Source of the DNA: Fundidesulfovibrio putealis DSM 16056
GTDB lineage: Bacteria > Desulfobacterota > Desulfovibrionia > Desulfovibrionales > Desulfovibrionaceae
Assembly: GCF_000429325.1 (NCBI RefSeq)
Contig: NZ_KE386885.1
Span: 699,055-763,054 of the forward strand
Direction: 5' to 3'
Length of the DNA stretch: 64,000 nt
The notes under the pieces were generated by a model. The model saw nothing but the letters and a program-made list of their open reading frames with translations. It was not told the DNA's origin and ran no database searches. Shown here piece by piece: positions 1-64,000 of the stretch (position 1 is its first letter; the number at the start of each line of letters is the position of its first letter). The position numbers and the translations under genes were made by a program.

Positions 1-1118
1 TGGCCGTTCCGGCCTTCGCCGCCGAGCCCATCCTCATAGGCGGCATCTTCGCCGAATCCGGCCCTACCGCCGAGATCGGCACTGCCACCCGGCTGGTGGC
101 CGAGATGACCCTCAAGGAAATCAACGACAAGGGCGGCGTGCTGGGCAGGCCCCTCAAGCTCATCGCCTACGACACCCAGTCCACCCCCGAGGTCGCCCTG
201 CGCATGGCCCGCCAGCTGGTGGAGTCCGACAAGGTGCTGGCGCTCATCGGCCCCACCTCCACGGGCGAGGGCATGGCCGTGAAGAAGTACACCGAGGAGC
301 AGAAGGTCCCCTCCATCATGACCGTGGGCGGCGACGCCATCGTGGCCGGAGGCAAGTACGGCCCCTTCGCCTGGACCTACAAGGTTCCCCAGCGCACCAA
401 CACCGCCGTGGACAAGATTTACAGGCACCTGAAGGCCAAAAATCTTACCAAGGTGGCCCTGCTCACCGCCAAGGACCCCTTCGGACAGGACGGCTTCGAC
501 GCGCTGAAGTCCCAGGCTGCGGCCAACGGCATCACCATCGTTTCCGAGGAGACCATCGACTCCAAGGGCGCGGACTTCTCCGCCGAGGCCTTCAAGGTGG
601 CCATGACCAAGCCCCAGGCCGTGGTCATCTGGACCATCGGGCCTGCCGCCGCCATCGCGGCCAAGAACTTTGCGGACCTGCCCGGCGACAAGCCCCTGCT
701 GGTGCAGTCGCACGGCATCGCCGGACCCAACTTCCTGAAGCTGGCCGGAGCCGGCGCCGAAGGCGTGGTCATGCCTGCCACCAAGCTGATGGTGGCCCAG
801 GGCCTGCCCGCCGCCGACCCGCAGAAGGCCGTGATCGACGCCTTCGTGAAGAACTACCAGGAGAAGGGCCTTCAGGCCAAATTCCCCATGAACACCCACT
901 CCGGCTACGCCGCAGACGCCCTGACGCTGCTGGTCGAGGGCCTGAAGAAGGCGGGCAAGGCCGAGCCTGCGGCGCTGCGCGACGCCCTGGAGAACCTGAA
1001 GGGTGTAGTGGCCATCTCCGGCGTCTACAGCCTGACCCCCGAAGACCACAACGGTCTGGGCGTGGATTCGCTGGTCATGGTGCAGGTGAAGGGCGGTCAG
1101 TTCGTGGAGGCCAAGTAG
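1..1118 (+). CDS. Branched-chain amino acid-type ABC transporter substrate-binding protein (5' partial)
   Basis: The reading frame is open from base 3, so the start lies before the window. The first residues (AVPAFAAEPILIGGIFAESG) look like the end of a signal peptide with AFA-A cleavage followed by the first strand of a type I periplasmic binding fold. The rest matches the LivJ/LivK-like family (Peripla_BP_6): ligand-loop GPTSTGEG near the N-terminus, the segment KVALLTAKDPFGQDG opening the second lobe, and the late segment HSGYAADAL. It should bind an amino acid or similar small ligand in the periplasm and deliver it to an ABC permease. No permease or ATPase genes follow on this side, so any partners must lie upstream. 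The gene ends before an intrinsic terminator. The ligand cannot be told from sequence. Confidence 0.88.
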   Translation, partial: AVPAFAAEPILIGGIFAESGPTAEIGTATRLVAEMTLKEINDKGGVLGRPLKLIAYDTQSTPEVALRMARQLVESDKVLALIGPTSTGEGMAVKKYTEEQKVPSIMTVGGDAIVAGGKYGPFAWTYKVPQRTNTAVDKIYRHLKAKNLTKVALLTAKDPFGQDGFDALKSQAAANGITIVSEETIDSKGADFSAEAFKVAMTKPQAVVIWTIGPAAAIAAKNFADLPGDKPLLVQSHGIAGPNFLKLAGAGAEGVVMPATKLMVAQGLPAADPQKAVIDAFVKNYQEKGLQAKFPMNTHSGYAADALTLLVEGLKKAGKAEPAALRDALENLKGVVAISGVYSLTPEDHNGLGVDSLVMVQVKGGQFVEAK

Positions 1119-1201
1119 CAAGAGGTTGAGCCCGACGGCGCGGGAGAAGCCCGCGCCGCCAGGATGCACTGGTTGGCAGGCGTGGGGTGATGAGTGGGAG
1201 A

Positions 1202-1240
1202 AGCCTCCGGCGGCCAAAGGGCTTCGCCCTTGTGGAATCC
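1202..1240 (+). repeat. Family A 3'-end hairpin repeat (GCCTCCGGCGGCC type)
   Basis: The unit is GCCTCCGGCGGCC, then AAAGGGC, a short loop, GCCCT and a diverged TTGTGG-AATCC end. It lies 83 bp after the stop codon of the binding-protein gene, in that gene's orientation. Better conserved copies are at 4256-4292, 4366-4402, 39150-39187 and 44496-44532. A further GC hairpin without a U-tract (GGCGCGGG / CCCGCGCC, about 1138-1158) lies between the stop codon and this unit. Confidence 0.7.
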
Positions 1241-1290
1241 CTTATAGGTCTGCGTAGCCATGATAACTGGGTAGATGTCTGAGCTAACGA

Positions 1291-1326
1291 AGCCCCGGCC
1301 GGACGTAGTCCGGCCGGGGCTTTTCG
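1291..1326 (+). terminator. Intrinsic terminator after the binding-protein gene
   Basis: A perfect 14-bp stem (AGCCCCGGCCGGAC / GTCCGGCCGGGGCT) with a 3-nt loop is followed by TTTT on the plus strand. There is no U-tract on the minus strand, so it acts for the plus-strand gene upstream. Confidence 0.85.
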
Positions 1327-1344
1327 TGCGAAGCTTATTGCGGG

Positions 1345-1412
1345 TCCAGGGGGATCATCCCCCTGGCGGGTGCAGGGCAGAGCCCGCCGGGGTGCAGGGG
1401 CAGAGCCCCTGC
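1345..1412. repeat. Cluster of three short GC-rich palindromes
   Basis: Three hairpin-forming blocks sit side by side: CCAGGGGG/CCCCCTGG at 1346-1366, an imperfect GCAGGGC/GCCCGC block at about 1371-1388, and GCAGGGGC/GCCCCTGC at 1394-1412. They lie immediately downstream of the minus-strand Spy-like gene and may form its 3' end. No U-tract is visible. The look is that of a dispersed intergenic repeat, but there is no second copy in this window. Confidence 0.5.
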
Positions 1413-1420
1413 GGTTGACT

Positions 1421-1915
1421 CTACGACTTCAGCTGCTGGTCGATCCACTCGTCCAGGGCCTTGCCGCCCTTCTCGAAGCGGTCCTTGAAGCGGTCGCGGA
1501 AGGCGTGCTTCTTCTCGGACGCGGCGGCGCGCTGTTCAGGGGTCAGCACCGTGTCGATCTTGGCCTTGACCTTGCCGTGGTGCACGGCCATGTCTTCGCC
1601 GACCTTGGCCATGGCCTGTGCGGCCTTGCGTACCAGGGCCTCGTCGCCGGGGGTCTTGTCCATCACCTCGCTCATCTGCTGGCGGGCGGTCTTCATGGCC
1701 TCGCGCAGGCCCTTGCCCTCGGCGCGGGAGTCCTTCAGGGTCTGGGCCACGAAGCGCTTCTGCTCTGGCGAGAGCTTCAGGTCCTCGATCATCCGGATGA
1801 TGCCCTTGCCGTCGCCGTGGTGCGGCCCGTCAGGGGGAGGGGCCATTTCCTTGGCGGCCAGGGCGGTGGTGGCCAGCATTGCGAGTACTGCCATGATTGC
1901 GGCTATGCGTTTCAT
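1421..1915 (-). CDS. Spy/CpxP-like periplasmic protein
   Basis: The 164-residue product starts with a signal peptide (MKRIAAIMAVLAMLATTALAA). It is then a highly charged helical protein with two LxPEQ motifs, LSPEQ near residue 49 and LTPEQ near residue 125. These repeats are the hallmark of the Spy/CpxP (LTXXQ) family of periplasmic chaperone or metal-stress proteins. The His-rich stretch PDGPHHGDG after the signal peptide could bind metal. The start is supported by AAGGAG upstream of the ATG. It is transcribed in the same direction as, and 79 bp behind, the cysteine desulfidase gene. The family is assigned by pattern only, and its stress inducer is unknown. Confidence 0.72.
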   Translation of the reverse strand: MKRIAAIMAVLAMLATTALAAKEMAPPPDGPHHGDGKGIIRMIEDLKLSPEQKRFVAQTLKDSRAEGKGLREAMKTARQQMSEVMDKTPGDEALVRKAAQAMAKVGEDMAVHHGKVKAKIDTVLTPEQRAAASEKKHAFRDRFKDRFEKGGKALDEWIDQQLKS

Positions 1916-1994
1916 CGTTGTTCTCCTTGCTTGAAGGTGCGTGAGCGCGCTCAGCGAGTAAGTACGAAAAACGCTGCCTTTCGTTACAGCTATT

Positions 1995-3314
1995 TCAATA
2001 CACCAGCCCGGATATTTTCTTCTCCAGCATTATGGACAGGATGGTGCGGTCGGTCTCGATCATGCCTTCGGTGCTGAGCATGCCCACGTTTCGCATGGTC
2101 TGCTCGGGCGACTGGGCGATGATGCCGTCCGTGGGCTTCACCTTGACTCCATGCAGGGAGAAAAGCGCCGCCTGCACGGCAGTGCCCGCCGCCGTGGCCA
2201 ATTTAAGCGCGCAGCCCGCCTTGGCTCCGTCGCATATGATCCCGGCCAGGTCCTCCATCAGGTTCTTGATGGCCCCGGCCACGTGATGCACGTCGCCGCC
2301 CATGAGGTAGGCCACTCCGGCGGCAGCGCCCGCGCCAGCCGCCACCGAGCAGCCGCACACGGCGGAGAGCCTGCCGGTGTGGGCCTTCACGTAGGCGGTG
2401 ATGATGTGGCTGACCGCGATGGCGCGCAGGGCCTCGTCGCTGGTGCAGGTCAGGTAGTCCTTCACGGCCCAGATGGGCAGGATGGCGGTCAGGCCGTGGT
2501 TGCCGCTTCCGGCGGAGCTCATGGCCGGCAGGGCCACGCCGTCCATGCGGGCGTCGGCGGCGGCGGAGGTCAGCATGCGCGCGGCCACGAACATGTCGCT
2601 CTTCATGAGGTTCTGGCGCACCAGACGCTCGAAGGTCTTGCCCACGCCCAGGCCTGGCCCGTGCTTCAGGCCGTAGTCGGCCAGGGCCATGTTGTGGCGC
2701 ACGCCGTCCTGCAGGAAGGCCATGTCGTCGGCGTCCAGGGCGTCGGCCAGGTCCAGGAGTTGCTGCAGGCTCTGCTCCTTGAGCCAGGTCTCCAGTTCCG
2801 CCACGCCGCCAGAGCCTGCGCGCGCCTCGTGGAACAGGGGGCTGTCCGTCAGGTCTGCGCCGTCCATGCGAAGCGACGTGAGATGGTCGTGGTGCTGCTC
2901 GATGATGGCCTCGCCCACGTGTTCGCCCTGGCGGGCCTCGGCCTTGATGTAGATGCCGCGCCGGTCGGAGAGCAGGTGCACGCGCACCTGTCCCAGACGC
3001 AGCAACTCGCTCGAGCGGGCCACGTCGGCCTCGGACAGGGGGGAGAGCACTTCGAGCCGCAGCATGGGGTCGCCGCCCACAGCGCCCAGAGCAGCGGCGG
3101 TGTCCAGTCCGCACAGGCCTCCGGTGCCAGGGATGGTGACGGCCAGCCCGTTTTTGTAGATGTTGGGGTCCACCCAGACGTCGAGCGCGTCGAAGCGTTT
3201 GCCCGGCAGGAGCGACACGGCTGCGGCAGCGGCCAGGGCCACGGCCACGGGTTCGGTGCAGCCCAATGCGGGGGCGACTTCCAGGCGAAGGACGTCCTTT
3301 ACGGTGAAGGCCAT
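1995..3314 (-). CDS. cyuA: L-cysteine desulfidase / UPF0597 serine dehydratase-like protein
   Basis: The 439-residue product matches the CyuA/YhaM (UPF0597) family, Fe-S enzymes that split L-cysteine into sulfide, ammonia and pyruvate and are related to the alpha domain of Fe-S serine dehydratases. Visible signatures are LGCTEPVAVALAAA with candidate cluster ligand Cys19, NIYKNGLAVTIPGTG, SSAGSGNHGLTAILP, CGCSVAAGAGAAAG, and a late Cys pair around IICDGAKAGC. Length is typical for the family. AAGGAG lies 6 nt before the ATG. The gene is divergent from the lipoprotein gene across a 194-bp intergenic region. Serine dehydratase activity is the main alternative; the two groups are hard to separate by motif alone. 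Confidence 0.85.
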   Translation of the reverse strand: MAFTVKDVLRLEVAPALGCTEPVAVALAAAAAVSLLPGKRFDALDVWVDPNIYKNGLAVTIPGTGGLCGLDTAAALGAVGGDPMLRLEVLSPLSEADVARSSELLRLGQVRVHLLSDRRGIYIKAEARQGEHVGEAIIEQHHDHLTSLRMDGADLTDSPLFHEARAGSGGVAELETWLKEQSLQQLLDLADALDADDMAFLQDGVRHNMALADYGLKHGPGLGVGKTFERLVRQNLMKSDMFVAARMLTSAAADARMDGVALPAMSSAGSGNHGLTAILPIWAVKDYLTCTSDEALRAIAVSHIITAYVKAHTGRLSAVCGCSVAAGAGAAAGVAYLMGGDVHHVAGAIKNLMEDLAGIICDGAKAGCALKLATAAGTAVQAALFSLHGVKVKPTDGIIAQSPEQTMRNVGMLSTEGMIETDRTILSIMLEKKISGLVY

Positions 3315-3415
3315 GTGCGACTCCTTGGGGTTCTGGCTCGACGCAAGCGCCGGGCCTGGAGTTGGGGCAAAAACGGGCGTGCGTCAAGCGCGAACGCGCG
3401 GCGACCACTGTCCAG

Positions 3416-3443
3416 TTGATTTCTCCAGCCTACCATGTATTTT
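3416..3443 (+). promoter_or_regulatory. Putative sigma-70 promoter for the Cys-rich lipoprotein gene
   Basis: TTGATT and TATTTT are separated by 16 bp in the divergent region between cyuA and the lipoprotein gene, about 65 bp before the latter's start codon. It is a reasonable match to the consensus but was found by eye only. Confidence 0.4.
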
Positions 3444-3508
3444 GATGGCGTCCGGGCCAGGACGCCGTTCGAGGCGCAGCGTCCGCATGGCCGGCAGGAG
3501 GAGGTGGC

Positions 3509-3838
3509 ATGAAACGCATGCTCGTGACGGTTCTCGCTTTGGCAGCTTTGGCGTCCGCAGGTTGCGGCCCGGTGAAGCCCATGACCGAGGCCGAATTCAA
3601 GGGGTTCTGTTACCAGTACACCGGCAGTCCGCAGCAATCCTGCGACACCATTCCCATCTGCGACGAATATTCCATGGTGATGAACATGAAACAGGCATCC
3701 CTGCAGAAATGCCTGGACGAGTGCAACGCGGTGTACGCTCCGCAGGGCAGACAGTACAGTTTCGACGACTGCGCAGGGGCCGCCCAGACCGCGCGCGACT
3801 GGTGCCAGCGCTATTGCAGGACGAACTACCCGCAATAG
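3509..3838 (+). CDS. Cysteine-rich lipoprotein of unknown function
   Basis: The product has 109 residues, a lipoprotein signal peptide with lipobox ASAG-C (lipidated Cys19) and eight further cysteines spread over the mature part. They are probably disulfide-bonded in the periplasm. AGGAGG sits a few bases before the ATG. I do not recognise a family. The nearby small gene at 3901 runs in the same direction 62 bp later and may be co-transcribed, ending at the shared terminator at 4151. Confidence 0.7.
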   Translation: MKRMLVTVLALAALASAGCGPVKPMTEAEFKGFCYQYTGSPQQSCDTIPICDEYSMVMNMKQASLQKCLDECNAVYAPQGRQYSFDDCAGAAQTARDWCQRYCRTNYPQ

Positions 3839-3900
3839 CGGAATCACCCTGGCGGATGCCGCGCCGCCAGCGATGTAAACAATATTCCCGGAGGTACTCC

Positions 3901-4146
3901 ATGGAATGGGTTGAAAAAGTCAAAAGTTTCTTTGCCGGAGAGAAAAAGGACCTGACCGATCCCGAGAACCGCAAGGAAGCCTTCTTCCTGCTGTCCGAAC
4001 TGCACGGGCAGGCCAAGTGGGACGAGTTCGCCATGATCGTTCGCCAGACCATCATCACGCGCCATCCCGTGCAGAAGCCGTCGTTTGCCGAGATGGAGGC
4101 CGAGATGCGCGAGGTGCACAAACTTTTCGAGCCCTGGCTGAACTGA
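3901..4146 (+). CDS. Small conserved-looking protein of unknown function
   Basis: An 81-residue soluble, mostly helical, charged protein (starts MEWVEKVKSFFAGEKKDLTD, ends KLFEPWLN). GGAGG lies 7 nt before the ATG and an intrinsic terminator begins directly after the stop codon, which supports a real gene. No signal peptide, Cys or known motif is seen. The open frame extends upstream in the same phase, but that extension overlaps the lipoprotein gene and has no ribosome-binding site, so the internal ATG was chosen. Confidence 0.65.
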   Translation: MEWVEKVKSFFAGEKKDLTDPENRKEAFFLLSELHGQAKWDEFAMIVRQTIITRHPVQKPSFAEMEAEMREVHKLFEPWLN

Positions 4147-4150
4147 CAGG

Positions 4151-4184
4151 AAAAGGGCCGCCCCACAGGGCGGCCCTTTTTTTA
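4151..4184 (+). terminator. Intrinsic terminator after the small gene at 3901
   Basis: An inverted repeat AAAGGGCCGCCC / GGGCGGCCCTTT with a 4-nt loop is followed by a run of T on the plus strand. The A-run on the 5' side would also give a U-tract on the minus strand, so it could work in both directions. Confidence 0.85.
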
Positions 4185-4247
4185 CTGACACGTTGCCGGT
4201 TTCCGTCATGCGTCCGCATCGTCGACGGCAGGATGAACCATCCTGAT

Positions 4248-4421
4248 CCCGTAAGGGTTTCCAAAGGGCGGAGCCCTTTGGCCGCCGGAGGCCCTCTTTC
4301 GCCTGTGCCTCCGCGCTGCGTCCTTCGCCGCCTGCCTCGCCGGAAGAAGCGACCAACCCCGTGAGGGTTTCCAAAGGGCGGAGCCCTTTGGCCGCCGGAG
4401 GCCCTCTTTCGCCTGTGCCTC
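4248..4421 (-). repeat. Two direct copies of the family A 3'-end repeat (110-bp period)
   Basis: Two 64-bp copies (4248-4311 and 4358-4421), identical except for one base in the first ten, are spaced exactly 110 bp apart. Each contains TTCCAAAGGGC-loop-GCCCTTTGG followed by CCGCCGGAGGC, which is family A in the minus orientation. The second copy ends 2 bp from the leuA stop codon, so both lie in the leuA 3' untranslated region in the sense direction. The recent duplication suggests the element can spread or is prone to slippage. Confidence 0.85.
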
Positions 4422-4423
4422 GA

Positions 4424-6121
4424 CTACTCTTCCTTCAGCTTCTCCAGCATCTCAGCGCGCACTTCGCGCGTGGCCATGGCCAGCAGGCGGTTCACGGCGC
4501 TCACCACCGCCAGAATCGAGGCGGTGACGATGTTCTCGTGCACGCCCACGCCGAAGGTCATGCCCTTCACGCCCTCCATGGACACTTCCACGAAGGCGGC
4601 GGCCTTGGCGTCCGCGCCCTGGCTGATGGCCCGCTCCTCGTAGGAGTGCAGGGTGATGGGCAGTCCCAGGGCGTGCACGGTGGCGTCGATGGGCCCGTTG
4701 CCCAAGCCTGAGAGCCCCAGGGTCTTCTTGTCCAGTCCCACGGTGAGGCTTACGCCCTGGCCCTTGTCGCGCTCGATCAGGTGATGCCCGGCGTAGAGCA
4801 GGGGCTTTTTAAGCTTCAGGTATTCCGTGGCGAAGAGGTCCCAGAGCTCGGTCGCGGAGATCTCGCCGCCCTTGGCGTCTGCGCGGCGCTGCACCGCGCC
4901 GGAGAACTCCACCTGAAGCCTGCGGGGCATGACCATGCCGTGGGACGTCTCCATGAGGTAGGCCACGCCGCCCTTTCCGGACTGGCTGTTGACGCGCACG
5001 ATGGAGTCGTAGCCGCGGCCGAGGTCCTCGGGGTCGACGGGCAGGTAGGGCACGTCCCAGACGTCGCCGGGCTGGCGAGCGGCCATGCCCTTCTTGATGG
5101 CGTCCTGATGGGAGCCGGAGAAGGCAGTGAACACCAGATCGCCCGCGTAGGGATGGCGCGGGTGGACGGGCAGGCCGGTGAGCTCCTCGGCGGTGCGGGC
5201 CAGCTTGTCCAGTTCGGTGAAGTCCAGGCCCGGATTGATGCCCTGGGTGTAGAGGTTCAGCCCCATGGTGACCAGGTCGGCGTTGCCGGTGCGCTCGCCG
5301 TTGCCGAACAGGCAGCCTTCCACGCGCTCGGCCCCGGCCAAAAGGGCCAGCTCGGCGGCGGCCACGGCGGCTCCACGGTCGTTGTGGGTGTGGACGCTTA
5401 TGATCATGCTCTGGCGGTGTTTCAGGTTGCGGCACATCCATTCGATCTGGTCGGCGTAGACGTTGGGGGTGGCAAGTTCAACGGTGGCCGGGAGGTTCAC
5501 GATGAGCTTGTCGTCTGGCGTTGCGCCCCAGGCCTCGGCCACGGCGTCGGAGATGTCTCGGGCGAAGGTGAGGTCGGAGCCGGAGAAGTTCTCGGGGCTG
5601 AACTCCAGCGCCCACTCGGTGGCGGGCTGGGCGGCGGCCAGCTCGCGGATGAGCTTCACCGAGGACACGGCCATGGCGATGACCTCTTCGGGGGTCTTGC
5701 GGAACACGGTCTTCATGAACACCGGAGCCGTGGAGGCGTAGATGTGCACGATGGCCCGGCGCGCGCCCTGGAGGGATTCCATGGTCCGGCGGATCAGGTG
5801 CTCGCGGCACTGGCTGAGCACGGAGATGGTCACGTCGCTCGGGATGTGGCTGTCCTCGATGAGGGAGCGCACGAAGTCGAAATCGGTCTGGGAGGCCGCC
5901 GGGAAGGCCACTTCGATTTCCTTGAAGCCCACGCGGGTCAGGAGTTCGAACAGGCGCAGCTTGCTTGCCGGGTCCAGGGGCTCGAACAGGGCCTGGTTGC
6001 CGTCGCGAAGGTCCGTGGAGAGCCAGATGGGGGCGGCGGTGATGGTCTTGTCCGGCCAGGTGCGGCCAGTGAGGGGCACGGGAGGAAATGGACGGTACTT
6101 GTCCGGGGTGCTGGGCTGCAT
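4424..6121 (-). CDS. leuA: 2-isopropylmalate synthase (LeuA type 2)
   Basis: The 565-residue enzyme condenses acetyl-CoA with 2-oxoisovalerate, the first step of leucine synthesis. Motifs of the DRE-TIM metallolyase fold are clear: STDLRDGNQAL near residue 37, FKEIEVAFPAASQTDF, VHTHNDRG with the metal-binding histidines, and GNGERTGNADLVT. A C-terminal LeuA dimer (allosteric) domain ends near VVSAVNRLLAM. The N-terminal 'YRPFPPVPLTGRTWPD' and overall length fit the LeuA2 subgroup found in actinobacteria and some proteobacteria. GGAG lies about 10 nt before the ATG. A Leu-rich leader peptide and hairpin upstream (6122-6275) suggest control by leucine supply. No other leu gene is in the window. 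Confidence 0.95.
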   Translation of the reverse strand: MQPSTPDKYRPFPPVPLTGRTWPDKTITAAPIWLSTDLRDGNQALFEPLDPASKLRLFELLTRVGFKEIEVAFPAASQTDFDFVRSLIEDSHIPSDVTISVLSQCREHLIRRTMESLQGARRAIVHIYASTAPVFMKTVFRKTPEEVIAMAVSSVKLIRELAAAQPATEWALEFSPENFSGSDLTFARDISDAVAEAWGATPDDKLIVNLPATVELATPNVYADQIEWMCRNLKHRQSMIISVHTHNDRGAAVAAAELALLAGAERVEGCLFGNGERTGNADLVTMGLNLYTQGINPGLDFTELDKLARTAEELTGLPVHPRHPYAGDLVFTAFSGSHQDAIKKGMAARQPGDVWDVPYLPVDPEDLGRGYDSIVRVNSQSGKGGVAYLMETSHGMVMPRRLQVEFSGAVQRRADAKGGEISATELWDLFATEYLKLKKPLLYAGHHLIERDKGQGVSLTVGLDKKTLGLSGLGNGPIDATVHALGLPITLHSYEERAISQGADAKAAAFVEVSMEGVKGMTFGVGVHENIVTASILAVVSAVNRLLAMATREVRAEMLEKLKEE

Positions 6122-6212
6122 GCTATGAACACTCCTGCTGCGAGAATGCGTGAGGAAACCCCCGCCTTAAGCGGGTGGACACGGATTGCGAATGCAAAAA
6201 GAGAAAATAGTA
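6122..6212 (-). promoter_or_regulatory. leuA attenuator-like leader segment
   Basis: On the minus strand a hairpin CCCGC-TTAAG-GCGGG (6175-6161) is followed by GGTTT, then the leuA ribosome-binding site. Its 3' arm plus the following GG (GCGGGGG, 6165-6159) can instead pair perfectly with CCCCCGC inside the leader peptide gene (6229-6223). The two pairings exclude each other, as in attenuation. The terminator is weak (three U), so control at the level of leuA translation is also possible. Confidence 0.45.
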
Positions 6213-6275
6213 TTATTTGCCCGCGGGGGGCAGTAGCAGGAGAGCCAGAGCGAGGGAGGCGCAGACCGTGGTCAT
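6213..6275 (-). CDS. Leucine-rich leader peptide upstream of leuA
   Basis: The frame encodes a 20-residue peptide beginning MTTVCASLALALLLL. Six of 20 codons are leucine, four of them consecutive (CTC CTG CTA CTG, including the usually rare CTA), and the frame ends in TAA 91 bp before leuA. This is the pattern of leu operon leader peptides, where ribosome stalling at Leu codons reports low charged tRNA-Leu. There is no Shine-Dalgarno sequence. A TTGACA box at 6312-6307 would place the transcript start within a few bases of the ATG, so translation may be leaderless. A chance ORF is possible but unlikely given the Leu run, position and complementary pairing with the downstream hairpin. Confidence 0.65.
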   Translation of the reverse strand: MTTVCASLALALLLLPPAGK

Positions 6276-6283
6276 GTGGGGAA

Positions 6284-6312
6284 GGCTACACGCGGTGAGT
6301 GGGGGTTGTCAA
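6284..6312 (-). promoter_or_regulatory. Putative leu leader promoter
   Basis: A perfect TTGACA -35 box lies at 6312-6307 on the minus strand. The -10 is poor (TGTAGC, GTAGCC or TAGCCT with 16, 17 or 18 bp spacing). The predicted start would lie at about 6277, only 1-3 nt before the leader peptide ATG. Confidence 0.45.
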
Positions 6313-6496
6313 CAGGGGGATTGCGCGATCCTGACTTCGCGGGAGGAAGGGAAGGCACGGGGGCCGGAGTTCGGATGCGTGTTGTCGTCCGGGATGAGCC
6401 TCTTGTGTCGCGTCCTTGAAAAATGTGAGGATGCATTCCGGGAAGAAGACAGTATGCCAATAATATTGTCCTCCAGACTGCACATCTGTTGAGGTT

Positions 6497-7213
6497 TCAA
6501 TACAGGGGGACGGACGATGTCGTGTTTGCGGGTCGCTGCGGTCCAAGTTGTTCCCAATGAGAATAATCCCAAAAATCCTTTGTTGCGGAAATATACGTGT
6601 GAACAATCTCTCGGGTTGGATAGAGACGGATGCCGAGAAGGGGTGTTCCGAAAAATGTTTCAGGCAGCGGGGTAGGTGGTTCTATCGTGATTGGTGCCCC
6701 TGATGCCAACAATTCGTCGTATGAGCTGCCTTGCCCTTGCTTTATGGCGTTTGTAATGAGCTGCATTTCCTGCAAGTCACTGTACGATGGGATGAGATTT
6801 TTGGGTGTGCTATACTCTGAAAGGGTGGAGATGATCGTCTCCCATGTCCAATATGATTTTTGAATGAAGATGTCGTTGAATTCGAGTTGAAGCTGAAGAT
6901 GGTTGATTATTTGTCTTTCCCAGAGATTGTATGTTGAGACGATTGTCATTGCCAGAAAGTGGAGGCTGATGTCGTTCAAGAAGACTGCGTTCCCAGCGGT
7001 GTCGCTGCGTGCCGACGATGTGGCTTGGTTTTGGGTGGAAACGCCATTCGCGAGTGCCAGGTATTCAACAAATTTTGTCTCTTCCTTGAGAATGTCACTA
7101 TATGTCGGTATGTTTTGAAGGATATGCGTGTGTATGAATCTGCTGTAGAGGTCGATTTCGGATTGATAGCCGCGACATTGCCCTCGGTCGAAGGAGATGT
7201 ATTTCGAATGCAT
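6497..7213 (-). CDS. AT-rich orphan gene, unknown function
   Basis: The 238-residue product is unfamiliar: no signal peptide, rich in Ser/Thr/Ile/Leu with aromatic clusters (SYWTWETIISTLSEYS, DFWDYSHWEQLG). Codon use differs sharply from neighbours. Two 60-base lines counted by hand (6841-6960) have 37-38% GC against clearly GC-rich flanking genes. No Shine-Dalgarno sequence is seen before the ATG, which overlaps a short palindrome (GTAGCGACGCTAC, 7216-7228), so the start is uncertain. Base composition suggests recent acquisition, possibly a phage or defence-island remnant, but no integrase, repeat or partner gene flanks it. The 220 bp between its stop and the leu promoter hold nothing I can name. 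Confidence 0.6.
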   Translation of the reverse strand: MHSKYISFDRGQCRGYQSEIDLYSRFIHTHILQNIPTYSDILKEETKFVEYLALANGVSTQNQATSSARSDTAGNAVFLNDISLHFLAMTIVSTYNLWERQIINHLQLQLEFNDIFIQKSYWTWETIISTLSEYSTPKNLIPSYSDLQEMQLITNAIKQGQGSSYDELLASGAPITIEPPTPLPETFFGTPLLGIRLYPTREIVHTYISATKDFWDYSHWEQLGPQRPANTTSSVPLY

Positions 7214-7224
7214 ATGTAGCGACG

Positions 7225-7698
7225 CTACTTGCAGGACTCACGCTCAAGTTCCAGCAGCCACTTCTTCATCTCGACACCAGGCCCGAACCCGCCAAGCCCG
7301 CCGCCAGAGGCCAGCACCCGGTGGCAGGGGAACACCAGCGGCCAGGGGTTCTTGGCCATCACCTGCCCCACGGCGCGGGCGGCCTTGGGGCTGCCGCAGC
7401 GCTCGGCCAATTGGCCGTAGCTCAGGCTCTCGCCCGCCGGAATCCGGTACAGTTCCTTCAGCACCACGCGGTGGAACGGCGCGAGCCTGCTCAAATCAAC
7501 GGGCAGCACCGGCCACTCCACGCGCTCCCCGGCCACGTAGCGGGCAAGCGCCTCGGCCAGTTCGCGCCCGAGCTGCGTCCTGGGGGCGGAGACGTCCTCG
7601 TCCCCGGCCCACTTCAGGCCGATGGAGTCCAACGTGTCCCCATCCCAGGTCAGGTGCAGGGCCAGCGGTCTGGCGACGATGATTTCGGTGGCGCTCAT
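7225..7698 (-). CDS. ogt: Methylated-DNA--protein-cysteine methyltransferase (Ogt type)
   Basis: The 157-residue suicide repair protein transfers alkyl groups from O6-alkylguanine to its active-site cysteine. The signature PCHRV is present with Cys125, preceded by the helix-turn-helix region SYGQLAERCGSPKAARAVGQVMAKNP including the arginine finger in ARAVG, and followed by GGLGGFG. Length is normal for a short Ogt without an Ada domain. Its start overlaps the stop of the secreted-protein gene by 4 bp (7695-7698), so the two are translationally coupled. Confidence 0.93.
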   Translation of the reverse strand: MSATEIIVARPLALHLTWDGDTLDSIGLKWAGDEDVSAPRTQLGRELAEALARYVAGERVEWPVLPVDLSRLAPFHRVVLKELYRIPAGESLSYGQLAERCGSPKAARAVGQVMAKNPWPLVFPCHRVLASGGGLGGFGPGVEMKKWLLELERESCK

Positions 7699-8318
7699 TT
7701 CTTGCCCTCCGGCACGTATTCCAGCTCCGGCGAAAGCTTCACGCTCATGGCCGACTGGTGCAGCGTGGGCTCATAGGCCCTCAGCTCGTTTTCGCCCACG
7801 AACCAGGCCACGCGCAAAAAGCCCCGGCTGGTCAGATAGGTGTACACGCCCATGGCCACCTTGCGGCCCTGGGCGGCACTGTAGCTGACGTCTTTATAGT
7901 AGTGCATGCGCTTGGTGGGCAAGTGGTCCTTTTCCCGGAAGCGGTAGCCCTCGCCTGGCGCTCCGGCCTCGCTGTCCTTCTCGGCCAGCACGTGGTCCAT
8001 GAACAGCTCCTGGGGGCCGCGTTTCTTGCCGGTCTCCAGGCGCACGATCATGTAGGGCAGGGTGAACCAGGCGTCTGCGGGCCGCTGGAAGCCCATGCGC
8101 GTGTTGCGAAATTCTGCCAGCTCCTCTGGCGTGACCGGCGTGGTGCGGCCCGGATGCTCGAACAGATACAGCTCAAGCGTCGGGATGGCCACCCAGCCGG
8201 ACGGGATGGTCAGGGAGAAGGACCTGTCCGGCGCGGACGCGCTCTGCTGGGCCTGGGCCGGAGCGGCCAGGACGATGACAAGCGCCAGCAGCGCGAAGAA
8301 GCCCAAGGTGCGTTTCAT
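7695..8318 (-). CDS. Secreted protein of unknown function
   Basis: The 207-residue product has a clear signal peptide (MKRTLGFFALLALVIVLAAPAQAQ). The mature protein begins DRSFSLTIPSGWVAIPTLELYLFEHP, resembling small periplasmic proteins with a DUF1795-like fold ('F.i..P.gW'), and continues with KKRGPQELFMDHVLAEKD and ends in a charged tail. I cannot assign a function. It is the first gene of a two-gene unit with ogt (ATGA-type overlap). That coupling is unusual, since nothing links a periplasmic protein to DNA alkylation repair. Confidence 0.65.
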   Translation of the reverse strand: MKRTLGFFALLALVIVLAAPAQAQQSASAPDRSFSLTIPSGWVAIPTLELYLFEHPGRTTPVTPEELAEFRNTRMGFQRPADAWFTLPYMIVRLETGKKRGPQELFMDHVLAEKDSEAGAPGEGYRFREKDHLPTKRMHYYKDVSYSAAQGRKVAMGVYTYLTSRGFLRVAWFVGENELRAYEPTLHQSAMSVKLSPELEYVPEGKK

Positions 8319-8386
8319 GCGTCGTTCTCCCGGAAAATAGCCGACAGTCGTGTCGCGCTGGTTTGTTTCTGCGTCGTCAGGCGAGC

Positions 8387-8416
8387 CCGGTCTCAGGCCG
8401 GTCTCAGGCCGGTCTC
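8387..8416. repeat. Short tandem repeat (GGTCTCAGGCC, about 2.5 copies)
   Basis: GGTCTCAGGCC occurs twice plus a partial copy. It lies directly after, and shares its last two bases with, the stop codon of the minus-strand radical SAM gene. It is probably a replication-slippage product in the 3' untranslated region. Confidence 0.6.
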
Positions 8417-9356
8417 AATCTGTTCCGCTCCAGGCCGCGCCCTGCCTGATCCCGCCGCGCCGGATTTCCGCCATGATGGCGTTATGCACCGCGCGCTTGT
8501 CTCCGGCCCATGCAGGCGCGACCAGTTCGCCCTGGGCCGGGTCTGCGGCCAGCCGGTGCACCACCATGTCCGGGCGAAGTGCCGAAAGCGACCGGCCCAC
8601 CCAGGCCGCGTAGTCCTCAAGCGTGGGCGGCTGGACGAACCCTGCCCGGTAGTCGTTCGCCAGGGGCGTGTTCCCGGCCACGAACAGGTTGTGGAACTTG
8701 ATGCCCGCCACGGGGAGCGCGTTCACGAAGCGCACGGTCTCGTCCCAGTCCCCGGGCGTTTCGCCGGGCAAACCGGCCATCACGTGCGCCAGCACCTTTA
8801 CGCCCATCCCGGCGGCCATTTCGGCGGCGCGGGCAAAGCACTCGGGCCCGTGCCCCCGGTTCACGCGGGCAAGGGTTGCCGGGTTGGAAGATTGCAAACC
8901 CAGTTCCAGCCAGAGCTCGCGGGCGGGAAAATCCGCCAGCAGCCGGATTTTTTCCTGGTCCAGGCAGTCGGGCCGGGTGCCCAGGCACAGCCCCTCCAGG
9001 TCGGGGATGGTGGCCAGCTCCTCCAGCACGGCGCGCAGCTTTGACGCAGGCCCGTGGGTGTTGGAGAAGGCCTGGAGGTAGCCCACCAGGGCCACCTCGC
9101 CCCACACGGTGCGGCGCCGCTCCCGCCAGTGGTCCCACTGCTGCGTGAGGCTCATGGCGCGGTGAAGGCCCGTGCCGGACCCGTTGGCGTTGCAGAAGGA
9201 GCACCCCCCGGAGGAGACGGTCCCGTCGCGGTTTGGGCAGGTGAATCCGGCGTCCAGCGGGACCTTGCGGGCAGGGCGGGAAAATAAGTCCTTCCAGTGC
9301 GCGGATACGGAGTAATATCCCTGTGCCTGGATTGCGTTTGATGATACCTTGTTCAT
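8415..9356 (-). CDS. yhcC: TIGR01212-family radical SAM protein (YhcC-like)
   Basis: The 313-residue product has the cluster-binding cysteines Cys40, Cys52 and Cys55 (FTCPNRDG...GGCSFC), the CX11CX2C spacing typical of YhcC-type proteins. Further family segments are GEVALVGYLQAFSNTHGP, LCLGTRPDCLD, LWLELGLQSSNPATLARVNRGH and VMAGLPGETPGDWDETVRF. It belongs to the Elp3-related branch of radical SAM enzymes; the substrate is unknown, with RNA modification the usual guess. No good ribosome-binding site precedes the first ATG, so the start could be slightly internal. It is divergent from mreB. Confidence 0.87.
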   Translation of the reverse strand: MNKVSSNAIQAQGYYSVSAHWKDLFSRPARKVPLDAGFTCPNRDGTVSSGGCSFCNANGSGTGLHRAMSLTQQWDHWRERRRTVWGEVALVGYLQAFSNTHGPASKLRAVLEELATIPDLEGLCLGTRPDCLDQEKIRLLADFPARELWLELGLQSSNPATLARVNRGHGPECFARAAEMAAGMGVKVLAHVMAGLPGETPGDWDETVRFVNALPVAGIKFHNLFVAGNTPLANDYRAGFVQPPTLEDYAAWVGRSLSALRPDMVVHRLAADPAQGELVAPAWAGDKRAVHNAIMAEIRRGGIRQGAAWSGTD

Positions 9357-9451
9357 AAGTGCAAAATCCCGTTGACATCAGGCGGGGAATCGAACAACAC
9401 CAACCCTCGACCGGGCGGGGGCCACGAGATCACCGCTCTGCCGATCCGAGG

Positions 9452-9479
9452 GCCGGCCGCGCGCGGCCCGGCTTTTTTT
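9452..9479 (+). terminator. Intrinsic terminator inside the yhcC-mreB divergent region
   Basis: The stem GCCGG-CCGC / GCGG-(C)-CCGGC is followed by seven T on the plus strand, 86 bp before the mreB start. No plus-strand gene lies upstream, since the neighbour is divergent. The hairpin must therefore end a short non-coding RNA or the mreB leader itself. A TTGACA box at 9372-9377 could start that transcript, although its -10 is poor. Confidence 0.7.
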
Positions 9480-9550
9480 ATCGGCCGCCAAGGCCGGTTT
9501 CGAGGCGGGCCGCGAGGCCCACTCCGCAAGACGCCAGACTCCATGATTGA

Positions 9551-10606
<1,056 letters not shown>

Positions 10607-10640
10607 GCCCACGCCCCAGCGCATAGCACTGGGTCTGCTG

Positions 10641-11597
10641 GTGGTCCTTTTTGTCTATCTGGGCTTGTTCACCTGGAACATCCGCACCGGATACGTGGAC
10701 AATCTGGCCAGCCATACGGGCCTGGAACTCACCCGGTGGGTACTGACCCCCGGTCGGTGGGTATGGACACGTCTATCCTCGTTCTGGGAGCGCTACGTCT
10801 ACTTCGTGGGCCTGCGCCAGGAGAACGAGGTGCTGCGTGACGAACTGGCGCGCGCCAACGACGAACTTGTGGGCGCGCGCGAGCAGGCCTCGCTGGCCAA
10901 GCGTCTCACCGGCATCCTGATGATCACGCCGCCGCCCGAATGGTCCCGGGAGGCGGCGCGCGTCATCGCCCACCGCCTTGGCCCCAACGCGGCCCTGGAG
11001 ACGTTCGTCATCGATCGTGGCAGCCGCCACGGCGTGGAGATCAACACGCCCGTGGTCTCGCCCGAGGGCGTGGTGGGGCGCGTGCTGCGCTACTCCATGA
11101 ACGCGGCCACGGTCATCATGATCACCGACCCCAACAGCAAGATTCCCGTGGTCTCCCAGAAGACCCGCACCCAGGGCATCCTGGTGGGGCGCGGCCCCAA
11201 CCTGGGCATGACTCTGCAATACGTGGCCCTGAACGCTCCCCTGGAAAAGGGCGAGACCCTGGTCACCACTGGGCTGGAAGGCATCTTCCCCCAGGGGCTG
11301 CCCGTGGCCGAGGTGTCCGACGTCTCGCGCGAGGGGGCCTCGTTGTTTTTGAACGTGCAGGCCCAGGCCCTTTTCGACCCCAAGCGCATGGAAGAAGTGG
11401 CCCTGCTGCGCAAGATTCCGCCTCCCAGGCCACCCGAGGCCACCGAAGCCGACGACGCCCTGCCCGACACCTCCACCAAGCGCCCCAAGGGCGCGGCGGA
11501 GCGCAAGGGCGAGGTCAAGAAGCGCGGGCGCAACGAACCTCCCGAGGCCCGGCCCCAGGAATCCCTGCCCAGGAAGAAGCGGGGCGAAGGGCAATGA
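10641..11597 (+). CDS. mreC: Rod shape-determining protein MreC
   Basis: From the GTG the product is 318 residues: an N-terminal membrane segment (FVYLGLFTWNIR), a coiled coil (RQENEVLRDELARANDELVGAREQ), the beta-barrel core with GVEINTPVVSPEGVVGRV and a Pro/Lys-rich tail. MreC links MreB to the periplasmic wall synthases. The GTG start leaves only a short cytoplasmic part and truncates the membrane helix. The frame is open upstream to 10596 and encodes [19 protein letters not shown], a better N-terminus. An ATT at 10602 that overlaps the mreB stop, with AGAGG 9 nt before it, is a likely true start. The last codon overlaps the mreD start (ATGA). Confidence 0.93.
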   Translation: MVLFVYLGLFTWNIRTGYVDNLASHTGLELTRWVLTPGRWVWTRLSSFWERYVYFVGLRQENEVLRDELARANDELVGAREQASLAKRLTGILMITPPPEWSREAARVIAHRLGPNAALETFVIDRGSRHGVEINTPVVSPEGVVGRVLRYSMNAATVIMITDPNSKIPVVSQKTRTQGILVGRGPNLGMTLQYVALNAPLEKGETLVTTGLEGIFPQGLPVAEVSDVSREGASLFLNVQAQALFDPKRMEEVALLRKIPPPRPPEATEADDALPDTSTKRPKGAAERKGEVKKRGRNEPPEARPQESLPRKKRGEGQ

Positions 11598-12064
11598 ACG
11601 GCCCCCGCCTGGCTTTCTGGTCGGTCTTCACCCTGGCCGGACTGTGGATGCAGAGCTTCATGCCCGGAGTGGACTTTCTCGCGCCGGGGCTTATCTTGAG
11701 CCTTCAGGAAGAAAAACCCCGAACCACGGTCATCCTGGGGCTCATCTGGCTCCTGCTCCAGGAAGGCTCCGGCTCCCTGGCTTTCGGCACGGTGGTCCTG
11801 TGGTACGGGGTGCTTACGGCGCTCTTCTTCTTCGGACACTGGCTCTTTGAGGCCAAGAACTTTCTGTTCATGATCATCCTGGGCGCGTGCCTGGGGGTTT
11901 TGCATTTTGGGCTGATGAATGTCATGACCCAGCTTCAGGACTGGCGGGTGCCGCCGGGACGTGTTCTTCTGGAGGCCGTGGTCCAGGCCGTGGTCTTCCC
12001 CGTGCAATGGGGCCTTGCTTACATCATCTACAACCACCTGCCCCACAATGGCCAAGACGTATGA
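11594..12064 (+). CDS. mreD: Rod shape-determining protein MreD
   Basis: A 156-residue polytopic membrane protein, the expected partner between MreC and PBP2. Several hydrophobic helices are visible (LAFWSVFTLAGLWMQS, TVILGLIWLLLQ, TVVLWYGVLTALFFFGHWLF, FLFMIILGACLGVLHF, AVVQAVVFPVQWGLAYIIY). Primary sequence is poorly conserved in this family, so the call leans on position, length and topology. The start ATG overlaps the mreC stop by 4 bp, and its 3' end overlaps the mrdA start by 17 bp. Confidence 0.9.
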   Translation: MNGPRLAFWSVFTLAGLWMQSFMPGVDFLAPGLILSLQEEKPRTTVILGLIWLLLQEGSGSLAFGTVVLWYGVLTALFFFGHWLFEAKNFLFMIILGACLGVLHFGLMNVMTQLQDWRVPPGRVLLEAVVQAVVFPVQWGLAYIIYNHLPHNGQDV

Positions 12065-13886
12065 GCCCGACACCGGGCAACAATCGCCACGCGGCGGTCT
12101 GATCCTCCTCCAGAGCCTCATCCTGGGGCTCTTCTGCCTGTTCACGGTCCGCCTGTGGTATCTCCAGGTGCACAAGGGCGAGCACTTCGCCGAGCTCGCC
12201 CGGGAAAACCAGATGCGCCAGGCCTCCATCATCGCCGCGCGCGGCATGATCCTGGACCGCAACGGCAAACCCCTGGCCATCAACGAACCTTCCTTCGCAC
12301 TTGGCCTCATCCGCGAGGATTGCGAGGACATCCAGGCCACCTTGCGCAAGGTGTCCGAGTGGACCGGGCTCGACTATCAGGTGCTTCTCGACACATACAT
12401 TCGCGGCAAGAAGCGCTCCAAGCCCTTCGAGCCCATGGTGCTCATCTCCAACCTGTCCTACGAGCTGCTGGCCAAGATCGAGGCCAACGCCGTGTCCTGG
12501 CCGGGCCTGGAGATCCTCATCCGCCACAAGCGCTACTATCCGGACGGGCAGCCCCTGGCGCACGTCATGGGCTATGTGGCCGAGGCCAACGAGGAGGAGC
12601 TGGAGAAGGACTCGCGCCTGGCCCTGGGCGACCACGTGGGCAAGCAGGGCCTCGAGCTGGTGCTGGAGCAGCGGTTGCGCGGCGAGAAGGGCCTCAAGCA
12701 GATCGAGGTGGACGCCTACGGCCGCGAGCACGACCAGCAGGTGATCCAGGAGCCGCGCACCGGAGGCAACCTGATGCTTTCCGTGGACGCCGACCTCCAG
12801 GCCTTCTGCGCCAAGCAGCTGGAAGGGCAGGCCGGGGCCGTGGTTGTGCTCCAGCCCGAAACCGGCAAGGTGCTGGCCCTGGTGAGCCAGCCCACCTACG
12901 ACAACAACCTCTTCGTCCTGGGCATCCCTCCCAAGAAGTGGAAGGAGCTGCGCGACGACCCCATGCACCCCATCCAGAACCGGGTGTCGCAGTCGGTGTA
13001 CCCGCCGGGGTCCACCTTCAAGCTGCTCATGGCGGCCTGCGCCCTGTCCGAGGGGATGATCAAGACCTCGGACACAGTGGTCTGCACCGGCTCCTACCGC
13101 GTGGGTGACCACGACTTCCACTGCTGGAAGAAGGGCGGGCACGGCTCCATGGACATGCGCTCCGCCCTGGTCCACTCCTGCGACGTCTACTTCTACCAGC
13201 TGGGCGAGAAGCTCGGCATCGACCGCATCAACCGCTACGCGCTCCAGTCCGGCTTCGGCCAGCCCACGGGCATCGACCTGCCCCACGAGCGCAGCGGCCT
13301 GATCCCCTCCACCGCCTGGAAGAAACGCCGCTACGGCGAGAACTGGACGCGCGGCGAGACGCTGAACGCATCCATCGGCCAGGGCTACGTGCAGGTGTCT
13401 CCGCTTCAGCTGGCCAAGTTCCTGGCTGCGCTGGTCAATGGCGGCAAGGTCATCAGACCGAGCCTGGTGCTGGACGATCCGGTGGATGTGCAGTCCAAAC
13501 TGACCCTGTCCGACAAGGACCGGGAGTTCATCCTGAAGGCCATGGCCGATACCGTGCAGGCGGGCACGGCCCAGAAGCTCAAGCGGCCCGATGCGGTCAT
13601 CGGCGGCAAGACCGGCACGGCCCAGGTGGTCAAGCTGCAAAACGCCGACATCCGCCAGAAGACCCACGAGATGCCCTACAAATACCGCGACCACGCCTGG
13701 ATATCCACCTGGGGCCAGAAGGACGGCAAGAGCTACGTGGTGGTGTGCATGCTGGAACACGGCGGCCACGGCGGCGAGAGCGCAGGCCCGGTGGTCAAGG
13801 CCGTGTACGACTACCTGTTCGGGCCGGCCCCTGCCGCCGCAAAGACCGCCGCCAAGGCGCAACCCGCGCCGGAAACCGGCGACTAA
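12048..13886 (+). CDS. mrdA: Penicillin-binding protein 2 (elongasome transpeptidase)
   Basis: The 612-residue class B PBP crosslinks peptidoglycan during cell elongation. It has a short cytoplasmic tail, a membrane anchor (LILLQSLILGLFCLFTVRLW), a pedestal domain beginning near ARENQMRQASIIAARGMILDRNG, and the transpeptidase domain with SxxK at Ser322-Lys325 (YPPGSTFKLL), an SxN-like SCD (HSCDVYFYQ) and KTGTAQ near the C-terminus. The Ala/Pro-rich tail is short. The ATG at 12048 gives MAKTYEPDTGQ; an in-frame start further upstream would lie deep inside mreD and read arginine- and tryptophan-rich shadow sequence. The 17-bp overlap with mreD suggests coupled translation. Confidence 0.97.
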   Translation: MAKTYEPDTGQQSPRGGLILLQSLILGLFCLFTVRLWYLQVHKGEHFAELARENQMRQASIIAARGMILDRNGKPLAINEPSFALGLIREDCEDIQATLRKVSEWTGLDYQVLLDTYIRGKKRSKPFEPMVLISNLSYELLAKIEANAVSWPGLEILIRHKRYYPDGQPLAHVMGYVAEANEEELEKDSRLALGDHVGKQGLELVLEQRLRGEKGLKQIEVDAYGREHDQQVIQEPRTGGNLMLSVDADLQAFCAKQLEGQAGAVVVLQPETGKVLALVSQPTYDNNLFVLGIPPKKWKELRDDPMHPIQNRVSQSVYPPGSTFKLLMAACALSEGMIKTSDTVVCTGSYRVGDHDFHCWKKGGHGSMDMRSALVHSCDVYFYQLGEKLGIDRINRYALQSGFGQPTGIDLPHERSGLIPSTAWKKRRYGENWTRGETLNASIGQGYVQVSPLQLAKFLAALVNGGKVIRPSLVLDDPVDVQSKLTLSDKDREFILKAMADTVQAGTAQKLKRPDAVIGGKTGTAQVVKLQNADIRQKTHEMPYKYRDHAWISTWGQKDGKSYVVVCMLEHGGHGGESAGPVVKAVYDYLFGPAPAAAKTAAKAQPAPETGD

Positions 13887-13889
13887 CCC

Positions 13890-15005
13890 ATGTCACCGCT
13901 GGACCGCCGCCTCATCACGCACATCAACTGGCCGTTGCTGGTCATGATCGCTATGCTTTTTGGCGTGGGGGTTTTGAACCTCTATTCCGCCAGCGGCTTC
14001 CGCATGGGCGACGGCGTGTCGCTGAACCCTTTCTATCAGAAGCAGTGCATCTGGGGTCTGGCCGGGTTCGTGGGCATGATAACCATGACCCTGTTCGACT
14101 ACCGCTACTTCAAGCACGTGGCCTGGCCGCTCATGATCCTGACCATCATCCTGCTGGCACTGGTTCCCATCATGGGCAAGACCGTCTACGGGGCCAAGCG
14201 CTGGCTGGATTTCGGGCTCTTCAGCATCCAGCCCAGCGAGTTCGCCAAGTTCGCCACCCTGATGCTGGGCGCACTCATGCTCTCCAAGGACACCGGACGG
14301 CTTGGCTGGCTTGAACTGTTCACCATCCTGGCCGTGGCCCTGCCTCCGGCGGCCATGGTCATCGTGCAGCCCGACCTGGGTTCGGGGCTGAACATCCTGC
14401 TGCTGCTTGGCGGCATGATCCTCTTCCGTGGGCTCACCGGGCGGGTTTTCAAGGTGCTGCTGGTGGTGGTTCCCGTGCTTATACCCTGCGGATGGTTCTT
14501 CCTGAAACCATACCAGAAGCTGCGCGTGCTGACCTTGTTCAATCCTGAACGTGACCCCTTGGGCTCGGGCTACCACATCATCCAGTCGCAGATCGCCATC
14601 GGCTCGGGGCAGATGTGGGGCAAGGGATTCCTGGAGGGAACCCAGAGCCAGCTGAGGTTCCTGCCGGAAAAGCACACGGACTTCGCCGTGGCCGTGTTCG
14701 CCGAGGAGTGGGGTTTCGTGGGGGCCATCGTGCTGGTGGCCCTGTTCAGCATCTTCCTCTACCTGCTGGCCGGGTCCGCGCGCGACGCGAAAGACCGTTT
14801 CGGGTCGTTTTTGTGCGCTGGCGTGTTCTTCTACTTCTTCTGGCAGATCCTCATCAACATGGGGATGGTGCTCGGCATCATGCCCGTGGTGGGCATCCCG
14901 CTCCCCTTCATCAGTTATGGCGGCAGCGCCACCATCGTGAACTTCTGTCTCATCGGAATAGTGCTGAACGTATCCATGCGCCGGTTCGTCTTCAAAAAGG
15001 CGTGA
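13890..15005 (+). CDS. rodA: Rod shape-determining protein RodA (SEDS glycosyltransferase)
   Basis: The 371-residue multi-spanning SEDS protein polymerises lipid II into glycan strands together with PBP2. Family markers are FDYRYFKHVAWPL, KRWLDFGLFSIQPSEFAKFA, VQPDLGSGLNILLLLGG, the catalytic-loop region FLPEKHTDFAVAVFAEEWGF and GIPLPFISYGGSA at the C-terminus. Length is typical. The start codon lies 3 bp after the mrdA stop. Order and spacing place it in the mre-mrd operon. Confidence 0.97.
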   Translation: MSPLDRRLITHINWPLLVMIAMLFGVGVLNLYSASGFRMGDGVSLNPFYQKQCIWGLAGFVGMITMTLFDYRYFKHVAWPLMILTIILLALVPIMGKTVYGAKRWLDFGLFSIQPSEFAKFATLMLGALMLSKDTGRLGWLELFTILAVALPPAAMVIVQPDLGSGLNILLLLGGMILFRGLTGRVFKVLLVVVPVLIPCGWFFLKPYQKLRVLTLFNPERDPLGSGYHIIQSQIAIGSGQMWGKGFLEGTQSQLRFLPEKHTDFAVAVFAEEWGFVGAIVLVALFSIFLYLLAGSARDAKDRFGSFLCAGVFFYFFWQILINMGMVLGIMPVVGIPLPFISYGGSATIVNFCLIGIVLNVSMRRFVFKKA

Positions 15006-15037
15006 CGCGCTTCACCGCATCGTCTGGAGGTATTGCC

Positions 15038-15388
15038 GTGGCCAAGGATGAAATCAACGCCTTTCTGGGGGCGGGCACCACGTATCGCGGGCGCCTGGAC
15101 TTCACCGGTTCGGTGCGCATCGACGGCGTCTTCGAAGGCGAGATCGAGTCGGAAGGCATCCTGGTGGTCGGGCGCGAGGCCGTGATCACCGGACAGGTGC
15201 GCGTGGGCCAATTGGTTCTCGGCGGGACTTTCAGCGGCGAAGCCACGGCCTCCCAGCGGGCGCTCCTGCACAAGACCGCCCATTTCAAGGGCGTGCTCAA
15301 CACCCCGGCCCTTTCCGTTGAAGAGGGCGCAGAGCTCGACGGCCAGGTCTGCATGAGCGGATCGGGTGTCGCGGCATCGCAAGACTGA
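15038..15388 (+). CDS. Bactofilin family cytoskeletal protein
   Basis: The 116-residue product is a single bactofilin beta-helix domain: MAKDEINAFLGAGTTYRGRLDF, GSVRIDGVFEGEIESEGILVVG, ITGQVRVGQLVLGGTFSGEATA, TPALSVEEGAELDGQV. Bactofilins polymerise without nucleotide and scaffold wall synthesis or modification. The GTG start was chosen because TGGAGG lies 7 nt upstream. It sits 32 bp after rodA, which ties it to the elongation operon, and 158 bp before the ATP synthase genes. Confidence 0.9.
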   Translation: MAKDEINAFLGAGTTYRGRLDFTGSVRIDGVFEGEIESEGILVVGREAVITGQVRVGQLVLGGTFSGEATASQRALLHKTAHFKGVLNTPALSVEEGAELDGQVCMSGSGVAASQD

Positions 15389-15442
15389 GCCTGCCGATAT
15401 TCGTGAAATTCATAACTATCTCCGTCAAAACGTCCATTTAGC

Positions 15443-15494
15443 GTGCGTTTTCGCACCCTTTCCCAAAAAGGGCCTAGACACTCCGTGCGAAAAC
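15443..15494 (+). promoter_or_regulatory. Nested inverted repeats in the atp operon leader
   Basis: GTGCG-TTTT-CGCAC (15443-15456) is a small hairpin. Its 3' half GTTTTCGCAC (15447-15456) is also the perfect 10-bp reverse complement of GTGCGAAAAC at 15485-15494, enclosing a CCTTT/AAAGG hairpin. Two mutually exclusive folds are therefore possible just upstream of the first atp gene. A promoter probably lies nearby, but I cannot place it with confidence. Confidence 0.45.
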
Positions 15495-15546
15495 AGGTAC
15501 GTACCCTCCGGGCTTGAAACAAAATTCACAATTAGGGGGGCGGTGG

Positions 15547-15978
15547 ATGGACATACTTGTTCTAGACGGATGGTTCTTCGTACAGCTGGCCAACTTCCTC
15601 ATCATCCTGGTGGTTCTGAACGCGGTGCTCATCGCTCCCGTTCGCAGGATGCTCAAACTGCGCGCCGACACCGTCGCCGCCCAAGCCTCTGAAATTGACG
15701 GCTTCACGTCGTCCGCCGAAGGCAAAATCAAGAATTATCAGGCCGCCCTGGAAGACGCCCGCCGCGAAGCCAGCGCTGTGCGCACCGGTCTTCGTCTGGA
15801 AGGCGCCGGCCAGGAGAAGGCGATTCTTGAAGCCGCCAACGAGGAGGCCTTCGTCTCCCTGAAGGGCGCGCGCGCCACAGTTGCAAACGAGTCCAAGGTC
15901 GCTCTGGAGACCATGCTGGCTGGGGTGTCCGTCATGGCCAACAAGGCCGTTTCGAAGGTTCTGGGCAAGGCCCTCTAG
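15547..15978 (+). CDS. atpF': ATP synthase F0 subunit b'
   Basis: The 143-residue product has one N-terminal membrane helix (FFVQLANFLIILVVLNAVLIAPV) and a long Ala/Glu/Lys-rich helix, the layout of a peripheral-stalk b-type subunit. Having two consecutive b-type genes, this one and the gene at 16012, is typical of deltaproteobacterial and photosynthetic F-type ATPases with b and b'. The frame opens 33 bp earlier with a TTG, but the ATG at 15547 follows a G-rich ribosome-binding region and gives MDILVLDGWF, so it was preferred. No genes for subunits a and c are in this operon. Confidence 0.9.
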   Translation: MDILVLDGWFFVQLANFLIILVVLNAVLIAPVRRMLKLRADTVAAQASEIDGFTSSAEGKIKNYQAALEDARREASAVRTGLRLEGAGQEKAILEAANEEAFVSLKGARATVANESKVALETMLAGVSVMANKAVSKVLGKAL

Positions 15979-16011
15979 TCGGCGGCCCCAAGCGTTTCAA
16001 GGAGGATGGCG

Positions 16012-16578
16012 TTGAAGAAGGCACGGATTGTTCTCTTTGCACTCGCGGTCTGTCTGCTGACCGCCGCGTGCGCATGGGCCTCGGCCGACGGGGGTGACGC
16101 TCCCAACTGGAAAAACTTCATTCTGCGGACCATCAACTTCGCTCTCGTGGTGGGAGTGGTGTGGTGGGTCGGAGGCAAGAAGATCGCCAGCACCTTCAGC
16201 GGACGCAAGCTGGGCATCGAAAACCAGCTCGCCGACCTGGAGGAGCGCAAGGTTTCGGCGCAGAAGCGCCTGTCCGATGTCGAGGGTTCCATCGCGAACC
16301 TTGAGAGCGAAAGGGCTCAGATCCTGGCCGACTACAAGGCCCAGGGCGAGGCGCTCAAGCTCTCCATCGTGAAGGCCGCCGAAGAGCAGGCCGAGCGCAT
16401 CAAGGCTCAGGCGCTGCTTTCCGCCGAGCAGGAAGCCAAGATGGCCATGAACGCGCTGCGCGTCGAAATGGCCGACAAGATCATCGAGGCAGCCCAGGAC
16501 ATGCTGGCCAAGAAGCTGACGGCCGATGTCCAGGACAAGCTTGTTGACGACGCTTTAGGCAAGGTGGTGCTCAATTGA
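16012..16578 (+). CDS. atpF: ATP synthase F0 subunit b
   Basis: The product is about 188 residues: an N-terminal hydrophobic leader (KKARIVLFALAVCLLTAACAWA), a second membrane helix (FILRTINFALVVGVVWWVGG) and a long charged helix forming the peripheral stalk. An ATG at 16006 directly abuts the strong AAGGAGG (15999-16005) with no spacer, so it cannot use that site. The TTG at 16012 lies 6 nt from it and was chosen. The leader segment before the stalk helix looks like a cleavable signal, a feature of deltaproteobacterial AtpF. The stop overlaps the TTG start of atpH. Confidence 0.92.
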   Translation: MKKARIVLFALAVCLLTAACAWASADGGDAPNWKNFILRTINFALVVGVVWWVGGKKIASTFSGRKLGIENQLADLEERKVSAQKRLSDVEGSIANLESERAQILADYKAQGEALKLSIVKAAEEQAERIKAQALLSAEQEAKMAMNALRVEMADKIIEAAQDMLAKKLTADVQDKLVDDALGKVVLN

Positions 16579-17120
16579 CCGGGAACATCGTCGCACGCAG
16601 GTACGCCAAGGCGCTGTTCGCTCTGGGCGTGAAGGAAAAGGCCGCCGACACTTTCGGCAAGGATCTCGACGGGCTGGCTGGCGCAATGAATACGGCCCCC
16701 GAGCTTCTGAAACTCTTTAAGAGCCCGAGCTTCAACGTGCAGGAGAAGAAGGCGGTTCTGAACGACGTGGTGGCCAAGCTGAACATGGCCCCCCTGTCCG
16801 TGAACTTCCTCTCCGTGTTGGCTGACAAGGGCCGGTTGGACTGTCTGCCGGACATCCAGGAGACCTACGCCGAGCTTCTGGACGAAACCAGCGGTGTGGT
16901 TCGCGGCAAGCTGACCACTGCCATGGAGATTCCGGCCAAGCGGCAGAAGGACATCAAGGCCAAGCTGGAGAAGAAGTCCGGCAAGAAGCTGGTTCTCGAC
17001 TTCGGCGTGGAGCCCGCCATCCTGGGCGGGGTTGTCCTGCGGGTGGGGGATAAGGTCCTGGACGCTAGCCTTCGGGCCCAGTTGCAGCTGCTGAAAGAAC
17101 AAATCAAGAGGGGTGAGTAG
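16575..17120 (+). CDS. atpH: ATP synthase F1 subunit delta
   Basis: The 181-residue subunit connects the F1 head to the peripheral stalk. The N-terminal helical bundle starts [15 protein letters not shown] and the C-terminal domain contains the OSCP-type segment [39 protein letters not shown]. The start is a TTG overlapping the atpF stop by 4 bp, which implies translational coupling. No better ATG or GTG is in phase nearby. Confidence 0.95.
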
Positions 17121-17124
17121 GGCC

Positions 17125-18639
<1,515 letters not shown>

Positions 18640-18656
18640 GGCGGGGGAGCACATAC

Positions 18657-19535
18657 ATGCCATCCCTGAAAGACGTCGAATTAAAGATCGCAGCGGTCAA
18701 GAAGACCAAGCAGATCACCAAAGCCATGAACATGGTGGCTTCGGCCAAGCTGCGTAACGCGCAGTCTCGCATCGAACGCTTCCGCCCCTACGCGGACAAG
18801 TTCTACGAGATGCTCGGCAGCCTGGCCGCGGGAGCGGATTCTTCGATCCATCCGCTTCTGGAAGTCCGTGAGGAGATCAAGACGAGTCTCATCGTCCTGG
18901 TCACTTCCGACAGGGGCCTTTGCGGCTCCTTCAACGGCGGCCTCATCACCATGGCTTTGAAGCTCGCCAAAGAAAAGGCCGCCCAGGGCAAGACGGTTAA
19001 GTTCGTCTGCATGGGCAAGAAGGGCCGCGACTCCATCAAGAAGAGCGACTACGAAATCGTGGCCGCCTTCGCGGACCAGATGGGCTCCTTCGATTACACC
19101 GTGGCCCTCAAGCTGGGCATGGACGTGATCAACGGCTATATCAATGGCGACTTCGATGAAGTGAATCTGGTCTTCGGCAAGTTCATCTCCATCCCCAGGC
19201 AGGAGTCAACCACGTTGACCATCCTGCCCATGGTCGCCGACAGCGTCGAAGGCGTCGAAGCGGCTGGGCCAACTCAGGAGTACCTCTACGAACCTTCGGT
19301 GGAAGGCCTTCTGGCCGAGCTTCTGCCCCGGTTCGTCAACGTCCAGCTCTATCGCGGCATGCTCGATACGTCGGCTTCGGAACATGCGGCACGCATGCGG
19401 GCCATGGACAACGCCACGAGGAACTGCGACGACATGGTGGGCACGCTCACCCTGGTATACAACAAGGCCAGGCAGGCGAGCATCACCAGAGAGTTGATGG
19501 ACATCGTCGGCGGAACCGAAGCGCTCAAAGGATAA
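18657..19535 (+). CDS. atpG: ATP synthase F1 subunit gamma
   Basis: The 292-residue rotor shaft has the conserved N-terminal coiled coil SLKDVELKIAAVKKTKQITKAMNMVA, the TSDRGLCGSFN segment and the C-terminal helix ASEHAARMRAMDNATRNCDDMVGTLTLVYNKARQASITRELMDIVGG. Length is normal. GGGGGAG precedes the ATG by a suitable distance. Confidence 0.98.
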   Translation: MPSLKDVELKIAAVKKTKQITKAMNMVASAKLRNAQSRIERFRPYADKFYEMLGSLAAGADSSIHPLLEVREEIKTSLIVLVTSDRGLCGSFNGGLITMALKLAKEKAAQGKTVKFVCMGKKGRDSIKKSDYEIVAAFADQMGSFDYTVALKLGMDVINGYINGDFDEVNLVFGKFISIPRQESTTLTILPMVADSVEGVEAAGPTQEYLYEPSVEGLLAELLPRFVNVQLYRGMLDTSASEHAARMRAMDNATRNCDDMVGTLTLVYNKARQASITRELMDIVGGTEALKG

Positions 19536-20954
<1,419 letters not shown>

Positions 20955-20960
20955 CGTCCA

Positions 20961-21392
20961 ATGGCCAAAGAACTTCGCCTGGAAATTGTCACGCCTGACC
21001 GGTTGGTCGTGTCCTCCGACGTGGAATACGTCGGGGCGCCCGGCGTGCTCGGCGAGTTCGGCGTGCTGCCCGGCCACGTTCCCTTTCTCTCCGCACTTGG
21101 CGTCGGCAACCTGCATTACAACAAGGGAGGCAAGACCTATTACGTCTTCGTCTCCGGCGGGTTTGCCGAGGTCAGCGGCGACAAGGTGACTGTCCTGGCC
21201 GAAGTGGCCGAACGGGCCGAGGAGATCGACGTGGAACGCGCTCGTCGCGCTCAAGAGCGTGCGAAAGAACGCGTCTCAAAACAACAAGAGGCCATCGACA
21301 ACGCCAGGGCGACCGCTGCCCTCCAGCGAGCCATGGCCCGCATGAGCTGCCGCAACGCCGCCCAAAGCGCCGGAACCTGCAGCATGAGCTAG
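20961..21392 (+). CDS. atpC: ATP synthase F1 subunit epsilon
   Basis: The 143-residue rotor subunit comprises the N-terminal beta-sandwich ([45 protein letters not shown]) and the C-terminal helical hairpin rich in Arg/Ala/Glu, which in the family inhibits ATP hydrolysis. It closes the atp operon and is followed immediately by a strong terminator. Confidence 0.97.
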
Positions 21393-21393
21393 C

Positions 21394-21423
21394 AAAACGG
21401 GGGCGTAAGCCCCCGTTTTTTTC
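21394..21423 (+). terminator. Intrinsic terminator of the atp operon
   Basis: AAAACGGGGGC-GTAA-GCCCCCGTTTT is followed by more T residues right after the atpC stop codon. It is a textbook Rho-independent terminator, with an A-run on the other side that could serve the opposite strand. Confidence 0.93.
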
Positions 21424-21471
21424 GTCCCGCCCAAACACGTCTTGGGTGGGGACAGCCTCGAGCCTTTCATG

Positions 21472-21506
21472 GAACGGCGGACCGCTTGCGATCCGCCGTT
21501 CTTTTT
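21472..21506 (+). terminator. Second intrinsic terminator downstream of atpC
   Basis: GAACGGCGGA and TCCGCCGTTC flank a 10-nt loop and are followed by TTTTTG on the plus strand. An imperfect palindrome (GTCCCGCCCAA / TTGGGTGGGGAC, about 21424-21453) lies between the two terminators. The arrangement is either a back-up terminator or the 3' end of a small RNA starting in or after atpC. Confidence 0.75.
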
Positions 21507-21680
21507 GTGGAAAGCCGTGTCCCCTCGATGAGAAGGAATGCCGGGGTATGCAGAGAGAAGGTCCGTATTCATCATCGTTGTTTCGGTGGGTTTCCCCAGG
21601 CGCTCTTGTCTGCAGGGTTGAATCTGGTGTCTGCCTGTGACAAACATGGCGAGTCCACGACATACTTGAAGGATGCACTC

Positions 21681-23057
21681 ATGAATAAGAGCGTTGGAGC
21701 GATCGTCCTGGCTGCCGGAAAAGGCACCCGCATGTATTCGGACCAGCCGAAGGTGCTGCGCTCCATCCTGGGCGAACCCATGTTGGGATACGTTCTGGAT
21801 GGACTGAGCGGACCTTTCCAGGACCGCGTGCACGTGGTGGTGGGGTTCGGCGCGCAGAGCGTGATGAAAGCCTACCCCGCCTACGAGGGGCGGTTCGTGC
21901 TCCAGGAGCAGCAGCTGGGCACGGGGCATGCCCTGCAATGCTGCTGGGACGCCGTGAAGACTGCCGGGTACGAGCACGTGCTGGTGGTCAACGGCGACGT
22001 TCCCCTTGCTGACGGCAAGGATCTGGAAATATTCGTCGAGCAGGCCCTGGCTGACGCCGCCGATCTGGCCTTCCTGACCATCCAGCTGGACGAGGCCGGA
22101 TCGTACGGACGCATCGTGCGCGACGCGGCGGGCCTTGCTCGCATCGTGGAAGCAAAAGATTACGACGAGACCTCGCATGGCCCGGTCACGGGCGAGATAA
22201 ACGCGGGGATTTACCTGTTGCGCGTTGCGGCCATTGACTCGGTGCTGTTCAATCTTACCAATGCCAACAGGAGCGGCGAGTTCTACATCACCGATCTTGC
22301 GGAGCTGGTAGGGCAGAACGGCGGGCGCGTTGTGGCCGTGAACCGTGGCCGCGACGAGAACCTGCTGGGCATCAACAACCCGCGAGAGCTTGTGGCCGCC
22401 GAAGAGTCCTTGCGCGCGCGCATAGTCGATAACTTGCTGGAAACCGGAGTGGTCGTGCGCCAGCCAGGCACCGTGCGGGTCGGACCTCATGCCGTGATTG
22501 CGCCGGGTGCGGAAATATGCGGCCCGTGCGATGTCCTGGGCCAGAGTTCAATCGGCCCCCGCGCCGTGGTGGAGCCCCACTGCTGGATCAAGGACAGCGA
22601 GGTCGGCGCGGGCGCGGTCATCCACGCCTTCTCCCACCTGGAGAAGGCCTCCGTCGGGCCGGATTGCCACGCTGGCCCCTACGCGCGCCTGCGTCCCGGA
22701 GCAGTGATGATGGAAGGCTCGCGCGTTGGAAATTTCGTCGAGATGAAGAAGTCCGTGCTCGGGCCTGGAGCCAAGGCCAGCCACCTGACCTACCTGGGCG
22801 ACGCCGAGATAGGGGCCGGGGCCAACGTGGGCGCTGGGACCATCACCTGCAACTACGACGGGACCCACAAGCACAAGACCACCATCGGGGCGGGGGCCTT
22901 CATCGGCTCCAACACCGCCCTGGTGGCTCCGGTGACTGTTGGCGAGGGCGCTCTGGTGGCGGCAGGGTCGGTGGTCACCGAGGATGTGCCGGACCACGCC
23001 CTGGCCATCGCGCGCGGACGCCAGGTGATAAAGACCCGCCGGAAAAACCCGGCTTGA
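21681..23057 (+). CDS. glmU: Bifunctional GlmU (N-acetylglucosamine-1-P uridyltransferase / glucosamine-1-P acetyltransferase)
   Basis: The 458-residue enzyme makes UDP-GlcNAc for peptidoglycan and surface glycans. The N-terminal uridyltransferase domain has the LAAGKGTRMYSDQPKVL signature and VNGDVPL. The C-terminal left-handed beta-helix acetyltransferase has hexapeptide repeats and the GAGTITCNYDGTHKHKTTIGAGAFIGSNTALVAPV region. The ATG at 21681 has GAAGGA upstream. An open in-frame extension of 65 codons lacks any GlmU similarity and was rejected. The intergenic stretch 21507-21680 holds no clear feature. Confidence 0.97.
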   Translation: MNKSVGAIVLAAGKGTRMYSDQPKVLRSILGEPMLGYVLDGLSGPFQDRVHVVVGFGAQSVMKAYPAYEGRFVLQEQQLGTGHALQCCWDAVKTAGYEHVLVVNGDVPLADGKDLEIFVEQALADAADLAFLTIQLDEAGSYGRIVRDAAGLARIVEAKDYDETSHGPVTGEINAGIYLLRVAAIDSVLFNLTNANRSGEFYITDLAELVGQNGGRVVAVNRGRDENLLGINNPRELVAAEESLRARIVDNLLETGVVVRQPGTVRVGPHAVIAPGAEICGPCDVLGQSSIGPRAVVEPHCWIKDSEVGAGAVIHAFSHLEKASVGPDCHAGPYARLRPGAVMMEGSRVGNFVEMKKSVLGPGAKASHLTYLGDAEIGAGANVGAGTITCNYDGTHKHKTTIGAGAFIGSNTALVAPVTVGEGALVAAGSVVTEDVPDHALAIARGRQVIKTRRKNPA

Positions 23058-23088
23058 TTTACAATGTCAAACAAGCTAGGAACGCTTT

Positions 23089-23298
23089 ATGGACATCATC
23101 GACACCCTTGAAGAGCGCATTGCGCAACTGGTGGGCCGCCTGAAGTCGCTGGAAGAGGAGAACAAAACCCTCAAGGCTTTGATGGACCAGGAGAATGCCT
23201 CGATGAAAGAGGCCCTGGAACAGGAACGCCAGAAAAAGGATGCCGTGCTGTCCCGCGTGGATCAGCTCTTGAAAAAACTGCAAGAGGAGCCGATCTGA
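23089..23298 (+). CDS. zapB: ZapB-like coiled-coil cell division protein
   Basis: A 69-residue protein that is one continuous coiled coil (EERIAQLVGRLKSLEEENKTLKALMDQENASM...). Its size, coiled-coil nature and place directly before zapA fit ZapB-like proteins that stabilise the FtsZ ring. AGGAA precedes the ATG. Primary sequence cannot separate ZapB from other small coiled coils, so the call leans on context. Confidence 0.75.
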   Translation: MDIIDTLEERIAQLVGRLKSLEEENKTLKALMDQENASMKEALEQERQKKDAVLSRVDQLLKKLQEEPI

Positions 23299-23303
23299 TT
23301 TGA

Positions 23304-23579
23304 ATGCCAATGCCGAGCTACAACAAGGTCATTCTTGGTCTTGAACTTTCCTTCAAGACCGACGCGGAACCGGGACGCGTAGAAAATGCCAAGGCGTTGG
23401 TAGAGGAACGTTACAGGTTGCTCAATCCGGGTGGAAAGAATCTGAGCAAGGAGAAGGTGCTGACGTTTGTGGCTTTGGGATTGGCGGACGACTTGATAAT
23501 GGCCAACCAGAGACTTGCCGAGATGGAAGAAAAGCTCGACAAGATCCTGAGAAAGATAAAAGTGCCGGACCTCCCCTGA
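23304..23579 (+). CDS. zapA: Cell division protein ZapA
   Basis: The 91-residue product has the ZapA pattern: an N-terminal strand with YNKVILGLELSFKTDAEPGRVENAKALVEERYR, the KEKVLTFVALGLADDLI helix and a C-terminal coiled coil (NQRLAEMEEKLDKILRKI). ZapA crosslinks FtsZ filaments. A second ATG at 23310 is an equally good start. The pair zapB-zapA followed by 6S RNA is a recurrent order in proteobacteria. Confidence 0.85.
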   Translation: MPMPSYNKVILGLELSFKTDAEPGRVENAKALVEERYRLLNPGGKNLSKEKVLTFVALGLADDLIMANQRLAEMEEKLDKILRKIKVPDLP

Positions 23580-23584
23580 CCGGC

Positions 23585-23785
23585 TCTCAAGTGAGTGTTC
23601 CCTGGGGTGCGCGTGATCGTTAATCGGTTTTTGAGCCGATACTCAAAAACCGGGTGATGCTCCGAGGCGGCTGGTGCGCAAGCCCGACAACCGGGTAGCC
23701 TGAAGGTCGCGCAGCGTCGCCCACCTTGCACAGCAAGGTTCAAAACTGGTTTTCGACACGGCTCTCCGGGGTTATTCGGCCAGCA
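23585..23785 (+). ncRNA. ssrS: 6S RNA
   Basis: This 200-nt stretch lacks a good ORF and is full of secondary structure: a long hairpin CGGTTTTTGAG / CTCAAAAACCG at about 23619-23656, a closing-stem pairing CCCTGG (5') with CCGGGG (3'), plus CGTG with CACG further in, leaving a large open middle. 6S RNA mimics an open promoter and binds sigma-70 RNA polymerase. The zapA-ssrS order is widely conserved, which is the main support. The ends are approximate, and a covariance-model search would settle it. Confidence 0.62.
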
Positions 23786-23960
23786 TCTCCGGGCTTCGGG
23801 TTTCTCCCGGGCCCGCGCATCAAGTCCCTCATCGTCCCGTCTTCCCACGTCCTTCCGCTATGGCCCGCGTCAGGCCATTTCTCCGCCGCAGCCGCCGGAC
23901 CACGGTCCGCAGGGCGCACAATATCGGGCTAGTTGCCCGTAATACCATAAAGGAGTCAGT

Positions 23961-25520
23961 ATGGACTTCACCGTCGTTCTCGTAGGCGCGGGCGGGGTCG
24001 CAGCAGGAGCTGCGGGCGGATGGCTGATGAACAAAGTCATCTCGTCCAAGTCCCTGGCGGAATCGAAAACCCTTGCCGAACGCATACTTGAAGAGGCCCG
24101 CAAAGAGGCCCAGGCACATAAGAAAGAGATCATCCTGCAAACGCAGGACGAACTCTACAAGCAGAAGCTTGAGCACGAACGCGAAGTAAAAGAACGCGAA
24201 TCGCAACTGGTCCGCAAGGAATCCTCCCTCCAGGAAAAGCTCGACAAGCTCGAATCCAAGCTGGAAAAGGCGACCCAGAAAGAGTCTGACATTCTCTCCC
24301 AGGAGAAGCGTCTCTCCGTTCAGGAAAAGCTGCTGGAAGAGAAAGAGGAAAAGCTCTCCGAGGCCGCGCAGGTGCACGAGCGCCGTCTGGAGGAAGTCTC
24401 CGGCATGACCGCCGACGAGGCCCGCAAGGTCCTCATGGCCGAAATCGAGAGCCGCACCCGCCACGAAGCCGCCCGCATGGTCCGCCAGATCGAGACCGAA
24501 GCCAAGGAAGACGCCAGCAAGAAGAGCAAGGAGATCCTTGCCCTGGCCATCCAGCGTTACGCGGGCGAATATGTTTCCGAGCAGACCGTCACCGCCGTGG
24601 CCCTGCCCAGCGAAGAGATGAAGGGCCGCATCATCGGCCGCGAGGGCCGCAACATCCGCGCCCTGGAAGCCGCCACCGGCGTGGACCTGATCATCGACGA
24701 CACCCCGGAGACGGTCATCCTCTCCGCCTTCTCGCCCATCCGCCGCCAGATCGCCAAGATGGCCCTGGAGCGCCTCATCACGGACGGCCGCATCCACCCC
24801 GCCCGCATCGAGGACATCGTCAAGAAGTGCGAGCAGGAATTCGACGTGAAGCTGCGCGAGCTTGGCGAGCAGGCCACCTTCGACGTGGGCGTGCACGGCA
24901 TCCACCCCGAGATCGTCAAGCTCCTCGGCCAGCTGCACTACCGCACCAGCTACTCCCAGAACGTGCTCCAGCACTCCCTGGAAGTGGCCTCCCTGTGCGG
25001 GATCATGGCCTCCGAACTGGGCCTGGACGTCAAGAAGGCCAAGCGCGCTGGCCTGTTGCACGACATCGGCAAGGCCGTGGACCACGAGATCGAAGGACCC
25101 CATGCGGTCATCGGCTACGACCTGGCCAAGAAGTACGGCGAGTCCAAGGACATCACCCACGCCATCCAGGCCCACCACGAGGACGTGCCGCCCAAGACCG
25201 TGTACGCGGTGCTGGTGCAGGCCTCGGACAGCCTCTCCGGCGCACGCCCCGGCGCGCGCAAGGAGCTTCTGTCCAGCTACGTGAAGCGCCTGGAGGACCT
25301 GGAGAACATCGCCACCGATTTCGACGGCGTGTCCAAGGCTTACGCCATCCAGGCCGGACGCGAGATCCGGGTCATGGTGGACTCCGAAGCCGTGGACGAC
25401 GACAAGACGCACCTGATCTGCAAGGACATCGCCAAGAAGATCGAAGACAACATGACCTACCCCGGCCAGATCCGCGTCACCGTCATCCGCGAACGCCGGG
25501 CCATCGGGTTCGCCAAGTAA
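23961..25520 (+). CDS. rny: Ribonuclease Y
   Basis: The 519-residue membrane-anchored endoribonuclease starts mRNA decay. Layout: N-terminal membrane segment (FTVVLVGAGGVAAGAAGGWLM), a long coiled coil rich in Glu/Lys, a KH domain (EEMKGRIIGREGRNIRALEAATGVDLIIDDTPE) and an HD domain with the metal site in GLLHDIGKAVDHE and the later AHHEDVPP. AAAGGAG precedes the ATG. The segment 23786-23960 between the 6S RNA and rny probably holds its promoter, but no box stands out. Confidence 0.97.
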   Translation: MDFTVVLVGAGGVAAGAAGGWLMNKVISSKSLAESKTLAERILEEARKEAQAHKKEIILQTQDELYKQKLEHEREVKERESQLVRKESSLQEKLDKLESKLEKATQKESDILSQEKRLSVQEKLLEEKEEKLSEAAQVHERRLEEVSGMTADEARKVLMAEIESRTRHEAARMVRQIETEAKEDASKKSKEILALAIQRYAGEYVSEQTVTAVALPSEEMKGRIIGREGRNIRALEAATGVDLIIDDTPETVILSAFSPIRRQIAKMALERLITDGRIHPARIEDIVKKCEQEFDVKLRELGEQATFDVGVHGIHPEIVKLLGQLHYRTSYSQNVLQHSLEVASLCGIMASELGLDVKKAKRAGLLHDIGKAVDHEIEGPHAVIGYDLAKKYGESKDITHAIQAHHEDVPPKTVYAVLVQASDSLSGARPGARKELLSSYVKRLEDLENIATDFDGVSKAYAIQAGREIRVMVDSEAVDDDKTHLICKDIAKKIEDNMTYPGQIRVTVIRERRAIGFAK

Positions 25521-25532
25521 AAGTTTAGAGAA

Positions 25533-25627
25533 GATGCCTCCGGCGGCCAGAGAGGAAACTTTTTGAAAAAAGTTTCCTCTCTGGACTCTCCTTCAAAAAC
25601 CTTTAGTGAGCTTCGCATCCAAGCGCG
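25533..25627 (+). repeat. Family B 3'-end repeat with terminator hairpin (95 bp)
   Basis: It starts 13 bp after the rny stop codon. It consists of GATGCCTCCGGCGGCC, a perfect palindrome (CAGAGAGGAAACTTTTT / AAAAAGTTTCCTCTCTG, 25547-25583) and a tail running to CGCATCCAAGCGCG. A 95-bp copy in the opposite orientation lies at 49756-49850, again just after a stop codon. The palindrome has U-runs on both strands and should terminate transcription. Confidence 0.85.
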
Positions 25628-25771
25628 ATACCCCGTAGTTTCGGCAGCGGCTGTGGCTGACACGGTCGCCTTCTGCGTCGCGTTGGGTCGTCATGAGCGT
25701 TCCGGGCCGGTCAGGGTCTTGCCGCACGAAAGCACGGCGGGCAACGCAACGCCGGGAGTGAGGGGCGGCAT

Positions 25772-26497
25772 ATGGCGGAAAAGAAAGTCACCGAATTGTT
25801 CGGCAAGAGCGCTGCCGAAACATATGACGAACGGTTCAGTAAGACCCGCGCCATAAAAGACAATCTGCACCTGCTCATTCGTCTGATCCTGGATGGTCTG
25901 CCCTCTCAGGCGTCGATTCTGTGCGTGGGGGTCGGCACTGGGGACGACATCATCGGACTGGCCGACGCATTCCCTGCCTGGACGTTCACGGGGGTCGATC
26001 CTTCGGTGCATATGCTGGAGGTCTGCCGGAAGCGCTTGCAGGAGCATTCGCTCCTGTCGCGTTGCGAGCTCGTCCATGGGTACCTGGACGACATTCCTGA
26101 AGAACCTCGTTTCGATGCCGTGCTCTGCCTGCTGGTCACTCAGTTCGTGAAGGACGCCGCAGCGCGCCGGGAAATGTTCAAGGGAATGTCGGAGCGGCTG
26201 AAGCCCGGAGGATGCCTGATAAACTCCGAAATCAGCGACGACATGGACTCGCCCGAATTCCAGGACATGGCGGAAGTATGGAAGGCCATGCACAGGTTCA
26301 CCGGAGCCTCCGCGCAGAAGGCGCAGGGCGTCATCCAGGCGTTGCGCGATCATGTGGCCGTGGAGCCGCCTTCCGTCATCGAGGGCTATCTTCGGGAAAG
26401 CGGACTCGCGCTGCCGGTTCAGTTCTTCCAGTCGCTGCTGATCAGGGCCTGGTATTCCCGCAAATCTCCGGGAGCTGACACTCTGGCGGGCAAATAG
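25772..26497 (+). CDS. Class I SAM-dependent methyltransferase
   Basis: The 241-residue product has a Rossmann methyltransferase core: motif I is the slightly unusual ILCVGVGTGDDIIGLA, followed by WTFTGVDPSVHMLEVCRKRL (acidic loop) and later RFDAVLCLLVTQFV and LKPGGCLINSE. The substrate is unknown. It resembles small-molecule methyltransferases of the type-11/12/25 groups. It stands alone between rny and ymdB, with a 275-bp upstream region containing the family B repeat. Confidence 0.85.
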   Translation: MAEKKVTELFGKSAAETYDERFSKTRAIKDNLHLLIRLILDGLPSQASILCVGVGTGDDIIGLADAFPAWTFTGVDPSVHMLEVCRKRLQEHSLLSRCELVHGYLDDIPEEPRFDAVLCLLVTQFVKDAAARREMFKGMSERLKPGGCLINSEISDDMDSPEFQDMAEVWKAMHRFTGASAQKAQGVIQALRDHVAVEPPSVIEGYLRESGLALPVQFFQSLLIRAWYSRKSPGADTLAGK

Positions 26498-26555
26498 GGC
26501 GTCATCGATTGCCAGCAATGGTGACCGGCGCTCAGGTGAGCTGGAACCAACCGAT

Positions 26556-27335
26556 ATGATAAAACTTCTATTCCTAGGCGACATCGTAGGCAGATCAGGC
26601 CGCAAGGCCGTGTCCGACTCGCTGCGCGCGGTGCGCGACGCCCTCGCCCTGGACGTGGTGATCGCCAACGCCGAGAACGCCACCGGCGGCATCGGCCTCA
26701 ATTCCAAGGGAGCCAAAGAGCTCCTCTCCATGCCCCTGGACGTGCTGACCAGCGGCAACCACATCTGGAAACACAAAGACATCTTCGCCTTCTTCCAGGA
26801 GACCACGCGCCTCCTGCGCCCGGCCAACTACCCGGCCGGTGCTCCAGGAAGCGGCCTGGGGATATTCCAGGCCAAGGACGGCACGCCCTACGCGGTGCTG
26901 AACCTCATGGGCCGCACCTACATGGACGCCGTGGACTGTCCGTTCCAGACTGCGGACCGCCTGCTGGCGGAAATCCCCGAAGACGTGAAGGTGCGCGTGG
27001 TGGACTTCCACGCCGAGGCCACCTCCGAGAAGAAGGCCATGGGCTACTACCTGGACGGGCGGGTGAGCGCCGTATTCGGCACGCACACCCACGTGCAGAC
27101 CAACGACCCCCGCATTCTGCTGAAAGGCACGGCTGCCCTCACTGACGTGGGCATGTGCGGGCCGGTGGATTCCATCATCGGCATGGAGGCGGAGCGCATC
27201 GTGGGCCGTTTCCTGTCGCGGCTGCCGGTACGTTTCGAGGTGGCCAAGGGGCCTGCCCGGCTGGAAGGGGCATTGTGCGAGATTGACGCTGCCACGGGAC
27301 GGGCTGTAAGCATCCGCCCGTGGCAAGGAGGATAG
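26556..27335 (+). CDS. ymdB: YmdB/TIGR00282-family metallophosphoesterase
   Basis: The 259-residue product carries the dinuclear metal site of the family: KLLFLGDIVGRSGRKAV at the N-terminus, NAENATGG, TSGNHIWKHKDI, VVDFHAEATSEKKAMGYYLDGRVSAVFGTHTHVQT and ALTDVGMCGP. YmdB homologues hydrolyse 2',3'-cyclic AMP and often neighbour rny, as here. Its stop codon is 1 bp before the tyrS start, so the two are co-translated or at least co-transcribed. Confidence 0.93.
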   Translation: MIKLLFLGDIVGRSGRKAVSDSLRAVRDALALDVVIANAENATGGIGLNSKGAKELLSMPLDVLTSGNHIWKHKDIFAFFQETTRLLRPANYPAGAPGSGLGIFQAKDGTPYAVLNLMGRTYMDAVDCPFQTADRLLAEIPEDVKVRVVDFHAEATSEKKAMGYYLDGRVSAVFGTHTHVQTNDPRILLKGTAALTDVGMCGPVDSIIGMEAERIVGRFLSRLPVRFEVAKGPARLEGALCEIDAATGRAVSIRPWQGG

Positions 27336-27336
27336 C

Positions 27337-28602
27337 GTGAACGTTTTCGACGAATTGAAGTGGCGCGGCCTTATCCATCAGACATCCGGCGACGAGCACC
27401 TGCGCGAGCACCTGGGGACCCAGGGCCGCGTCATGTATTGCGGCTTCGACCCCACGGCGCGCAGCCTGCACATCGGCAACATGGTGCCGCTTCTGGCGCT
27501 TATGCGTTTTGCCCGGGCCGGGCACAAGCCCATGGCGCTTTTGGGCGGGGCTACCGGCCTCATCGGCGACCCCAGCGGCAAGGACAAGGAGCGCCAGCTC
27601 ATCGACCCCGAGCAGGTGGCCGGGCAGGTGCAGCGCATCAAGGCCCAGATCGAGAAGCTCTTTGCGGACAATGACGCGCAGATCCGCGTGGTGAACAACC
27701 TGGACTGGATCGGCAAGTTGTCGGCAATCGAGCTTCTGCGCGACGTGGGCAAGCACTTCACCGTGAACTACATGCTGGCCAAGGATTCCGTGAAGGGGCG
27801 CATCGACCGCGAGGAGTCGGGCATCTCCTACACCGAATTCAGCTACATGATATTGCAGTCCTACGATTTCCATCATCTGCGACAGACCATGGAGTGCACG
27901 CTCCAGATCGGCGGCGGCGACCAGTTCGGCAACATCACCGCCGGGCTCGAGCTCATCCGCCGCAAGACCGGGGCCGAGGCCTACGCCCTGACCTTCCCGC
28001 TGATCACCACGGCCAGCGGCGCCAAGTTCGGCAAGAGCGAGAAGGGTGCCATCTACCTGGACCCCGAAATCACCTCCCCCTACACGTTCTACCAGTACTG
28101 GGTGAACGCCGACGACCGGGACGTGGTCAACCTGCTGAAGTACTTCACCTTCCTGGGCCAGGAAGAGATCGAGGCCCTGGCCGTCGCCGTGGCCGAGCGC
28201 CCGCACCTGCGTGAGGCGCAGAAGAAGCTGGCCCAGGTCATGACCACCATGGTGCATGGCGAGGCCGAGATGGCCCGCGTGGTCAAGACCGTGGAGTTCC
28301 TGTTCGGCAAGGGCGGCCTGGACGAGGTGGACGTTGCCACCCTCAAGGCCGCGCTGGATACCGCCCCGGGCAGGCAGTACGCCGGGAAGGCAGACATCCC
28401 CGACGTGGTGACGCTCCTGGTGGAGCTTGGGTTGAGCGCGTCCAAGTCCCAGGCCCGCAAGGACCTGGCGGCCGGGGCAGTCACCGTGAACAACGTGAAG
28501 ATCGCGGACGGCTACGCTTTTCCTGAAGGGGATTTCATTGGCGGAGAGCTGCTGCTGATGCGCAAGGGCAAGAAGAACTACGGCGTGGTGCGGCTGGGCT
28601 AG
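27337..28602 (+). CDS. tyrS: Tyrosyl-tRNA synthetase
   Basis: The 421-residue class I synthetase starts with GTG (AAGGAGG upstream overlapping the end of ymdB). It shows the HIGH-type motif FDPTARSLHIGNMVPLLAL, the tyrosine-binding region YMILQSYDFHHL, QIGGGDQFGNITAG, the KMSKS-type loop AKFGKSEKG and a C-terminal S4 RNA-binding domain (LGLSASKSQARKDLAAGAVTVNNVK). No T-box is visible upstream. Confidence 0.97.
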   Translation: MNVFDELKWRGLIHQTSGDEHLREHLGTQGRVMYCGFDPTARSLHIGNMVPLLALMRFARAGHKPMALLGGATGLIGDPSGKDKERQLIDPEQVAGQVQRIKAQIEKLFADNDAQIRVVNNLDWIGKLSAIELLRDVGKHFTVNYMLAKDSVKGRIDREESGISYTEFSYMILQSYDFHHLRQTMECTLQIGGGDQFGNITAGLELIRRKTGAEAYALTFPLITTASGAKFGKSEKGAIYLDPEITSPYTFYQYWVNADDRDVVNLLKYFTFLGQEEIEALAVAVAERPHLREAQKKLAQVMTTMVHGEAEMARVVKTVEFLFGKGGLDEVDVATLKAALDTAPGRQYAGKADIPDVVTLLVELGLSASKSQARKDLAAGAVTVNNVKIADGYAFPEGDFIGGELLLMRKGKKNYGVVRLG

Positions 28603-28605
28603 CAC

Positions 28606-29538
28606 GTGAGGCAAGGGATGAACATTCGCAACATGCTGGAAAGGTTCGCGGGCAGGGTGCCCTGCTGCTCGGCGCACACGCTGCTTGAGCGCGTGAGGAT
28701 CTATGCCGGGTTCGTGAAGATCGAGCATTCGGTGTTCGCGCTGCCGTTCGCCTACGTGGGCCTGTTCCTGGCCAAGCGCGGCTGGCCGGGATTCGCGCCA
28801 TTCCTGCTCCTGACCGTGGCCATGGTGGCCATCCGCTCCTACGCCATGGGCGTCAACCGTCTGGTCGATCTGGTCTACGACAGGCAGAACCCCCGCACCC
28901 AGGGGCGCGAGCTGGTGCGCGGCGCGCTGAGCCCCCGCGAAGGCTGGGTGTTCGTGGGCGTGTGTGGGCTGGTGTTCGTGCTGGCCTGCTGGGGCATGAA
29001 CCCGCTGTGCCTGTGGCTGTCGCCCCTGGTGCTCTTCTGGGCGGGCTTCTACAGCCTGACCAAGCGCTTCACCTGGCTGTGCCATCTGGCGCTCGGGTCC
29101 GTGCTGGGCCTGGCTCCCGTGGCCGGGTGGTTGTCGGTGACCCCGGAGTTCAATCTGGCCATGGTACTGTTCGGCCTGGGCGTCACCTGCTGGGTGGCGG
29201 GTTTTGACGTGCTCTACGCCAGCCAGGACGCCGAGTTCGACCGCGCCAGGGGGCTCAACTCCATGCCGGTGCGCTTTGGGGTCGGCGGCGCGCTCAGCCT
29301 GGCGGGCCTGCTGCACGGCGGGGCAGTGGTCCTGTTCGCCCTGGCGGGCTGGGGCGCTGCGCTTGGCTGGGGCTACTTCGGCGTGCTCATCCTGGCGGCG
29401 GGGCTTCTCTGGGTGGAGCACAGGCTCATCTCGGAGAAGGACCTGTCCCGCATCACCATGGCTTTCTTCACCATAAACGGCGTGGTGGCGGCCACGCTGT
29501 TCCTGGGCGTCCTGCTCGATCTCTTCCTGCTGAAATGA
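28606..29538 (+). CDS. UbiA-family polyprenyltransferase (candidate MqnP of menaquinone synthesis)
   Basis: The 310-residue integral membrane prenyltransferase has the two Asp-rich motifs of the family: NRLVDLVYDRQNPRTQGRELVRG and DVLYASQDAEFDRARGLNSMP. Several hydrophobic helices separate them. In menaquinone-using sulfate reducers with the futalosine pathway, the member closest to UbiA is usually MqnP; 4-hydroxybenzoate prenyltransferase is the name by similarity only. The GTG at 28606 and the ATG at 28618 are both possible starts. A hairpin follows at 29542. Confidence 0.85.
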   Translation: MRQGMNIRNMLERFAGRVPCCSAHTLLERVRIYAGFVKIEHSVFALPFAYVGLFLAKRGWPGFAPFLLLTVAMVAIRSYAMGVNRLVDLVYDRQNPRTQGRELVRGALSPREGWVFVGVCGLVFVLACWGMNPLCLWLSPLVLFWAGFYSLTKRFTWLCHLALGSVLGLAPVAGWLSVTPEFNLAMVLFGLGVTCWVAGFDVLYASQDAEFDRARGLNSMPVRFGVGGALSLAGLLHGGAVVLFALAGWGAALGWGYFGVLILAAGLLWVEHRLISEKDLSRITMAFFTINGVVAATLFLGVLLDLFLLK

Positions 29539-29541
29539 GAA

Positions 29542-29563
29542 CGGGGCCTCAAATGAGGCCCCG
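29542..29563. terminator. Hairpin between convergent genes
   Basis: CGGGGCCTC-AAAT-GAGGCCCCG lies between the ends of the ubiA-like gene and the minus-strand small gene at 29571. The U-richness after the stem is modest on both strands, so it is a probable shared, bidirectional 3' end rather than a perfect terminator. Confidence 0.6.
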
Positions 29564-29570
29564 CTGAATT

Positions 29571-29897
29571 TCAAGCGTTGTGGGCAGGCATGGCCTGTTC
29601 CAGCACCACATCATGCCTGACCTGCGGCTCCGGGATAATCCCGTATGCCTCGTCACCCGGATAGAGCCGTGCCAGGGAGGGGTCGTCACCTGCAAAGGCG
29701 GAGATGTCCTCCATGGAGCGCCAGTAGGTCACCAGGGTGATCTCCACCATTTCGTCCGTGATCCGTTCAAGCACCTGATGCCCCAGGTAGCCGGGCAGGG
29801 CGGCGCATTCCTGCACGCCCGTCAGGTCCATGTGGCGCAGGAAGCCGTCCCGGTGCTCAGGCAGGCAAAGGCAGCGCCAGGTGCGCGCGATCATCAC
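29571..29897 (-). CDS. ABM-like (dimeric alpha-beta barrel) protein
   Basis: The 108-residue product (ARTWRCLCLPEHRDGFLRHM...EITLVTYWRSMEDISAFAGDD...PEPQVRHDVV) has the pattern of antibiotic biosynthesis monooxygenase-like ferredoxin-fold domains: a first strand, a helix with a catalytic-type arginine-rich start, a 'VTYWRSMEDISAF' strand-helix, and a final strand ending at VLEQ. Such proteins are often oxygenases or haem-degrading enzymes, but function cannot be deduced. It is the last of three overlapping genes. Confidence 0.65.
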   Translation of the reverse strand: MMIARTWRCLCLPEHRDGFLRHMDLTGVQECAALPGYLGHQVLERITDEMVEITLVTYWRSMEDISAFAGDDPSLARLYPGDEAYGIIPEPQVRHDVVLEQAMPAHNA

Positions 29898-30229
29898 CAG
29901 TTGCCGTCGCCCTTGGTGTGTTCCAGGATGTCGTCGTAGCGGTGGCTCTTGGACTCGTGGCCGCCGGGCGCGAGGTCGTAGCGGGTCAGCACGCCGTTCT
30001 CGTCGTCGAAATAGTCCAGATGCCCGCTGTCGCCCGGTTGCATGCTGGCGGCTGCGGTCTCCAGGAATTCGTCCACGTCCAGATAGAATCCGGCGAATTC
30101 GATCTCCAGCGAGGAGCCGGAGATGCTGACGGCGTCGTCCGGCAGGGTCCCGGCCAGACGCGCCAGAGCGCCCGCGTCGGCCATGGACACCTGCCCGAAC
30201 GCACGGATGTCGGGCTTGCCGCTGCTCAA
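29894..30229 (-). CDS. Unknown small protein (middle of a three-gene unit)
   Basis: An acidic 111-residue soluble protein (SISGSSLEIEFAGFYLDVDEFLETAAASMQPGDSGHLDYFDDENGVLTRYDL). No motif or signal peptide. Both ends overlap neighbours by 4 bp (29894-29897 and 30226-30229), so the three genes form one translationally coupled operon. Asp-rich turns such as DYFDDENG could bind metal, but this is only a guess. Confidence 0.6.
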   Translation of the reverse strand: MSSGKPDIRAFGQVSMADAGALARLAGTLPDDAVSISGSSLEIEFAGFYLDVDEFLETAAASMQPGDSGHLDYFDDENGVLTRYDLAPGGHESKSHRYDDILEHTKGDGNW

Positions 30230-30513
30230 CTTGAGGCCGTAACGGACGCGCCGGGGCCTTCGTCCGCGATCAGGCGCTGGGCCACGTTCAGGTCGTACAG
30301 GGCCATGGGGTCCGCGCCGCGCCTGCTTTCCTTGTAGTGCGCCGCCGCCATTTCGATCTCTTCGTAGGGAATCCAGCCGTGGCGGTCCCAGAATTCGGGT
30401 TTGTCCAGGTCGTGCATGCGGAATTCAACCGTGCCGAATTGCTCGCGCACGTACATCCTGATCCGCGTGTTCTGAGGCGCCGGGTAGTAGTAGAGGCCGC
30501 GTTCGTCTTTCAT
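30226..30513 (-). CDS. Unknown small protein (first of a three-gene unit)
   Basis: A 95-residue protein (MKDERGLYYYPAPQNTRIRMYVREQFGTVEFRMHDLDKPEFWDRHGWIPYEEIEMAAAHYKE). It is rich in aromatic and charged residues with no signal peptide or known motif. It heads the operon with the genes at 29894 and 29571 and lies 74 bp from the chemoreceptor gene, from which it is separated by a terminator. Confidence 0.6.
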   Translation of the reverse strand: MKDERGLYYYPAPQNTRIRMYVREQFGTVEFRMHDLDKPEFWDRHGWIPYEEIEMAAAHYKESRRGADPMALYDLNVAQRLIADEGPGASVTASS

Positions 30514-30525
30514 GGGCGGTTCAAT

Positions 30526-30573
30526 AAAAGCAAAAGAGGCCCGGACGCAAGTCCGGGCCTCCTGCTTTTTTCG
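30526..30573 (-). terminator. Intrinsic terminator after the chemoreceptor gene
   Basis: An 11-bp perfect stem GAGGCCCGGAC / GTCCGGGCCTC (30536-30561) with a 4-nt loop is followed on the minus strand by CTTTTGCTTTTA and on the plus strand by CTGCTTTTTT. It ends the minus-strand chemoreceptor transcript and insulates the three-gene unit. Confidence 0.85.
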
Positions 30574-30587
30574 TGCTCGGCGTGTGA

Positions 30588-32378
30588 TCAGCCCTTGTTC
30601 ATCACGTCGATGAGCTTCTGGAGCTTCTGGGCCAGGCCCGCAAGGTCGGAGACGGCCTTGGCGGAATGGCTCATGCCGTCGGAGGTTTCAGCGGTTACGC
30701 GGCGGATGTCGTCCACGGCGCGGTTGATCTCCTCGCTTGCGGCGGACTGTTCCTCGGCGGCGGTGGCGATGGAGCGCACCTGATCGGAAGTGTGCGTGAC
30801 CAGCTGGACGATGTGCCCCAGAGCCTCGCCGGACTGGTTCGCGAGCCCTGTGGCCTGGTCGATGGACGTGCTGGCGACTTCCACGCTCTTGATGTTTTCG
30901 CGCGCGCCGTTTTGGATGGAGCCGATGACCTCGCCCACTTCCTTGGTGGCGTTCATGGTCTTTTCAGCGAGCTTTCGCACCTCGTCGGCCACCACGGCGA
31001 AGCCGCGTCCGGCGTCGCCCGCGCGGGCCGCCTCGATGGCGGCGTTCAGCGCCAGCAGGTTGGTCTGGTCTGCGATGTCGGAGATGACCACCAGTATGCG
31101 GCTGATGTCGTCTGCCTGCTTGCCCAGGGCGGTCATCTGGATTTTGAGCTGGTGGGCCTGATCGAACACCTGCTTGATTGCAGCCACGGACTGGGCCACG
31201 ACTTCCGCGCCCTTCTGGGCTTCCGTGCGCGCCGATTCGGCAGACTGGGCAGCGGAGGAGGAGTTGCGGGCCACTTCGAGCACCGTGGCGTTCATCTCTT
31301 CCATGGAGGTGGCGGTCTCCTCCGTGCGCTGGTTCTGGATTTCCACACCCCGGTTGACTTCGTCCACCTGGGCCGACAGCGCCTCGGAGGCCAGGGCCAC
31401 CTGACGCGCGATCTCTGCGGAATCGGAGGCCACGCCCGACATCTTGACCATGAGCCCGGAAACCTTGGCCTCCTGGGCCTGTGCCTCGCTCATGGCCTTC
31501 TCGGCGGTCTGTTTCTGCACCTCGGCTTCCTGCGTCTTGCGGGTGGCCTCGGCCATCTTCTCCTTGAGCTTGTCCACCATGGAGGAAATGGAAAGCTTCA
31601 AGGCCAGGAGTTCGGCAGTGAACCGGCCCTTGGGCTGCGCATCCAGATCACCCTTGGCCACAGAGCCCGCGAAGTCCTGGATGTGCGCCAGGGGGCGTAG
31701 AATGCTGGAATTCATGAGCCACCAGGCCACGGAGAAAATGGCGCCCAGAACCCCGAGCGTGGTCAGGCCCACGGCGATGGCCGCGTTGGCGGTCTGCTTC
31801 TTGGCGGCGTCCAGGGAAGAGATGATCTCGAAGGCCCCGTGCACCTCGCCAACCTTCCAGCCCTCCTTGGTTCCGCCCAGGGGGTCTTTCTCGCCCTTGG
31901 GGTCGCCGTGGCAGTACAAACAGTCCTTGGTGAGACGGATGGCCCGGAAGTAGCGAATCTTGTCCGATTCCTTGATGACGATCTCGTCCAGGTGCTTGGA
32001 TTCCAGATCGCGCAGCACCTTGCGTTCAAGCTCGGTGGGCTCGTTCTTGGGATTGCGCGGCTGCTCCTTGGGGACGCGGAACTGGTAGCCCAGCTTGGAA
32101 GCGTTCTGCTGGGCCATGTTGATGGCGGAGATGACCGGAACGGCCTCTATCAGGTTTTCTTTGGGAATCTGGTCAAAGGGACGGATGACGCCCAGCTCCA
32201 GCTTTTTGGACATGTCGGTTCGCGCGGCCTCGGCCATGAAGACCACTGCGCGCGCCTGATCGAGAATTGACTGGTCCGCAGCGTTCGAAATGGAGAGCAT
32301 CTCCTGGAAGAACATGACGACGGCGAGTACCAGAGGTCCTGCGATGGCAATGAACAGTATCTTCCATTTGATGCTCAT
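30588..32378 (-). CDS. Methyl-accepting chemotaxis protein with a periplasmic c-type haem domain
   Basis: The 596-residue receptor has an N-terminal membrane helix (ILFIAIAGPLVLAVVMFF), a periplasmic sensor of the Tll0287/DUF3365 type with haem-binding Cys153-Cys156-His157 (KDCLYCHGDP), a second membrane helix (GLTTLGVLGAIFSVAWWLM), a HAMP-like linker and the chemoreceptor signalling hairpin tip DQTNLLALNAAIEAARAGDAGRGFAVVADEVRKLAE. It should sense redox state, oxygen, NO or CO through the haem and signal to CheA-CheW. Functionally similar haem chemoreceptors (DcrA) are known in Desulfovibrio. GGAGA precedes the ATG. It is monocistronic and not next to che genes. Confidence 0.93.
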   Translation of the reverse strand: MSIKWKILFIAIAGPLVLAVVMFFQEMLSISNAADQSILDQARAVVFMAEAARTDMSKKLELGVIRPFDQIPKENLIEAVPVISAINMAQQNASKLGYQFRVPKEQPRNPKNEPTELERKVLRDLESKHLDEIVIKESDKIRYFRAIRLTKDCLYCHGDPKGEKDPLGGTKEGWKVGEVHGAFEIISSLDAAKKQTANAAIAVGLTTLGVLGAIFSVAWWLMNSSILRPLAHIQDFAGSVAKGDLDAQPKGRFTAELLALKLSISSMVDKLKEKMAEATRKTQEAEVQKQTAEKAMSEAQAQEAKVSGLMVKMSGVASDSAEIARQVALASEALSAQVDEVNRGVEIQNQRTEETATSMEEMNATVLEVARNSSSAAQSAESARTEAQKGAEVVAQSVAAIKQVFDQAHQLKIQMTALGKQADDISRILVVISDIADQTNLLALNAAIEAARAGDAGRGFAVVADEVRKLAEKTMNATKEVGEVIGSIQNGARENIKSVEVASTSIDQATGLANQSGEALGHIVQLVTHTSDQVRSIATAAEEQSAASEEINRAVDDIRRVTAETSDGMSHSAKAVSDLAGLAQKLQKLIDVMNKG

Positions 32379-32458
32379 TCAGTTCTCCGGTCGGGTATTT
32401 GTAAACATTTGCAACACGAACAAACTCTTCACCTGCGTGTTGCTTTTCAGGGGCGATG

Positions 32459-33586
32459 TCAAGTGACAGTTCCGAAAAAAGAATTCACTGCCTCCTGTGC
32501 GGAGGTTGTCCAAGAGAAACGCGTGGCCTGCACCAGACCTTTTGCGCGCATGTCGGCCCGCAAGAACGAATCGGAGGCCACCCTGATCATGGCGCGGGCC
32601 ATTTCCTGCGGGTCGGAGGGGTCGTTCAGATACAGGCAGGCGTCCCCGCCCACCTCGGGCAGGCTGGCCGCGTTGGCGGTGATGACCGGGCAGCCGCAGG
32701 ACATGGCCTCCAGCACAGGCAGGCCGAAGCCCTCGTAGAGGCTCGGGTAGATGAGCGCCAGGGCGTCGGAATAGAGCCCGGCCAGGGACTGCTCCGGGAC
32801 ATAACCCAGTTCCACCACGCGCCCTGCGGTTGCGTCCTCCCGCGACCAGCCGCTCCAGCCTGCCAGCACAAGGGGAACGTCCAGCTTGCTTGCCGCAAGT
32901 GCCTTGGGGATCACCTGGGGGTTCTTGCGCGGGTCGTTGGTGCCCAGGAACAGGAAATACGGCTCGCCGGGAGCCAGTCCCGGTATGCGGGTCCCGCCGG
33001 GGCGGGGGTGGAACTGCTGCGGGTCGATGGCGTTGTAGGTCAGGCCGATCAGGGCGGGGTCGATGCCCAGCACCTCGGTCATCTCCCTGCGGGTGAACTC
33101 CGACACCGCCAAAAACCGCGAGACCTGCCTGAGGCGGCGTTTGAAGAACAGGTCGAAATAGAGCACGCGCTCCCGGGGGTGATGCTGCGGATAGCGGATC
33201 AGCGACAGGTCGTGCACCGTGAACACGGTCTTGACTCCCTTGGGGGCCAGGAAGGGGAAGAAGGCCGCCTCGTGGTAGACGTCGTAGCCTTTTGCCGCCT
33301 GGTAAAACGCCCATTCGCGCTTGGCGTGCACGGCAAGGCGCACCGCGAGCCCGGCCAGGGGCGGCAGCTTCCACAGGAGCTTGGTCAGGCGCGACCGCCC
33401 GGCCACGCTGGCGGCCGGGTCCGGCATGCGCTCCAGGACCCGCCGACCGTCGAAGTAGCCGATGGAGACCTCGGAGCCGTAGGCGCGCTCGATGTGGTCG
33501 TACAGGCAGCGCAGGTAGCGCCCGATGCCGGTGTTCACGCCGGTGAGGGGCACGGCGTTGACAATGACCTTGAGGGGACGGGACAC
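32459..33586 (-). CDS. Glycosyltransferase, GT4 type
   Basis: The product is about 375 residues from the GTG at 33586 (SRPLKVIVNAVPLTGVNTGIGRYLRCLYDHI), which has AAGGAA at a proper distance. An upstream in-frame TTG would run into the neighbouring gene. The GT-B fold markers are the NTGIGRY glycine loop, PYFLFLGTNDPRKNPQVIP, and ALIYPSLYEGFGLPVLEAMSCGCPVITANAASLPEVGGDACLY with the E-x7-E motif. It likely transfers a hexose (mannosyl-type) to a surface glycan. It pairs with the GT gene immediately upstream. Confidence 0.9.
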   Translation of the reverse strand: MSRPLKVIVNAVPLTGVNTGIGRYLRCLYDHIERAYGSEVSIGYFDGRRVLERMPDPAASVAGRSRLTKLLWKLPPLAGLAVRLAVHAKREWAFYQAAKGYDVYHEAAFFPFLAPKGVKTVFTVHDLSLIRYPQHHPRERVLYFDLFFKRRLRQVSRFLAVSEFTRREMTEVLGIDPALIGLTYNAIDPQQFHPRPGGTRIPGLAPGEPYFLFLGTNDPRKNPQVIPKALAASKLDVPLVLAGWSGWSREDATAGRVVELGYVPEQSLAGLYSDALALIYPSLYEGFGLPVLEAMSCGCPVITANAASLPEVGGDACLYLNDPSDPQEMARAMIRVASDSFLRADMRAKGLVQATRFSWTTSAQEAVNSFFGTVT

Positions 33587-33624
33587 GTGTGTTCCTTGTT
33601 GTGGCAGGCCGGACTTGTCCGGAC

Positions 33625-34722
33625 TCAACGCAGCACCCCGTCGATCAGGCGCTGCATTTTCGCCCTGAAGGCCGATTCGTCGAATTTGGCGGCGCGGGCC
33701 TCGCAGGCCGCGCGCATGGACAGGGCCAGTTCCGGCGTCATGGCGGAAACGGCCTGGACAACGTGTTCCGGGCGGGGGCTGGCCTGTATCAAGATACCGG
33801 TCTTATGTTCTTGAACCGTTTCAAGAAGCCCGCCCTCGGCCACGCCGATGACCGGTTTCCCGGCGGCCATGGACTCCACCGGGGAAATGCCGAAATCCTC
33901 GTCGCGCGGGATGTAGACGGTTGCCAGACACTTGCCGGTAAGTTGCCGGAGGTCCTGGGCGCTCACCCAGCCGCGCACTTCGATGTTTGGCGCGTTGGCG
34001 GCCATGGCCCGCACCCGTTCCAGCTCGCTGCCGCCCGAGACCACCACCAGCCGTTTGTCCGGCATGGCGAGAAAGGCTTCCACGATGGTCTCCACTCGCT
34101 TGAGCCGGTCCACGCGCGCAGTGGAAAGATAGAAATCCTCCTGGCCGAGCCAGGTGAAGTCCTGGGTGCGAACCGGCGGGGGCACGATCTCGGAGTCCAG
34201 TTGCAGGTAGCGCCCCAGGCGGTGGGCCACGTTCTGGGAGTTGGACACGATGAGGTCCATGGAGCGGGCCGCCTTGGCGTAGGCGCGCTCGAAGGTCCAG
34301 AGGAAGGCCTTGTAGGCCGGGCGTTTCGCGGCTGGCTGGCCGGAGAGGTAGTAGTCGCGCTGGTCGTAGAGGATGCGCGGCGGGGTGTGGCAGTAGAGTA
34401 TTTTCTTGCCCGTGACCCGCTCATGGGCCATGGGGGCCAATGACCCGCTGAAGATGGTGTAGGGCGGGTTGGAGCGCGGGAATTGCGCGAAGCACTTCCA
34501 GAAGCAGGCCGTCTCGGAAAGGCGGGCCAGGTCGGGGTATTTCTCCCGGGCGCGCATGTCCATGGGCGGGCGCATGGCGAAGAAATCCGGAGGAAACGCG
34601 GCCTGGTTGAACTGCGCGGTCCAGAGGATGCCCCCGGTAAGCTCGGCCAGGGACTGGGCGACCTTCTCCCCGCCGCCGGGGAAGGCGAAGGCGTCGTGTA
34701 AAATGAGCGGACTTTGGCGCAT
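33625..34722 (-). CDS. Glycosyltransferase, GT4 type
   Basis: The 365-residue product from ATG 34722 begins MRQSPLILHDAFAFPGGGEKVAQSLAEL, with a glycine loop typical of GT4 donors. It continues with TGKKILYCHTPPRILYDQRDYYL, FYLSTARVDRLKRVETIVEAFLAMPDKRLVVVSGGSELE and PRDEDFGISPVESMAAGKPVIGVAEGGLLETV (E-x7-E). The D-x-G-I-S-P pattern fits capsule or O-antigen mannosyltransferases. A longer frame extends 25 codons upstream into the region before the divergent radical SAM gene without similarity, so the internal ATG was chosen. Confidence 0.9.
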   Translation of the reverse strand: MRQSPLILHDAFAFPGGGEKVAQSLAELTGGILWTAQFNQAAFPPDFFAMRPPMDMRAREKYPDLARLSETACFWKCFAQFPRSNPPYTIFSGSLAPMAHERVTGKKILYCHTPPRILYDQRDYYLSGQPAAKRPAYKAFLWTFERAYAKAARSMDLIVSNSQNVAHRLGRYLQLDSEIVPPPVRTQDFTWLGQEDFYLSTARVDRLKRVETIVEAFLAMPDKRLVVVSGGSELERVRAMAANAPNIEVRGWVSAQDLRQLTGKCLATVYIPRDEDFGISPVESMAAGKPVIGVAEGGLLETVQEHKTGILIQASPRPEHVVQAVSAMTPELALSMRAACEARAAKFDESAFRAKMQRLIDGVLR

Positions 34723-34832
34723 TGGCGTTCGCGTTTTTTTGGGGTAGAAGCGGCTGGCCGTTGTGCATATCCAGGGCGTACGCCCATGGCAACCCAAAAT
34801 CGTCCCAACCCGAAACTCCCGTAAAGTACCCT

Positions 34833-36317
34833 ATGAATATTCTCGTGGCCAATCTGGCCGGCGTCAAGGTCGAATCCGACGGTTCCGTGAAGCATTACAT
34901 CAAGGCCGGGTCGCGCTGGCCCATGACCATCGGACGCTCGCGCTCCGTGGATTACTATCCCTTCCCCTTCTGGCTGGCCTACACCTCGGCGCTTTTGAAG
35001 CGCGACACCAAAGCCCACGTGCAGGGCCTGGACGGCGTGGTGCTGGACATGACCGGCGACGAGCTTCTGGGCGAGATCGTCTCCAGAAAGCCCGACCTGC
35101 TGGTGGTGGAACTCGCCTCGCTCACGCTTGGCGAGGACCTGGAGTTCATGACCAAGGTCAAGGCTGCCACGAAGTGCAGGATCGTCGTGTGCGGCAACTA
35201 CGCCACCGTGACCCACAAGTCACTCATCCAGGACAACGCCTGCCTGGATTTCGCGGTGCGCGGCGAATACGAGATGGCTGTTCGCGACCTGGCGCTCGCC
35301 CTCATGGATGAAACGCCCCTGGAGGACGTCCTCGGCGTCACTTGGCGCGACGCCTCCGGCCAGGTGGTGGAGAACGCCCCCCGGCCCCTGCTGGCCAGCC
35401 TCGACGAGCTGCCCTTTCCGGACCGCGAGGATTTCCCGGCCACCATCTACCCCGACTTCACCCTGTACAGCCCGTGCATCAACATACTCTCCAGCCGGGG
35501 CTGTCCCTGCGGCTGCGTGTACTGCCAGGAGCGTCACGTCATGTACGCCTCGCCCAAGTACCGTTCGCGCTCTGCCGCGTCGGTGGTGGACGAGATGCAG
35601 TACTGCCAGCAGAAGTTCGGGGCGCGCCAGTTCTATTTCGACGACCAGAGCTTCGTGGTGAAGAAGAAGCACGTCATGGACATCTGCGCCGAGATCATGC
35701 GCCGGGGCCTTACCGTGCCCTGGACCGTGATGGGCGACGCCATGTTCGTGGACCGCGAGATGCTCGAGGCCATGGCCAAGGCCGGTTGCATCGGCATGAA
35801 GTTCGGCGTGGAATCCGCCGACCAGACCATCCTCAAGGCCATCGGCAAGCCCCTGGACCTGGAAAAGGCCAAGCAGGTGGCCCGCTGGTGCAAGGAGCTG
35901 AGCATCCGCACCCACGCCACCTTCTGCCTGGGCCTGCCCGGCGAGACCGTGGAGACGATAAAAAAGACCATGGCCTACATGGAAGAGATCGAGGTCGATA
36001 CGGCCCAGGTCTCCAAGGCCGTGCCCTATCCCGGCACGCCCATGTACGAGTGGGCCATGAAGAACGGCTACCTGACCACCACGGATCTTGGCAATTTCGA
36101 CGGCATGGGTGACTCCATCATCAGCTATCCGGGTCTGAGCAATCAGGAGATCGACGCCTGGTGCGCCATTTTCTCGCGCCGCGTGGCCCGCAAGAAGGTG
36201 CTCAAGTATCTGTTCGAGCCCCGCCAGAGCATCTCCATCATCATTGAGATGGCCCGGCGCAAGGGCGTGATGAGCCTGCTCAAATCCCTCTACACGTTCG
36301 TGAGGCGGGCTTTCTGA
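34833..36317 (+). CDS. B12-binding domain radical SAM protein
   Basis: The 494-residue product has an N-terminal cobalamin-binding-like Rossmann domain (about 1-190) and a radical SAM domain with Cys224, Cys228 and Cys231 (SSRGCPCGCVYC). The segments FYFDDQSFVVKKKHVMDICAEIM, IGMKFGVESADQTILKAIGKPL and ATFCLGLPGETVETI follow. This is the family of BchE/HpnP-like and glycan-cluster radical enzymes; the substrate is unknown, and methylation or rearrangement of a lipid or sugar is plausible. The ATG at 34833 (MNILVANLAG) is preferred over an upstream frame lacking similarity. Its stop overlaps the next start (TGATG), so the two are coupled. Confidence 0.88.
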   Translation: MNILVANLAGVKVESDGSVKHYIKAGSRWPMTIGRSRSVDYYPFPFWLAYTSALLKRDTKAHVQGLDGVVLDMTGDELLGEIVSRKPDLLVVELASLTLGEDLEFMTKVKAATKCRIVVCGNYATVTHKSLIQDNACLDFAVRGEYEMAVRDLALALMDETPLEDVLGVTWRDASGQVVENAPRPLLASLDELPFPDREDFPATIYPDFTLYSPCINILSSRGCPCGCVYCQERHVMYASPKYRSRSAASVVDEMQYCQQKFGARQFYFDDQSFVVKKKHVMDICAEIMRRGLTVPWTVMGDAMFVDREMLEAMAKAGCIGMKFGVESADQTILKAIGKPLDLEKAKQVARWCKELSIRTHATFCLGLPGETVETIKKTMAYMEEIEVDTAQVSKAVPYPGTPMYEWAMKNGYLTTTDLGNFDGMGDSIISYPGLSNQEIDAWCAIFSRRVARKKVLKYLFEPRQSISIIIEMARRKGVMSLLKSLYTFVRRAF

Positions 36318-37831
36318 TGTACTGGTGGGTTGCGGGCGTCTTCGCCCTGGGGCTGGCCACGGCCCTGGTCGCGACTCCCCTGGCCGCGCGCTTCGGGCGG
36401 GCCTTCGGCTTCATGGACGCGCCCCAGGGGCGAAAGATCCACACCCACCCCATCCCGCGTTGCGGCGGGCTGGCCCTGGTGGCGGCGTTCTGCGTGGCCG
36501 CCGCGCTGGCCTGGGCCGTGAAGCTTCCCCAGGCGGGGCGGCTGTTCGACGACGCGCGCATCTGGCCGGTGCTGGGCGGGGGGCTGTTCATCTTCCTGGT
36601 CGGCCTCTGGGACGACCGCAAACCCCTGCCCGCCAAGCTCAAGTTCGCGGCCCAGGTGGCAGCGGCCAGCATCTGCTTCTTCTACGGGGTGAAAATCGAG
36701 TCCTTCACGCTGGGCAGCCTGATCAGCGTGAATTTTGATTTTCTGTCCTACTTGCTCACCGTGTTCTGGTTCGTGCTGTTCATAAACGCCATCAACCTGA
36801 TCGACGGGCTGGACGGTCTGGCCGCAGGCGTGGCCTTTTTCGTGTGCGCCGTGCAGGCGGTGCTGGCAACCATGCGCGCCGAGGCCCTGCCTGCCATGTA
36901 TTTCGCGGCCCTGGGCGGGGCGTCCCTGGGTTTTTTGCGCTACAATTTCAACCCGGCGTCCATTTTTCTGGGCGACGGGGGCAGTTATTTCCTCGGCTAC
37001 ATGGTGGCGGCCCTTTCGATTCTGTCTTCGGCCAAGTCTCAGGTGGGCGCCACCATCCTCATGCCCATCCTGGCGTTTGGCGTGCCGCTTCTGGACACCA
37101 TCACCTCGCCGCTTCGGCGCTTCGTGCGCGGCAAGAAGATGTTCGAGCCGGACCGCGAGCACGTGCACCACAACCTGCTGGCCAAGGGGTGGTCCCAGCG
37201 CAAGACCGTGGTGTTCCTGTACGGGGTTACGGCCTTTTTGGCGGTGATGTCCGTTCTCATCGTGAACATGCGCGACGTGCCTGCCGGGCTTTTCATCCTG
37301 CTGCTGGGCGGGGCGCTGATCTTGTTTGTGCGCAAGGCCGGGTATTTCAGCTTCTTCGCCCTGGACAAGGTGGTGGGCTGGATCCGCGACATCTCGGACG
37401 AAGCCGGGGTCAGCCACGGCAGGCGGACATTCCTGAATCTTCAGATCGAGATTTCCCAGTCGGAAGACCTGGAAGCCATGTGGGTGAACGTCTGCGAGGC
37501 TCTGGGCCAGCTGGAGTTCGATCTGGGCGAGATGACCCTGGCCGGGCAAAACGCCGCCCACGTGCCGCTATCCGGCGAAGCCTGTCGCCTGAACTCCTGC
37601 TACGAGTGGACCCGCGAGGACCTGGACCGCGACAAGCGCGAATATCTGTCGCAGCGCTCGCTTTTGAAGATCGAGCTGCCACTCATGGACAAGAGCGGCG
37701 GGCATCTGGGGACGCTCTGGCTGGTGAAGAATCTGGCCGACGCGCCGGTTTCCGACTTCACGTTGCGCCGGGTGGAGCAACTGCGGCGCACGGTGGTCTC
37801 CACGCTGGAGCGTTTGCAGGGGCGCGCGTGA
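36317..37831 (+). CDS. WecA/TagO-like undecaprenyl-phosphate sugar-1-P transferase with extra C-terminal domain
   Basis: The 504-residue product has about 350 residues of polytopic GT4-family phosphotransferase: FMDAPQGRKIHTHPIPRCGGLAL, GLWDDRKPLPAKLKF, NAINLIDGLDGLAAG, the catalytic IFLGDGGSYFLGY, and EHVHHNLLAKGWSQRKTV. It would start glycan synthesis by moving GlcNAc-1-P or a similar sugar to undecaprenyl phosphate. WecA is normally about 350 residues; here about 150 soluble residues follow the last membrane helix (from VRKAGYFSFFALDKVVGWIRDISDEAG), resembling a small regulatory (GAF-like) domain. The start overlaps the previous stop. Confidence 0.88.
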   Translation: MYWWVAGVFALGLATALVATPLAARFGRAFGFMDAPQGRKIHTHPIPRCGGLALVAAFCVAAALAWAVKLPQAGRLFDDARIWPVLGGGLFIFLVGLWDDRKPLPAKLKFAAQVAAASICFFYGVKIESFTLGSLISVNFDFLSYLLTVFWFVLFINAINLIDGLDGLAAGVAFFVCAVQAVLATMRAEALPAMYFAALGGASLGFLRYNFNPASIFLGDGGSYFLGYMVAALSILSSAKSQVGATILMPILAFGVPLLDTITSPLRRFVRGKKMFEPDREHVHHNLLAKGWSQRKTVVFLYGVTAFLAVMSVLIVNMRDVPAGLFILLLGGALILFVRKAGYFSFFALDKVVGWIRDISDEAGVSHGRRTFLNLQIEISQSEDLEAMWVNVCEALGQLEFDLGEMTLAGQNAAHVPLSGEACRLNSCYEWTREDLDRDKREYLSQRSLLKIELPLMDKSGGHLGTLWLVKNLADAPVSDFTLRRVEQLRRTVVSTLERLQGRA

Positions 37832-37907
37832 GCTGGCGTTGCGGGGTTCTTTCTGCCGGGCGGGATTGCGAGGCTAGCCGGGCAGGCCTTGCAGGGTGCG
37901 CAGTCTG

Positions 37908-39041
37908 ATGCGCGTCCTGCACCTGGGCAAGTATTTTCCCCCGTACACCGGCGGGGTGGAGACCGTCACCTACGAGCTGGCCCACGGCATGACCCGGCGC
38001 GGCGTGGTGAGCGACGTGCTGTGCTTCAATCCCGGCGGGCCACGGCTGGAGGAACGCTGGGAAGGCTACTCGGTGACGCGCGCGGCCACGCCCCTGGTGG
38101 CGGCGTCCACGCCGCTGTCGCCTGATTTCGTCCGGCTGCTGGCCCGGATGGCCCCAAATCACGACATCCTGCACGTGCACTGCCCGAACCCCATGGCCGC
38201 CCTGGCCCTGCGCCTGATCCGACCCAAGGCCAAAATCGTGCTGCACTGGCACAGCGACGTGATCCGCCAGAAGCGCTTCAACCAGGCCTACCGCCTGCTC
38301 TTGGGGAACTGGCTGGCCAGTCGGGCCGACGCCGTCGTCGGGGCCACCCCGGCCCACGTGGAGGCCTCCGAGTACGCCCGGGTTTTCCGGGGAAAATCCC
38401 ACATCGTGCCCTTCTGCCTGGATCCGGCTCCCTTCGAGCCCGAGCGCGTGGACCAGAACGCGCTGTCGCGCCTTCGCGAGCGTCACCCCGGCAAAAAAGC
38501 CGTGTTCGCCCTGGGCCGGCTCATTTCCTACAAGGGATTCGACGTTCTTCTCAACGCGGCGAAGCAGTTGCCGGACGACTGGGTGGTGTTGATCGGCGGC
38601 ACGGGACCGTTGGAAAACGAACTGCGGGCCATGATCAACCAGCTTGGGCTCACGGGCAAGGCCGAACTCCTGGGGCGAATCCCTCAGGAAGAAATCTCCG
38701 CGCACTATCACTTCTGCCGGGTGTTCTGCCTGCCCTCGGTCACGCGGGCGGAGATGTACGGGATGGTGCAGCTGGAGGCCATGGCCTCCGGGCGGCCGGT
38801 GGTGTCCACGCGCATCGAGGGGTCGGGCGTTCCCTGGGTGAACCGGCGCGGCGTCACCGGGCTTACCGTTCCGCCGGGCGATTCCGGCGCGCTGGCCCTG
38901 GCCTTCCTGGAGATCGACTCGGACGAGGAGCGCTACCGGACCATGTCCGATAACGGGCTGCTGGCCGCGCGGGAGCGTTTCGCACCGGATATCATGTTGG
39001 ACGGGGTGGAGAAAATGTACCGGGAGCTCATCCCGGCCTGA
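37908..39041 (+). CDS. Glycosyltransferase, GT4 type
   Basis: The 377-residue product starts MRVLHLGKYFPPYTGGVETVTYELAHGM, the standard GT4 N-terminus. It continues with HDILHVHCPNPMAALAL, LHWHSDVIRQKRF, KAVFALGRLISYKGFDVLLNAAKQL, GTGPLENELRAMINQLGLTGKAELLG and FCLPSVTRAEMYGMVQLEAMASGRPVVSTRIEGSGVPWV. An in-frame GTG 12 bp upstream is an alternative start. It follows the WecA-like gene by 76 bp and probably adds the next sugar to the lipid-linked intermediate. Confidence 0.92.
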   Translation: MRVLHLGKYFPPYTGGVETVTYELAHGMTRRGVVSDVLCFNPGGPRLEERWEGYSVTRAATPLVAASTPLSPDFVRLLARMAPNHDILHVHCPNPMAALALRLIRPKAKIVLHWHSDVIRQKRFNQAYRLLLGNWLASRADAVVGATPAHVEASEYARVFRGKSHIVPFCLDPAPFEPERVDQNALSRLRERHPGKKAVFALGRLISYKGFDVLLNAAKQLPDDWVVLIGGTGPLENELRAMINQLGLTGKAELLGRIPQEEISAHYHFCRVFCLPSVTRAEMYGMVQLEAMASGRPVVSTRIEGSGVPWVNRRGVTGLTVPPGDSGALALAFLEIDSDEERYRTMSDNGLLAARERFAPDIMLDGVEKMYRELIPA

Positions 39042-39149
39042 TCAGGCAGGACTGATTTTTCGACGAATATTCCGGTCCGACATCACGCCAGACTCCCCGC
39101 CGACTGCCCCCGAACGAAATATCTTCTCGAAAAGGCGCTCCCCTATTGC

Positions 39150-39187
39150 GGATTCCAAAGGGCGCAGCTCTTTGGCCGCCGGAGGCT
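39150..39187 (-). repeat. Family A 3'-end repeat downstream of the sigma-54 regulator gene
   Basis: GATTCCAAAGGGC-GCA-GCTCTTTGG followed by CCGCCGGAGGC is family A in the minus orientation, one mismatch in the stem. It lies 34 bp beyond the stop codon of the minus-strand regulator at 39221. Confidence 0.75.
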
Positions 39188-39220
39188 GATCCCACTGCTC
39201 ACTCTCGATACCAGAGAACA

Positions 39221-40615
39221 TTACGACAAAAGCTTCAAGCCGTGCTCCTTAAGCAGCGCGTACAACCGCGAGCGCGACATGCCGGAGATGCGGCAGGCCT
39301 CGCCGGATTTCCCCTCGGACTGATCCAGCAGCTGTTCCAGATACAATCTGTCCATGGCCTGGCGGTAGACCTTGAGCGCAGGCAGGGGCTTTCGCGCTTC
39401 CCCAGGCACGGAGAGCATCTCGGCGGGCGAATCTTTTTCGCGCACCTGCCCCCTGGCCACCTGCACCCTGATGTGCACGGGCAGGTGCACAGAGTGCAGC
39501 TCCGGTTCCTCCAGGGCCAGGGCCACCATCCCTTCCATCACGTTCTGCATCTCGCGGATGTTGCCCGGCCAGCTGTAGGCGGTCAGGGCGGCTTCCACCT
39601 GCGCGGTCATGCGTTTGGGGAGGGCTTCCTGCCGGGTGCAGGACACCGCCAGGAAGTGGCGGGCGAAAGCAAGCACGTCCTCGGGGTGTTCGCGCAGCGG
39701 CGGCAGGTTTATCACCATGCCGCGCAGGCGAAACAGCAGGTCCTCGCGAAAGAGCCCTGCCTGGGCCATGTGGTCGAGGTTTCGGTGCGTGGCCGCCACC
39801 AGCCGGAAATCACAGGTGCGTTCGGTCTTGCCGCCAACGGGCCGGACCCTGCGCTCCTGGAGGGTGCGCAGGAAGGTTTTCTGGACGCTCAGGGGCAGCT
39901 CGCCCACCTCATCCAGGAACAGCGTTCCGCCGTGGGCTTGCAGGATGAGGCCCTCGCGGGGCCGGTCCGCGCCGGTGTACGCGCCGCGCTCGTTGCCGAA
40001 CAGCAGGCTCTCCGCGATGGTGGCGGGCAGGGCGGCGCAGTCCACGGCCACGAAGGGGGCGAGTTTCCGGCGGGAGTTGTTGTGGATGGCCCGGGAGAAG
40101 AGCTCCTTGCCGGTGCCGGTCTCGCCGGTGAGCAGGATGTTGGCGTCGCTGCGGGCGGCGCGGGCGGCCTGCTCCAGGCTTGCGGCGCGGCTTGGGTGTC
40201 CGCCGGGGATGCCGTCCCATACGAAGGTTTCGATGGAAGGCTGGGGGCGCGCGTCGCGGTAGGCCATGGCCGAAAGAAGCGGGCCGGTCATGGAGTGCAG
40301 GGTGGGGGGCTTCTCGATGTAGTCCCAGGCCCCCCGGCGCATGGCGGCCTCTGCGCCGTCCGGATCGCCCCAGCCGGTGATGACGATGACCTCGGGGCGG
40401 CTGGCGGCTCCTTGCAGGTCGCCGATGACGTCCAGGCCGTTGCCGTCGGGCAGGCGTACGTCCAGGAGCACCACGTCGAAATCCCCGGCACGGGCCTTGG
40501 CCACGCCCTCGGCCAGGGATGCAGCGGATTCGGAATCGTGCCCCAGGCGCTCCACCACGCGCGCCAGGGCGTCGCGGATGGGGAGGTCGTCGTCTATGAT
40601 GAGTATCTTGCCCAC
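39221..40615 (-). CDS. Sigma-54-dependent response regulator (NtrC type)
   Basis: The 464-residue product starts at a GTG (GKILIIDDDLPIRDALARVVERLG). Domains: receiver 1-120 with phospho-acceptor Asp52 (VVLLDVRLPDGNG) and WDYIEKP; AAA+ domain with Walker A GETGTGKE, the sigma-54 contact loop GAYTGA, Walker B GTLFLDEVGEL and the R-finger region; and a C-terminal Fis-type HTH (SEGKSGEACRISGMSRSRLYALLKEHG). No histidine kinase is adjacent. It is the last gene of the CDF-marR-regulator unit, 11 bp after marR. Its target is unknown, and no -24/-12 promoter was noticed in this window. Confidence 0.9.
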   Translation of the reverse strand: MGKILIIDDDLPIRDALARVVERLGHDSESAASLAEGVAKARAGDFDVVLLDVRLPDGNGLDVIGDLQGAASRPEVIVITGWGDPDGAEAAMRRGAWDYIEKPPTLHSMTGPLLSAMAYRDARPQPSIETFVWDGIPGGHPSRAASLEQAARAARSDANILLTGETGTGKELFSRAIHNNSRRKLAPFVAVDCAALPATIAESLLFGNERGAYTGADRPREGLILQAHGGTLFLDEVGELPLSVQKTFLRTLQERRVRPVGGKTERTCDFRLVAATHRNLDHMAQAGLFREDLLFRLRGMVINLPPLREHPEDVLAFARHFLAVSCTRQEALPKRMTAQVEAALTAYSWPGNIREMQNVMEGMVALALEEPELHSVHLPVHIRVQVARGQVREKDSPAEMLSVPGEARKPLPALKVYRQAMDRLYLEQLLDQSEGKSGEACRISGMSRSRLYALLKEHGLKLLS

Positions 40616-40626
40616 GCGTTGATCCG

Positions 40627-41043
40627 TCAGAAGGCCTGGGTCAGTTTGCGCAGGGTGGCGGCAAAGGCCGCTGCCTCCTCGTCTCCGAGGGCGGCGGCCA
40701 GTTCGCCGGTCAGGCCCAGGTGAAGGCGGTGGTGCTCCTCGAACAGGGTGCGGCCCCGGTCCGTAAGCTCCACCAACACCGAGCGCCGGTCGGATTCGTG
40801 GGGCACCCGGGCCACCAGGCCGCGTTTCTCCAGGCGGTCCACGGTGACCGTGAGGGTCCCGGTGGTCACGCCCATCCTGGCGGCCAGCTCCTTCATGCGC
40901 AAGGACGTGTGCTGGCCGAGGATCTCCAGGGTGTGCATCTGGGGAAGCGTGAGGGAGCTTCCCCGCACGACGGCGTGCTCCCAGGAGGAGAGTTTCTCGT
41001 AGAACTCGATGATCAGGGCGGAGAGGCCCTCTATGTCTGCCAT
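40627..41043 (-). CDS. MarR-family transcriptional regulator
   Basis: The 138-residue winged-helix repressor has a helical N-terminus, then QMHTLEILGQHTSLRMKELAARMGVTTGTLTVTVDRLEKRGLVARVPHESDRRSVLVELTDRGRTLF, the full MarR wHTH with the DxRxxxxxLT wing. It lies between the CDF efflux gene and the sigma-54 regulator in one minus-strand operon. The likely targets are the three TTGA-N3-TCAA palindromes upstream of the CDF gene. The ligand may be a metal or a small molecule; no obvious Zn cluster like that of AdcR was identified. Confidence 0.9.
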   Translation of the reverse strand: MADIEGLSALIIEFYEKLSSWEHAVVRGSSLTLPQMHTLEILGQHTSLRMKELAARMGVTTGTLTVTVDRLEKRGLVARVPHESDRRSVLVELTDRGRTLFEEHHRLHLGLTGELAAALGDEEAAAFAATLRKLTQAF

Positions 41044-41078
41044 CCGCCCTTAGTAGCCATTGCCGCAAGGCTTGGCAA

Positions 41079-42017
41079 TCAGGTGTTCGACTCCATGGGG
41101 CAGGGGCAGGGATGGACTTCCACAGTGATGCGCTCCAGGCCATCGATTCCGGTCAGAAGGGATTTGTAGTGCTCGGGCGGACGGGGCGACTCATCCTCAA
41201 TGACCAACTGCATGGCCATGCGGCGCGGCCCCACGCTCCATACGCTCATGCTGCGAACCGACACGCCCCGGCCCTCCACGCGTCCGCGAAGCTCCGCCAG
41301 CAGGGAGCGCTCCACGGTATGGTCCAGGAGCGTCTTGCCGGTCTCCTTCAAAAGGCCGTAGGCCCAGCGGCCCACAACCAGCGCACCGGCCAGGCCCATG
41401 ACCGGGTCCAGCCAGACGTAGCCGTAATAGCGTCCGCCCAGAAGCGCCACGATGGCCAGCACCGAGGTCAGCGCGTCGGCGATGACGTGCAGGTAGGCGG
41501 CCTTAAGGTTGTGGTCGTGGGAGTGGGAGTGGTCCTCGTCGCGCAGGAACCACGCGCTGGCCACGTTGACCAGAAGGCCAAGCACCGCCACCACCGTAGC
41601 CTGGGTGAATTCGATGGCAACCGGAGAGACGAGGCGCAGGCAGGATTCAACAGCCATGAGGATGGCCACCAGCCCAAGGCCTATGGAGGAGCCGAACCCG
41701 GCCAGGGCGTTCACCTTGCCGGAACCGAACACGAAATCCGGGTTGTCGGCGTGGCGGCGGGCGAAGACGTAGGCGAACCAGGCCACGGCCATGGCCCCTG
41801 CATGGCTGGCCATGTGCCAGCCGTCGGCCAAAAGCGCCATGGAGCCGTAGGCCCAGCCCGCCAGGATCTCGGCGGCCATGGTGACGATGGTCAGCCAGAA
41901 CACCAGGCGCGCTCCGCGTTCGCCGTGGGCGTGGCCGTGCTCATGGACGTGTGAATGCCCGTGGTCATGCCCGCAGCAGTCCGGGCCGTGTTTGTGGGCG
42001 TGGGTGTCGTGATGCAT
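41079..42017 (-). CDS. Cation diffusion facilitator (DmeF-like metal efflux)
   Basis: The 312-residue product from ATG 42017 opens with a His-rich region (HHDTHAHKHGPDCCGHDHGHSH...), then six membrane helices with the CDF metal site (ALLADGWHMASHAGAM; later LHVIADALTSVLAIVAL), a second His-rich loop (RDEDHSHSHDHN) and a C-terminal cytoplasmic domain. It exports divalent metal such as Co, Ni, Zn or Cd in exchange for protons; N-terminal His-rich DmeF members favour Co/Ni. GGGGA precedes this ATG. A longer frame upstream covers the operator region and was rejected. It is first gene of the operon with marR. Confidence 0.92.
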   Translation of the reverse strand: MHHDTHAHKHGPDCCGHDHGHSHVHEHGHAHGERGARLVFWLTIVTMAAEILAGWAYGSMALLADGWHMASHAGAMAVAWFAYVFARRHADNPDFVFGSGKVNALAGFGSSIGLGLVAILMAVESCLRLVSPVAIEFTQATVVAVLGLLVNVASAWFLRDEDHSHSHDHNLKAAYLHVIADALTSVLAIVALLGGRYYGYVWLDPVMGLAGALVVGRWAYGLLKETGKTLLDHTVERSLLAELRGRVEGRGVSVRSMSVWSVGPRRMAMQLVIEDESPRPPEHYKSLLTGIDGLERITVEVHPCPCPMESNT

Positions 42018-42031
42018 GAAATCCCCTATGC

Positions 42032-42090
42032 CTTGATGTTCAAGTAGCTTGGTGTTCAAAGTAATAAGGGGATTTAATTTGAATGTCAAA
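42032..42090. promoter_or_regulatory. Three TTGA-N3-TCAA palindromes between the CDF operon and tpx
   Basis: CTTGATGTTCAAG (42032-42044) and TTTGAATGTCAAA (42078-42090) are perfect dyads of the form TTGA-N3-TCAA. CTTGGTGTTCAAA (42048-42060) is a third copy with one mismatch. The first two sites are 16 bp apart, start to start. They lie 15-73 bp before the CDF start codon and 92-150 bp before tpx, a fitting operator array for the MarR protein encoded in the same operon. Confidence 0.6.
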
Positions 42091-42181
42091 CTTTCCGGGC
42101 GAGGGAAACTTACCGAAAGGGCATGACGAAAAGCCGCGAATGCGTTAAGGCATTCTCCAGCTTCCAAGAAAGGAGATCGCC

Positions 42182-42697
42182 ATGAGCGAAAGAAAAGGAA
42201 TCGTCACCGTATTCGGAAACGCCATGACCCTTCTGGGCAACGCCGTCACCGTGGGCCAGAAGGCTCCGGATTTCGTGGCCCTGGATAACGACCTGAATCC
42301 CAAAACCCCTGCCGACTACGCGGGCAAGGTGCTGATCATCGCGGCCGTGCCCTCCCTGGACACCCCGGTGTGCGACGTGGAGACGCGCCGCTTCAACTCC
42401 GAGGCCTCCAAGCTGGGCGAGAACGTCCACATCCTGACCATCAGCATGGACCTGCCCTTTGCCCAGAAGCGCTGGTGCGCGGCTGCGGGCATCGACCGCA
42501 TCACCACCCTGTCCGACCATCGCGACGCGTCGTTCGGCATCAATTACGGCGTGCTCATCAAGGAGCTGAGGCTCCTGGCGCGCTCGGTGTTCGTGGTGGG
42601 CAAGGACGGCGCGGTGAAATACATGGAGATCGTCCCCGAGGCCACCAACGAGCCCAACTACGACGCGGCCCTCGCGGCGGCCAAGGCGCTCGTGTAA
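42182..42697 (+). CDS. tpx: Thiol peroxidase (atypical 2-Cys peroxiredoxin)
   Basis: The 171-residue enzyme reduces H2O2 and alkyl hydroperoxides using thioredoxin. The peroxidatic Cys64 sits in [16 protein letters not shown] and the resolving Cys99 in [14 protein letters not shown], with the TISMDLPFA segment diagnostic of Tpx. Length is normal. AAAGGAG precedes the ATG. It is divergent from the CDF operon across a shared region with MarR-type palindromes, so metal and peroxide responses may be linked. A terminator follows. Confidence 0.96.
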
Positions 42698-42747
42698 GGG
42701 GAAATTCTTACAAGAGACAGGTGCGGGCCTGGACGGATCGGCAGAAC

Positions 42748-42768
42748 GCCCGGTTCGTCCGGGCTTTT
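42748..42768 (+). terminator. Intrinsic terminator after tpx
   Basis: GCCCGG-TTCGT-CCGGGC is followed by TTTT on the plus strand, 50 bp after the tpx stop codon and at the 3' end of the convergent NlpC/P60 gene. Confidence 0.7.
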
Positions 42769-42769
42769 G

Positions 42770-43285
42770 TTATTGCGGCGGCGCGGGTTTTATTATGCGG
42801 CGCGCGCCGATGTAGCTGCGCACCCAGTAGCGCTCGTAAAGGCTCTCCTCGCGCACTCGCGATCCTGGCGTGGGGCTGTGGATGAAGCGCCCGCCCCCTG
42901 AATACACGCCCACGTGCAGGCCCCAGCGCTTGCGGCTCACGTTGAAGAACACCAGGTCGCCGGAGATCAGCTCTTCCTTTTCCACGGGCACGCCCACGCG
43001 CAGCTGATCCTCAGTGCGCCGGGGCAGCTTGAACCCCTGGGTGGCGTAACACCACTGCACCAGCCCGGAGCAGTCGAACCCGCTTGAGGGGTTGTCTCCG
43101 CCGCTGCGGTAGGGAACGCCTATCTGCGAGCGGGCGGCCTGGGTGACGGAGGCCTTTTTCTGGGGCCTGTCCGGCACCACCGGCTCGGTGATGGCGCAGC
43201 CCGAAAGCATCAAAAGGGCCAGGAGTCCCAGGAGGTGCGGGGCGGCACGGCGGCGGCTTGGGCCATGGGAACTGGAGTGCTGCAT
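42770..43285 (-). CDS. NlpC/P60-family lipoprotein (cell-wall endopeptidase)
   Basis: The 171-residue product from ATG 43285 has a lipoprotein signal with lipobox LSGC (Cys30) and an NlpC/P60 domain: QIGVPYRSGGDNPSSGFDCSGLVQWCY with catalytic Cys72, DLVFFNVSRKRWGLHVGVYSGGGRFIHSPTPG with the catalytic His, and the RSYIGARRI end. It should cut peptide stems of peptidoglycan at the outer membrane. A longer open frame reaches 43444 but its extra residues look non-coding and it lacks a ribosome-binding site; GAAGG lies just before the chosen start. It is divergent from the transglycosylase gene. Confidence 0.9.
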   Translation of the reverse strand: MQHSSSHGPSRRRAAPHLLGLLALLMLSGCAITEPVVPDRPQKKASVTQAARSQIGVPYRSGGDNPSSGFDCSGLVQWCYATQGFKLPRRTEDQLRVGVPVEKEELISGDLVFFNVSRKRWGLHVGVYSGGGRFIHSPTPGSRVREESLYERYWVRSYIGARRIIKPAPPQ

Positions 43286-43434
43286 ACGCCTTCGATGATA
43301 GTGCCGGGGCGCTCCTGCGGCAAGGGGGAGCCCTGAAGAAAACCTGGGCCGGGGCATGCCCTGCAACCCCATGATAATCCTGCCCGAAAAACCCGTCTGG
43401 ACAGGTTGGAAAGGCTGGGCCATAGTGCCCCCGC

Positions 43435-44433
43435 ATGAGAGCACGACACATCATCATCGCAGCCGTGCTGGCAGCTGGCCTGGCGCTGGTCTGGGACGGC
43501 GAGCGCAGCACCACCCGGGGTGCCGCCTCCGAGGCGGCCGTCCGCAAGACGTCGCAGACCGGCCAGAATATCGGGCCGGATGGTTCGCGGACCATGGACC
43601 CCGTGTGGCAGCCCGTGGCCGAACGCCTGGTCCGGGAAGGCATCCCGCGCGACGCCGTCGATTCCTACTTCAGCGACCCCTCGGTCACTTTCGATGCGTC
43701 CATCATGGCCCACAAAGTGGACCGCATCGTGCGCAAGCGCTTCGATCCCCAGCCGGCCCCCACCAAGCGCACCCTTCAGCAGAGCAGCTACGGCCACTAC
43801 CTGAAGCCGTGGGTGCTGGCCTGGGCGGGCGATTACGCCAGGGCCAACCAGGCCGCGCTGCAGAAAGCCGAGGCCGCCTACGGAGTCCCGCAGGACGTGA
43901 TCGTGGCGCTTCTTCTGGTGGAGACCAAGCTCGGCACGTTCCTGGGCAAGGATGAGGCCTTCCAGGTGCTGGCCAGCATGGCGGCCAGCGACTCCCTGGC
44001 CTCCATCCGCCCGTACCTGACCACCGTGGGGCAGAACGCGGACCGCGCCGCCTACGCCGACGTAAGCGCCAAGGACCGCGCCGAATGGGCCTACCAGGAG
44101 CTGAAGGCCCTCATCCTGCACGCCAGGGCCTCGGGCAAGAACCCCCTGCTGATCCCCGGTTCCATCTACGGGGCCATCGGCATCTGCCAGTTCATGCCCA
44201 CCAACGCCCTGCGTTTCGGCGTGGACGGGGACGGCGACAAGGAAGTGGACCTGTTCGGTCCGCAGGACGCCATACCAAGCATCGCCAACTATTTGGTGGG
44301 ACATGGCTGGAAACCGGCCATGAACTATGATCAGCAGCGCACCGTGATCTACGCCTACAACCACTCGGATCTGTATTCGCTGGCCGTGATGACCGTGGCC
44401 GAGAAGCTCCGCCAGGGGCGCACCGGTCGCTGA
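43435..44433 (+). CDS. Lytic murein transglycosylase (MltB type)
   Basis: The 332-residue product has an N-terminal membrane signal (IIIAAVLAAGLALVW) and an SLT/MltB domain with catalytic Glu163 in VIVALLLVETKLGTF, then IYGAIGICQFMPTNALRFG, GPQDAIPSIANYLVGHGWK and VIYAYNHSDLYSLAVM. It cleaves glycan strands of peptidoglycan to 1,6-anhydro ends. No lipobox is present, so it may stay anchored by its signal helix or be periplasmic. A family A repeat follows 63 bp after the stop. Confidence 0.9.
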   Translation: MRARHIIIAAVLAAGLALVWDGERSTTRGAASEAAVRKTSQTGQNIGPDGSRTMDPVWQPVAERLVREGIPRDAVDSYFSDPSVTFDASIMAHKVDRIVRKRFDPQPAPTKRTLQQSSYGHYLKPWVLAWAGDYARANQAALQKAEAAYGVPQDVIVALLLVETKLGTFLGKDEAFQVLASMAASDSLASIRPYLTTVGQNADRAAYADVSAKDRAEWAYQELKALILHARASGKNPLLIPGSIYGAIGICQFMPTNALRFGVDGDGDKEVDLFGPQDAIPSIANYLVGHGWKPAMNYDQQRTVIYAYNHSDLYSLAVMTVAEKLRQGRTGR

Positions 44434-44495
44434 TTCGTCTCTGCGCCGCTGTTTTGAAATAAAAGAGATACTTGCAAAATTCGCAGGAGGTGAAC

Positions 44496-44532
44496 GCCTC
44501 CGGCGGCCAAAGGGCTGCGCCCTTTGGAATCC
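44496..44532 (+). repeat. Family A 3'-end repeat downstream of the transglycosylase gene
   Basis: GCCTCCGGCGGCCAAAGGGC-TGC-GCCCTTTGG followed by AATCC is a well-conserved family A unit in the sense orientation of the upstream gene. The rest of the intergenic region 44434-44810 is AT-richer and holds no convincing gene. Confidence 0.8.
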
Positions 44533-44769
44533 GAAATTATCCCATGCTGTTATCGACTCGCCCTTTTGTTTGTGTAACGGCTGGCGAGGAATTTTGCATG
44601 AGTCTCACATGACTCTGTGTTTCAATAATAAAACCACTGGTTTTCTTGTCGTCTTGATTGGGGGGAGCAGCTCGCGGGGGATCCAGTCGCCGGGCCGCAC
44701 CGTTCGTGTGGCGTTCTCAAGATGCGTTCAAACATTTTACAAGCCCAAACCAAGAGAACAATTATTTTT

Positions 44770-44804
44770 GTTTGCGAATAAACATGTTCATGTTTTTCGC
44801 AAAC
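44770..44804. other. Long AT-rich dyad with a single bulge
   Basis: GTTTGCGAA-T-AAACATG and CATGTTT-TTCGCAAAC form a 16-bp stem with one bulged T and a 2-nt loop. It sits 7 bp beyond the stop codon of the minus-strand SPOR gene. Neither strand has a U-run after the stem in the sense direction of that gene, so it is not a standard terminator. It might stabilise a 3' end or be a protein-binding dyad. Confidence 0.6.
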
Positions 44805-44810
44805 GCGAGA

Positions 44811-45947
44811 TTAGCGGCACTGCAACCCTTTCTCCAGGTCCGCCGCACTCATGGGGACGATGACGATCTCCCCCACGGTGGGCGTCAGCTCCTCCTTGGC
44901 GCGCCGGGCTTCTTCCGGGGTGTCGCGCCATCCGGCCACCAGGCTCCAGCGTTTCTTCCCGCCCCGATCTTCCGCGCGCACGCAAGCCTTCACCCCGCTT
45001 TTCTTGAGAAACGCCGCCACCCACAGGGCGCGGGCTTCTTCCGAGTAGACTCCGGCCACCAGAACCTGCACGCGTTTCCCGGAAGAGCCCGGCAAATCCG
45101 TGGAGCTGCCCTGGCCCTGGCTTTGCCCCTGGACGTCGGCCAGCGGCTTGACCGGTCGATCCTTCTGCGGTGGCGCGACGGTTTTGTTCGATTCCGGCTG
45201 CTTCTGGGGCGCAGGAGGGCTGGCATCCTGCCTTTGGGCTGCGGGCTTTTGCGTGTCCGGCTTTGCAGTGTCCTGCCTGGATGCTTCGGGCTTGCCCGTC
45301 TCCGGTTTCGCCGATTCCGGTTTGAGCGCCTCGGTCTTTGCCGTATTCGACTTGGACGACTCGGGCTTCTGCGCTTCGGACTGTTTGCCTGTGGACGCCT
45401 TGGCATCGCCGGACTTGGGCAACGGAGCGGGGGGGGCCGTTTGTGATTTTGCCGGTGTGGTGTCGGACGCTTTTTTGTCCTGGCGCGTATCAACCGGCTT
45501 GGACGACGCCTGGGCCTGAGACTGCGGGTCCGGCTGCACCACCATGAAGCTGGCCGTGGCCAGCACCGCGTCTTCATACGAGACGGTCATGGTCCACAGG
45601 CCCGGCTCCACTTCCCAGTCGTAAGCGAATTCCCAGGCGCTCATGACCGGGATGCCGATGCGCGCGGCCACCAGCCAGCGCATGGGCGGGCTGTCTGCCG
45701 GGTCGTCTGGCCGCTTGAGGCGGGCTTCCAGCACCACCGGCCCGCCCTGCGGGGTCCCTTCAGGAACCAGCTCCATGCCGAAGCGGATCCCCGGCCTGCC
45801 TTCGATGCCGATCTGGTCGCCGCCAGCCGGGGCGCCCTTGTCCATCTCGCCGATGGACACGACCCTGGCGCCGGTCACGCCCGCCCAGGCAGGATGCGCC
45901 GTCAGCGCGAGCAGGCACAAAGCAATGGCCACAATGAATCTATGCAT
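44811..45947 (-). CDS. SPOR-domain protein with N-terminal DUF3859-like domain
   Basis: The 378-residue product has a signal peptide (MHRFIVAIALCLLALTAHPAWA), an all-beta domain (about 25-140, ending SYEDAVLATASFMVVQP) that resembles DUF3859, a low-complexity linker of about 150 residues built from KPES/KxxTxKP-like units, and a C-terminal SPOR domain (RVQVLVAGVYSEEARALWVAAFLKKSG...RWSLVAGWRDTPEEARRAKEELTP). SPOR domains bind denuded glycan strands, often at the septum. The start overlaps the transporter stop by 8 bp. Domain names are by pattern only. Confidence 0.8.
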   Translation of the reverse strand: MHRFIVAIALCLLALTAHPAWAGVTGARVVSIGEMDKGAPAGGDQIGIEGRPGIRFGMELVPEGTPQGGPVVLEARLKRPDDPADSPPMRWLVAARIGIPVMSAWEFAYDWEVEPGLWTMTVSYEDAVLATASFMVVQPDPQSQAQASSKPVDTRQDKKASDTTPAKSQTAPPAPLPKSGDAKASTGKQSEAQKPESSKSNTAKTEALKPESAKPETGKPEASRQDTAKPDTQKPAAQRQDASPPAPQKQPESNKTVAPPQKDRPVKPLADVQGQSQGQGSSTDLPGSSGKRVQVLVAGVYSEEARALWVAAFLKKSGVKACVRAEDRGGKKRWSLVAGWRDTPEEARRAKEELTPTVGEIVIVPMSAADLEKGLQCR

Positions 45948-47211
45948 GGGCTTCTCCGGTTCGCACGCGCATCAATAGCGCAAGCCCTACAATAAAGAAG
46001 AGCACCAGAGCCAGGACGGCGGGCCGGGCCGAGCCGGTGGTCTGGCGCACCACCGCGAACACCAGCGGGCCGAGCACGGCGGATAGTTTTGTGAGCACGG
46101 AAAAGAAACCGAAAAATACTGCTGGTGCGCCGGGCGGAACCAGCTGGCTGAACAGCGAGCGTGACAAGGCCTGCGATCCCCCCAGCACCAGCCCGACGCC
46201 CACGCCCAGCGCGAAATATTCCTGCGCAGTCTTGATGCTGAACCCATACACCGCAATGCCTATCCACCCCACAAGGGAGAGCATGAGCGCCGGTTTCGTG
46301 CCGAAGCGTCCGGCCAGCCGGGCGAACAGGACCGCCCCGACCAGGGCCACGGCCTGGATGCCCAGAAGCGTCAGCACCAGCACGCCCTCGGACAGGCCGA
46401 TCTCCTGCTGGCCGTAGATGGTGGCCATGCTGATGACCGTCTGCACGCCGTCGTTGTAAAACAGATAGGCAATCAGGAACTGGAACAGATTGGGCCGGGC
46501 CATGACCATGCGAAGCGCGGCCCAGGCGCCACGGAATCCGTCGGCGGCCATGCGGGGCCAGGACGGGCGCGTGAGGTCCGTGCCTGCCGGTTCCGGCAGG
46601 CCCCTGAAGGTTATCAGCGCGAATCCCAGCCACCATGCCCCGGCCAGGGCCATGCCCAGCCGGACGGCCTGGCCCTTGTCCAGGCCGAGAAAGCCGTGCC
46701 CCTCCACCAGAGCAAGGGCCAGGGCCAGCTGCAACCCGCCGCCCGCGTACCCGAAGGCGTAGCCCAGGCTGGAGACGCGGTCGCGCTGGTCCGGCGGGGC
46801 GATGTCCGGCAGGAAGGCGTCGTAGAAGGTGTTGCCTGCGTTGAAGGCGGTGTGGGCGCAGATGAAAAGCCCCAGCGTGAGCGCAATGTCGCCAGGGCCG
46901 CACAGGCCCGTAAGCATGGCGGCGACGCTGCCCGTCACGCAGGAGAGTATAAGGAAGCGTCTGCGCAGCCCGCCCCGGTCGGCCACGGAGCCCAGCACCG
47001 GGGCCATGACGAAGACCAGCGCGGCGGCGAGGCTGACGGCGTAGCCCCAGAGGCTCACCGCCGGGATCGAGGTCTGGCCCAGGCGCAGTCCGTCCGGCGC
47101 GACCACAGCCGCGAAATAGGCAGGCAACAGGGCCGTGGCCACCGTGGTGACGTAGGCGGAGTTGGCGAAATCGTACATGGCCCATGCGTATACGGGCCTG
47201 GAGCGGTCCAT
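45940..47211 (-). CDS. UMF1-family MFS transporter (Atg22-like)
   Basis: The 423-residue product begins DRSRPVYAWAMYDFANSAYVTTVATALLPAYFA, the signature of the UMF1 (vacuole effluxer Atg22-like) MFS group. It shows about 12 hydrophobic helices, SSLGYAFGYAGGGLQLALALALV, and the GGSQALSRSLFSQLVPPGAPAVFFGFFSVLTKLSAVLGPLVFA segment. Related yeast Atg22 exports amino acids; the bacterial substrate is unknown. An in-frame TTG 36 bp upstream is a weaker start. It is transcribed ahead of, and overlaps, the SPOR gene. Confidence 0.9.
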   Translation of the reverse strand: MDRSRPVYAWAMYDFANSAYVTTVATALLPAYFAAVVAPDGLRLGQTSIPAVSLWGYAVSLAAALVFVMAPVLGSVADRGGLRRRFLILSCVTGSVAAMLTGLCGPGDIALTLGLFICAHTAFNAGNTFYDAFLPDIAPPDQRDRVSSLGYAFGYAGGGLQLALALALVEGHGFLGLDKGQAVRLGMALAGAWWLGFALITFRGLPEPAGTDLTRPSWPRMAADGFRGAWAALRMVMARPNLFQFLIAYLFYNDGVQTVISMATIYGQQEIGLSEGVLVLTLLGIQAVALVGAVLFARLAGRFGTKPALMLSLVGWIGIAVYGFSIKTAQEYFALGVGVGLVLGGSQALSRSLFSQLVPPGAPAVFFGFFSVLTKLSAVLGPLVFAVVRQTTGSARPAVLALVLFFIVGLALLMRVRTGEAHA

Positions 47212-47313
47212 GTGCGGCCCATTACGCGTTTCGCGGGTCCAGGGCAAATGAACAGGGTGTTACGAAGGGGGGGCGCGGCGGGCGTCCTTCTGGGACACGT
47301 GACTGGAATAGTC

Positions 47314-47355
47314 AAAAAAAGGGCCGGGACCAGACGATGCGTCTGATCCCGGCCC
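47314..47355 (-). terminator. Intrinsic terminator after the S24 repressor gene
   Basis: GGGCCGGGA-C-CAGACG / CGTCTG-A-TCCCGGCCC (47321-47355) forms a long stem with one internal mismatch and a 3-nt loop. On the minus strand it is followed by seven T, so it terminates the repressor transcript. Confidence 0.9.
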
Positions 47356-47386
47356 GAAGAAATGTGCACGGAGCCGTGATGAAGGG

Positions 47387-48106
47387 CTAGAAAACCTCGC
47401 GTGCCATCCAGATCACCCTGCCCAGCACGCGCACGCTCGCGCCCTCGTCCATGGTGACCTCAAGCGCCGGGTAGAACTGGCGGTTGTCGCTCACCAGCAC
47501 CAGCTGGCCGGGCTTCTTGTCCAGGCGCTTGACCACGATCTCCTCGTCGATGCCCACGGCGTAGATCTTTCCCGTGTAGATTTCGGTCTGGGACAGGTCG
47601 ATCAGCACCACGTCCTCGTCGCGAAGAGTGGGTTCCATGGAGTCGCCCGAGACGCGCATCAGGCGCATCTGGCTGATCTGGCCCTTGCGGCGCAGCCAGG
47701 CGTGGCGGAAGGCGTAGTAGGAGTCGATGGCCTCGTCCACCACCAGGCTGCCGCCCCCGGCGGACAGGCGGGCGCGAACCTTGGGGACGTACGAAAATTC
47801 GTCCGGGTGCGAGCCGGGCACCGTATGGTCGCGCGAGGACTGCGTGGCGTCCTGCCCCGCGATGTACATGGGGCCCATGCCCGATTCCAGCCACTGGGGA
47901 TTCAGGCCGTACTTGCGGCACAGGTACAGATACCAGTCCGCCGGGATGTGCGAGCGCTTCTTGGCGTCCGTGACGGCCTGTCGGCCTATCCCCAGGACTC
48001 TGGCCAGCTCGGACTGAGAGCGGATGCCCGTGGCGCTCATGATCCGCGACAGGACAGACTCTGCGGTGAAACCCTTGACCGGCGACTGGGGGATGGCTCG
48101 CTTCAT
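47387..48106 (-). CDS. S24/LexA-type repressor with HTH (CI-like)
   Basis: The 239-residue product from ATG 48106 has an N-terminal HTH (SQSELARVLGIGRQAVTDAKKRSHIPADWYLYLCRKYG), a linker with a candidate Ala116-Gly117 self-cleavage site (RLSAGGGSL), and an S24 peptidase domain with catalytic Ser156 (VSGDSMEPTL) and Lys193 (IVVKRL). It would repress its targets until RecA-stimulated autocleavage after DNA damage, as for phage CI and LexA. No phage genes surround it, so it is probably a stand-alone chromosomal regulator. An alternative ATG lies 48 bp upstream. Confidence 0.88.
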   Translation of the reverse strand: MKRAIPQSPVKGFTAESVLSRIMSATGIRSQSELARVLGIGRQAVTDAKKRSHIPADWYLYLCRKYGLNPQWLESGMGPMYIAGQDATQSSRDHTVPGSHPDEFSYVPKVRARLSAGGGSLVVDEAIDSYYAFRHAWLRRKGQISQMRLMRVSGDSMEPTLRDEDVVLIDLSQTEIYTGKIYAVGIDEEIVVKRLDKKPGQLVLVSDNRQFYPALEVTMDEGASVRVLGRVIWMAREVF

Positions 48107-48545
48107 TGTGAGGACCGCCTTGTTGTTTTTTGGAATATGGCTGCAAAGGTCCATTCCGTCAAGCGGGGCTGTTCTCGGTAAACGGGTGCGTACAGAATTG
48201 TCTTTCAGGCAAAGGCTCGTGTGCGATACCGCGCATCCAAAAGTACTGGGGACTATGGCATCCGCTCTTGCGCGCGCCTATGGGCGAACATCAAGTCCAC
48301 CATGACATGCATAGAGTCGTCGCGATTGCAAAATAGGCTTGATTGGTTAAATCTCGCTGGTGCGGTATGGAATATTTGTTCACAGGGGGCGGCGGGCATT
48401 CACGGCGCGTCGGGCTCAGCCGGGAATGCAACCCGTCCGGCCCGCGCGCCACCGGCCCCTTGACCCAATACGCCCATCGCTTATCTGTGGATTGCACCAC
48501 GGTACGCCCTTCGTGCATGACAAGGGCCGCCACGAGAGGTTCTGC

Positions 48546-49370
48546 ATGATACGCCGAAACCTGCCCGCCATCTTGATAGCCGCCGCCGTGATTCTGGCCG
48601 CAGCCTGTTCCACCGTCCCCTACACCGGGCGCAGCCAGATGAATTTTCTGGGCCAGAAGGAAGAGCTGGCGCTCGGCCAGCAGGCCGCGCGACAGGTGAT
48701 GCAGACGGAAAAAATCTCGCGCGATCCCGTGATGAACGCCGCAGTCAACCGGGTGGGGCGAAACATCGCCGCCGTGGCCAACATGCCCGGAGCCCGCTGG
48801 GAATTCCACGTGATCGACAAGGCCGAACCCAACGCCTTCTGTCTGCCGGGCGGCATCATCTTCGTCTATTCGGGGATATTCAAGTACGCCCGCAACGATG
48901 ACCAGCTGGCCGCCGTGATCGGGCATGAGGTGGCCCACGCCCTGGCCCGGCACGGGGCCGAGCGCATGAGCCAGCAGATGGCCGTGGCCCTGCCCGGCGT
49001 GGCCGTGGCCACGGTGCTGGACATGCAGTCGCCGGTGATGGGGCAGGCCTTCGCCCGCGTGTACGGCATCGGCGCGCAGGTGGGGTATGCCTTGCCGCAC
49101 AGCCGCTCTCAGGAACTGGAGGCCGACCGCATCGGGCTCATCCTCATGGCAAAGGCCGGGTACGACCCCGAGGCCGCGGTCAGCTTCTGGCAGAACATGA
49201 GCCGGGCGGGGGGAGCGAAACTTCCGGCGTTTTTATCAACGCATCCGGTGGGACAGGCGCGCATCCAGGCCATCATCAGGGCGCTGCCCGAGGCGCGGAG
49301 CTACGCGCCCGGCAAGCGCGAACAGTTCATCCCGCCCGACGACGATCCGCCGCCGGGCGTTCGGGGCTGA
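48546..49370 (+). CDS. M48-family metalloprotease lipoprotein (LoiP/YcaL-like)
   Basis: The 274-residue product has a lipoprotein signal (lipobox LAAAC, Cys21), FLGQKEELALGQQAARQVM, the zinc site HEVAH (His127, Glu128, His131) and the third-ligand region SRSQELEADRIGLILMAKAGYDP, and ends with THPVGQARIQAI. It is a periplasmic outer-membrane-anchored protease of the BepA/LoiP/YcaL type that handles misassembled envelope proteins. GAGAGG precedes the ATG. The 440 bp upstream (48107-48545) contain no gene I can support; a weak TTGCAA-N16-TAAATC promoter may lie around 48328. Confidence 0.92.
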   Translation: MIRRNLPAILIAAAVILAAACSTVPYTGRSQMNFLGQKEELALGQQAARQVMQTEKISRDPVMNAAVNRVGRNIAAVANMPGARWEFHVIDKAEPNAFCLPGGIIFVYSGIFKYARNDDQLAAVIGHEVAHALARHGAERMSQQMAVALPGVAVATVLDMQSPVMGQAFARVYGIGAQVGYALPHSRSQELEADRIGLILMAKAGYDPEAAVSFWQNMSRAGGAKLPAFLSTHPVGQARIQAIIRALPEARSYAPGKREQFIPPDDDPPPGVRG

Positions 49371-49390
49371 TGGCTGGAGGAGCGACGGGT

Positions 49391-49513
49391 GGCGGGCTGT
49401 GAGTTGGGGGATGTTCCGTTCGCGGCCTGGGCGGCGGGCTCGAACCGATTTGAAGACGATTCGTCGCCCGCCGCCCAGGCCGCGTCCGTTACACCCCCAA
49501 CCCCCAGCCCGCC
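49391..49513. repeat. 123-bp long inverted repeat
   Basis: The outer arms GGCGGGCTG (49391-49399) and CAGCCCGCC (49505-49513) pair. Next, GTTGGGGG (49403-49410) pairs with CCCCCAAC (49494-49501), TGT with ACA, and an 18-bp perfect core pairs 49422-49439 with 49466-49483. An inner CGAA/TTCG pairing lies in the 26-nt loop. It begins 20 bp after the M48 protease stop codon. Neither arm is followed by a U-run. Confidence 0.9.
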
Positions 49514-49517
49514 TGCG

Positions 49518-49704
49518 TTCAGCCTCACAGCTTGAGACTTACAATTCGAACCATGCAACTCGAGCCACACACTTCAAGGCTAACAACTTGAGCCTCACAA
49601 ATTGAGCCGTATGGCGCGAGCCTCACAATTCAGGCTTCAGACTTTAAGCCCGACACGCTGACTTTGAGCCTCAAAACGCGAGTTCCGGCCTCAAGCATCA
49701 AAAC
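49518..49704. repeat. Degenerate 14-bp tandem array
   Basis: Ten consecutive units (49518-49657) keep an exact 14-bp register with consensus TYGAGCCTCACAAC. After a 6-bp interruption come another clear unit (49664-49677) and two weaker ones. Best matches are 49588-49601, 49616-49629 and 49664-49677. There are no spacers, and 14 is not a multiple of 3, so it is neither a CRISPR array nor a coding repeat. Confidence 0.8.
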
Positions 49705-49755
49705 TGCGACCGCAAGCGTCCAAGAAAGCTTTGAGCACTCGAAGCGACAGCCTGC

Positions 49756-49850
49756 CGCGCTGGGATGCGAAGCCCACTGAAAGTTTTTGAGAGGAGGTCC
49801 CGGAGGAGAACTTTTTTCAAAAAGTTCTCCTCTGGGCCGCCGGAGGCATT
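49756..49850 (-). repeat. Family B 3'-end repeat with terminator hairpin (95 bp)
   Basis: A 95-bp homologue of the element at 25533-25627, in reverse orientation. It lies 7 bp beyond the stop of the minus-strand zinc-ribbon frame and in its sense direction. The hairpin GGAGGAGAACTTTTT / AAAAAGTTCTCCTC (about 49802-49833) should terminate transcription. The shared part includes the tail GGATGCGAAGCYCACT. Confidence 0.85.
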
Positions 49851-49856
49851 CTTATC

Positions 49857-50060
49857 TTACAGGCGATCCATGGGGATGCTGGCGTAGAACGCCTCCCAGT
49901 CGTCGTCGAGCATGTCTGTGAATTGATTCAGGGGAAAAAAGCGGCCGCAGGACCTGCACCGCACGCCTGCCTGCGTTCAGAGGCGCGCCGGGGCGACGCG
50001 TCCACCGCAGGCGGGGCACTCCGGCGATTTGGGCCGGGGCCCGAAAGACTGGAAAAACAT
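49857..50060 (-). pseudogene. Zinc-ribbon small protein gene with in-frame UGA
   Basis: Read through one UGA, the frame encodes 68 codons: MFFQSFGPRPKSPECPACGG, RVAPARL, then TGA (49979-49977), then TQAGVRCRSCGRFFPLNQF, ending FYASIPMDRL and TAA. The two CxxC knuckles, CPAC before and CRSC after the UGA, make a normal four-Cys zinc ribbon only if both parts are joined. The ATG overlaps the HD-protein stop (TGATG), indicating coupling, and a terminator follows. Either this is a gene inactivated by a nonsense change, or the UGA is read through (for example as selenocysteine). A pairing CGCAGG/CCTGCG just after the UGA exists, but a SECIS cannot be claimed. Confidence 0.6.
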
Positions 50061-51040
50061 CAGACTATCTCCGCTCCTGAGAGCACCATCACGAACCGTT
50101 TGAACAACTCGGTGTCGAAGGATCCTTTCATGTCGCGCATGACGCGCAGGGCCTCGAAAGGCGACACCGCCGACGCATAGGGCCTGGCCGTGGTCAGGGC
50201 CGCGAAGACGTCTACCAGCCCGACCGCCATGGCCGCCAGCGGAATTTCGCCGCTCCCCACGCCGCCGGGGTAGCCGGAGCCGTCGGCGCGCTCGTGGTGG
50301 AACAGGATGCACTGCATGGCCGTCAGCGAGAGGTTGAGCCCCGAGCAGAGCGCCACGCCCCTGGCCGGGTGGGTGCGCACGATAAGCGTCTCCTCGGCGG
50401 TGAGCGGTCCGGGCTTTTCGAGGATGGCGGCGTCGATGCCGAGCTTGCCCAGGTCGTGCAGCACGGCCCCCACGCCGATCTGCACCATCTCGTCCTCGGG
50501 CAGGGAGTAGGTGTTCATGAGGGTGGTGGCGAAGACGAACACCTGGAGGCTGTGGTCGTAGGTCTTGAAGTCGTGGGCCATGAGCGAGGCCAGCTGCTTG
50601 AGCGATTCGCCCCGCGCCAGGAAGGCCAGGGTTTTCTCCACGAAGGCGGCGATGCGCGCGAACTGCGCCCGCTTGAGGAGCTTGGCCGGGAGTTTCTTGC
50701 CGTAGAGTTCGCGCACCATGGACCGGGCGGCGGTATGGAAAATTCTGGCGCGGGCTTCTATCGGCACGCGGTCGTTCAGCAGATATTGGGCGAGGTTGTG
50801 CTCCAGGTAGCGGTCGAAGCGTTCTCGGTCGCTTGTTTGCACGAAGACTTCGGTGACGCCGTTCTCATGCAGCCTGGCGAGGTGCTCGCGGGTGTAGACC
50901 TCGTTTTCAGACGCGTAGAGCACCAGCCGTCCCGCCTGGCGGATGAACACCTTGAACCGTCCGAAGGCTTTGGGGAAGAGCATCAGGGGCGACACGGCGA
51001 AATAGCCGGGCTCCCTGGGGTTTTGCTGCTTTGCGGACAT
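50060..51040 (-). CDS. HD-GYP-type phosphohydrolase (c-di-GMP phosphodiesterase candidate)
   Basis: The 326-residue product has an N-terminal alpha/beta region of about 150 residues (FRFKVFIRQAGRLVLYASENEVYTREHLARLHENGVTEVFV), of the DUF3391-like kind, then an HD-GYP domain: HD at 195-196 (AVLHDLGKLGID), RTHPARGVAL and HHERADGSGYPGG (248-260). The GYP motif is intact, so cyclic-di-GMP hydrolysis is likely. It is co-transcribed with the interrupted zinc-ribbon gene. No receiver or PAS domain is present. Confidence 0.9.
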   Translation of the reverse strand: MSAKQQNPREPGYFAVSPLMLFPKAFGRFKVFIRQAGRLVLYASENEVYTREHLARLHENGVTEVFVQTSDRERFDRYLEHNLAQYLLNDRVPIEARARIFHTAARSMVRELYGKKLPAKLLKRAQFARIAAFVEKTLAFLARGESLKQLASLMAHDFKTYDHSLQVFVFATTLMNTYSLPEDEMVQIGVGAVLHDLGKLGIDAAILEKPGPLTAEETLIVRTHPARGVALCSGLNLSLTAMQCILFHHERADGSGYPGGVGSGEIPLAAMAVGLVDVFAALTTARPYASAVSPFEALRVMRDMKGSFDTELFKRFVMVLSGAEIV

Positions 51041-51164
51041 GATGCGTCTCCCGTGCTGCTTGAGTTCTCGTCAGGCGAAGTCCTGGTAGTCAAATGCCGC
51101 GAAAAAGGCTAGAATGGCAAGCGGTGTCAGCAATAATCAGGCCTGACCCGCAACGGGGAAAAAA

Positions 51165-51386
51165 ATGCTGGATGGCTGGGGTTCCACAGGCATCCCTGAC
51201 GACAATTCCGGGATGCCGATCATACTGAAGGTCCGCAGTCTGGTGGCCCAGGATCTGGCGCTGGCCGAGGGCAGCTCCATGCGCGGCTTCGCCGCGCGCC
51301 AGGCGGATCTGGGTTTCAGACAGTCGACGATGCTGCGCCGTCCCCCGGAAGTGGACATCGGGGCGCTGGTGGACCTGGGCTCCTGA
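51165..51386 (+). CDS. Possible small protein of unknown function
   Basis: A 73-residue frame (MLDGWGSTGIPDDNSGMPII...PEVDIGALVDLGS) with strongly G/C-biased third codon positions like neighbouring genes and a natural amino acid mix. A purine stretch (GGGGAAAAAA) precedes the ATG. No motif or family is recognised. It stands alone between the HD-GYP gene and the MITE-like element. It may be a real small gene or the remnant of a larger one. Confidence 0.4.
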   Translation: MLDGWGSTGIPDDNSGMPIILKVRSLVAQDLALAEGSSMRGFAARQADLGFRQSTMLRRPPEVDIGALVDLGS

Positions 51387-51398
51387 AAAGACCCCGCA

Positions 51399-51522
51399 GC
51401 AGCCTGTTGAAAAAATCCTGCCGGCTGCGTCGCACGGGAAAAGCCGACCCCCCGCGTTTGCCGAATACACCTCGGGCTTGACTCTTTACGCGCCTTGCCA
51501 GCGTTTTTTTATTACAGGCTGC
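51399..51522. mobile_element. MITE-like element bounded by inverted repeats
   Basis: A 124-bp segment starts with GCAGCCTGTTGAAAAAA and ends with TTTTTTTATTACAGGCTGC, which pair over 9 bp plus an A/T run. It has no ORF. Its boundaries and terminal inverted repeats resemble miniature inverted-repeat elements, and the terminal motif TTTTTCAACAGGCTG is familiar from repeats in related genomes. No clear target duplication is visible. It inserts 45 bp upstream of proB. Confidence 0.5.
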
Positions 51523-51566
51523 AAGAATCAACTATCTCCAAGAATCAACTTTCTCAACGGACTGCC

Positions 51567-52709
51567 ATGGAAGACTGGAAAATCAAGAAGACAGAGGTCC
51601 TGGATAAGGCCAAACGTATAGTCGTCAAGGTCGGCAGCGCGGTTTTGACCACCGGCAGCGGCCTGGATCAGAACGTGGTGAAGAGCCTCGCCAAGGACAT
51701 CGCCGCGCTCGTCAAGCAGGGCCGCGAAGTCCTGCTGGTCACCAGCGGGGCCGTGGCTGCCGGGCGCGCCGTGATCCGCCAGAACGACCTGGACGGCCTG
51801 CCCGACCGGCAGGCGGCCTCGGCCATCGGGCAGAGCCGCCTGATGCACGCCTACGACCAGGCCTTCGGCGACTACGGCATCGTCACCGCGCAGCTGCTGC
51901 TCACCCGCGACGACCTGGAAGGGCGCGAGCGCTACCTGAACGTGCGCAACACCCTGCGCACGCTGCTCAGCTGGCATTGCCTGCCCGTGGTCAACGAGAA
52001 CGACACCGTGGCCGTGCAGGAGCTGGTCTACGGCGACAACGACTGCCTCTCCTCGCTGCTGGTTGGCGTGGTGGGTGCGGACCTGTTCGTGAACCTGACC
52101 TCGGCCAAGGGCGTGTACACCGAAAATCCTGAAGAAAACCCCGGCGCGTCCTGCCACCCCTGCCTGGAAGGCATCGGCAGCCTGGATCTGGAGACCATGT
52201 GCCGGGGGAAGACCGTGAGCGGCACCGGCGGCATGCACTCCAAGCTGCTGGCGGCCCGGCGCGCGGCCCAGCTGGGCGTGCCCACGCTCATCGTGTCCGG
52301 GCGCGAACACGACCGCATGAGCCGCGTGTTCGCCGGGGAGGACCTGGGCACCTGGGTTCCCGCCGACGCCCGCGCCATCTCGCGCCGCAAGTTCTGGCTG
52401 GCCTACACCTCGGAGCCCAAGGGCGAGCTGTGGATCGACACCGGCGCGGCCCAGGCGCTTCGCCAGGGCGGCAAGAGCCTGCTGCCTGCGGGCATCGTGC
52501 GCGTTGAGGGAGAATTCGAGAAGGGCGCGATCGTGCGGATTCTTGACTTCCAGGGCCAGACCGTAGGGGTTGGCCTGGCCAACTACGACTGCGCCGAGAT
52601 GAAGAAGATCATGGGCCTGAAATCCGCCAAGATCGAGCAGGTACTGGGCCAGGCTCCGTACCCCGAGGCCGTGCACCGCGACAACATGGTGCTGGACGCG
52701 GCGCTGTAG
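51567..52709 (+). CDS. proB: Glutamate 5-kinase
   Basis: The 380-residue enzyme phosphorylates glutamate, the first step of proline synthesis. The amino-acid-kinase domain shows RIVVKVGSAVLTTGSGLD, LVTSGAVAAGRAVI, QLLLTRDDLEGRERYLNVRNTLRTLL, VVNENDTVAVQELVYGDND and KTVSGTGGMHSKLLAARRAA, and a C-terminal PUA domain follows from about residue 280 (EPKGELWIDTGAAQALRQGGKSLLPAGIVRVEGEFEKGAIVRI). Just upstream are two direct copies of CAAGAATCAACT 17 bp apart and the MITE-like element. An intrinsic terminator follows. proA is not in the window. Confidence 0.95.
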   Translation: MEDWKIKKTEVLDKAKRIVVKVGSAVLTTGSGLDQNVVKSLAKDIAALVKQGREVLLVTSGAVAAGRAVIRQNDLDGLPDRQAASAIGQSRLMHAYDQAFGDYGIVTAQLLLTRDDLEGRERYLNVRNTLRTLLSWHCLPVVNENDTVAVQELVYGDNDCLSSLLVGVVGADLFVNLTSAKGVYTENPEENPGASCHPCLEGIGSLDLETMCRGKTVSGTGGMHSKLLAARRAAQLGVPTLIVSGREHDRMSRVFAGEDLGTWVPADARAISRRKFWLAYTSEPKGELWIDTGAAQALRQGGKSLLPAGIVRVEGEFEKGAIVRILDFQGQTVGVGLANYDCAEMKKIMGLKSAKIEQVLGQAPYPEAVHRDNMVLDAAL

Positions 52710-52734
52710 ACCTCGCGTACTGTCACAACAAATC

Positions 52735-52766
52735 AAGGCGGACGTCCATCTGGGCGTCCGCCTTTT
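52735..52766 (+). terminator. Intrinsic terminator after proB
   Basis: AAGGCGGACG and CGTCCGCCTT with a 10-nt loop, followed by TTAAATTT. It lies between the convergent proB and the response-regulator operon and has an A-run on the 5' side, so it may be shared. Confidence 0.8.
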
Positions 52767-52788
52767 AAATTTCCGCGCGCAAGTCGCG

Positions 52789-53898
52789 TTATTCCTCCAG
52801 CGGCACCAGCACCCGGAAGGGCTGTACCACCTTCTGGGCCTTGGCCACGTTGTGCAGGCGCATCAGGCTGTAGCTGTTGACCTCAAGCCCCTTGGCCAGG
52901 AGCATCGCCCCGGCCTCGCTCATGAGGTCCTCGCCCAGGATCATGCCTTCCTTCAGTTCCACCAGCCGGATGTCCCTGGGCCGCACACCCGTGTCCGCCA
53001 GGACGTAGCGCTCGAAAATATCCAGCATGTGGATGTCGTAGACGCCCTCGGCCTGTTTCATCTTGCCGATGGCGTCCAGCTTGTTGCCCAGGCACCCCTC
53101 CAGGTTGTCGAATGCCAGGCAGATTTTCAGGATGCGCGCCCCGCGCGGCTGGTCGGGGTGGTCGGCCAGGGAGTCCTCCTGGTGCACGATCATCTCGCGC
53201 ACGTCCTCCAGGCGCGGGATGCTGGAGAGCAGCTGCGCGCCCACCGTGGGGTGCATGTTGTAGATCTGGGACTCCTCCGGGGTGAGTCCGCCAGCGCAGC
53301 GGTTCTTGCTGACGATGTCCTCGGGGATGAAGATGCAGCCGATCTGGGAGAGCATGGCCGCCAGCTCGAATTTCCAGGGGTCCTTCACCTTCAGCCGGGC
53401 GACCATGTTCTTGACGTGGCGCTTGATGCGCTCCGAGCGGCCGAAAGCTTCAGGGTTCACCTGCCCGAGAATCTCCGTGAGCACCTTGATGCAGCCTTGC
53501 AGCGTGCCGCGCAGGAGCTCCTTTTCCGCAGTGACCAGCCGGTACTGCTCCAGGGCGGCGTCCAGGCTCTTGACCAGCGTGTCCTGGGAGCATGGCTTGG
53601 TCAGGAAGCGGAAGAGGTGCCCCTCGTTGACCCCGGCGATGGCAGATTCCATGTCGGCATGGCCCGTGAGCATGATCTTTACGGTCAGGGGGCTGGCCTC
53701 TTCCACCTTGGCCAGGAACGCGAACCCGTCCATGCCGGGCATGCGCAGGTCCGCCACCACCACCGCGAAGTTTCCCTGGCGCACCAGGGCCAGGGCTTCG
53801 ACGGGATCGCTCTGGATTTCCACGTCGAAGCGGTGGCTCAGGTTTCGCCTGAGCATCTCCAGAACCCTGGCGTCGTCGTCAACGAACAGTATCTTCAT
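52789..53898 (-). CDS. Response regulator with degenerate HD-type output domain
   Basis: The 369-residue product has a receiver domain (KILFVDDDARVLEMLRRN, phospho-Asp in VVVADLRMPGMDGF, IMLTGHADMESAI, FLTKPCSQDTL) and an HD-fold helical output (SERIKRHVKNMVARLKVKDPWKFELAAMLSQIGCIFIPEDIV). The usual HD dyad of RpfG-like regulators is replaced by SQIG, and the GYP motif is missing, so catalysis is unlikely. It is last in the six-gene sensory operon; its start overlaps the preceding stop by 4 bp. Confidence 0.87.
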   Translation of the reverse strand: MKILFVDDDARVLEMLRRNLSHRFDVEIQSDPVEALALVRQGNFAVVVADLRMPGMDGFAFLAKVEEASPLTVKIMLTGHADMESAIAGVNEGHLFRFLTKPCSQDTLVKSLDAALEQYRLVTAEKELLRGTLQGCIKVLTEILGQVNPEAFGRSERIKRHVKNMVARLKVKDPWKFELAAMLSQIGCIFIPEDIVSKNRCAGGLTPEESQIYNMHPTVGAQLLSSIPRLEDVREMIVHQEDSLADHPDQPRGARILKICLAFDNLEGCLGNKLDAIGKMKQAEGVYDIHMLDIFERYVLADTGVRPRDIRLVELKEGMILGEDLMSEAGAMLLAKGLEVNSYSLMRLHNVAKAQKVVQPFRVLVPLEE

Positions 53899-55109
53899 GC
53901 GCCGTCTCCGCTTTCCAATGCCTCGAGGCATGCCTGCCTCCAGGTTTCGAGCCTGCCGGACAGCCCCGTCTGTTCCAGGTGGGCCAGGTCCATCTTGTGG
54001 GGGGCGTAGGAGGGGTTGATGACCACGAACTCGTGCTCGAACACGTTGGCCGCGTGAACCGCCGTGACCGTGGACATGGCGGTCAGGCCCAGGGCCGAGG
54101 GGATGTGGTGGAAGGCCACGGCCTCAAGGACGGCGTCGGAGATGCCCCACAGGCCCAGCAGGTAAGCCCCGACCTGGGCGTGCCCCACGCCAAGCTGGCT
54201 GCTCTCCGTTTCGAAAATGGGGAGGTTGTCGCGCCGGGAGCTCGCCACCAGGGTCCGGTACTGGTCAGGGAGCTTGTCGGCCAGGACGAATTTCCCCAGG
54301 TCGTGCAGCATCCCGGCGATGAAGCAGTCGTCCTGGGCTTCGGGGCTCAGGCCTTCCAGCAGGGCGATGCGCCGAGCCAGCTTGCCCGTGTTCAGGCTGT
54401 GCTCCCAGAGTTTGGGGAAGGAAAAGTCGGGGATCCTCCTGGTGTCGAACACCGAAAACAGCTGCACGCCCAGGACCAGCCCCCTGATGGTCTTGAATCC
54501 CAGCAGGGTGACGGCCTGATCCAGCCCGCGAACGCGGATGCGCGGGCCGAAAAACGAGGAGTTCACCAGCTTGAGGATGTCTGCGGTCAAGGCCACGTCC
54601 TTGGCGATCACGGCGGTGACCGCCTCCATGGGGGCGTTCTCGTCCTCCAGCATCCGGGTGAGCCGGGCGTAGACGTCGGGCAGGGCGGGCAGGGCGTCAA
54701 TCTGTCCGATGATGCGGCGCATGTGCTCGGAGAGGATCATGTCGCGCAGGCGGCAGCCCCGCTCGATCACCTGGGCCAGCTGCTGGGCGGACACGGGTTT
54801 GGTGAAAAACTGGTGCGATTCCGGAATGGTGCGCATGATGTGGTGCAGGTCCGAGTCGCCCGAGAGCACCAGGCGAATCATCCAGGGATAGTGCTTGCGC
54901 ACGGTGCGCAGGAGCCGCCGCCCGTCCATGCCCGGCATGCGCATGTCGGCCACGATGACGTCGTGGTGCTGTTCGGCCAGCAGTTCCAAGGCGGCGTCGC
55001 CGGACGTCACGAAATTCATGTCCCAGGACTCCCGCCTGTTCCAGAGCATGCGCTTGAGGGCAGTCAGCAGTTGGGGATCGTCGTCCACGAACAGGATGCG
55101 CTTTTTCAT
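53895..55109 (-). CDS. Response regulator with HDOD domain
   Basis: The 404-residue product has a receiver domain (KKRILFVDDDPQLLTALKRML, VIVADMRMPGMDGRRLL, VLSGDSDLHHIM, FFTKPVS) followed by an HDOD domain (IDALPALPDVYARLTRMLEDENAPMEAVTAVIAKDVALTADILKLVNSSFFG...GFKTIRGLVLGVQLF) that keeps an HD-like AGMLHDLGKFVLADKLP. HDOD proteins act in signalling, often with c-di-GMP or two-component systems. The start overlaps the histidine kinase stop by 4 bp. Confidence 0.9.
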   Translation of the reverse strand: MKKRILFVDDDPQLLTALKRMLWNRRESWDMNFVTSGDAALELLAEQHHDVIVADMRMPGMDGRRLLRTVRKHYPWMIRLVLSGDSDLHHIMRTIPESHQFFTKPVSAQQLAQVIERGCRLRDMILSEHMRRIIGQIDALPALPDVYARLTRMLEDENAPMEAVTAVIAKDVALTADILKLVNSSFFGPRIRVRGLDQAVTLLGFKTIRGLVLGVQLFSVFDTRRIPDFSFPKLWEHSLNTGKLARRIALLEGLSPEAQDDCFIAGMLHDLGKFVLADKLPDQYRTLVASSRRDNLPIFETESSQLGVGHAQVGAYLLGLWGISDAVLEAVAFHHIPSALGLTAMSTVTAVHAANVFEHEFVVINPSYAPHKMDLAHLEQTGLSGRLETWRQACLEALESGDGA

Positions 55110-56662
55110 GGCTCGATCTCCTCTCCGGCCGGGAACCGCAGGGTGAAGGTGGTCCCCACGCCCGGAACGGTTTCGAATTCGACCGTGCCGTTGTGCCGGG
55201 CAAGCACCGAATGGACGATGGCCAGGCCCTGCCCCGTGCCCTTTCCGACCTCCTTGGTGGTGAAGAAGGGGTCGAAGATGCGGGTGCGGATGTCCTCCGG
55301 GATGCCGCCGCCGGTGTCCGAGACCGACACGGCCACGGTGCGGCCCTCGGTGGATGTGCGAACGGACAACACGCCGCGCTGGTTTTGGCCGCGGTACTTT
55401 TCGCTCATGGCGTGTGCGGCGTTGACCACCACGTTCAGCACCGCCTGGTTGAAATCGCCGGGAACGCAGAAGATCATGGGCCTGGACGGGTCCAGTTCCA
55501 GGGAGAGGTCGGCGTTGTATTTCCATTCGTTGCGGGTGATGGTCAGGATGGATTCCACGGCCTTGTTCACATCCACCAGATGCTTGGCCGTAAGGTCCGG
55601 GTGGGAGAAGCGCTTCATGGCCCCCACGATGTTGGCCACGCGGTCCACGCCGTCCAGGGAGTCGTCGATGGAGCCGGGCACTTCCGCCAGCAGGTCCTTC
55701 AACTCGTCCAATTCTTCGGGAGTTGGTAGAAGTTCCCGGCAGGCGTCAGGGACGGTGGCGTCCCTGGAGAGCAGGTTCGCGGCGTGGTTGTAGCGCACGA
55801 GCACGTCGTGGATGCGCGCGAAGGCGTCCTTCAGGAAGCTCAGGTTGCCGCTGACGTACTGGATGGGGGTGTTGATCTCGTGGGCGATGCCCGAGGCCAG
55901 CTGGCCGATGGATTCGAGCTTCTGGGCCTGGAGCAGCTGGCTTTCCAGGATCTTGTGCTGGGTGACGTCCTCCATGATGACCAGCACGGGCGGCGGGCTC
56001 ACCGCGTGCAGCGGCATGGAGCGGCAGAGTATCTTGAGGAAGCCCACCTTGCCGTCCGGGCGGGCGTAACGGAAATCGTTCAGGCGGCTGACGTTCCCCT
56101 CTTCGCGGCTCGCGTCGATCGCCTGGTCCAGCGCCTGGGCGTCCCAGCCAAGAGGCAGGCAGGACAGGTGCACGCCCTGGGCTTCCCTGCTGCTTATATT
56201 GAAGGCCGCTTCCGCCTGGGAGTTCCAGTTGGTCACCTTGCCTTCGGAGTCCAGGCTGATCAGGATGAGGGCCGCAGCCGCCAGCAGTCCCTGGGATTCT
56301 CGGAAAGAGTCCTTCAGGCGCCGCAGGGCGACGCGCGAGGCGGTGATGTCCGACAGGCACAGATGGACGTGCCTGCGGTCTTCAATCATGAGGGCGCTTG
56401 CCCGGACCTCGACCAGCCGGATTCCCCCGGTGGTGTTGAGAAACGAGTTGAACCGCTCCCTGGGCGCGACGAAACGCCGCGTGAGCAGCGCGCACCGGTG
56501 TTCGTGCGCCGGGCAGACGCACTGCGTGAAGAAGTCGCCCTGGCTGAGGGCGAGCATCTCCCGCGCCCGGTCGTTGATCCGGACGACGCAAAGGTCCGTC
56601 GCGTTGATGACCAGCATGGGCAGCGGCGCGGCGTGAAAGAGGCGTTCGAAGAAGTCATCCAT
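55106..56662 (-). CDS. PAS-domain sensor histidine kinase
   Basis: The 518-residue cytoplasmic kinase has two PAS-like domains (LFHAAPLPMLVINATDLCVVRINDRAREML at the start; LISLDSEGKVTNWNSQAEAAFNISSREAQG after about 135), a His-kinase dimerisation helix with the phospho-His in ASGIAHEINTPIQYVSGNL, and an ATPase domain (N box VLNVVVNAAHAM, G1 VSDTGGGIPEDIRTRIFDPFFTTK, G2 GKGTGQGLAIVH). No membrane segment, so it senses an internal signal. It belongs to the class that phosphorylates separate response regulators, here probably the two REC proteins downstream. Confidence 0.92.
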   Translation of the reverse strand: MDDFFERLFHAAPLPMLVINATDLCVVRINDRAREMLALSQGDFFTQCVCPAHEHRCALLTRRFVAPRERFNSFLNTTGGIRLVEVRASALMIEDRRHVHLCLSDITASRVALRRLKDSFRESQGLLAAAALILISLDSEGKVTNWNSQAEAAFNISSREAQGVHLSCLPLGWDAQALDQAIDASREEGNVSRLNDFRYARPDGKVGFLKILCRSMPLHAVSPPPVLVIMEDVTQHKILESQLLQAQKLESIGQLASGIAHEINTPIQYVSGNLSFLKDAFARIHDVLVRYNHAANLLSRDATVPDACRELLPTPEELDELKDLLAEVPGSIDDSLDGVDRVANIVGAMKRFSHPDLTAKHLVDVNKAVESILTITRNEWKYNADLSLELDPSRPMIFCVPGDFNQAVLNVVVNAAHAMSEKYRGQNQRGVLSVRTSTEGRTVAVSVSDTGGGIPEDIRTRIFDPFFTTKEVGKGTGQGLAIVHSVLARHNGTVEFETVPGVGTTFTLRFPAGEEIEP

Positions 56663-56671
56663 AGGAAGGAC

Positions 56672-58903
56672 TCACAGGGTGCATGTTGTGTCGCATTGGC
56701 GTTGGACGCTGGCCACCAGTTGCGAAACGTCGAGGATCAGGGCCATGGAGCCGTCCCCGTTGATGGTGGCTCCTGAAAAACCTTCCACACGCCCGATGAA
56801 CCGCCCCAACCCCTTGATGACGGTCTGCTGCTGGCCGATCACTTCGTCCACCGCCAGGCCGGTGCGCCCGCCGTCGTGGCAGGTGATGACCACCTGCTCC
56901 AGCTTGGGAGGCTCGCCGGCCAGATGGAAGGTTTCGCGCAGCCGGATGTAAGGGATTATCTCGCCCCGCACGTTCAGGGTGCGGTTTCTGCATCCTCCAT
57001 GGCCGGGAAGGCCGTTGTTCGCGCAGAGTTCCACGCATTCCTCCACCATGGACAGGGGAATGATGTAGAACTCTCCGGCGGCGCGGACCAGCAGGCCGTC
57101 GATGATGGCCAGGGTGAGCGGCAGGGAGATGGTGATGGCCGTTCCACGCCCAGGCTGGCTGTCTATCTCGATTGCGCCGCGCAGATTCTGGATGGCCCGC
57201 TTGACCACGTCCATGCCTACGCCCCGGCCTGATACGCTGGTGACGGTCTCTGCCGTGGAAAAGCCGGGCGAGAAGATGAGTTGATAGGTGTCCTGGTCAG
57301 TCAGGCTGCACTCCGGCGCGATGAGCCCGCGTTGCGCAGCCTTGGTCCGGATGCGCTCCGGGTCCAGGCCGCGCCCGTCGTCCTCGATGCGGATGAGCAC
57401 CGAACCTCCGGCCTGTCTGGCGCTCAGGCGGATTGCGCCGCGAGGGGGCTTGCCTGCCGCCATGCGCTCCTGGGGGAGCTCGATGCCGTGGTCGATGGAG
57501 TTTCGCAGCAGGTGCACCAGGGGGTCGCCCAACTGCTCGATGACCGTCTTGTCCAGCTCGGTTTCGCCGCCCTCGGCCATCAGCTCGATCTGTTTGCCGA
57601 GCTCGGAGGAGAGGTCGCGCACCAGCCTCCTGAACCGGCTGAACGTGGTGCCGATGGGCAGCATGCGGATGCTCAGGGTGTTGTCGCGCAATTCCCCGAC
57701 AAGGCGCTCGACCTCTTCGGAAACTTCTGCGAGGCCGCCGTGGGCAAGCTCCGAGGCGATCTGCGTCAGACGGGCCTGGGCGATCACCAGCTCGCCCACA
57801 AGGTTCACCAGATTGTCCAGCTTGGCGGCCTCCACCCGCAGGCTTTGGCCCGGTTCCGTGGCTTTGGGCCTGTCCTGGCGCGTAGCGGCCCCTGTGGGAT
57901 CAGTCGAGGCGGGGGCGGCCTGTCCGGACTGGGGAGCTCTCGGCGAGGGCAGGGGGGCGGATTCGACCCGGCCCGGTTCAGGCGCCGCCAAGTCCTCCTG
58001 CGGCGGTTCCGGGGACGGGGGTTCAGACTGTGATTCGGCGGGAGCTGCTTCAGGGGTCTCCCGGGCGGCCTGGTCGTTGGTTTCGTCCTCAGCGCGTTCG
58101 TGCGCGGCCGGGGCGTCAGCTGAAGCCTGCACGCCAGTGCCGGCAGCGGCCCGGTCCGAGGACGGGCCAAGCTCCTCCACCACTGCGTCGGCGGGGTTGT
58201 CCAGAAAAAGGAACACGTCGCGCACCTCGTCCGGGCCGTGGCGGGTCTCCAGCAGTATTTCCCATCGCAGATGGCAGTCGGACGGGTCCAGGTCTTCCAG
58301 GGCGGGCACGCCGCCAAGGTCCAGGGCGATCCGGGCCTGCCCCAGCTGGCGAAGCCCGGCCAACAGCTCGGCAGGGTCCATTTTTGCCAGATGGCCGGGG
58401 TCGGTGGGGGCGAAAAGAATCCGCAGGCTCTTCATGGGGCCGCTGGGCTGCTCATTTTCCGGGGTGTCTGGCGGAGTGTCTGGCCCTGCCCCGGCCCGGA
58501 CAGGGGAGTCCGTTGCCGGTTCGTCCCGGTCGGCCAGGGCGCGCATGGCCGCCAGCAGTGCTTCGTCCGGCCCGGGCTCCTGGGCCGTGTCCGCCAGCGG
58601 CTCCAGCCAGTCCTTCACGGCGAAGGTCACGTCCACGAGCGGTCCGGCCACGTGCGCGTGGCCTGTACGCGCCTTATCCCACAAGGACTCCACCTCGTGG
58701 AGCAGGGCCATGGCGTCGTGGAAGCCCGCCATGTCGCACGCGCCCTTGATGGTGTGCAGCGCGCGGAAAATCCGGTTCAGCGCCTCGGGGTCCGGGGCTG
58801 CGCCCGTATCGGCGTCCAGGTCCAGGAGCGCCGCGTCCAGCTCGGCCAGCAGTTCGCGCAGCTCTTCCTGGAAGAGGTCGGCGTTGTGAAAGGGGGCGGT
58901 CAT
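56672..58903 (-). CDS. cheA: CheA-family chemosensory histidine kinase
   Basis: The 743-residue product has an N-terminal Hpt domain with phospho-His50 (FRALHTIKGACDMAGFHDA), a long variable linker (about 130-360, rich in Ala/Glu/Pro) containing a second small domain near DPGHLAKMDPAELLAGLRQLGQARIALDLGG, a dimerisation domain (AAKLDNLVNLVGELVIAQARL), the kinase core (LLRNSIDHGIELPQER, RIEDDGRGLD, SVSGRGVGMDVVKRAI) and a C-terminal CheW-like domain (ISLPLTLAIIDGLLVRAAGEFYIIPLSMV). It lacks neighbouring cheW, cheR, cheB or receptor genes, so it probably runs a non-motility output. Its start overlaps the STAS stop. Confidence 0.93.
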   Translation of the reverse strand: MTAPFHNADLFQEELRELLAELDAALLDLDADTGAAPDPEALNRIFRALHTIKGACDMAGFHDAMALLHEVESLWDKARTGHAHVAGPLVDVTFAVKDWLEPLADTAQEPGPDEALLAAMRALADRDEPATDSPVRAGAGPDTPPDTPENEQPSGPMKSLRILFAPTDPGHLAKMDPAELLAGLRQLGQARIALDLGGVPALEDLDPSDCHLRWEILLETRHGPDEVRDVFLFLDNPADAVVEELGPSSDRAAAGTGVQASADAPAAHERAEDETNDQAARETPEAAPAESQSEPPSPEPPQEDLAAPEPGRVESAPLPSPRAPQSGQAAPASTDPTGAATRQDRPKATEPGQSLRVEAAKLDNLVNLVGELVIAQARLTQIASELAHGGLAEVSEEVERLVGELRDNTLSIRMLPIGTTFSRFRRLVRDLSSELGKQIELMAEGGETELDKTVIEQLGDPLVHLLRNSIDHGIELPQERMAAGKPPRGAIRLSARQAGGSVLIRIEDDGRGLDPERIRTKAAQRGLIAPECSLTDQDTYQLIFSPGFSTAETVTSVSGRGVGMDVVKRAIQNLRGAIEIDSQPGRGTAITISLPLTLAIIDGLLVRAAGEFYIIPLSMVEECVELCANNGLPGHGGCRNRTLNVRGEIIPYIRLRETFHLAGEPPKLEQVVITCHDGGRTGLAVDEVIGQQQTVIKGLGRFIGRVEGFSGATINGDGSMALILDVSQLVASVQRQCDTTCTL

Positions 58904-59256
58904 GGGCGGGGTGTTCCGGGCTGCGCGGGGAAGGCGTCGAAGCCGAATCTCCCGGCTGTCTCGCTGCCGAAGCCGAGGGTTTCAAGGCTTTGGGCCGCAT
59001 CCGGCGCAAGTCCCGTGATCCGCAGGCTTCTGCCTTGGGCCGCGAAGGAGCGGTGCGCCGCGCACACGAACTGGGCGAAGGCCGCGCCGACGCCCCAGGC
59101 GCGGCTTACGTCAAGGGTCGCGTTCCGGTCGGCCTCCAGTACGGCCAGCAGGGTGGGCTTGAATTCGGCCAGGGCGTGGTGGTCAAGCTCGCCCTCCATT
59201 TCTAGGCGCAGGGCGTTTCCGATGAAACCGGTGGGGGTGTCTTCGTCGGACTTCAT
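58900..59256 (-). CDS. STAS-domain protein
   Basis: A 118-residue product with a single STAS-like fold: NALRLEMEGELDHHALAEFKPTLLAVLEADRNATLDVSRAWGVGAAFAQFVCAAHRSFAAQGRSLRITGLAPDAAQSLETLGF. The position normally holding the regulatory Ser after DVS/DLS is changed (SRAWGVG). STAS proteins act as anti-anti-sigma factors or as small adaptors in chemosensory operons. It lies directly ahead of cheA (4-bp overlap) and behind the CheY-like gene. Confidence 0.8.
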   Translation of the reverse strand: MKSDEDTPTGFIGNALRLEMEGELDHHALAEFKPTLLAVLEADRNATLDVSRAWGVGAAFAQFVCAAHRSFAAQGRSLRITGLAPDAAQSLETLGFGSETAGRFGFDAFPAQPGTPRP

Positions 59257-59392
59257 GGATTCCCTTCAGGATGGTCAAGGTGAGTTTCGCCAGGGCCCAC
59301 GCCGACGCCGGTTGCACACGTCAATCTGATATCCCGTCTGGTCCCGTTTACACCGTGCTCCGCAAAAGGACAACAATGGGGGCAATAAACGG

Positions 59393-59791
59393 CTAGAGCG
59401 CCGGAGTTGAATGTGGAGGGAGGTGCAGGCGGACCCGCTCCAGGATTTCCTGACGGGAAAAGGGCTTCATGATGAAATCCGCCGCGCCCAGCGCCATGGC
59501 GCGGGCTTTTTCAGCGTTTCCCGACAGCCCGGAAATGATAATGACAGGCGTGTCTTGCGTGGCGGAGGCCTGCTTCAGGCTGCGGCACACGCTGTAGCCG
59601 TCCTCTCCGGGCATGAGGATGTCCAGCAGGATAAGATCCGGTTGACGCCTGATGGCAAGCTCGCGGGCTTCGGGACCGCTCCCTGCGGTCAGGACGCCGA
59701 ATCCGGCTTCGTCCAGTATCCAGGAAAGGATAGTGAGGTTCACGCTTTCGTCATCGACCACAAGAATGAGGGGTACGTCTTTCATCTGCAT
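59393..59791 (-). CDS. CheY-like single-domain response regulator
   Basis: A 132-residue receiver domain: VPLILVVDDESVNLTILSWILDEAGF, phospho-Asp in PDLILLDILMPGEDGYS, VIIISGLSGNAEKARAMALGAADFIMKPFSRQEILERVRLHL. It has no output domain. An internal ATG 6 bp later is an alternative start. It is first gene of the STAS-CheA-kinase-REC operon, 136 bp ahead of the STAS gene, and divergent from cooS. Confidence 0.93.
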   Translation of the reverse strand: MQMKDVPLILVVDDESVNLTILSWILDEAGFGVLTAGSGPEARELAIRRQPDLILLDILMPGEDGYSVCRSLKQASATQDTPVIIISGLSGNAEKARAMALGAADFIMKPFSRQEILERVRLHLPPHSTPAL

Positions 59792-59895
59792 GCGTCTCCG
59801 AACGATTCACACGGCGGAATCATTATCCTTTTGCCCAGGAATAACAAGGCAGGCCTCTCGTGAGCACAGGCTGTCCGAAAATACCCTCCCTTTGC

Positions 59896-59911
59896 TGTCG
59901 GCATGCCGACA
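59896..59911. promoter_or_regulatory. CooA binding site upstream of cooS
   Basis: The perfect 16-bp palindrome TGTCGGCATGCCGACA fits the CooA consensus for CO-sensing CRP-family regulators (TGTCG-N6-CGACA). Its centre (59903.5) would be at -41.5 if transcription starts near 59945, and a TAGGAG -10-like box lies at 59933-59938, the class II activator layout. The cognate regulator gene cooA is three genes downstream. Confidence 0.85.
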
Positions 59912-59987
59912 GACACGATCCTTCCGCCCGGCTAGGAGGGGATGGTCATCGCCCTTTGGGGCGCAACCTACGAAATCGGGGGGACGC

Positions 59988-61955
59988 ATGGCCAGGGAAG
60001 CCAAACGTGAGATCGCTCAGCTGTCGGAATGGGACGACGCCAGGATCATGCTGGAAAAGGCCGCCGCCGACGGCGTGGAGACCGCCTGGGACAGGCTGGA
60101 GAAACAGAAGAACCACTGCACCTTCTGCGAACAGGGCCTGACCTGCCAGAAGTGCGTCATGGGGCCGTGCCGTATCGTGGCCGAGGGCGCGAAGAAAAAG
60201 GACGGCGTTTGCGGCGCGGACGCGGACCTCACCGTGGCCCGCAACTTCGGGCGCTTCATCGCGGCTGGCGCGGCCTCGCACTCCGACCACGGGCGCGACC
60301 TGCTGGAAGTGCTGGCCGAGGTGGGCGCGGGCACCGCCCCGGACTATGAGGTGCGAGACGAAGCCAAGCTTCGGCGCATCTGCGGCGAGCTGGGCCTGGA
60401 GACGGACGGCCTGGATGCTCCCGCCGTGGCCGCGAAGCTGGCCGACCGCCTGTACAGCGACTACGGCTTCCGGCGCGAGGCCCTGTCCTTCTGCGTGCGC
60501 GCCCCCAAGGCCCGGCTGGACCTTTGGCACGCCCTGGGCGTCACCCCGCGCGGCATCGACCGCGAACCCGTGGAGATGCTCCACCGCACCCACATGGGCG
60601 TGGACTGCGACCCGGCCTCCATCTGCCTGCACGCGGCACGCACCGCCCTGGCTGATGGCTGGGGCGGCTCCATGATCGGCACCGAACTCTCGGACATCCT
60701 GTTCGGCACTCCCAAACCTGTGCGTTCCACGGCCAACCTGGGGGTGCTCAAGGCCGATCAGGTGAACATCCTGGTGCACGGCCACAGCCCGGTTGTGTCC
60801 GAGATGATCCTGGCGGCGGCGCGCTCGCCGGAGATGCTGGCAAAGGCCCGCGAGGCCGGAGCGACCGGAATCAACGTGGCTGGGCTGTGCTGCACGGGCA
60901 ACGAGTTGCTCATGCGCCAGGGAGTGCCCATGGCCGGAAACCACCTCATGACCGAGCTGTCCCTGGTCACCGGGGCCGTGGAAATGGTGGTGGCGGACTA
61001 CCAGTGCATCATGCCGAGCCTGACCACCGTGGCCGCCTGCTACCACACCCAGTTCGTGAGCACCTCGGACAAGGCCAAATTCCCCGGCGGCCTGCACGTG
61101 CCCTTCCATCCGTCCACGGCCAAAAAGCAGGCCATGGACGTGGTGGGGATGGCCGTTGAAGCCTTCACCCGGCGCGACCAGACCCGCGTGCACATCCCGG
61201 TGGAACCCGTGGAGATCATGACCGGCTTCTCCAACGAGGCCATACTCGAGGCCCTGGGCGGCACCCTGGACCCCCTGCTTGACGCCGTGAAATCCGGCGC
61301 GGTGCGCGGTCTGGCGGGCATCGTCGGCTGCAACAACCCCAAGCTCAAGCACGACCACGTGCACGTGAACCTGGCCAGGGAACTCATCAAGCGCGACGTG
61401 CTGGTGGTGGTCACCGGCTGCGCCACCGTGGCCATGGGCAAGGCGGGCCTTTTGATGCCGGACGCGGCGGACATGGCCGGGCCGGGCCTTTCCAAGGTCT
61501 GTCGGGCACTTAACATCCCGCCGGTGCTGCATGTGGGCAGCTGCGTGGACAACTCGCGCATCCTGCAGCTGGCGGCCCTGGTGGCCAACGCCCTGGGCGT
61601 GGACATCTCCCAGCTGCCCGTGGTGGCCAGCGCGCCGGAGTGGTACGCGGAAAAGGCCGCCGCCATCGGCCTGTACGCCGTGGCCAGCGGCATCCAGACC
61701 CACCTGGGCCTGCCCCCCAACATTCTGGGCAGCACGGTGGTCACGGAGCTTGCCACCAAGGGCATGACCGACCTGTTCGGGGCCTGCTTCGTTGTCGAAT
61801 CAGACCCGTTCAAGGCCGCCGAACTCCTGGACGCGCACATCGCCTCCAGGCGCATCGGCCTGGGGCTTTACGAGCCCGAGCCGTCCCCGGCGGAAGATCT
61901 GTTCGAAGCGGTGCCCCCAGCCTCCGGGAGCGTGGAGACGGGGCTTACCGCGTGA
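59988..61955 (+). CDS. cooS: Anaerobic Ni-Fe carbon monoxide dehydrogenase catalytic subunit
   Basis: The 655-residue enzyme oxidises CO to CO2. Cysteines for the B and D Fe-S clusters are Cys44, Cys47, Cys53, Cys56, Cys61 and Cys75 (HCTFCEQGLTCQKCVMGPCRI...GVCG). C-cluster ligands are visible in VNILVHGHSP (His), AGLCCTGNELLM, VADYQCIMPSL, IVGCNNPK, VVTGCATVAMGKAG and HVGSCVDNSR. Length is normal. The ATG at 59988 follows GGGGGGA; a longer open frame upstream runs through the divergent promoter region and was rejected. No ferredoxin (cooF) or hydrogenase genes are present, so the electron acceptor is encoded elsewhere. Confidence 0.97.
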   Translation: MAREAKREIAQLSEWDDARIMLEKAAADGVETAWDRLEKQKNHCTFCEQGLTCQKCVMGPCRIVAEGAKKKDGVCGADADLTVARNFGRFIAAGAASHSDHGRDLLEVLAEVGAGTAPDYEVRDEAKLRRICGELGLETDGLDAPAVAAKLADRLYSDYGFRREALSFCVRAPKARLDLWHALGVTPRGIDREPVEMLHRTHMGVDCDPASICLHAARTALADGWGGSMIGTELSDILFGTPKPVRSTANLGVLKADQVNILVHGHSPVVSEMILAAARSPEMLAKAREAGATGINVAGLCCTGNELLMRQGVPMAGNHLMTELSLVTGAVEMVVADYQCIMPSLTTVAACYHTQFVSTSDKAKFPGGLHVPFHPSTAKKQAMDVVGMAVEAFTRRDQTRVHIPVEPVEIMTGFSNEAILEALGGTLDPLLDAVKSGAVRGLAGIVGCNNPKLKHDHVHVNLARELIKRDVLVVVTGCATVAMGKAGLLMPDAADMAGPGLSKVCRALNIPPVLHVGSCVDNSRILQLAALVANALGVDISQLPVVASAPEWYAEKAAAIGLYAVASGIQTHLGLPPNILGSTVVTELATKGMTDLFGACFVVESDPFKAAELLDAHIASRRIGLGLYEPEPSPAEDLFEAVPPASGSVETGLTA

Positions 61956-62728
61956 GGTCGCACGCGGGCCTGAAGCTGGCGGTTGCAGGCAAGGGCGGGG
62001 TCGGAAAGACCTCGCTCACCGCCTGGCTGGGCGACCATCTGGCCAGCCGTGGGTATGACGTCTGGCTGGTGGACGCGGACACGTCCTTGTCCCTGGGGGC
62101 GGCCTGCGGGCTCGCTCCCGAGGACGTCCCCCAGGCGCTGGCCGCGCGGGAGGATCTTGTGCGCAGCCGCATCGGGTCCGGGCTCATGTCGCTGACTCCC
62201 CTGGTGGACGACCTGCCGGGGGAGCTCAGCGTGCGCCTGCCGCGCCCGCCGGGGTACGGCGAGCGCCGCCTGCTGGTGATGGGCGCGGTGGACGCGGCGC
62301 GAGGAGGGTGCGCCTGCGCGGCCAACGCCTTGCTCAAGGCCGTGCTCTCGCATATGGTTCTAGGCTGCCGGGAGGTCGTTCTGGTGGACCTGGAGGCTGG
62401 CGTGGAACACCTGGGGCGCGGCACCGTGGAGCACGTGGACGGGCTGGTGGTGGTTTCGGAGCCGAGCCTGCGCTCGCTGCGCACCGCTGCCGAGGTTGGC
62501 AGGCTGGCCGAAGGCCTGGGTCTTTCGCGCCGGGTCCTGGCCCTGAACCGCTGTGCCGTGCGTCCCGAGCTTCCGGACCTGCCGGGCCTGCCTTTGCTGG
62601 CCGCCGTGATCCCCCCGCTTGCGGGGTTGTGCGAGCGCCAGCTCGCGGACGGCTCGGTGCTGGGCCTGGATGAGGCTCCGGGGATCGCGTTCGCGTGCGG
62701 TGCCATCCTGGACGCGCTCTCACCCTGA
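61952..62728 (+). CDS. cooC: CO dehydrogenase nickel-insertion ATPase CooC
   Basis: The 258-residue MinD/ParA-like ATPase loads nickel into CooS. It has the deviant Walker A GKGGVGKTS, VDADTSLSLGAACGL, the metal-binding CAC motif (ARGGCACAANALLK) that binds nickel or zinc at the dimer interface, and VVLVDLEAGVEHLGRGTVEHVDGLVVVSEPS. The GTG start overlaps the cooS stop (GTGA), so synthesis is coupled to that of CooS. Confidence 0.95.
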   Translation: MRSHAGLKLAVAGKGGVGKTSLTAWLGDHLASRGYDVWLVDADTSLSLGAACGLAPEDVPQALAAREDLVRSRIGSGLMSLTPLVDDLPGELSVRLPRPPGYGERRLLVMGAVDAARGGCACAANALLKAVLSHMVLGCREVVLVDLEAGVEHLGRGTVEHVDGLVVVSEPSLRSLRTAAEVGRLAEGLGLSRRVLALNRCAVRPELPDLPGLPLLAAVIPPLAGLCERQLADGSVLGLDEAPGIAFACGAILDALSP

Positions 62729-62766
62729 GCCGGCACAGCCGCGCAACAACAACCCGGAAGGGCTCC

Positions 62767-63498
62767 ATGAAGGTTTCATCCGTCGATCTGCTGGAAGAAC
62801 TGGACAAGCCCCGCTACAAGCCGCTGCGCGACGTCCTCCGGCTGCGCCGGTACACGCGCAAGGCAGTGGTCTTCGAGCCGCTGTCCGAGGAGGACCTGGT
62901 CTTCATCGTGAAGAGCGGGCGGGTGCGCGTGTATCTGTCCTATGAGGACAAAGAGTTCTGCCTGGCGGTGCTGGGTCCGGGGGACGTGTACAGCACGCAC
63001 ACCCGGGCCTTCGTGCAGGCCGTGGAGGACGTGGAGCTCCTGGTGGCCCCCTCGGACGTGTTCCGCCGCCGCATGGAGGAGTTTCCGGGCCTGTACACCA
63101 CCATGATCCGGGTGCTCGGGTCGCTTCTGGGCCGGGCGCTGACCATCATCGACAGCCTGGCCTTCAAGAAGGTGGGCAAACGCCTCCTGGAGATGCTGGC
63201 CGAGGAGGCCGGGCGGGGGCGTGAAATGCCTGAAGGCGGCGTGCTGCTGGAGTGGAACCTGACCACGGAGCAACTGGCTGCAGTGCTCGGGACCACGCGC
63301 CAGACCATGTCCTCGCTCATGAACAGCCTGTCGCGGGAAGGCATGCTGGAGCTTCGGGGCAAGGGGAGCGTGTACATCCCTGATCCGGCAAGGCTGGCCC
63401 ATCCGCCCGAGGCCTGGAGCAACATCCGGCACTGTCCGCCAGGCCGCGCCAGCGCTGGGATGCGCAAGGGAGAGAAGGCGGGATCCGAAGAAAAGTAG
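62767..63498 (+). CDS. cooA: CO-sensing transcriptional activator CooA (CRP/FNR family)
   Basis: The 243-residue product has a cyclic-nucleotide-type effector domain (LVFIVKSGRVRVYLSYEDKEFCLAVLGPGDVYSTHTRAFVQAVEDVEL), the long dimer helix and a C-terminal HTH (LTTEQLAAVLGTTRQTMSSLMNSLSREGML). His78 aligns with the haem ligand His77 of Rhodospirillum CooA, and Cys65 lies nearby. The N-terminal Pro ligand of that protein is not present (MKVSS...). A Lys/Arg-rich tail follows the HTH. GGAAGGG precedes the ATG. Placement after cooS-cooC and the CooA box at 59896 support the CO-sensor call over other FNR types. Confidence 0.87.
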   Translation: MKVSSVDLLEELDKPRYKPLRDVLRLRRYTRKAVVFEPLSEEDLVFIVKSGRVRVYLSYEDKEFCLAVLGPGDVYSTHTRAFVQAVEDVELLVAPSDVFRRRMEEFPGLYTTMIRVLGSLLGRALTIIDSLAFKKVGKRLLEMLAEEAGRGREMPEGGVLLEWNLTTEQLAAVLGTTRQTMSSLMNSLSREGMLELRGKGSVYIPDPARLAHPPEAWSNIRHCPPGRASAGMRKGEKAGSEEK

Positions 63499-63518
63499 TC
63501 GGTTTTTGGAAATAGTCG

Positions 63519-63547
63519 TTGACCTTTGCCCGTCATGTCTCTAAAAG
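63519..63547 (+). promoter_or_regulatory. rRNA promoter P1
   Basis: TTGACC-N17-TAAAAG with an AT-rich upstream stretch (GGTTTTTGGAAATAG). It begins 21 bp after the cooA stop codon. It is the first of four similar promoters leading to the rRNA leader. Confidence 0.6.
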
Positions 63548-63703
63548 CCCCCTTCTGCCTGCGGGGACGCGAGTTGCTGCGGGCGGGGACGGAAAGCTCT
63601 TTTACAACTGATCTTGGAGACGAGGCGGCACTCTGGTGGGTGCTCCGGGTGTTCGCGCTGCGATGCGGCGGGGACGAAAAGTCAGCGACGATGAAAAAAG
63701 TTG

Positions 63704-63732
63704 TTGACGGAAACGGGGCGCGCACGTAGAAG
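63704..63732 (+). promoter_or_regulatory. rRNA promoter P2
   Basis: TTGACG-N17-TAGAAG preceded by an A-rich UP-like element (GATGAAAAAAGTTG). A hairpin (CCCGC...CGAAGC / GCTTCG...GGCGGG, about 63740-63771) follows the predicted start. Confidence 0.75.
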
Positions 63733-63797
63733 TCCCCTCCCGCTGACGAAGCGTTGCTTCGACGGCGGGAAAAGTTGACGGACTTCGAAAGAAGTTG

Positions 63798-63826
63798 TTG
63801 ACACGGGAGCCGCCTGGAAGTAGAAA
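63798..63826 (+). promoter_or_regulatory. rRNA promoter P3
   Basis: TTGACA-N17-TAGAAA, the best match to consensus, preceded by GACTTCGAAAGAAGTTG. It is followed by CTCCTCCGCTGACGAAG, also found in similar form after P2. Confidence 0.8.
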
Positions 63827-63902
63827 GCTCCTCCGCTGACGAAGAGGCCCTGAGGGCCGCGACGGCAGCGGGAAGAAAAGTCGGCGAGAGTGAAAATAAT
63901 CG

Positions 63903-63931
63903 TTGACGGCGCCGCGGGGCGGGAGTAGTTA
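63903..63931 (+). promoter_or_regulatory. rRNA promoter P4
   Basis: TTGACG-N17-TAGTTA preceded by GTGAAAATAATCG. Spacing from P3 is 105 bp and from P2 to P3 is 94 bp, so the units are a degenerate tandem duplication of about 100 bp. Confidence 0.75.
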
Positions 63932-63960
63932 ACTCCTCCGCCGCACGAAAGGCGCGGAAC

Positions 63961-64000
63961 AAGGTCTTTGACAATTAAATAGCGAGTCGGGTGAATAAGA
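63961..64000 (+). other. rRNA operon leader (start of 16S precursor region)
   Basis: GGTCTTTGACAATTAAATAGCG is the type of leader sequence found shortly before 16S rRNA genes in many bacteria. The mature 16S gene is not reached before the window ends. The frame of 67 codons at 63526-63729 inside the promoter region was judged non-coding. Confidence 0.7.

Follow-up and report, generated by a model that had tools for sequence, protein, structure and literature searches.

Palindromic repeats are common at the ends of bacterial genes, and whether they act as RNA, as DNA or in no role can seldom be decided from sequence. The gap at positions 49371-49856 of the window (the whole stretch of 64,000 nt that was analysed) raises this question for a composite of several repeats: does the composite act as RNA and, if so, for which gene, and what is the striking 14-bp array that it contains? 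The gap lies between convergent genes and holds, from left to right, a long inverted repeat (module B), the array, a GCGAAGC box, a second hairpin (module A) and a boundary motif. On the B side, the M48 peptidase gene (48546-49370, plus strand; PF01435, E 1.2e-41) ends with its stop codon at 49370. The A side adjoins the 3' end of a small zinc-ribbon-like frame on the minus strand (49857-50060) with two CxxC pairs and an in-frame TGA, and directly upstream of that frame lies an HD-domain gene (50060-51040, minus strand; PF13487, E 1.1e-23).

Module B, recognised by its arm pairs, covariation and folds, is a 123-nt hairpin at 49391-49513, and its RNA sense was judged to be the minus strand from an excess of C.A over G.T on the plus strand. 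Its conserved apex, GAACCG-ATTTGAAGA-CGATTC, spans 49442-49462 in pattern searches, with the loop at 49448-49456 reading UCUUCAAAU in the RNA sense. The array follows at 49517-49656 with ten in-register units (consensus YTYGAGCCTCACAA, plus strand), and the remaining spacer (49657-49760) contains scattered out-of-register units. The 3' hairpin module (49763-49847) takes in hairpin A (49799-49836; GGAGGAGAACTTTTTTCAAAAAGTTCTCC), a hairpin with further copies in the genome, and the boundary motif GCCGCCGGAGGC (49836-49847), which reads GCCTCCGGCGGC on the minus strand 9 nt past the minus-strand stop codon; the GCGAAGC box is at 49767-49773, and neither box nor hairpin A was assigned a strand. 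Module B, the ten-unit array and the 3' hairpin module had all been described in an earlier sequence-only reading of this DNA and were recovered here. Its further statement that nearly every base of the gap belongs to a repeat held for these three parts but failed for 49677-49760, where no 14-nt signal was found overall (lag-14 identity 0.20, with 921 of 1,000 dinucleotide shuffles at least equal).

Searches across genomes placed this gap in a dispersed family. When up to 3 mismatches were allowed, a 29-nt core segment of B occurred 54 times in the F. putealis genome, spread over its contigs, 22 times in the relative G006 (a MAG, 66% complete, with 91% nucleotide identity to F. putealis in the M48 gene) and twice in G005; four other members of the genus had no match, nor did the reversed-pattern control. 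A DNA search of the F. putealis genome with the whole stretch gave at least 83 matches, mostly to B and A modules (best 40 of 147 candidates). A covariance model of B, with at most 91 candidates scored per genome, found the module in 6 of the 7 genus genomes and in none of 32 further genomes that were examined (both strands counted: 89 matches in F. putealis, 54 in G006, 15 in G002, 6 in G005, 2 in G004 and 1 in G001), and G003 yielded no B by pattern or by model. The apex pattern with at most 1 mismatch was present in 5 of the 7 genus genomes and once each in 4 of 281 other genomes of the family, a rate outside the genus that is near that of the control (2 in all 288 genomes). By flanking homology, 15 of 20 G006 copy loci read were paired with F. 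putealis loci, 38 of which were compared. At the site under study, the G006 orthologue lacks B and has A modules with a short centre; in G003 the site is a GCCTCCGGCGGC-bounded gap next to a different gene, and in G004 it is a short ordinary gap. By title and abstract, the open-licence PMC literature returned nothing on these Desulfovibrio intergenic repeats or on the boundary 12-mer.

In most copies B stands after a GCTTCGC box and is followed by the spacer, often by a second hairpin (GAAGCGCGGCTTTGCGCGCTTC), and then by GCGAAGC and A; many copies are bounded by GCCTCCGGCGGC, which points outward. The copy under study has neither the M48-side (left-hand) A module nor the left-hand GCTTCGC box. 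GCGAAGC follows B and closes the spacer in 53 of 54 F. putealis copies and in all 13 G002 copies read, where it lies 22-59 nt past the stem (the G002 counts cover 13 of 14 pattern matches). The boundary motif has a wider distribution than B: GCCTCCGGCGGC occurs 166 times in the F. putealis genome (4 for the reversed control), 78-173 times in the other six genus genomes, 0-135 times in 16 family members outside the genus and 0-11 times in 16 genomes from other families, an excess that is strong in the genus and extends to several more genera of its family. When gaps of at least 60 nt are considered, the 64-kb window carries GCCTCCGGCGG in 5 of its 7 convergent gaps and in 1 of its 15 codirectional ones, with none in the 8 divergent gaps and a single match within a gene; GCCTCCGGCGGC gave the same counts. 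Its window sites (1203, 4282, 4392, 25536, 39176, 44496 and 49836) lie downstream of stop codons, chiefly convergent ones, and several are accompanied by a short hairpin, such as CAAAGGGC-TTC-GCCCTTTG. We also observed that two A modules of F. putealis carry homologous inserts of about 70 nt at the identical loop position (L033:1224-1294 and L014:1430-1498); the insert is a nested small repeat, and the G006 orthologue of L033 (L185) is free of it.

We asked whether the arms of B behave as a paired structure. Two arm pairs jointly cover 49391-49439 and 49466-49513, and 49391-49513 folds at -98.5 kcal/mol on the plus strand and -109.2 kcal/mol on the minus strand (z = -11.7 and -12.7; matched by 0 of 200 shuffles), which bears out the very stable structure that had been predicted for the inverted repeat. 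In an alignment of 61 copies (the copy under study, the F. putealis genome, G006 and two G005 copies), 90.4% of the cells of a 34-pair hairpin were paired compared to 77.3% in shuffles, and 239 cells had changed on both sides compared to 77.5; neither value was reached by any of 500 shuffles, and slid registers gave 39-49% paired. Compensatory changes thus exceed those in shuffles, as for a structured RNA. Conservation within B peaks at the apex. In G002 the arms have a different sequence, yet 10 of the 13 copies read form stems of 39-43 bp with 2-7 mismatches (the other three form stems of only 8-16 bp), and the apex with its 9-nt loop ATTTGAAGA is the same as in F. putealis. BLAST of B against G002 and G004 matched only 34-36 nt of apex. 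Stem lengths are given here for G002 only, because the ungapped method misses interrupted stems: it returned 4-7 bp in both G004 copies, in 3 of 4 G005 copies and in the F. putealis and G006 copies examined, in those of F. putealis because the stem is interrupted beside the apex, and the arms of G004 are poorly characterised.

Between orthologues, B was no better conserved than comparable flanks (86.0-99.2% identity in 13 of 15 pairs, two having failed the search pattern, and 87.3-96.2% for the flanks of the 9 of them with more than 200 nt comparable). Some gaps contain two B hairpins (L188, at 1476-1588 and 2485-2608; L009; L019), and one of those in L188 of G006 is 11 nt short at the apex. 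A tandem duplication covers L022:1022-1449, its copies about 120 bp apart; it takes in part of B and is not seen in the G006 orthologue (spacer 257 nt compared to 76 nt). An Rfam search of 48000-51600 gave no match at gathering score; its 13 matches below gathering had E values up to 5, and 10 of them were to microRNA models.

The pairs that depart from Watson-Crick complementarity indicate a strand, since C.A on the plus strand is G.U on the minus strand. In the 13 G002 copies, distinct mismatch events on the plus strand comprised 19 C.A/A.C, 3 G.T and 11 others (19 versus 3, p = 0.0009). The 61-copy stem cells showed the same direction with 99 C.A and 38 G.T, although much of this asymmetry rests on a few events, as dropping four columns rich in lineage-shared mismatch left 43 and 37. 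The strand-specific wobble expected of a structured RNA is therefore present in G002 and weaker in the 61-copy alignment; an apical C.A pair recurs in 50 of the 60 rows with letters and in 12 of 13 G002 copies. The surroundings were analysed with gene calls from a custom script that scores codon usage, with the window as training set and a score cut-off of 15, weak calls being included. Of the 54 F. putealis copies, 52 lie between two called genes, the gaps being 26 convergent, 24 codirectional, 2 divergent and 2 one-sided. In codirectional gaps the A side is at the upstream gene's stop 20 times and on the other side 4 times (p = 0.0015), and 48 of 54 F. putealis copies, like all 13 G002 copies read, have the 3' end of the GCGAAGC-side gene at the element. 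In the other six, two of which look divergent, the A-side gene starts rather than ends at the element (gene-call scores 20-50). Wobble direction, codirectional bias and A-side gene ends agree, which argues that B is part of the A-side gene's transcript. A similar asymmetry at sporadic mismatches could result from mutation that is strand-biased during transcription, but this too would imply transcription from the A side.

The A-side frame at this locus, with CPAC and CRSC as its two cysteine pairs, has features of its own. Its in-frame TGA (49977-49979) lies between the CxxC pairs and is kept in the G006 orthologue (L047), selB scores above cut-off in all 7 genus genomes, and 18 nt downstream of the TGA is UGCAGGUCCUGC, which we take to resemble the fdhF SECIS. 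A word search found no homologue of the frame, Pfam zinc-ribbon matches (Zn_ribbon_8) stayed under the cut-off, and the fold downstream of the TGA is not exceptional (z = -0.38). From its sequence, the gene is a candidate selenoprotein gene. The 12-mer GCCTGCGTTCAG at the start of the array (49511-49522) recurs around this TGA (49969-49980).

The array is a genuine periodicity. Lag-14 identity over 49518-49676 is 0.545 compared to 0.258 ± 0.038, a value that 0 of 1,000 dinucleotide shuffles reached at any lag from 2 to 60, so the shuffled control proposed with the sequence-only reading comes out in favour of the period. The ten units also keep exact 14-nt spacing, as had been noticed, despite a mean pairwise identity of 0.58 and a mean identity to the consensus of 0.72. 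Other checks named at that time went the opposite way: Tandem Repeats Finder missed the array down to a score of 30, in a DNA search of 39 genomes nothing but the array itself scored better than E 0.05, and the array is absent at the same place in the near relative G006. We rejected the array as a locus-specific conserved feature, its best other match extending over 20 nt. Selection on the period, which had been suggested, is not required, because point mutation leaves a period intact. In three arrays, 62, 56 and 55% of the differences from the unit consensus are transitions, compared to about one third for randomly placed units, and in orthologous spacers 126 of 229 substitutions are transitions. 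This likeness suggests that the arrays most likely descend from tandem units that decayed by point mutation. The three runs contain 39, 52 and 74 substitutions with 0, 0 and one slip, and the orthologous spacers 229 substitutions with 44 gap events (10 of 15 orthologue pairs); the runs thus have fewer indels than the spacers predict, which is not evidence of constraint because they were picked for their register.

Spacer length varies among copies from a few to about 360 nt, and clear 13-14 bp arrays were found in 3 of the 53 F. putealis spacers read: the copy under study, L040 and L205. The latter two have 13-bp arrays with a shared unit, TGAGTTCCGAYYC, and the model of either accepts the units of the other (in both directions, 0 of 300 shuffles scored as high). 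Their models also fit the array at 49517-49656 (1 of 300 shuffles as high), and the model of that array does not fit theirs (p = 0.76 and 0.09); an array in L038 is doubtful. A period test on 19 spacers of at least 100 nt from F. putealis and G006, covering the F. putealis copies up to the last 16, had the copy under study, L040 and L022 exceeding all 200 shuffles (the L022 spacer has a longer duplication), L039 marginal (p = 0.045) and the other 15 not significant. The last 16 were scored against the three unit models, which were applied to spacers of at least 70 nt (30 of 53 in F. putealis and 12 of 16 in G006, one F. putealis copy without GCGAAGC being excluded), and clear scores were confined to the same three copies. 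In a DNA search with the L205 spacer, matches elsewhere in the genus were restricted to its last 60 or so bases (the second hairpin), and its array part gave few matches, all outside the genus (E 0.06-0.09). Units differ from their consensus by 28-41%, more than the 17% between G006 and F. putealis spacers, so the array would probably predate the split of the two and have been lost in G006 or moved to its present site. The array is probably a decayed minisatellite, a tandem expansion of a variable-length spacer that is not needed for function, and a striking local array can thus be the by-product of a larger repeat.

Together, these results place the gap among the 54 F. putealis copies of a composite repeat and suggest, with a probability of about one half, that the long hairpin of this repeat acts as a 3'-UTR RNA of the A-side gene, which at this locus means the HD-domain/zinc-ribbon pair on the minus strand. 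The RNA would run from the stop codon through the GCCTCCGGCGGC boundary, hairpin A, the GCTTCGC box and the variable spacer to hairpin B with its loop UCUUCAAAU, so that B would be co-transcribed with the A-side gene. As a transcript-end structure it may protect the 3' end or control read-through between convergent genes, and a putative factor may read the loop. Considering what the DNA itself displays, namely the copy number, the compensatory changes, the apex kept on replaced arms, the position 3' of genes and the strand asymmetry of non-Watson-Crick pairs, we infer that the best-supported function of B is a barrier at the transcript end, perhaps recognised by a factor that binds the loop. 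More tentatively, B could represent a novel structured 3'-UTR RNA family of one Desulfovibrionaceae genus, in which a 9-nt loop on paired arms of 40-50 bp and of any sequence is read by a factor and acts as a transcript-end signal common to dozens of genes. The structural RNA that had been guessed for this gap is hence favoured, though as a reading of the inverted repeat rather than of the array. A DNA-only element accounts less readily for the direction of the wobble. If B were a non-autonomous mobile palindrome of the REP/BIME or MITE kind, it would spread by copying, survive 3' of genes where it does least harm, and keep its pairing through the copying; complementary arms can indeed arise without selection, by quasipalindrome correction at replication. 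The dispersal of 54 copies over contigs, the mosaic nesting with other palindromic modules, the homologous inserts in one loop of two A modules and the presence/absence difference between two species at this site fit such an origin, which was also the selfish element of the earlier guess. We nevertheless consider it less likely than the RNA reading, given that the Y1 transposase associated with REPs (PF01797) is found in 0 of 7 genus genomes compared to 5 of 14 in the control, that the 15 paired G006 loci indicate that most copies were inherited in place, and that strand-asymmetric wobble would not be expected.

Two further explanations appear unlikely. BIMEs in E. coli bind gyrase, and a palindrome that extrudes, or that binds a supercoiling or nucleoid protein between convergent genes, would agree with the strong pairing on both strands and the enrichment in convergent gaps; such a DNA-level site should show C.A and G.T equally, whereas the counts are unequal, and the strong orientation bias in codirectional gaps would be unexpected. 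Alternatively, Rho could load on the plus-strand M48 transcript at the array, which would then be a periodic utilisation site, rich in C and poor in G, with one C step per Rho subunit and a hairpin pause after it. The highest C/G (2.83) of any 78-nt segment on the plus strand of the 64-kb window does lie near 49492, but that segment starts inside the 3' arm of B, and the best value for segments starting within the array is 2.36; all three clear arrays lie in convergent gaps with C exceeding G in the same orientation. The composition and spacing rule matches both strands of 49301-49900, however, with C/G up to 2.8 on the opposite strand, the skew does not track transcription direction in other long spacers such as L022 and L032, and the conserved columns are as much G and A as C (G in 9 of 10 units in one column, A in 9 of 10 in three). 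A 3'-UTR role of hairpin B for the A-side gene thus stays the preferred reading: the arms have been replaced between two species with the pairing and the 9-nt loop kept, and the wobble points to one strand. Whether such repeats act as RNA, and for which gene, is directly testable at dozens of sites in one genus.

Several known systems resemble parts of this element. Iteron arrays consist of conserved units beside a replication initiator gene, whereas here the neighbours are M48 peptidase and HD-domain genes; the low unit identity, the DNA search (38 other genomes without a match below E 0.05) and the G006 orthologue leave an iteron-like protein-binding array, as once proposed, unsupported. The published rule for rut sites, as given in an excerpt of PMC6407284, asks for 78 nt with C/G > 1 and a C every 11-13 nt, then a hairpin; the array is alike in its C > G and its 13-14 nt step and unlike in its equally conserved G and A columns and its occurrence in only 3 of 53 spacers. 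Intrinsic, bidirectional terminators likewise lie between convergent genes. The minus strand of 49371-49856 has no hairpin with a U-tract (terminator-like site), so plain intrinsic termination is unsupported; one terminator-like site is on the plus strand at 49829-49846, and the orthologue of the L040 neighbour gene has a hairpin with a T-rich tail 3' of the gene in G001 and G003. REPs are known to protect mRNA 3' ends. REP/BIME elements are, in passages of PMC3733652, dispersed and often clustered intergenic palindromes, mostly of convergent or unidirectional gaps, that are thought to act as RNA. They share with B its multiple copies and its preference for such gaps, and differ in having units of 20-40 bp tagged GTAG or CGTC at one end, compared to about 123 nt with the apex most conserved, and in being accompanied by a Y1 tyrosine transposase (RAYT); the same passages stress frequent GT pairs, whereas B has few and its mismatches are one-sided. 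Finally, stem-loops cluster at gene 3' ends and in convergent gaps of many bacteria, as excerpts of PMC1590033 report; these stable intergenic stem-loops appear there as mixed populations, whereas the B copies form a single sequence family in which the loop is conserved and the modules keep a fixed order.
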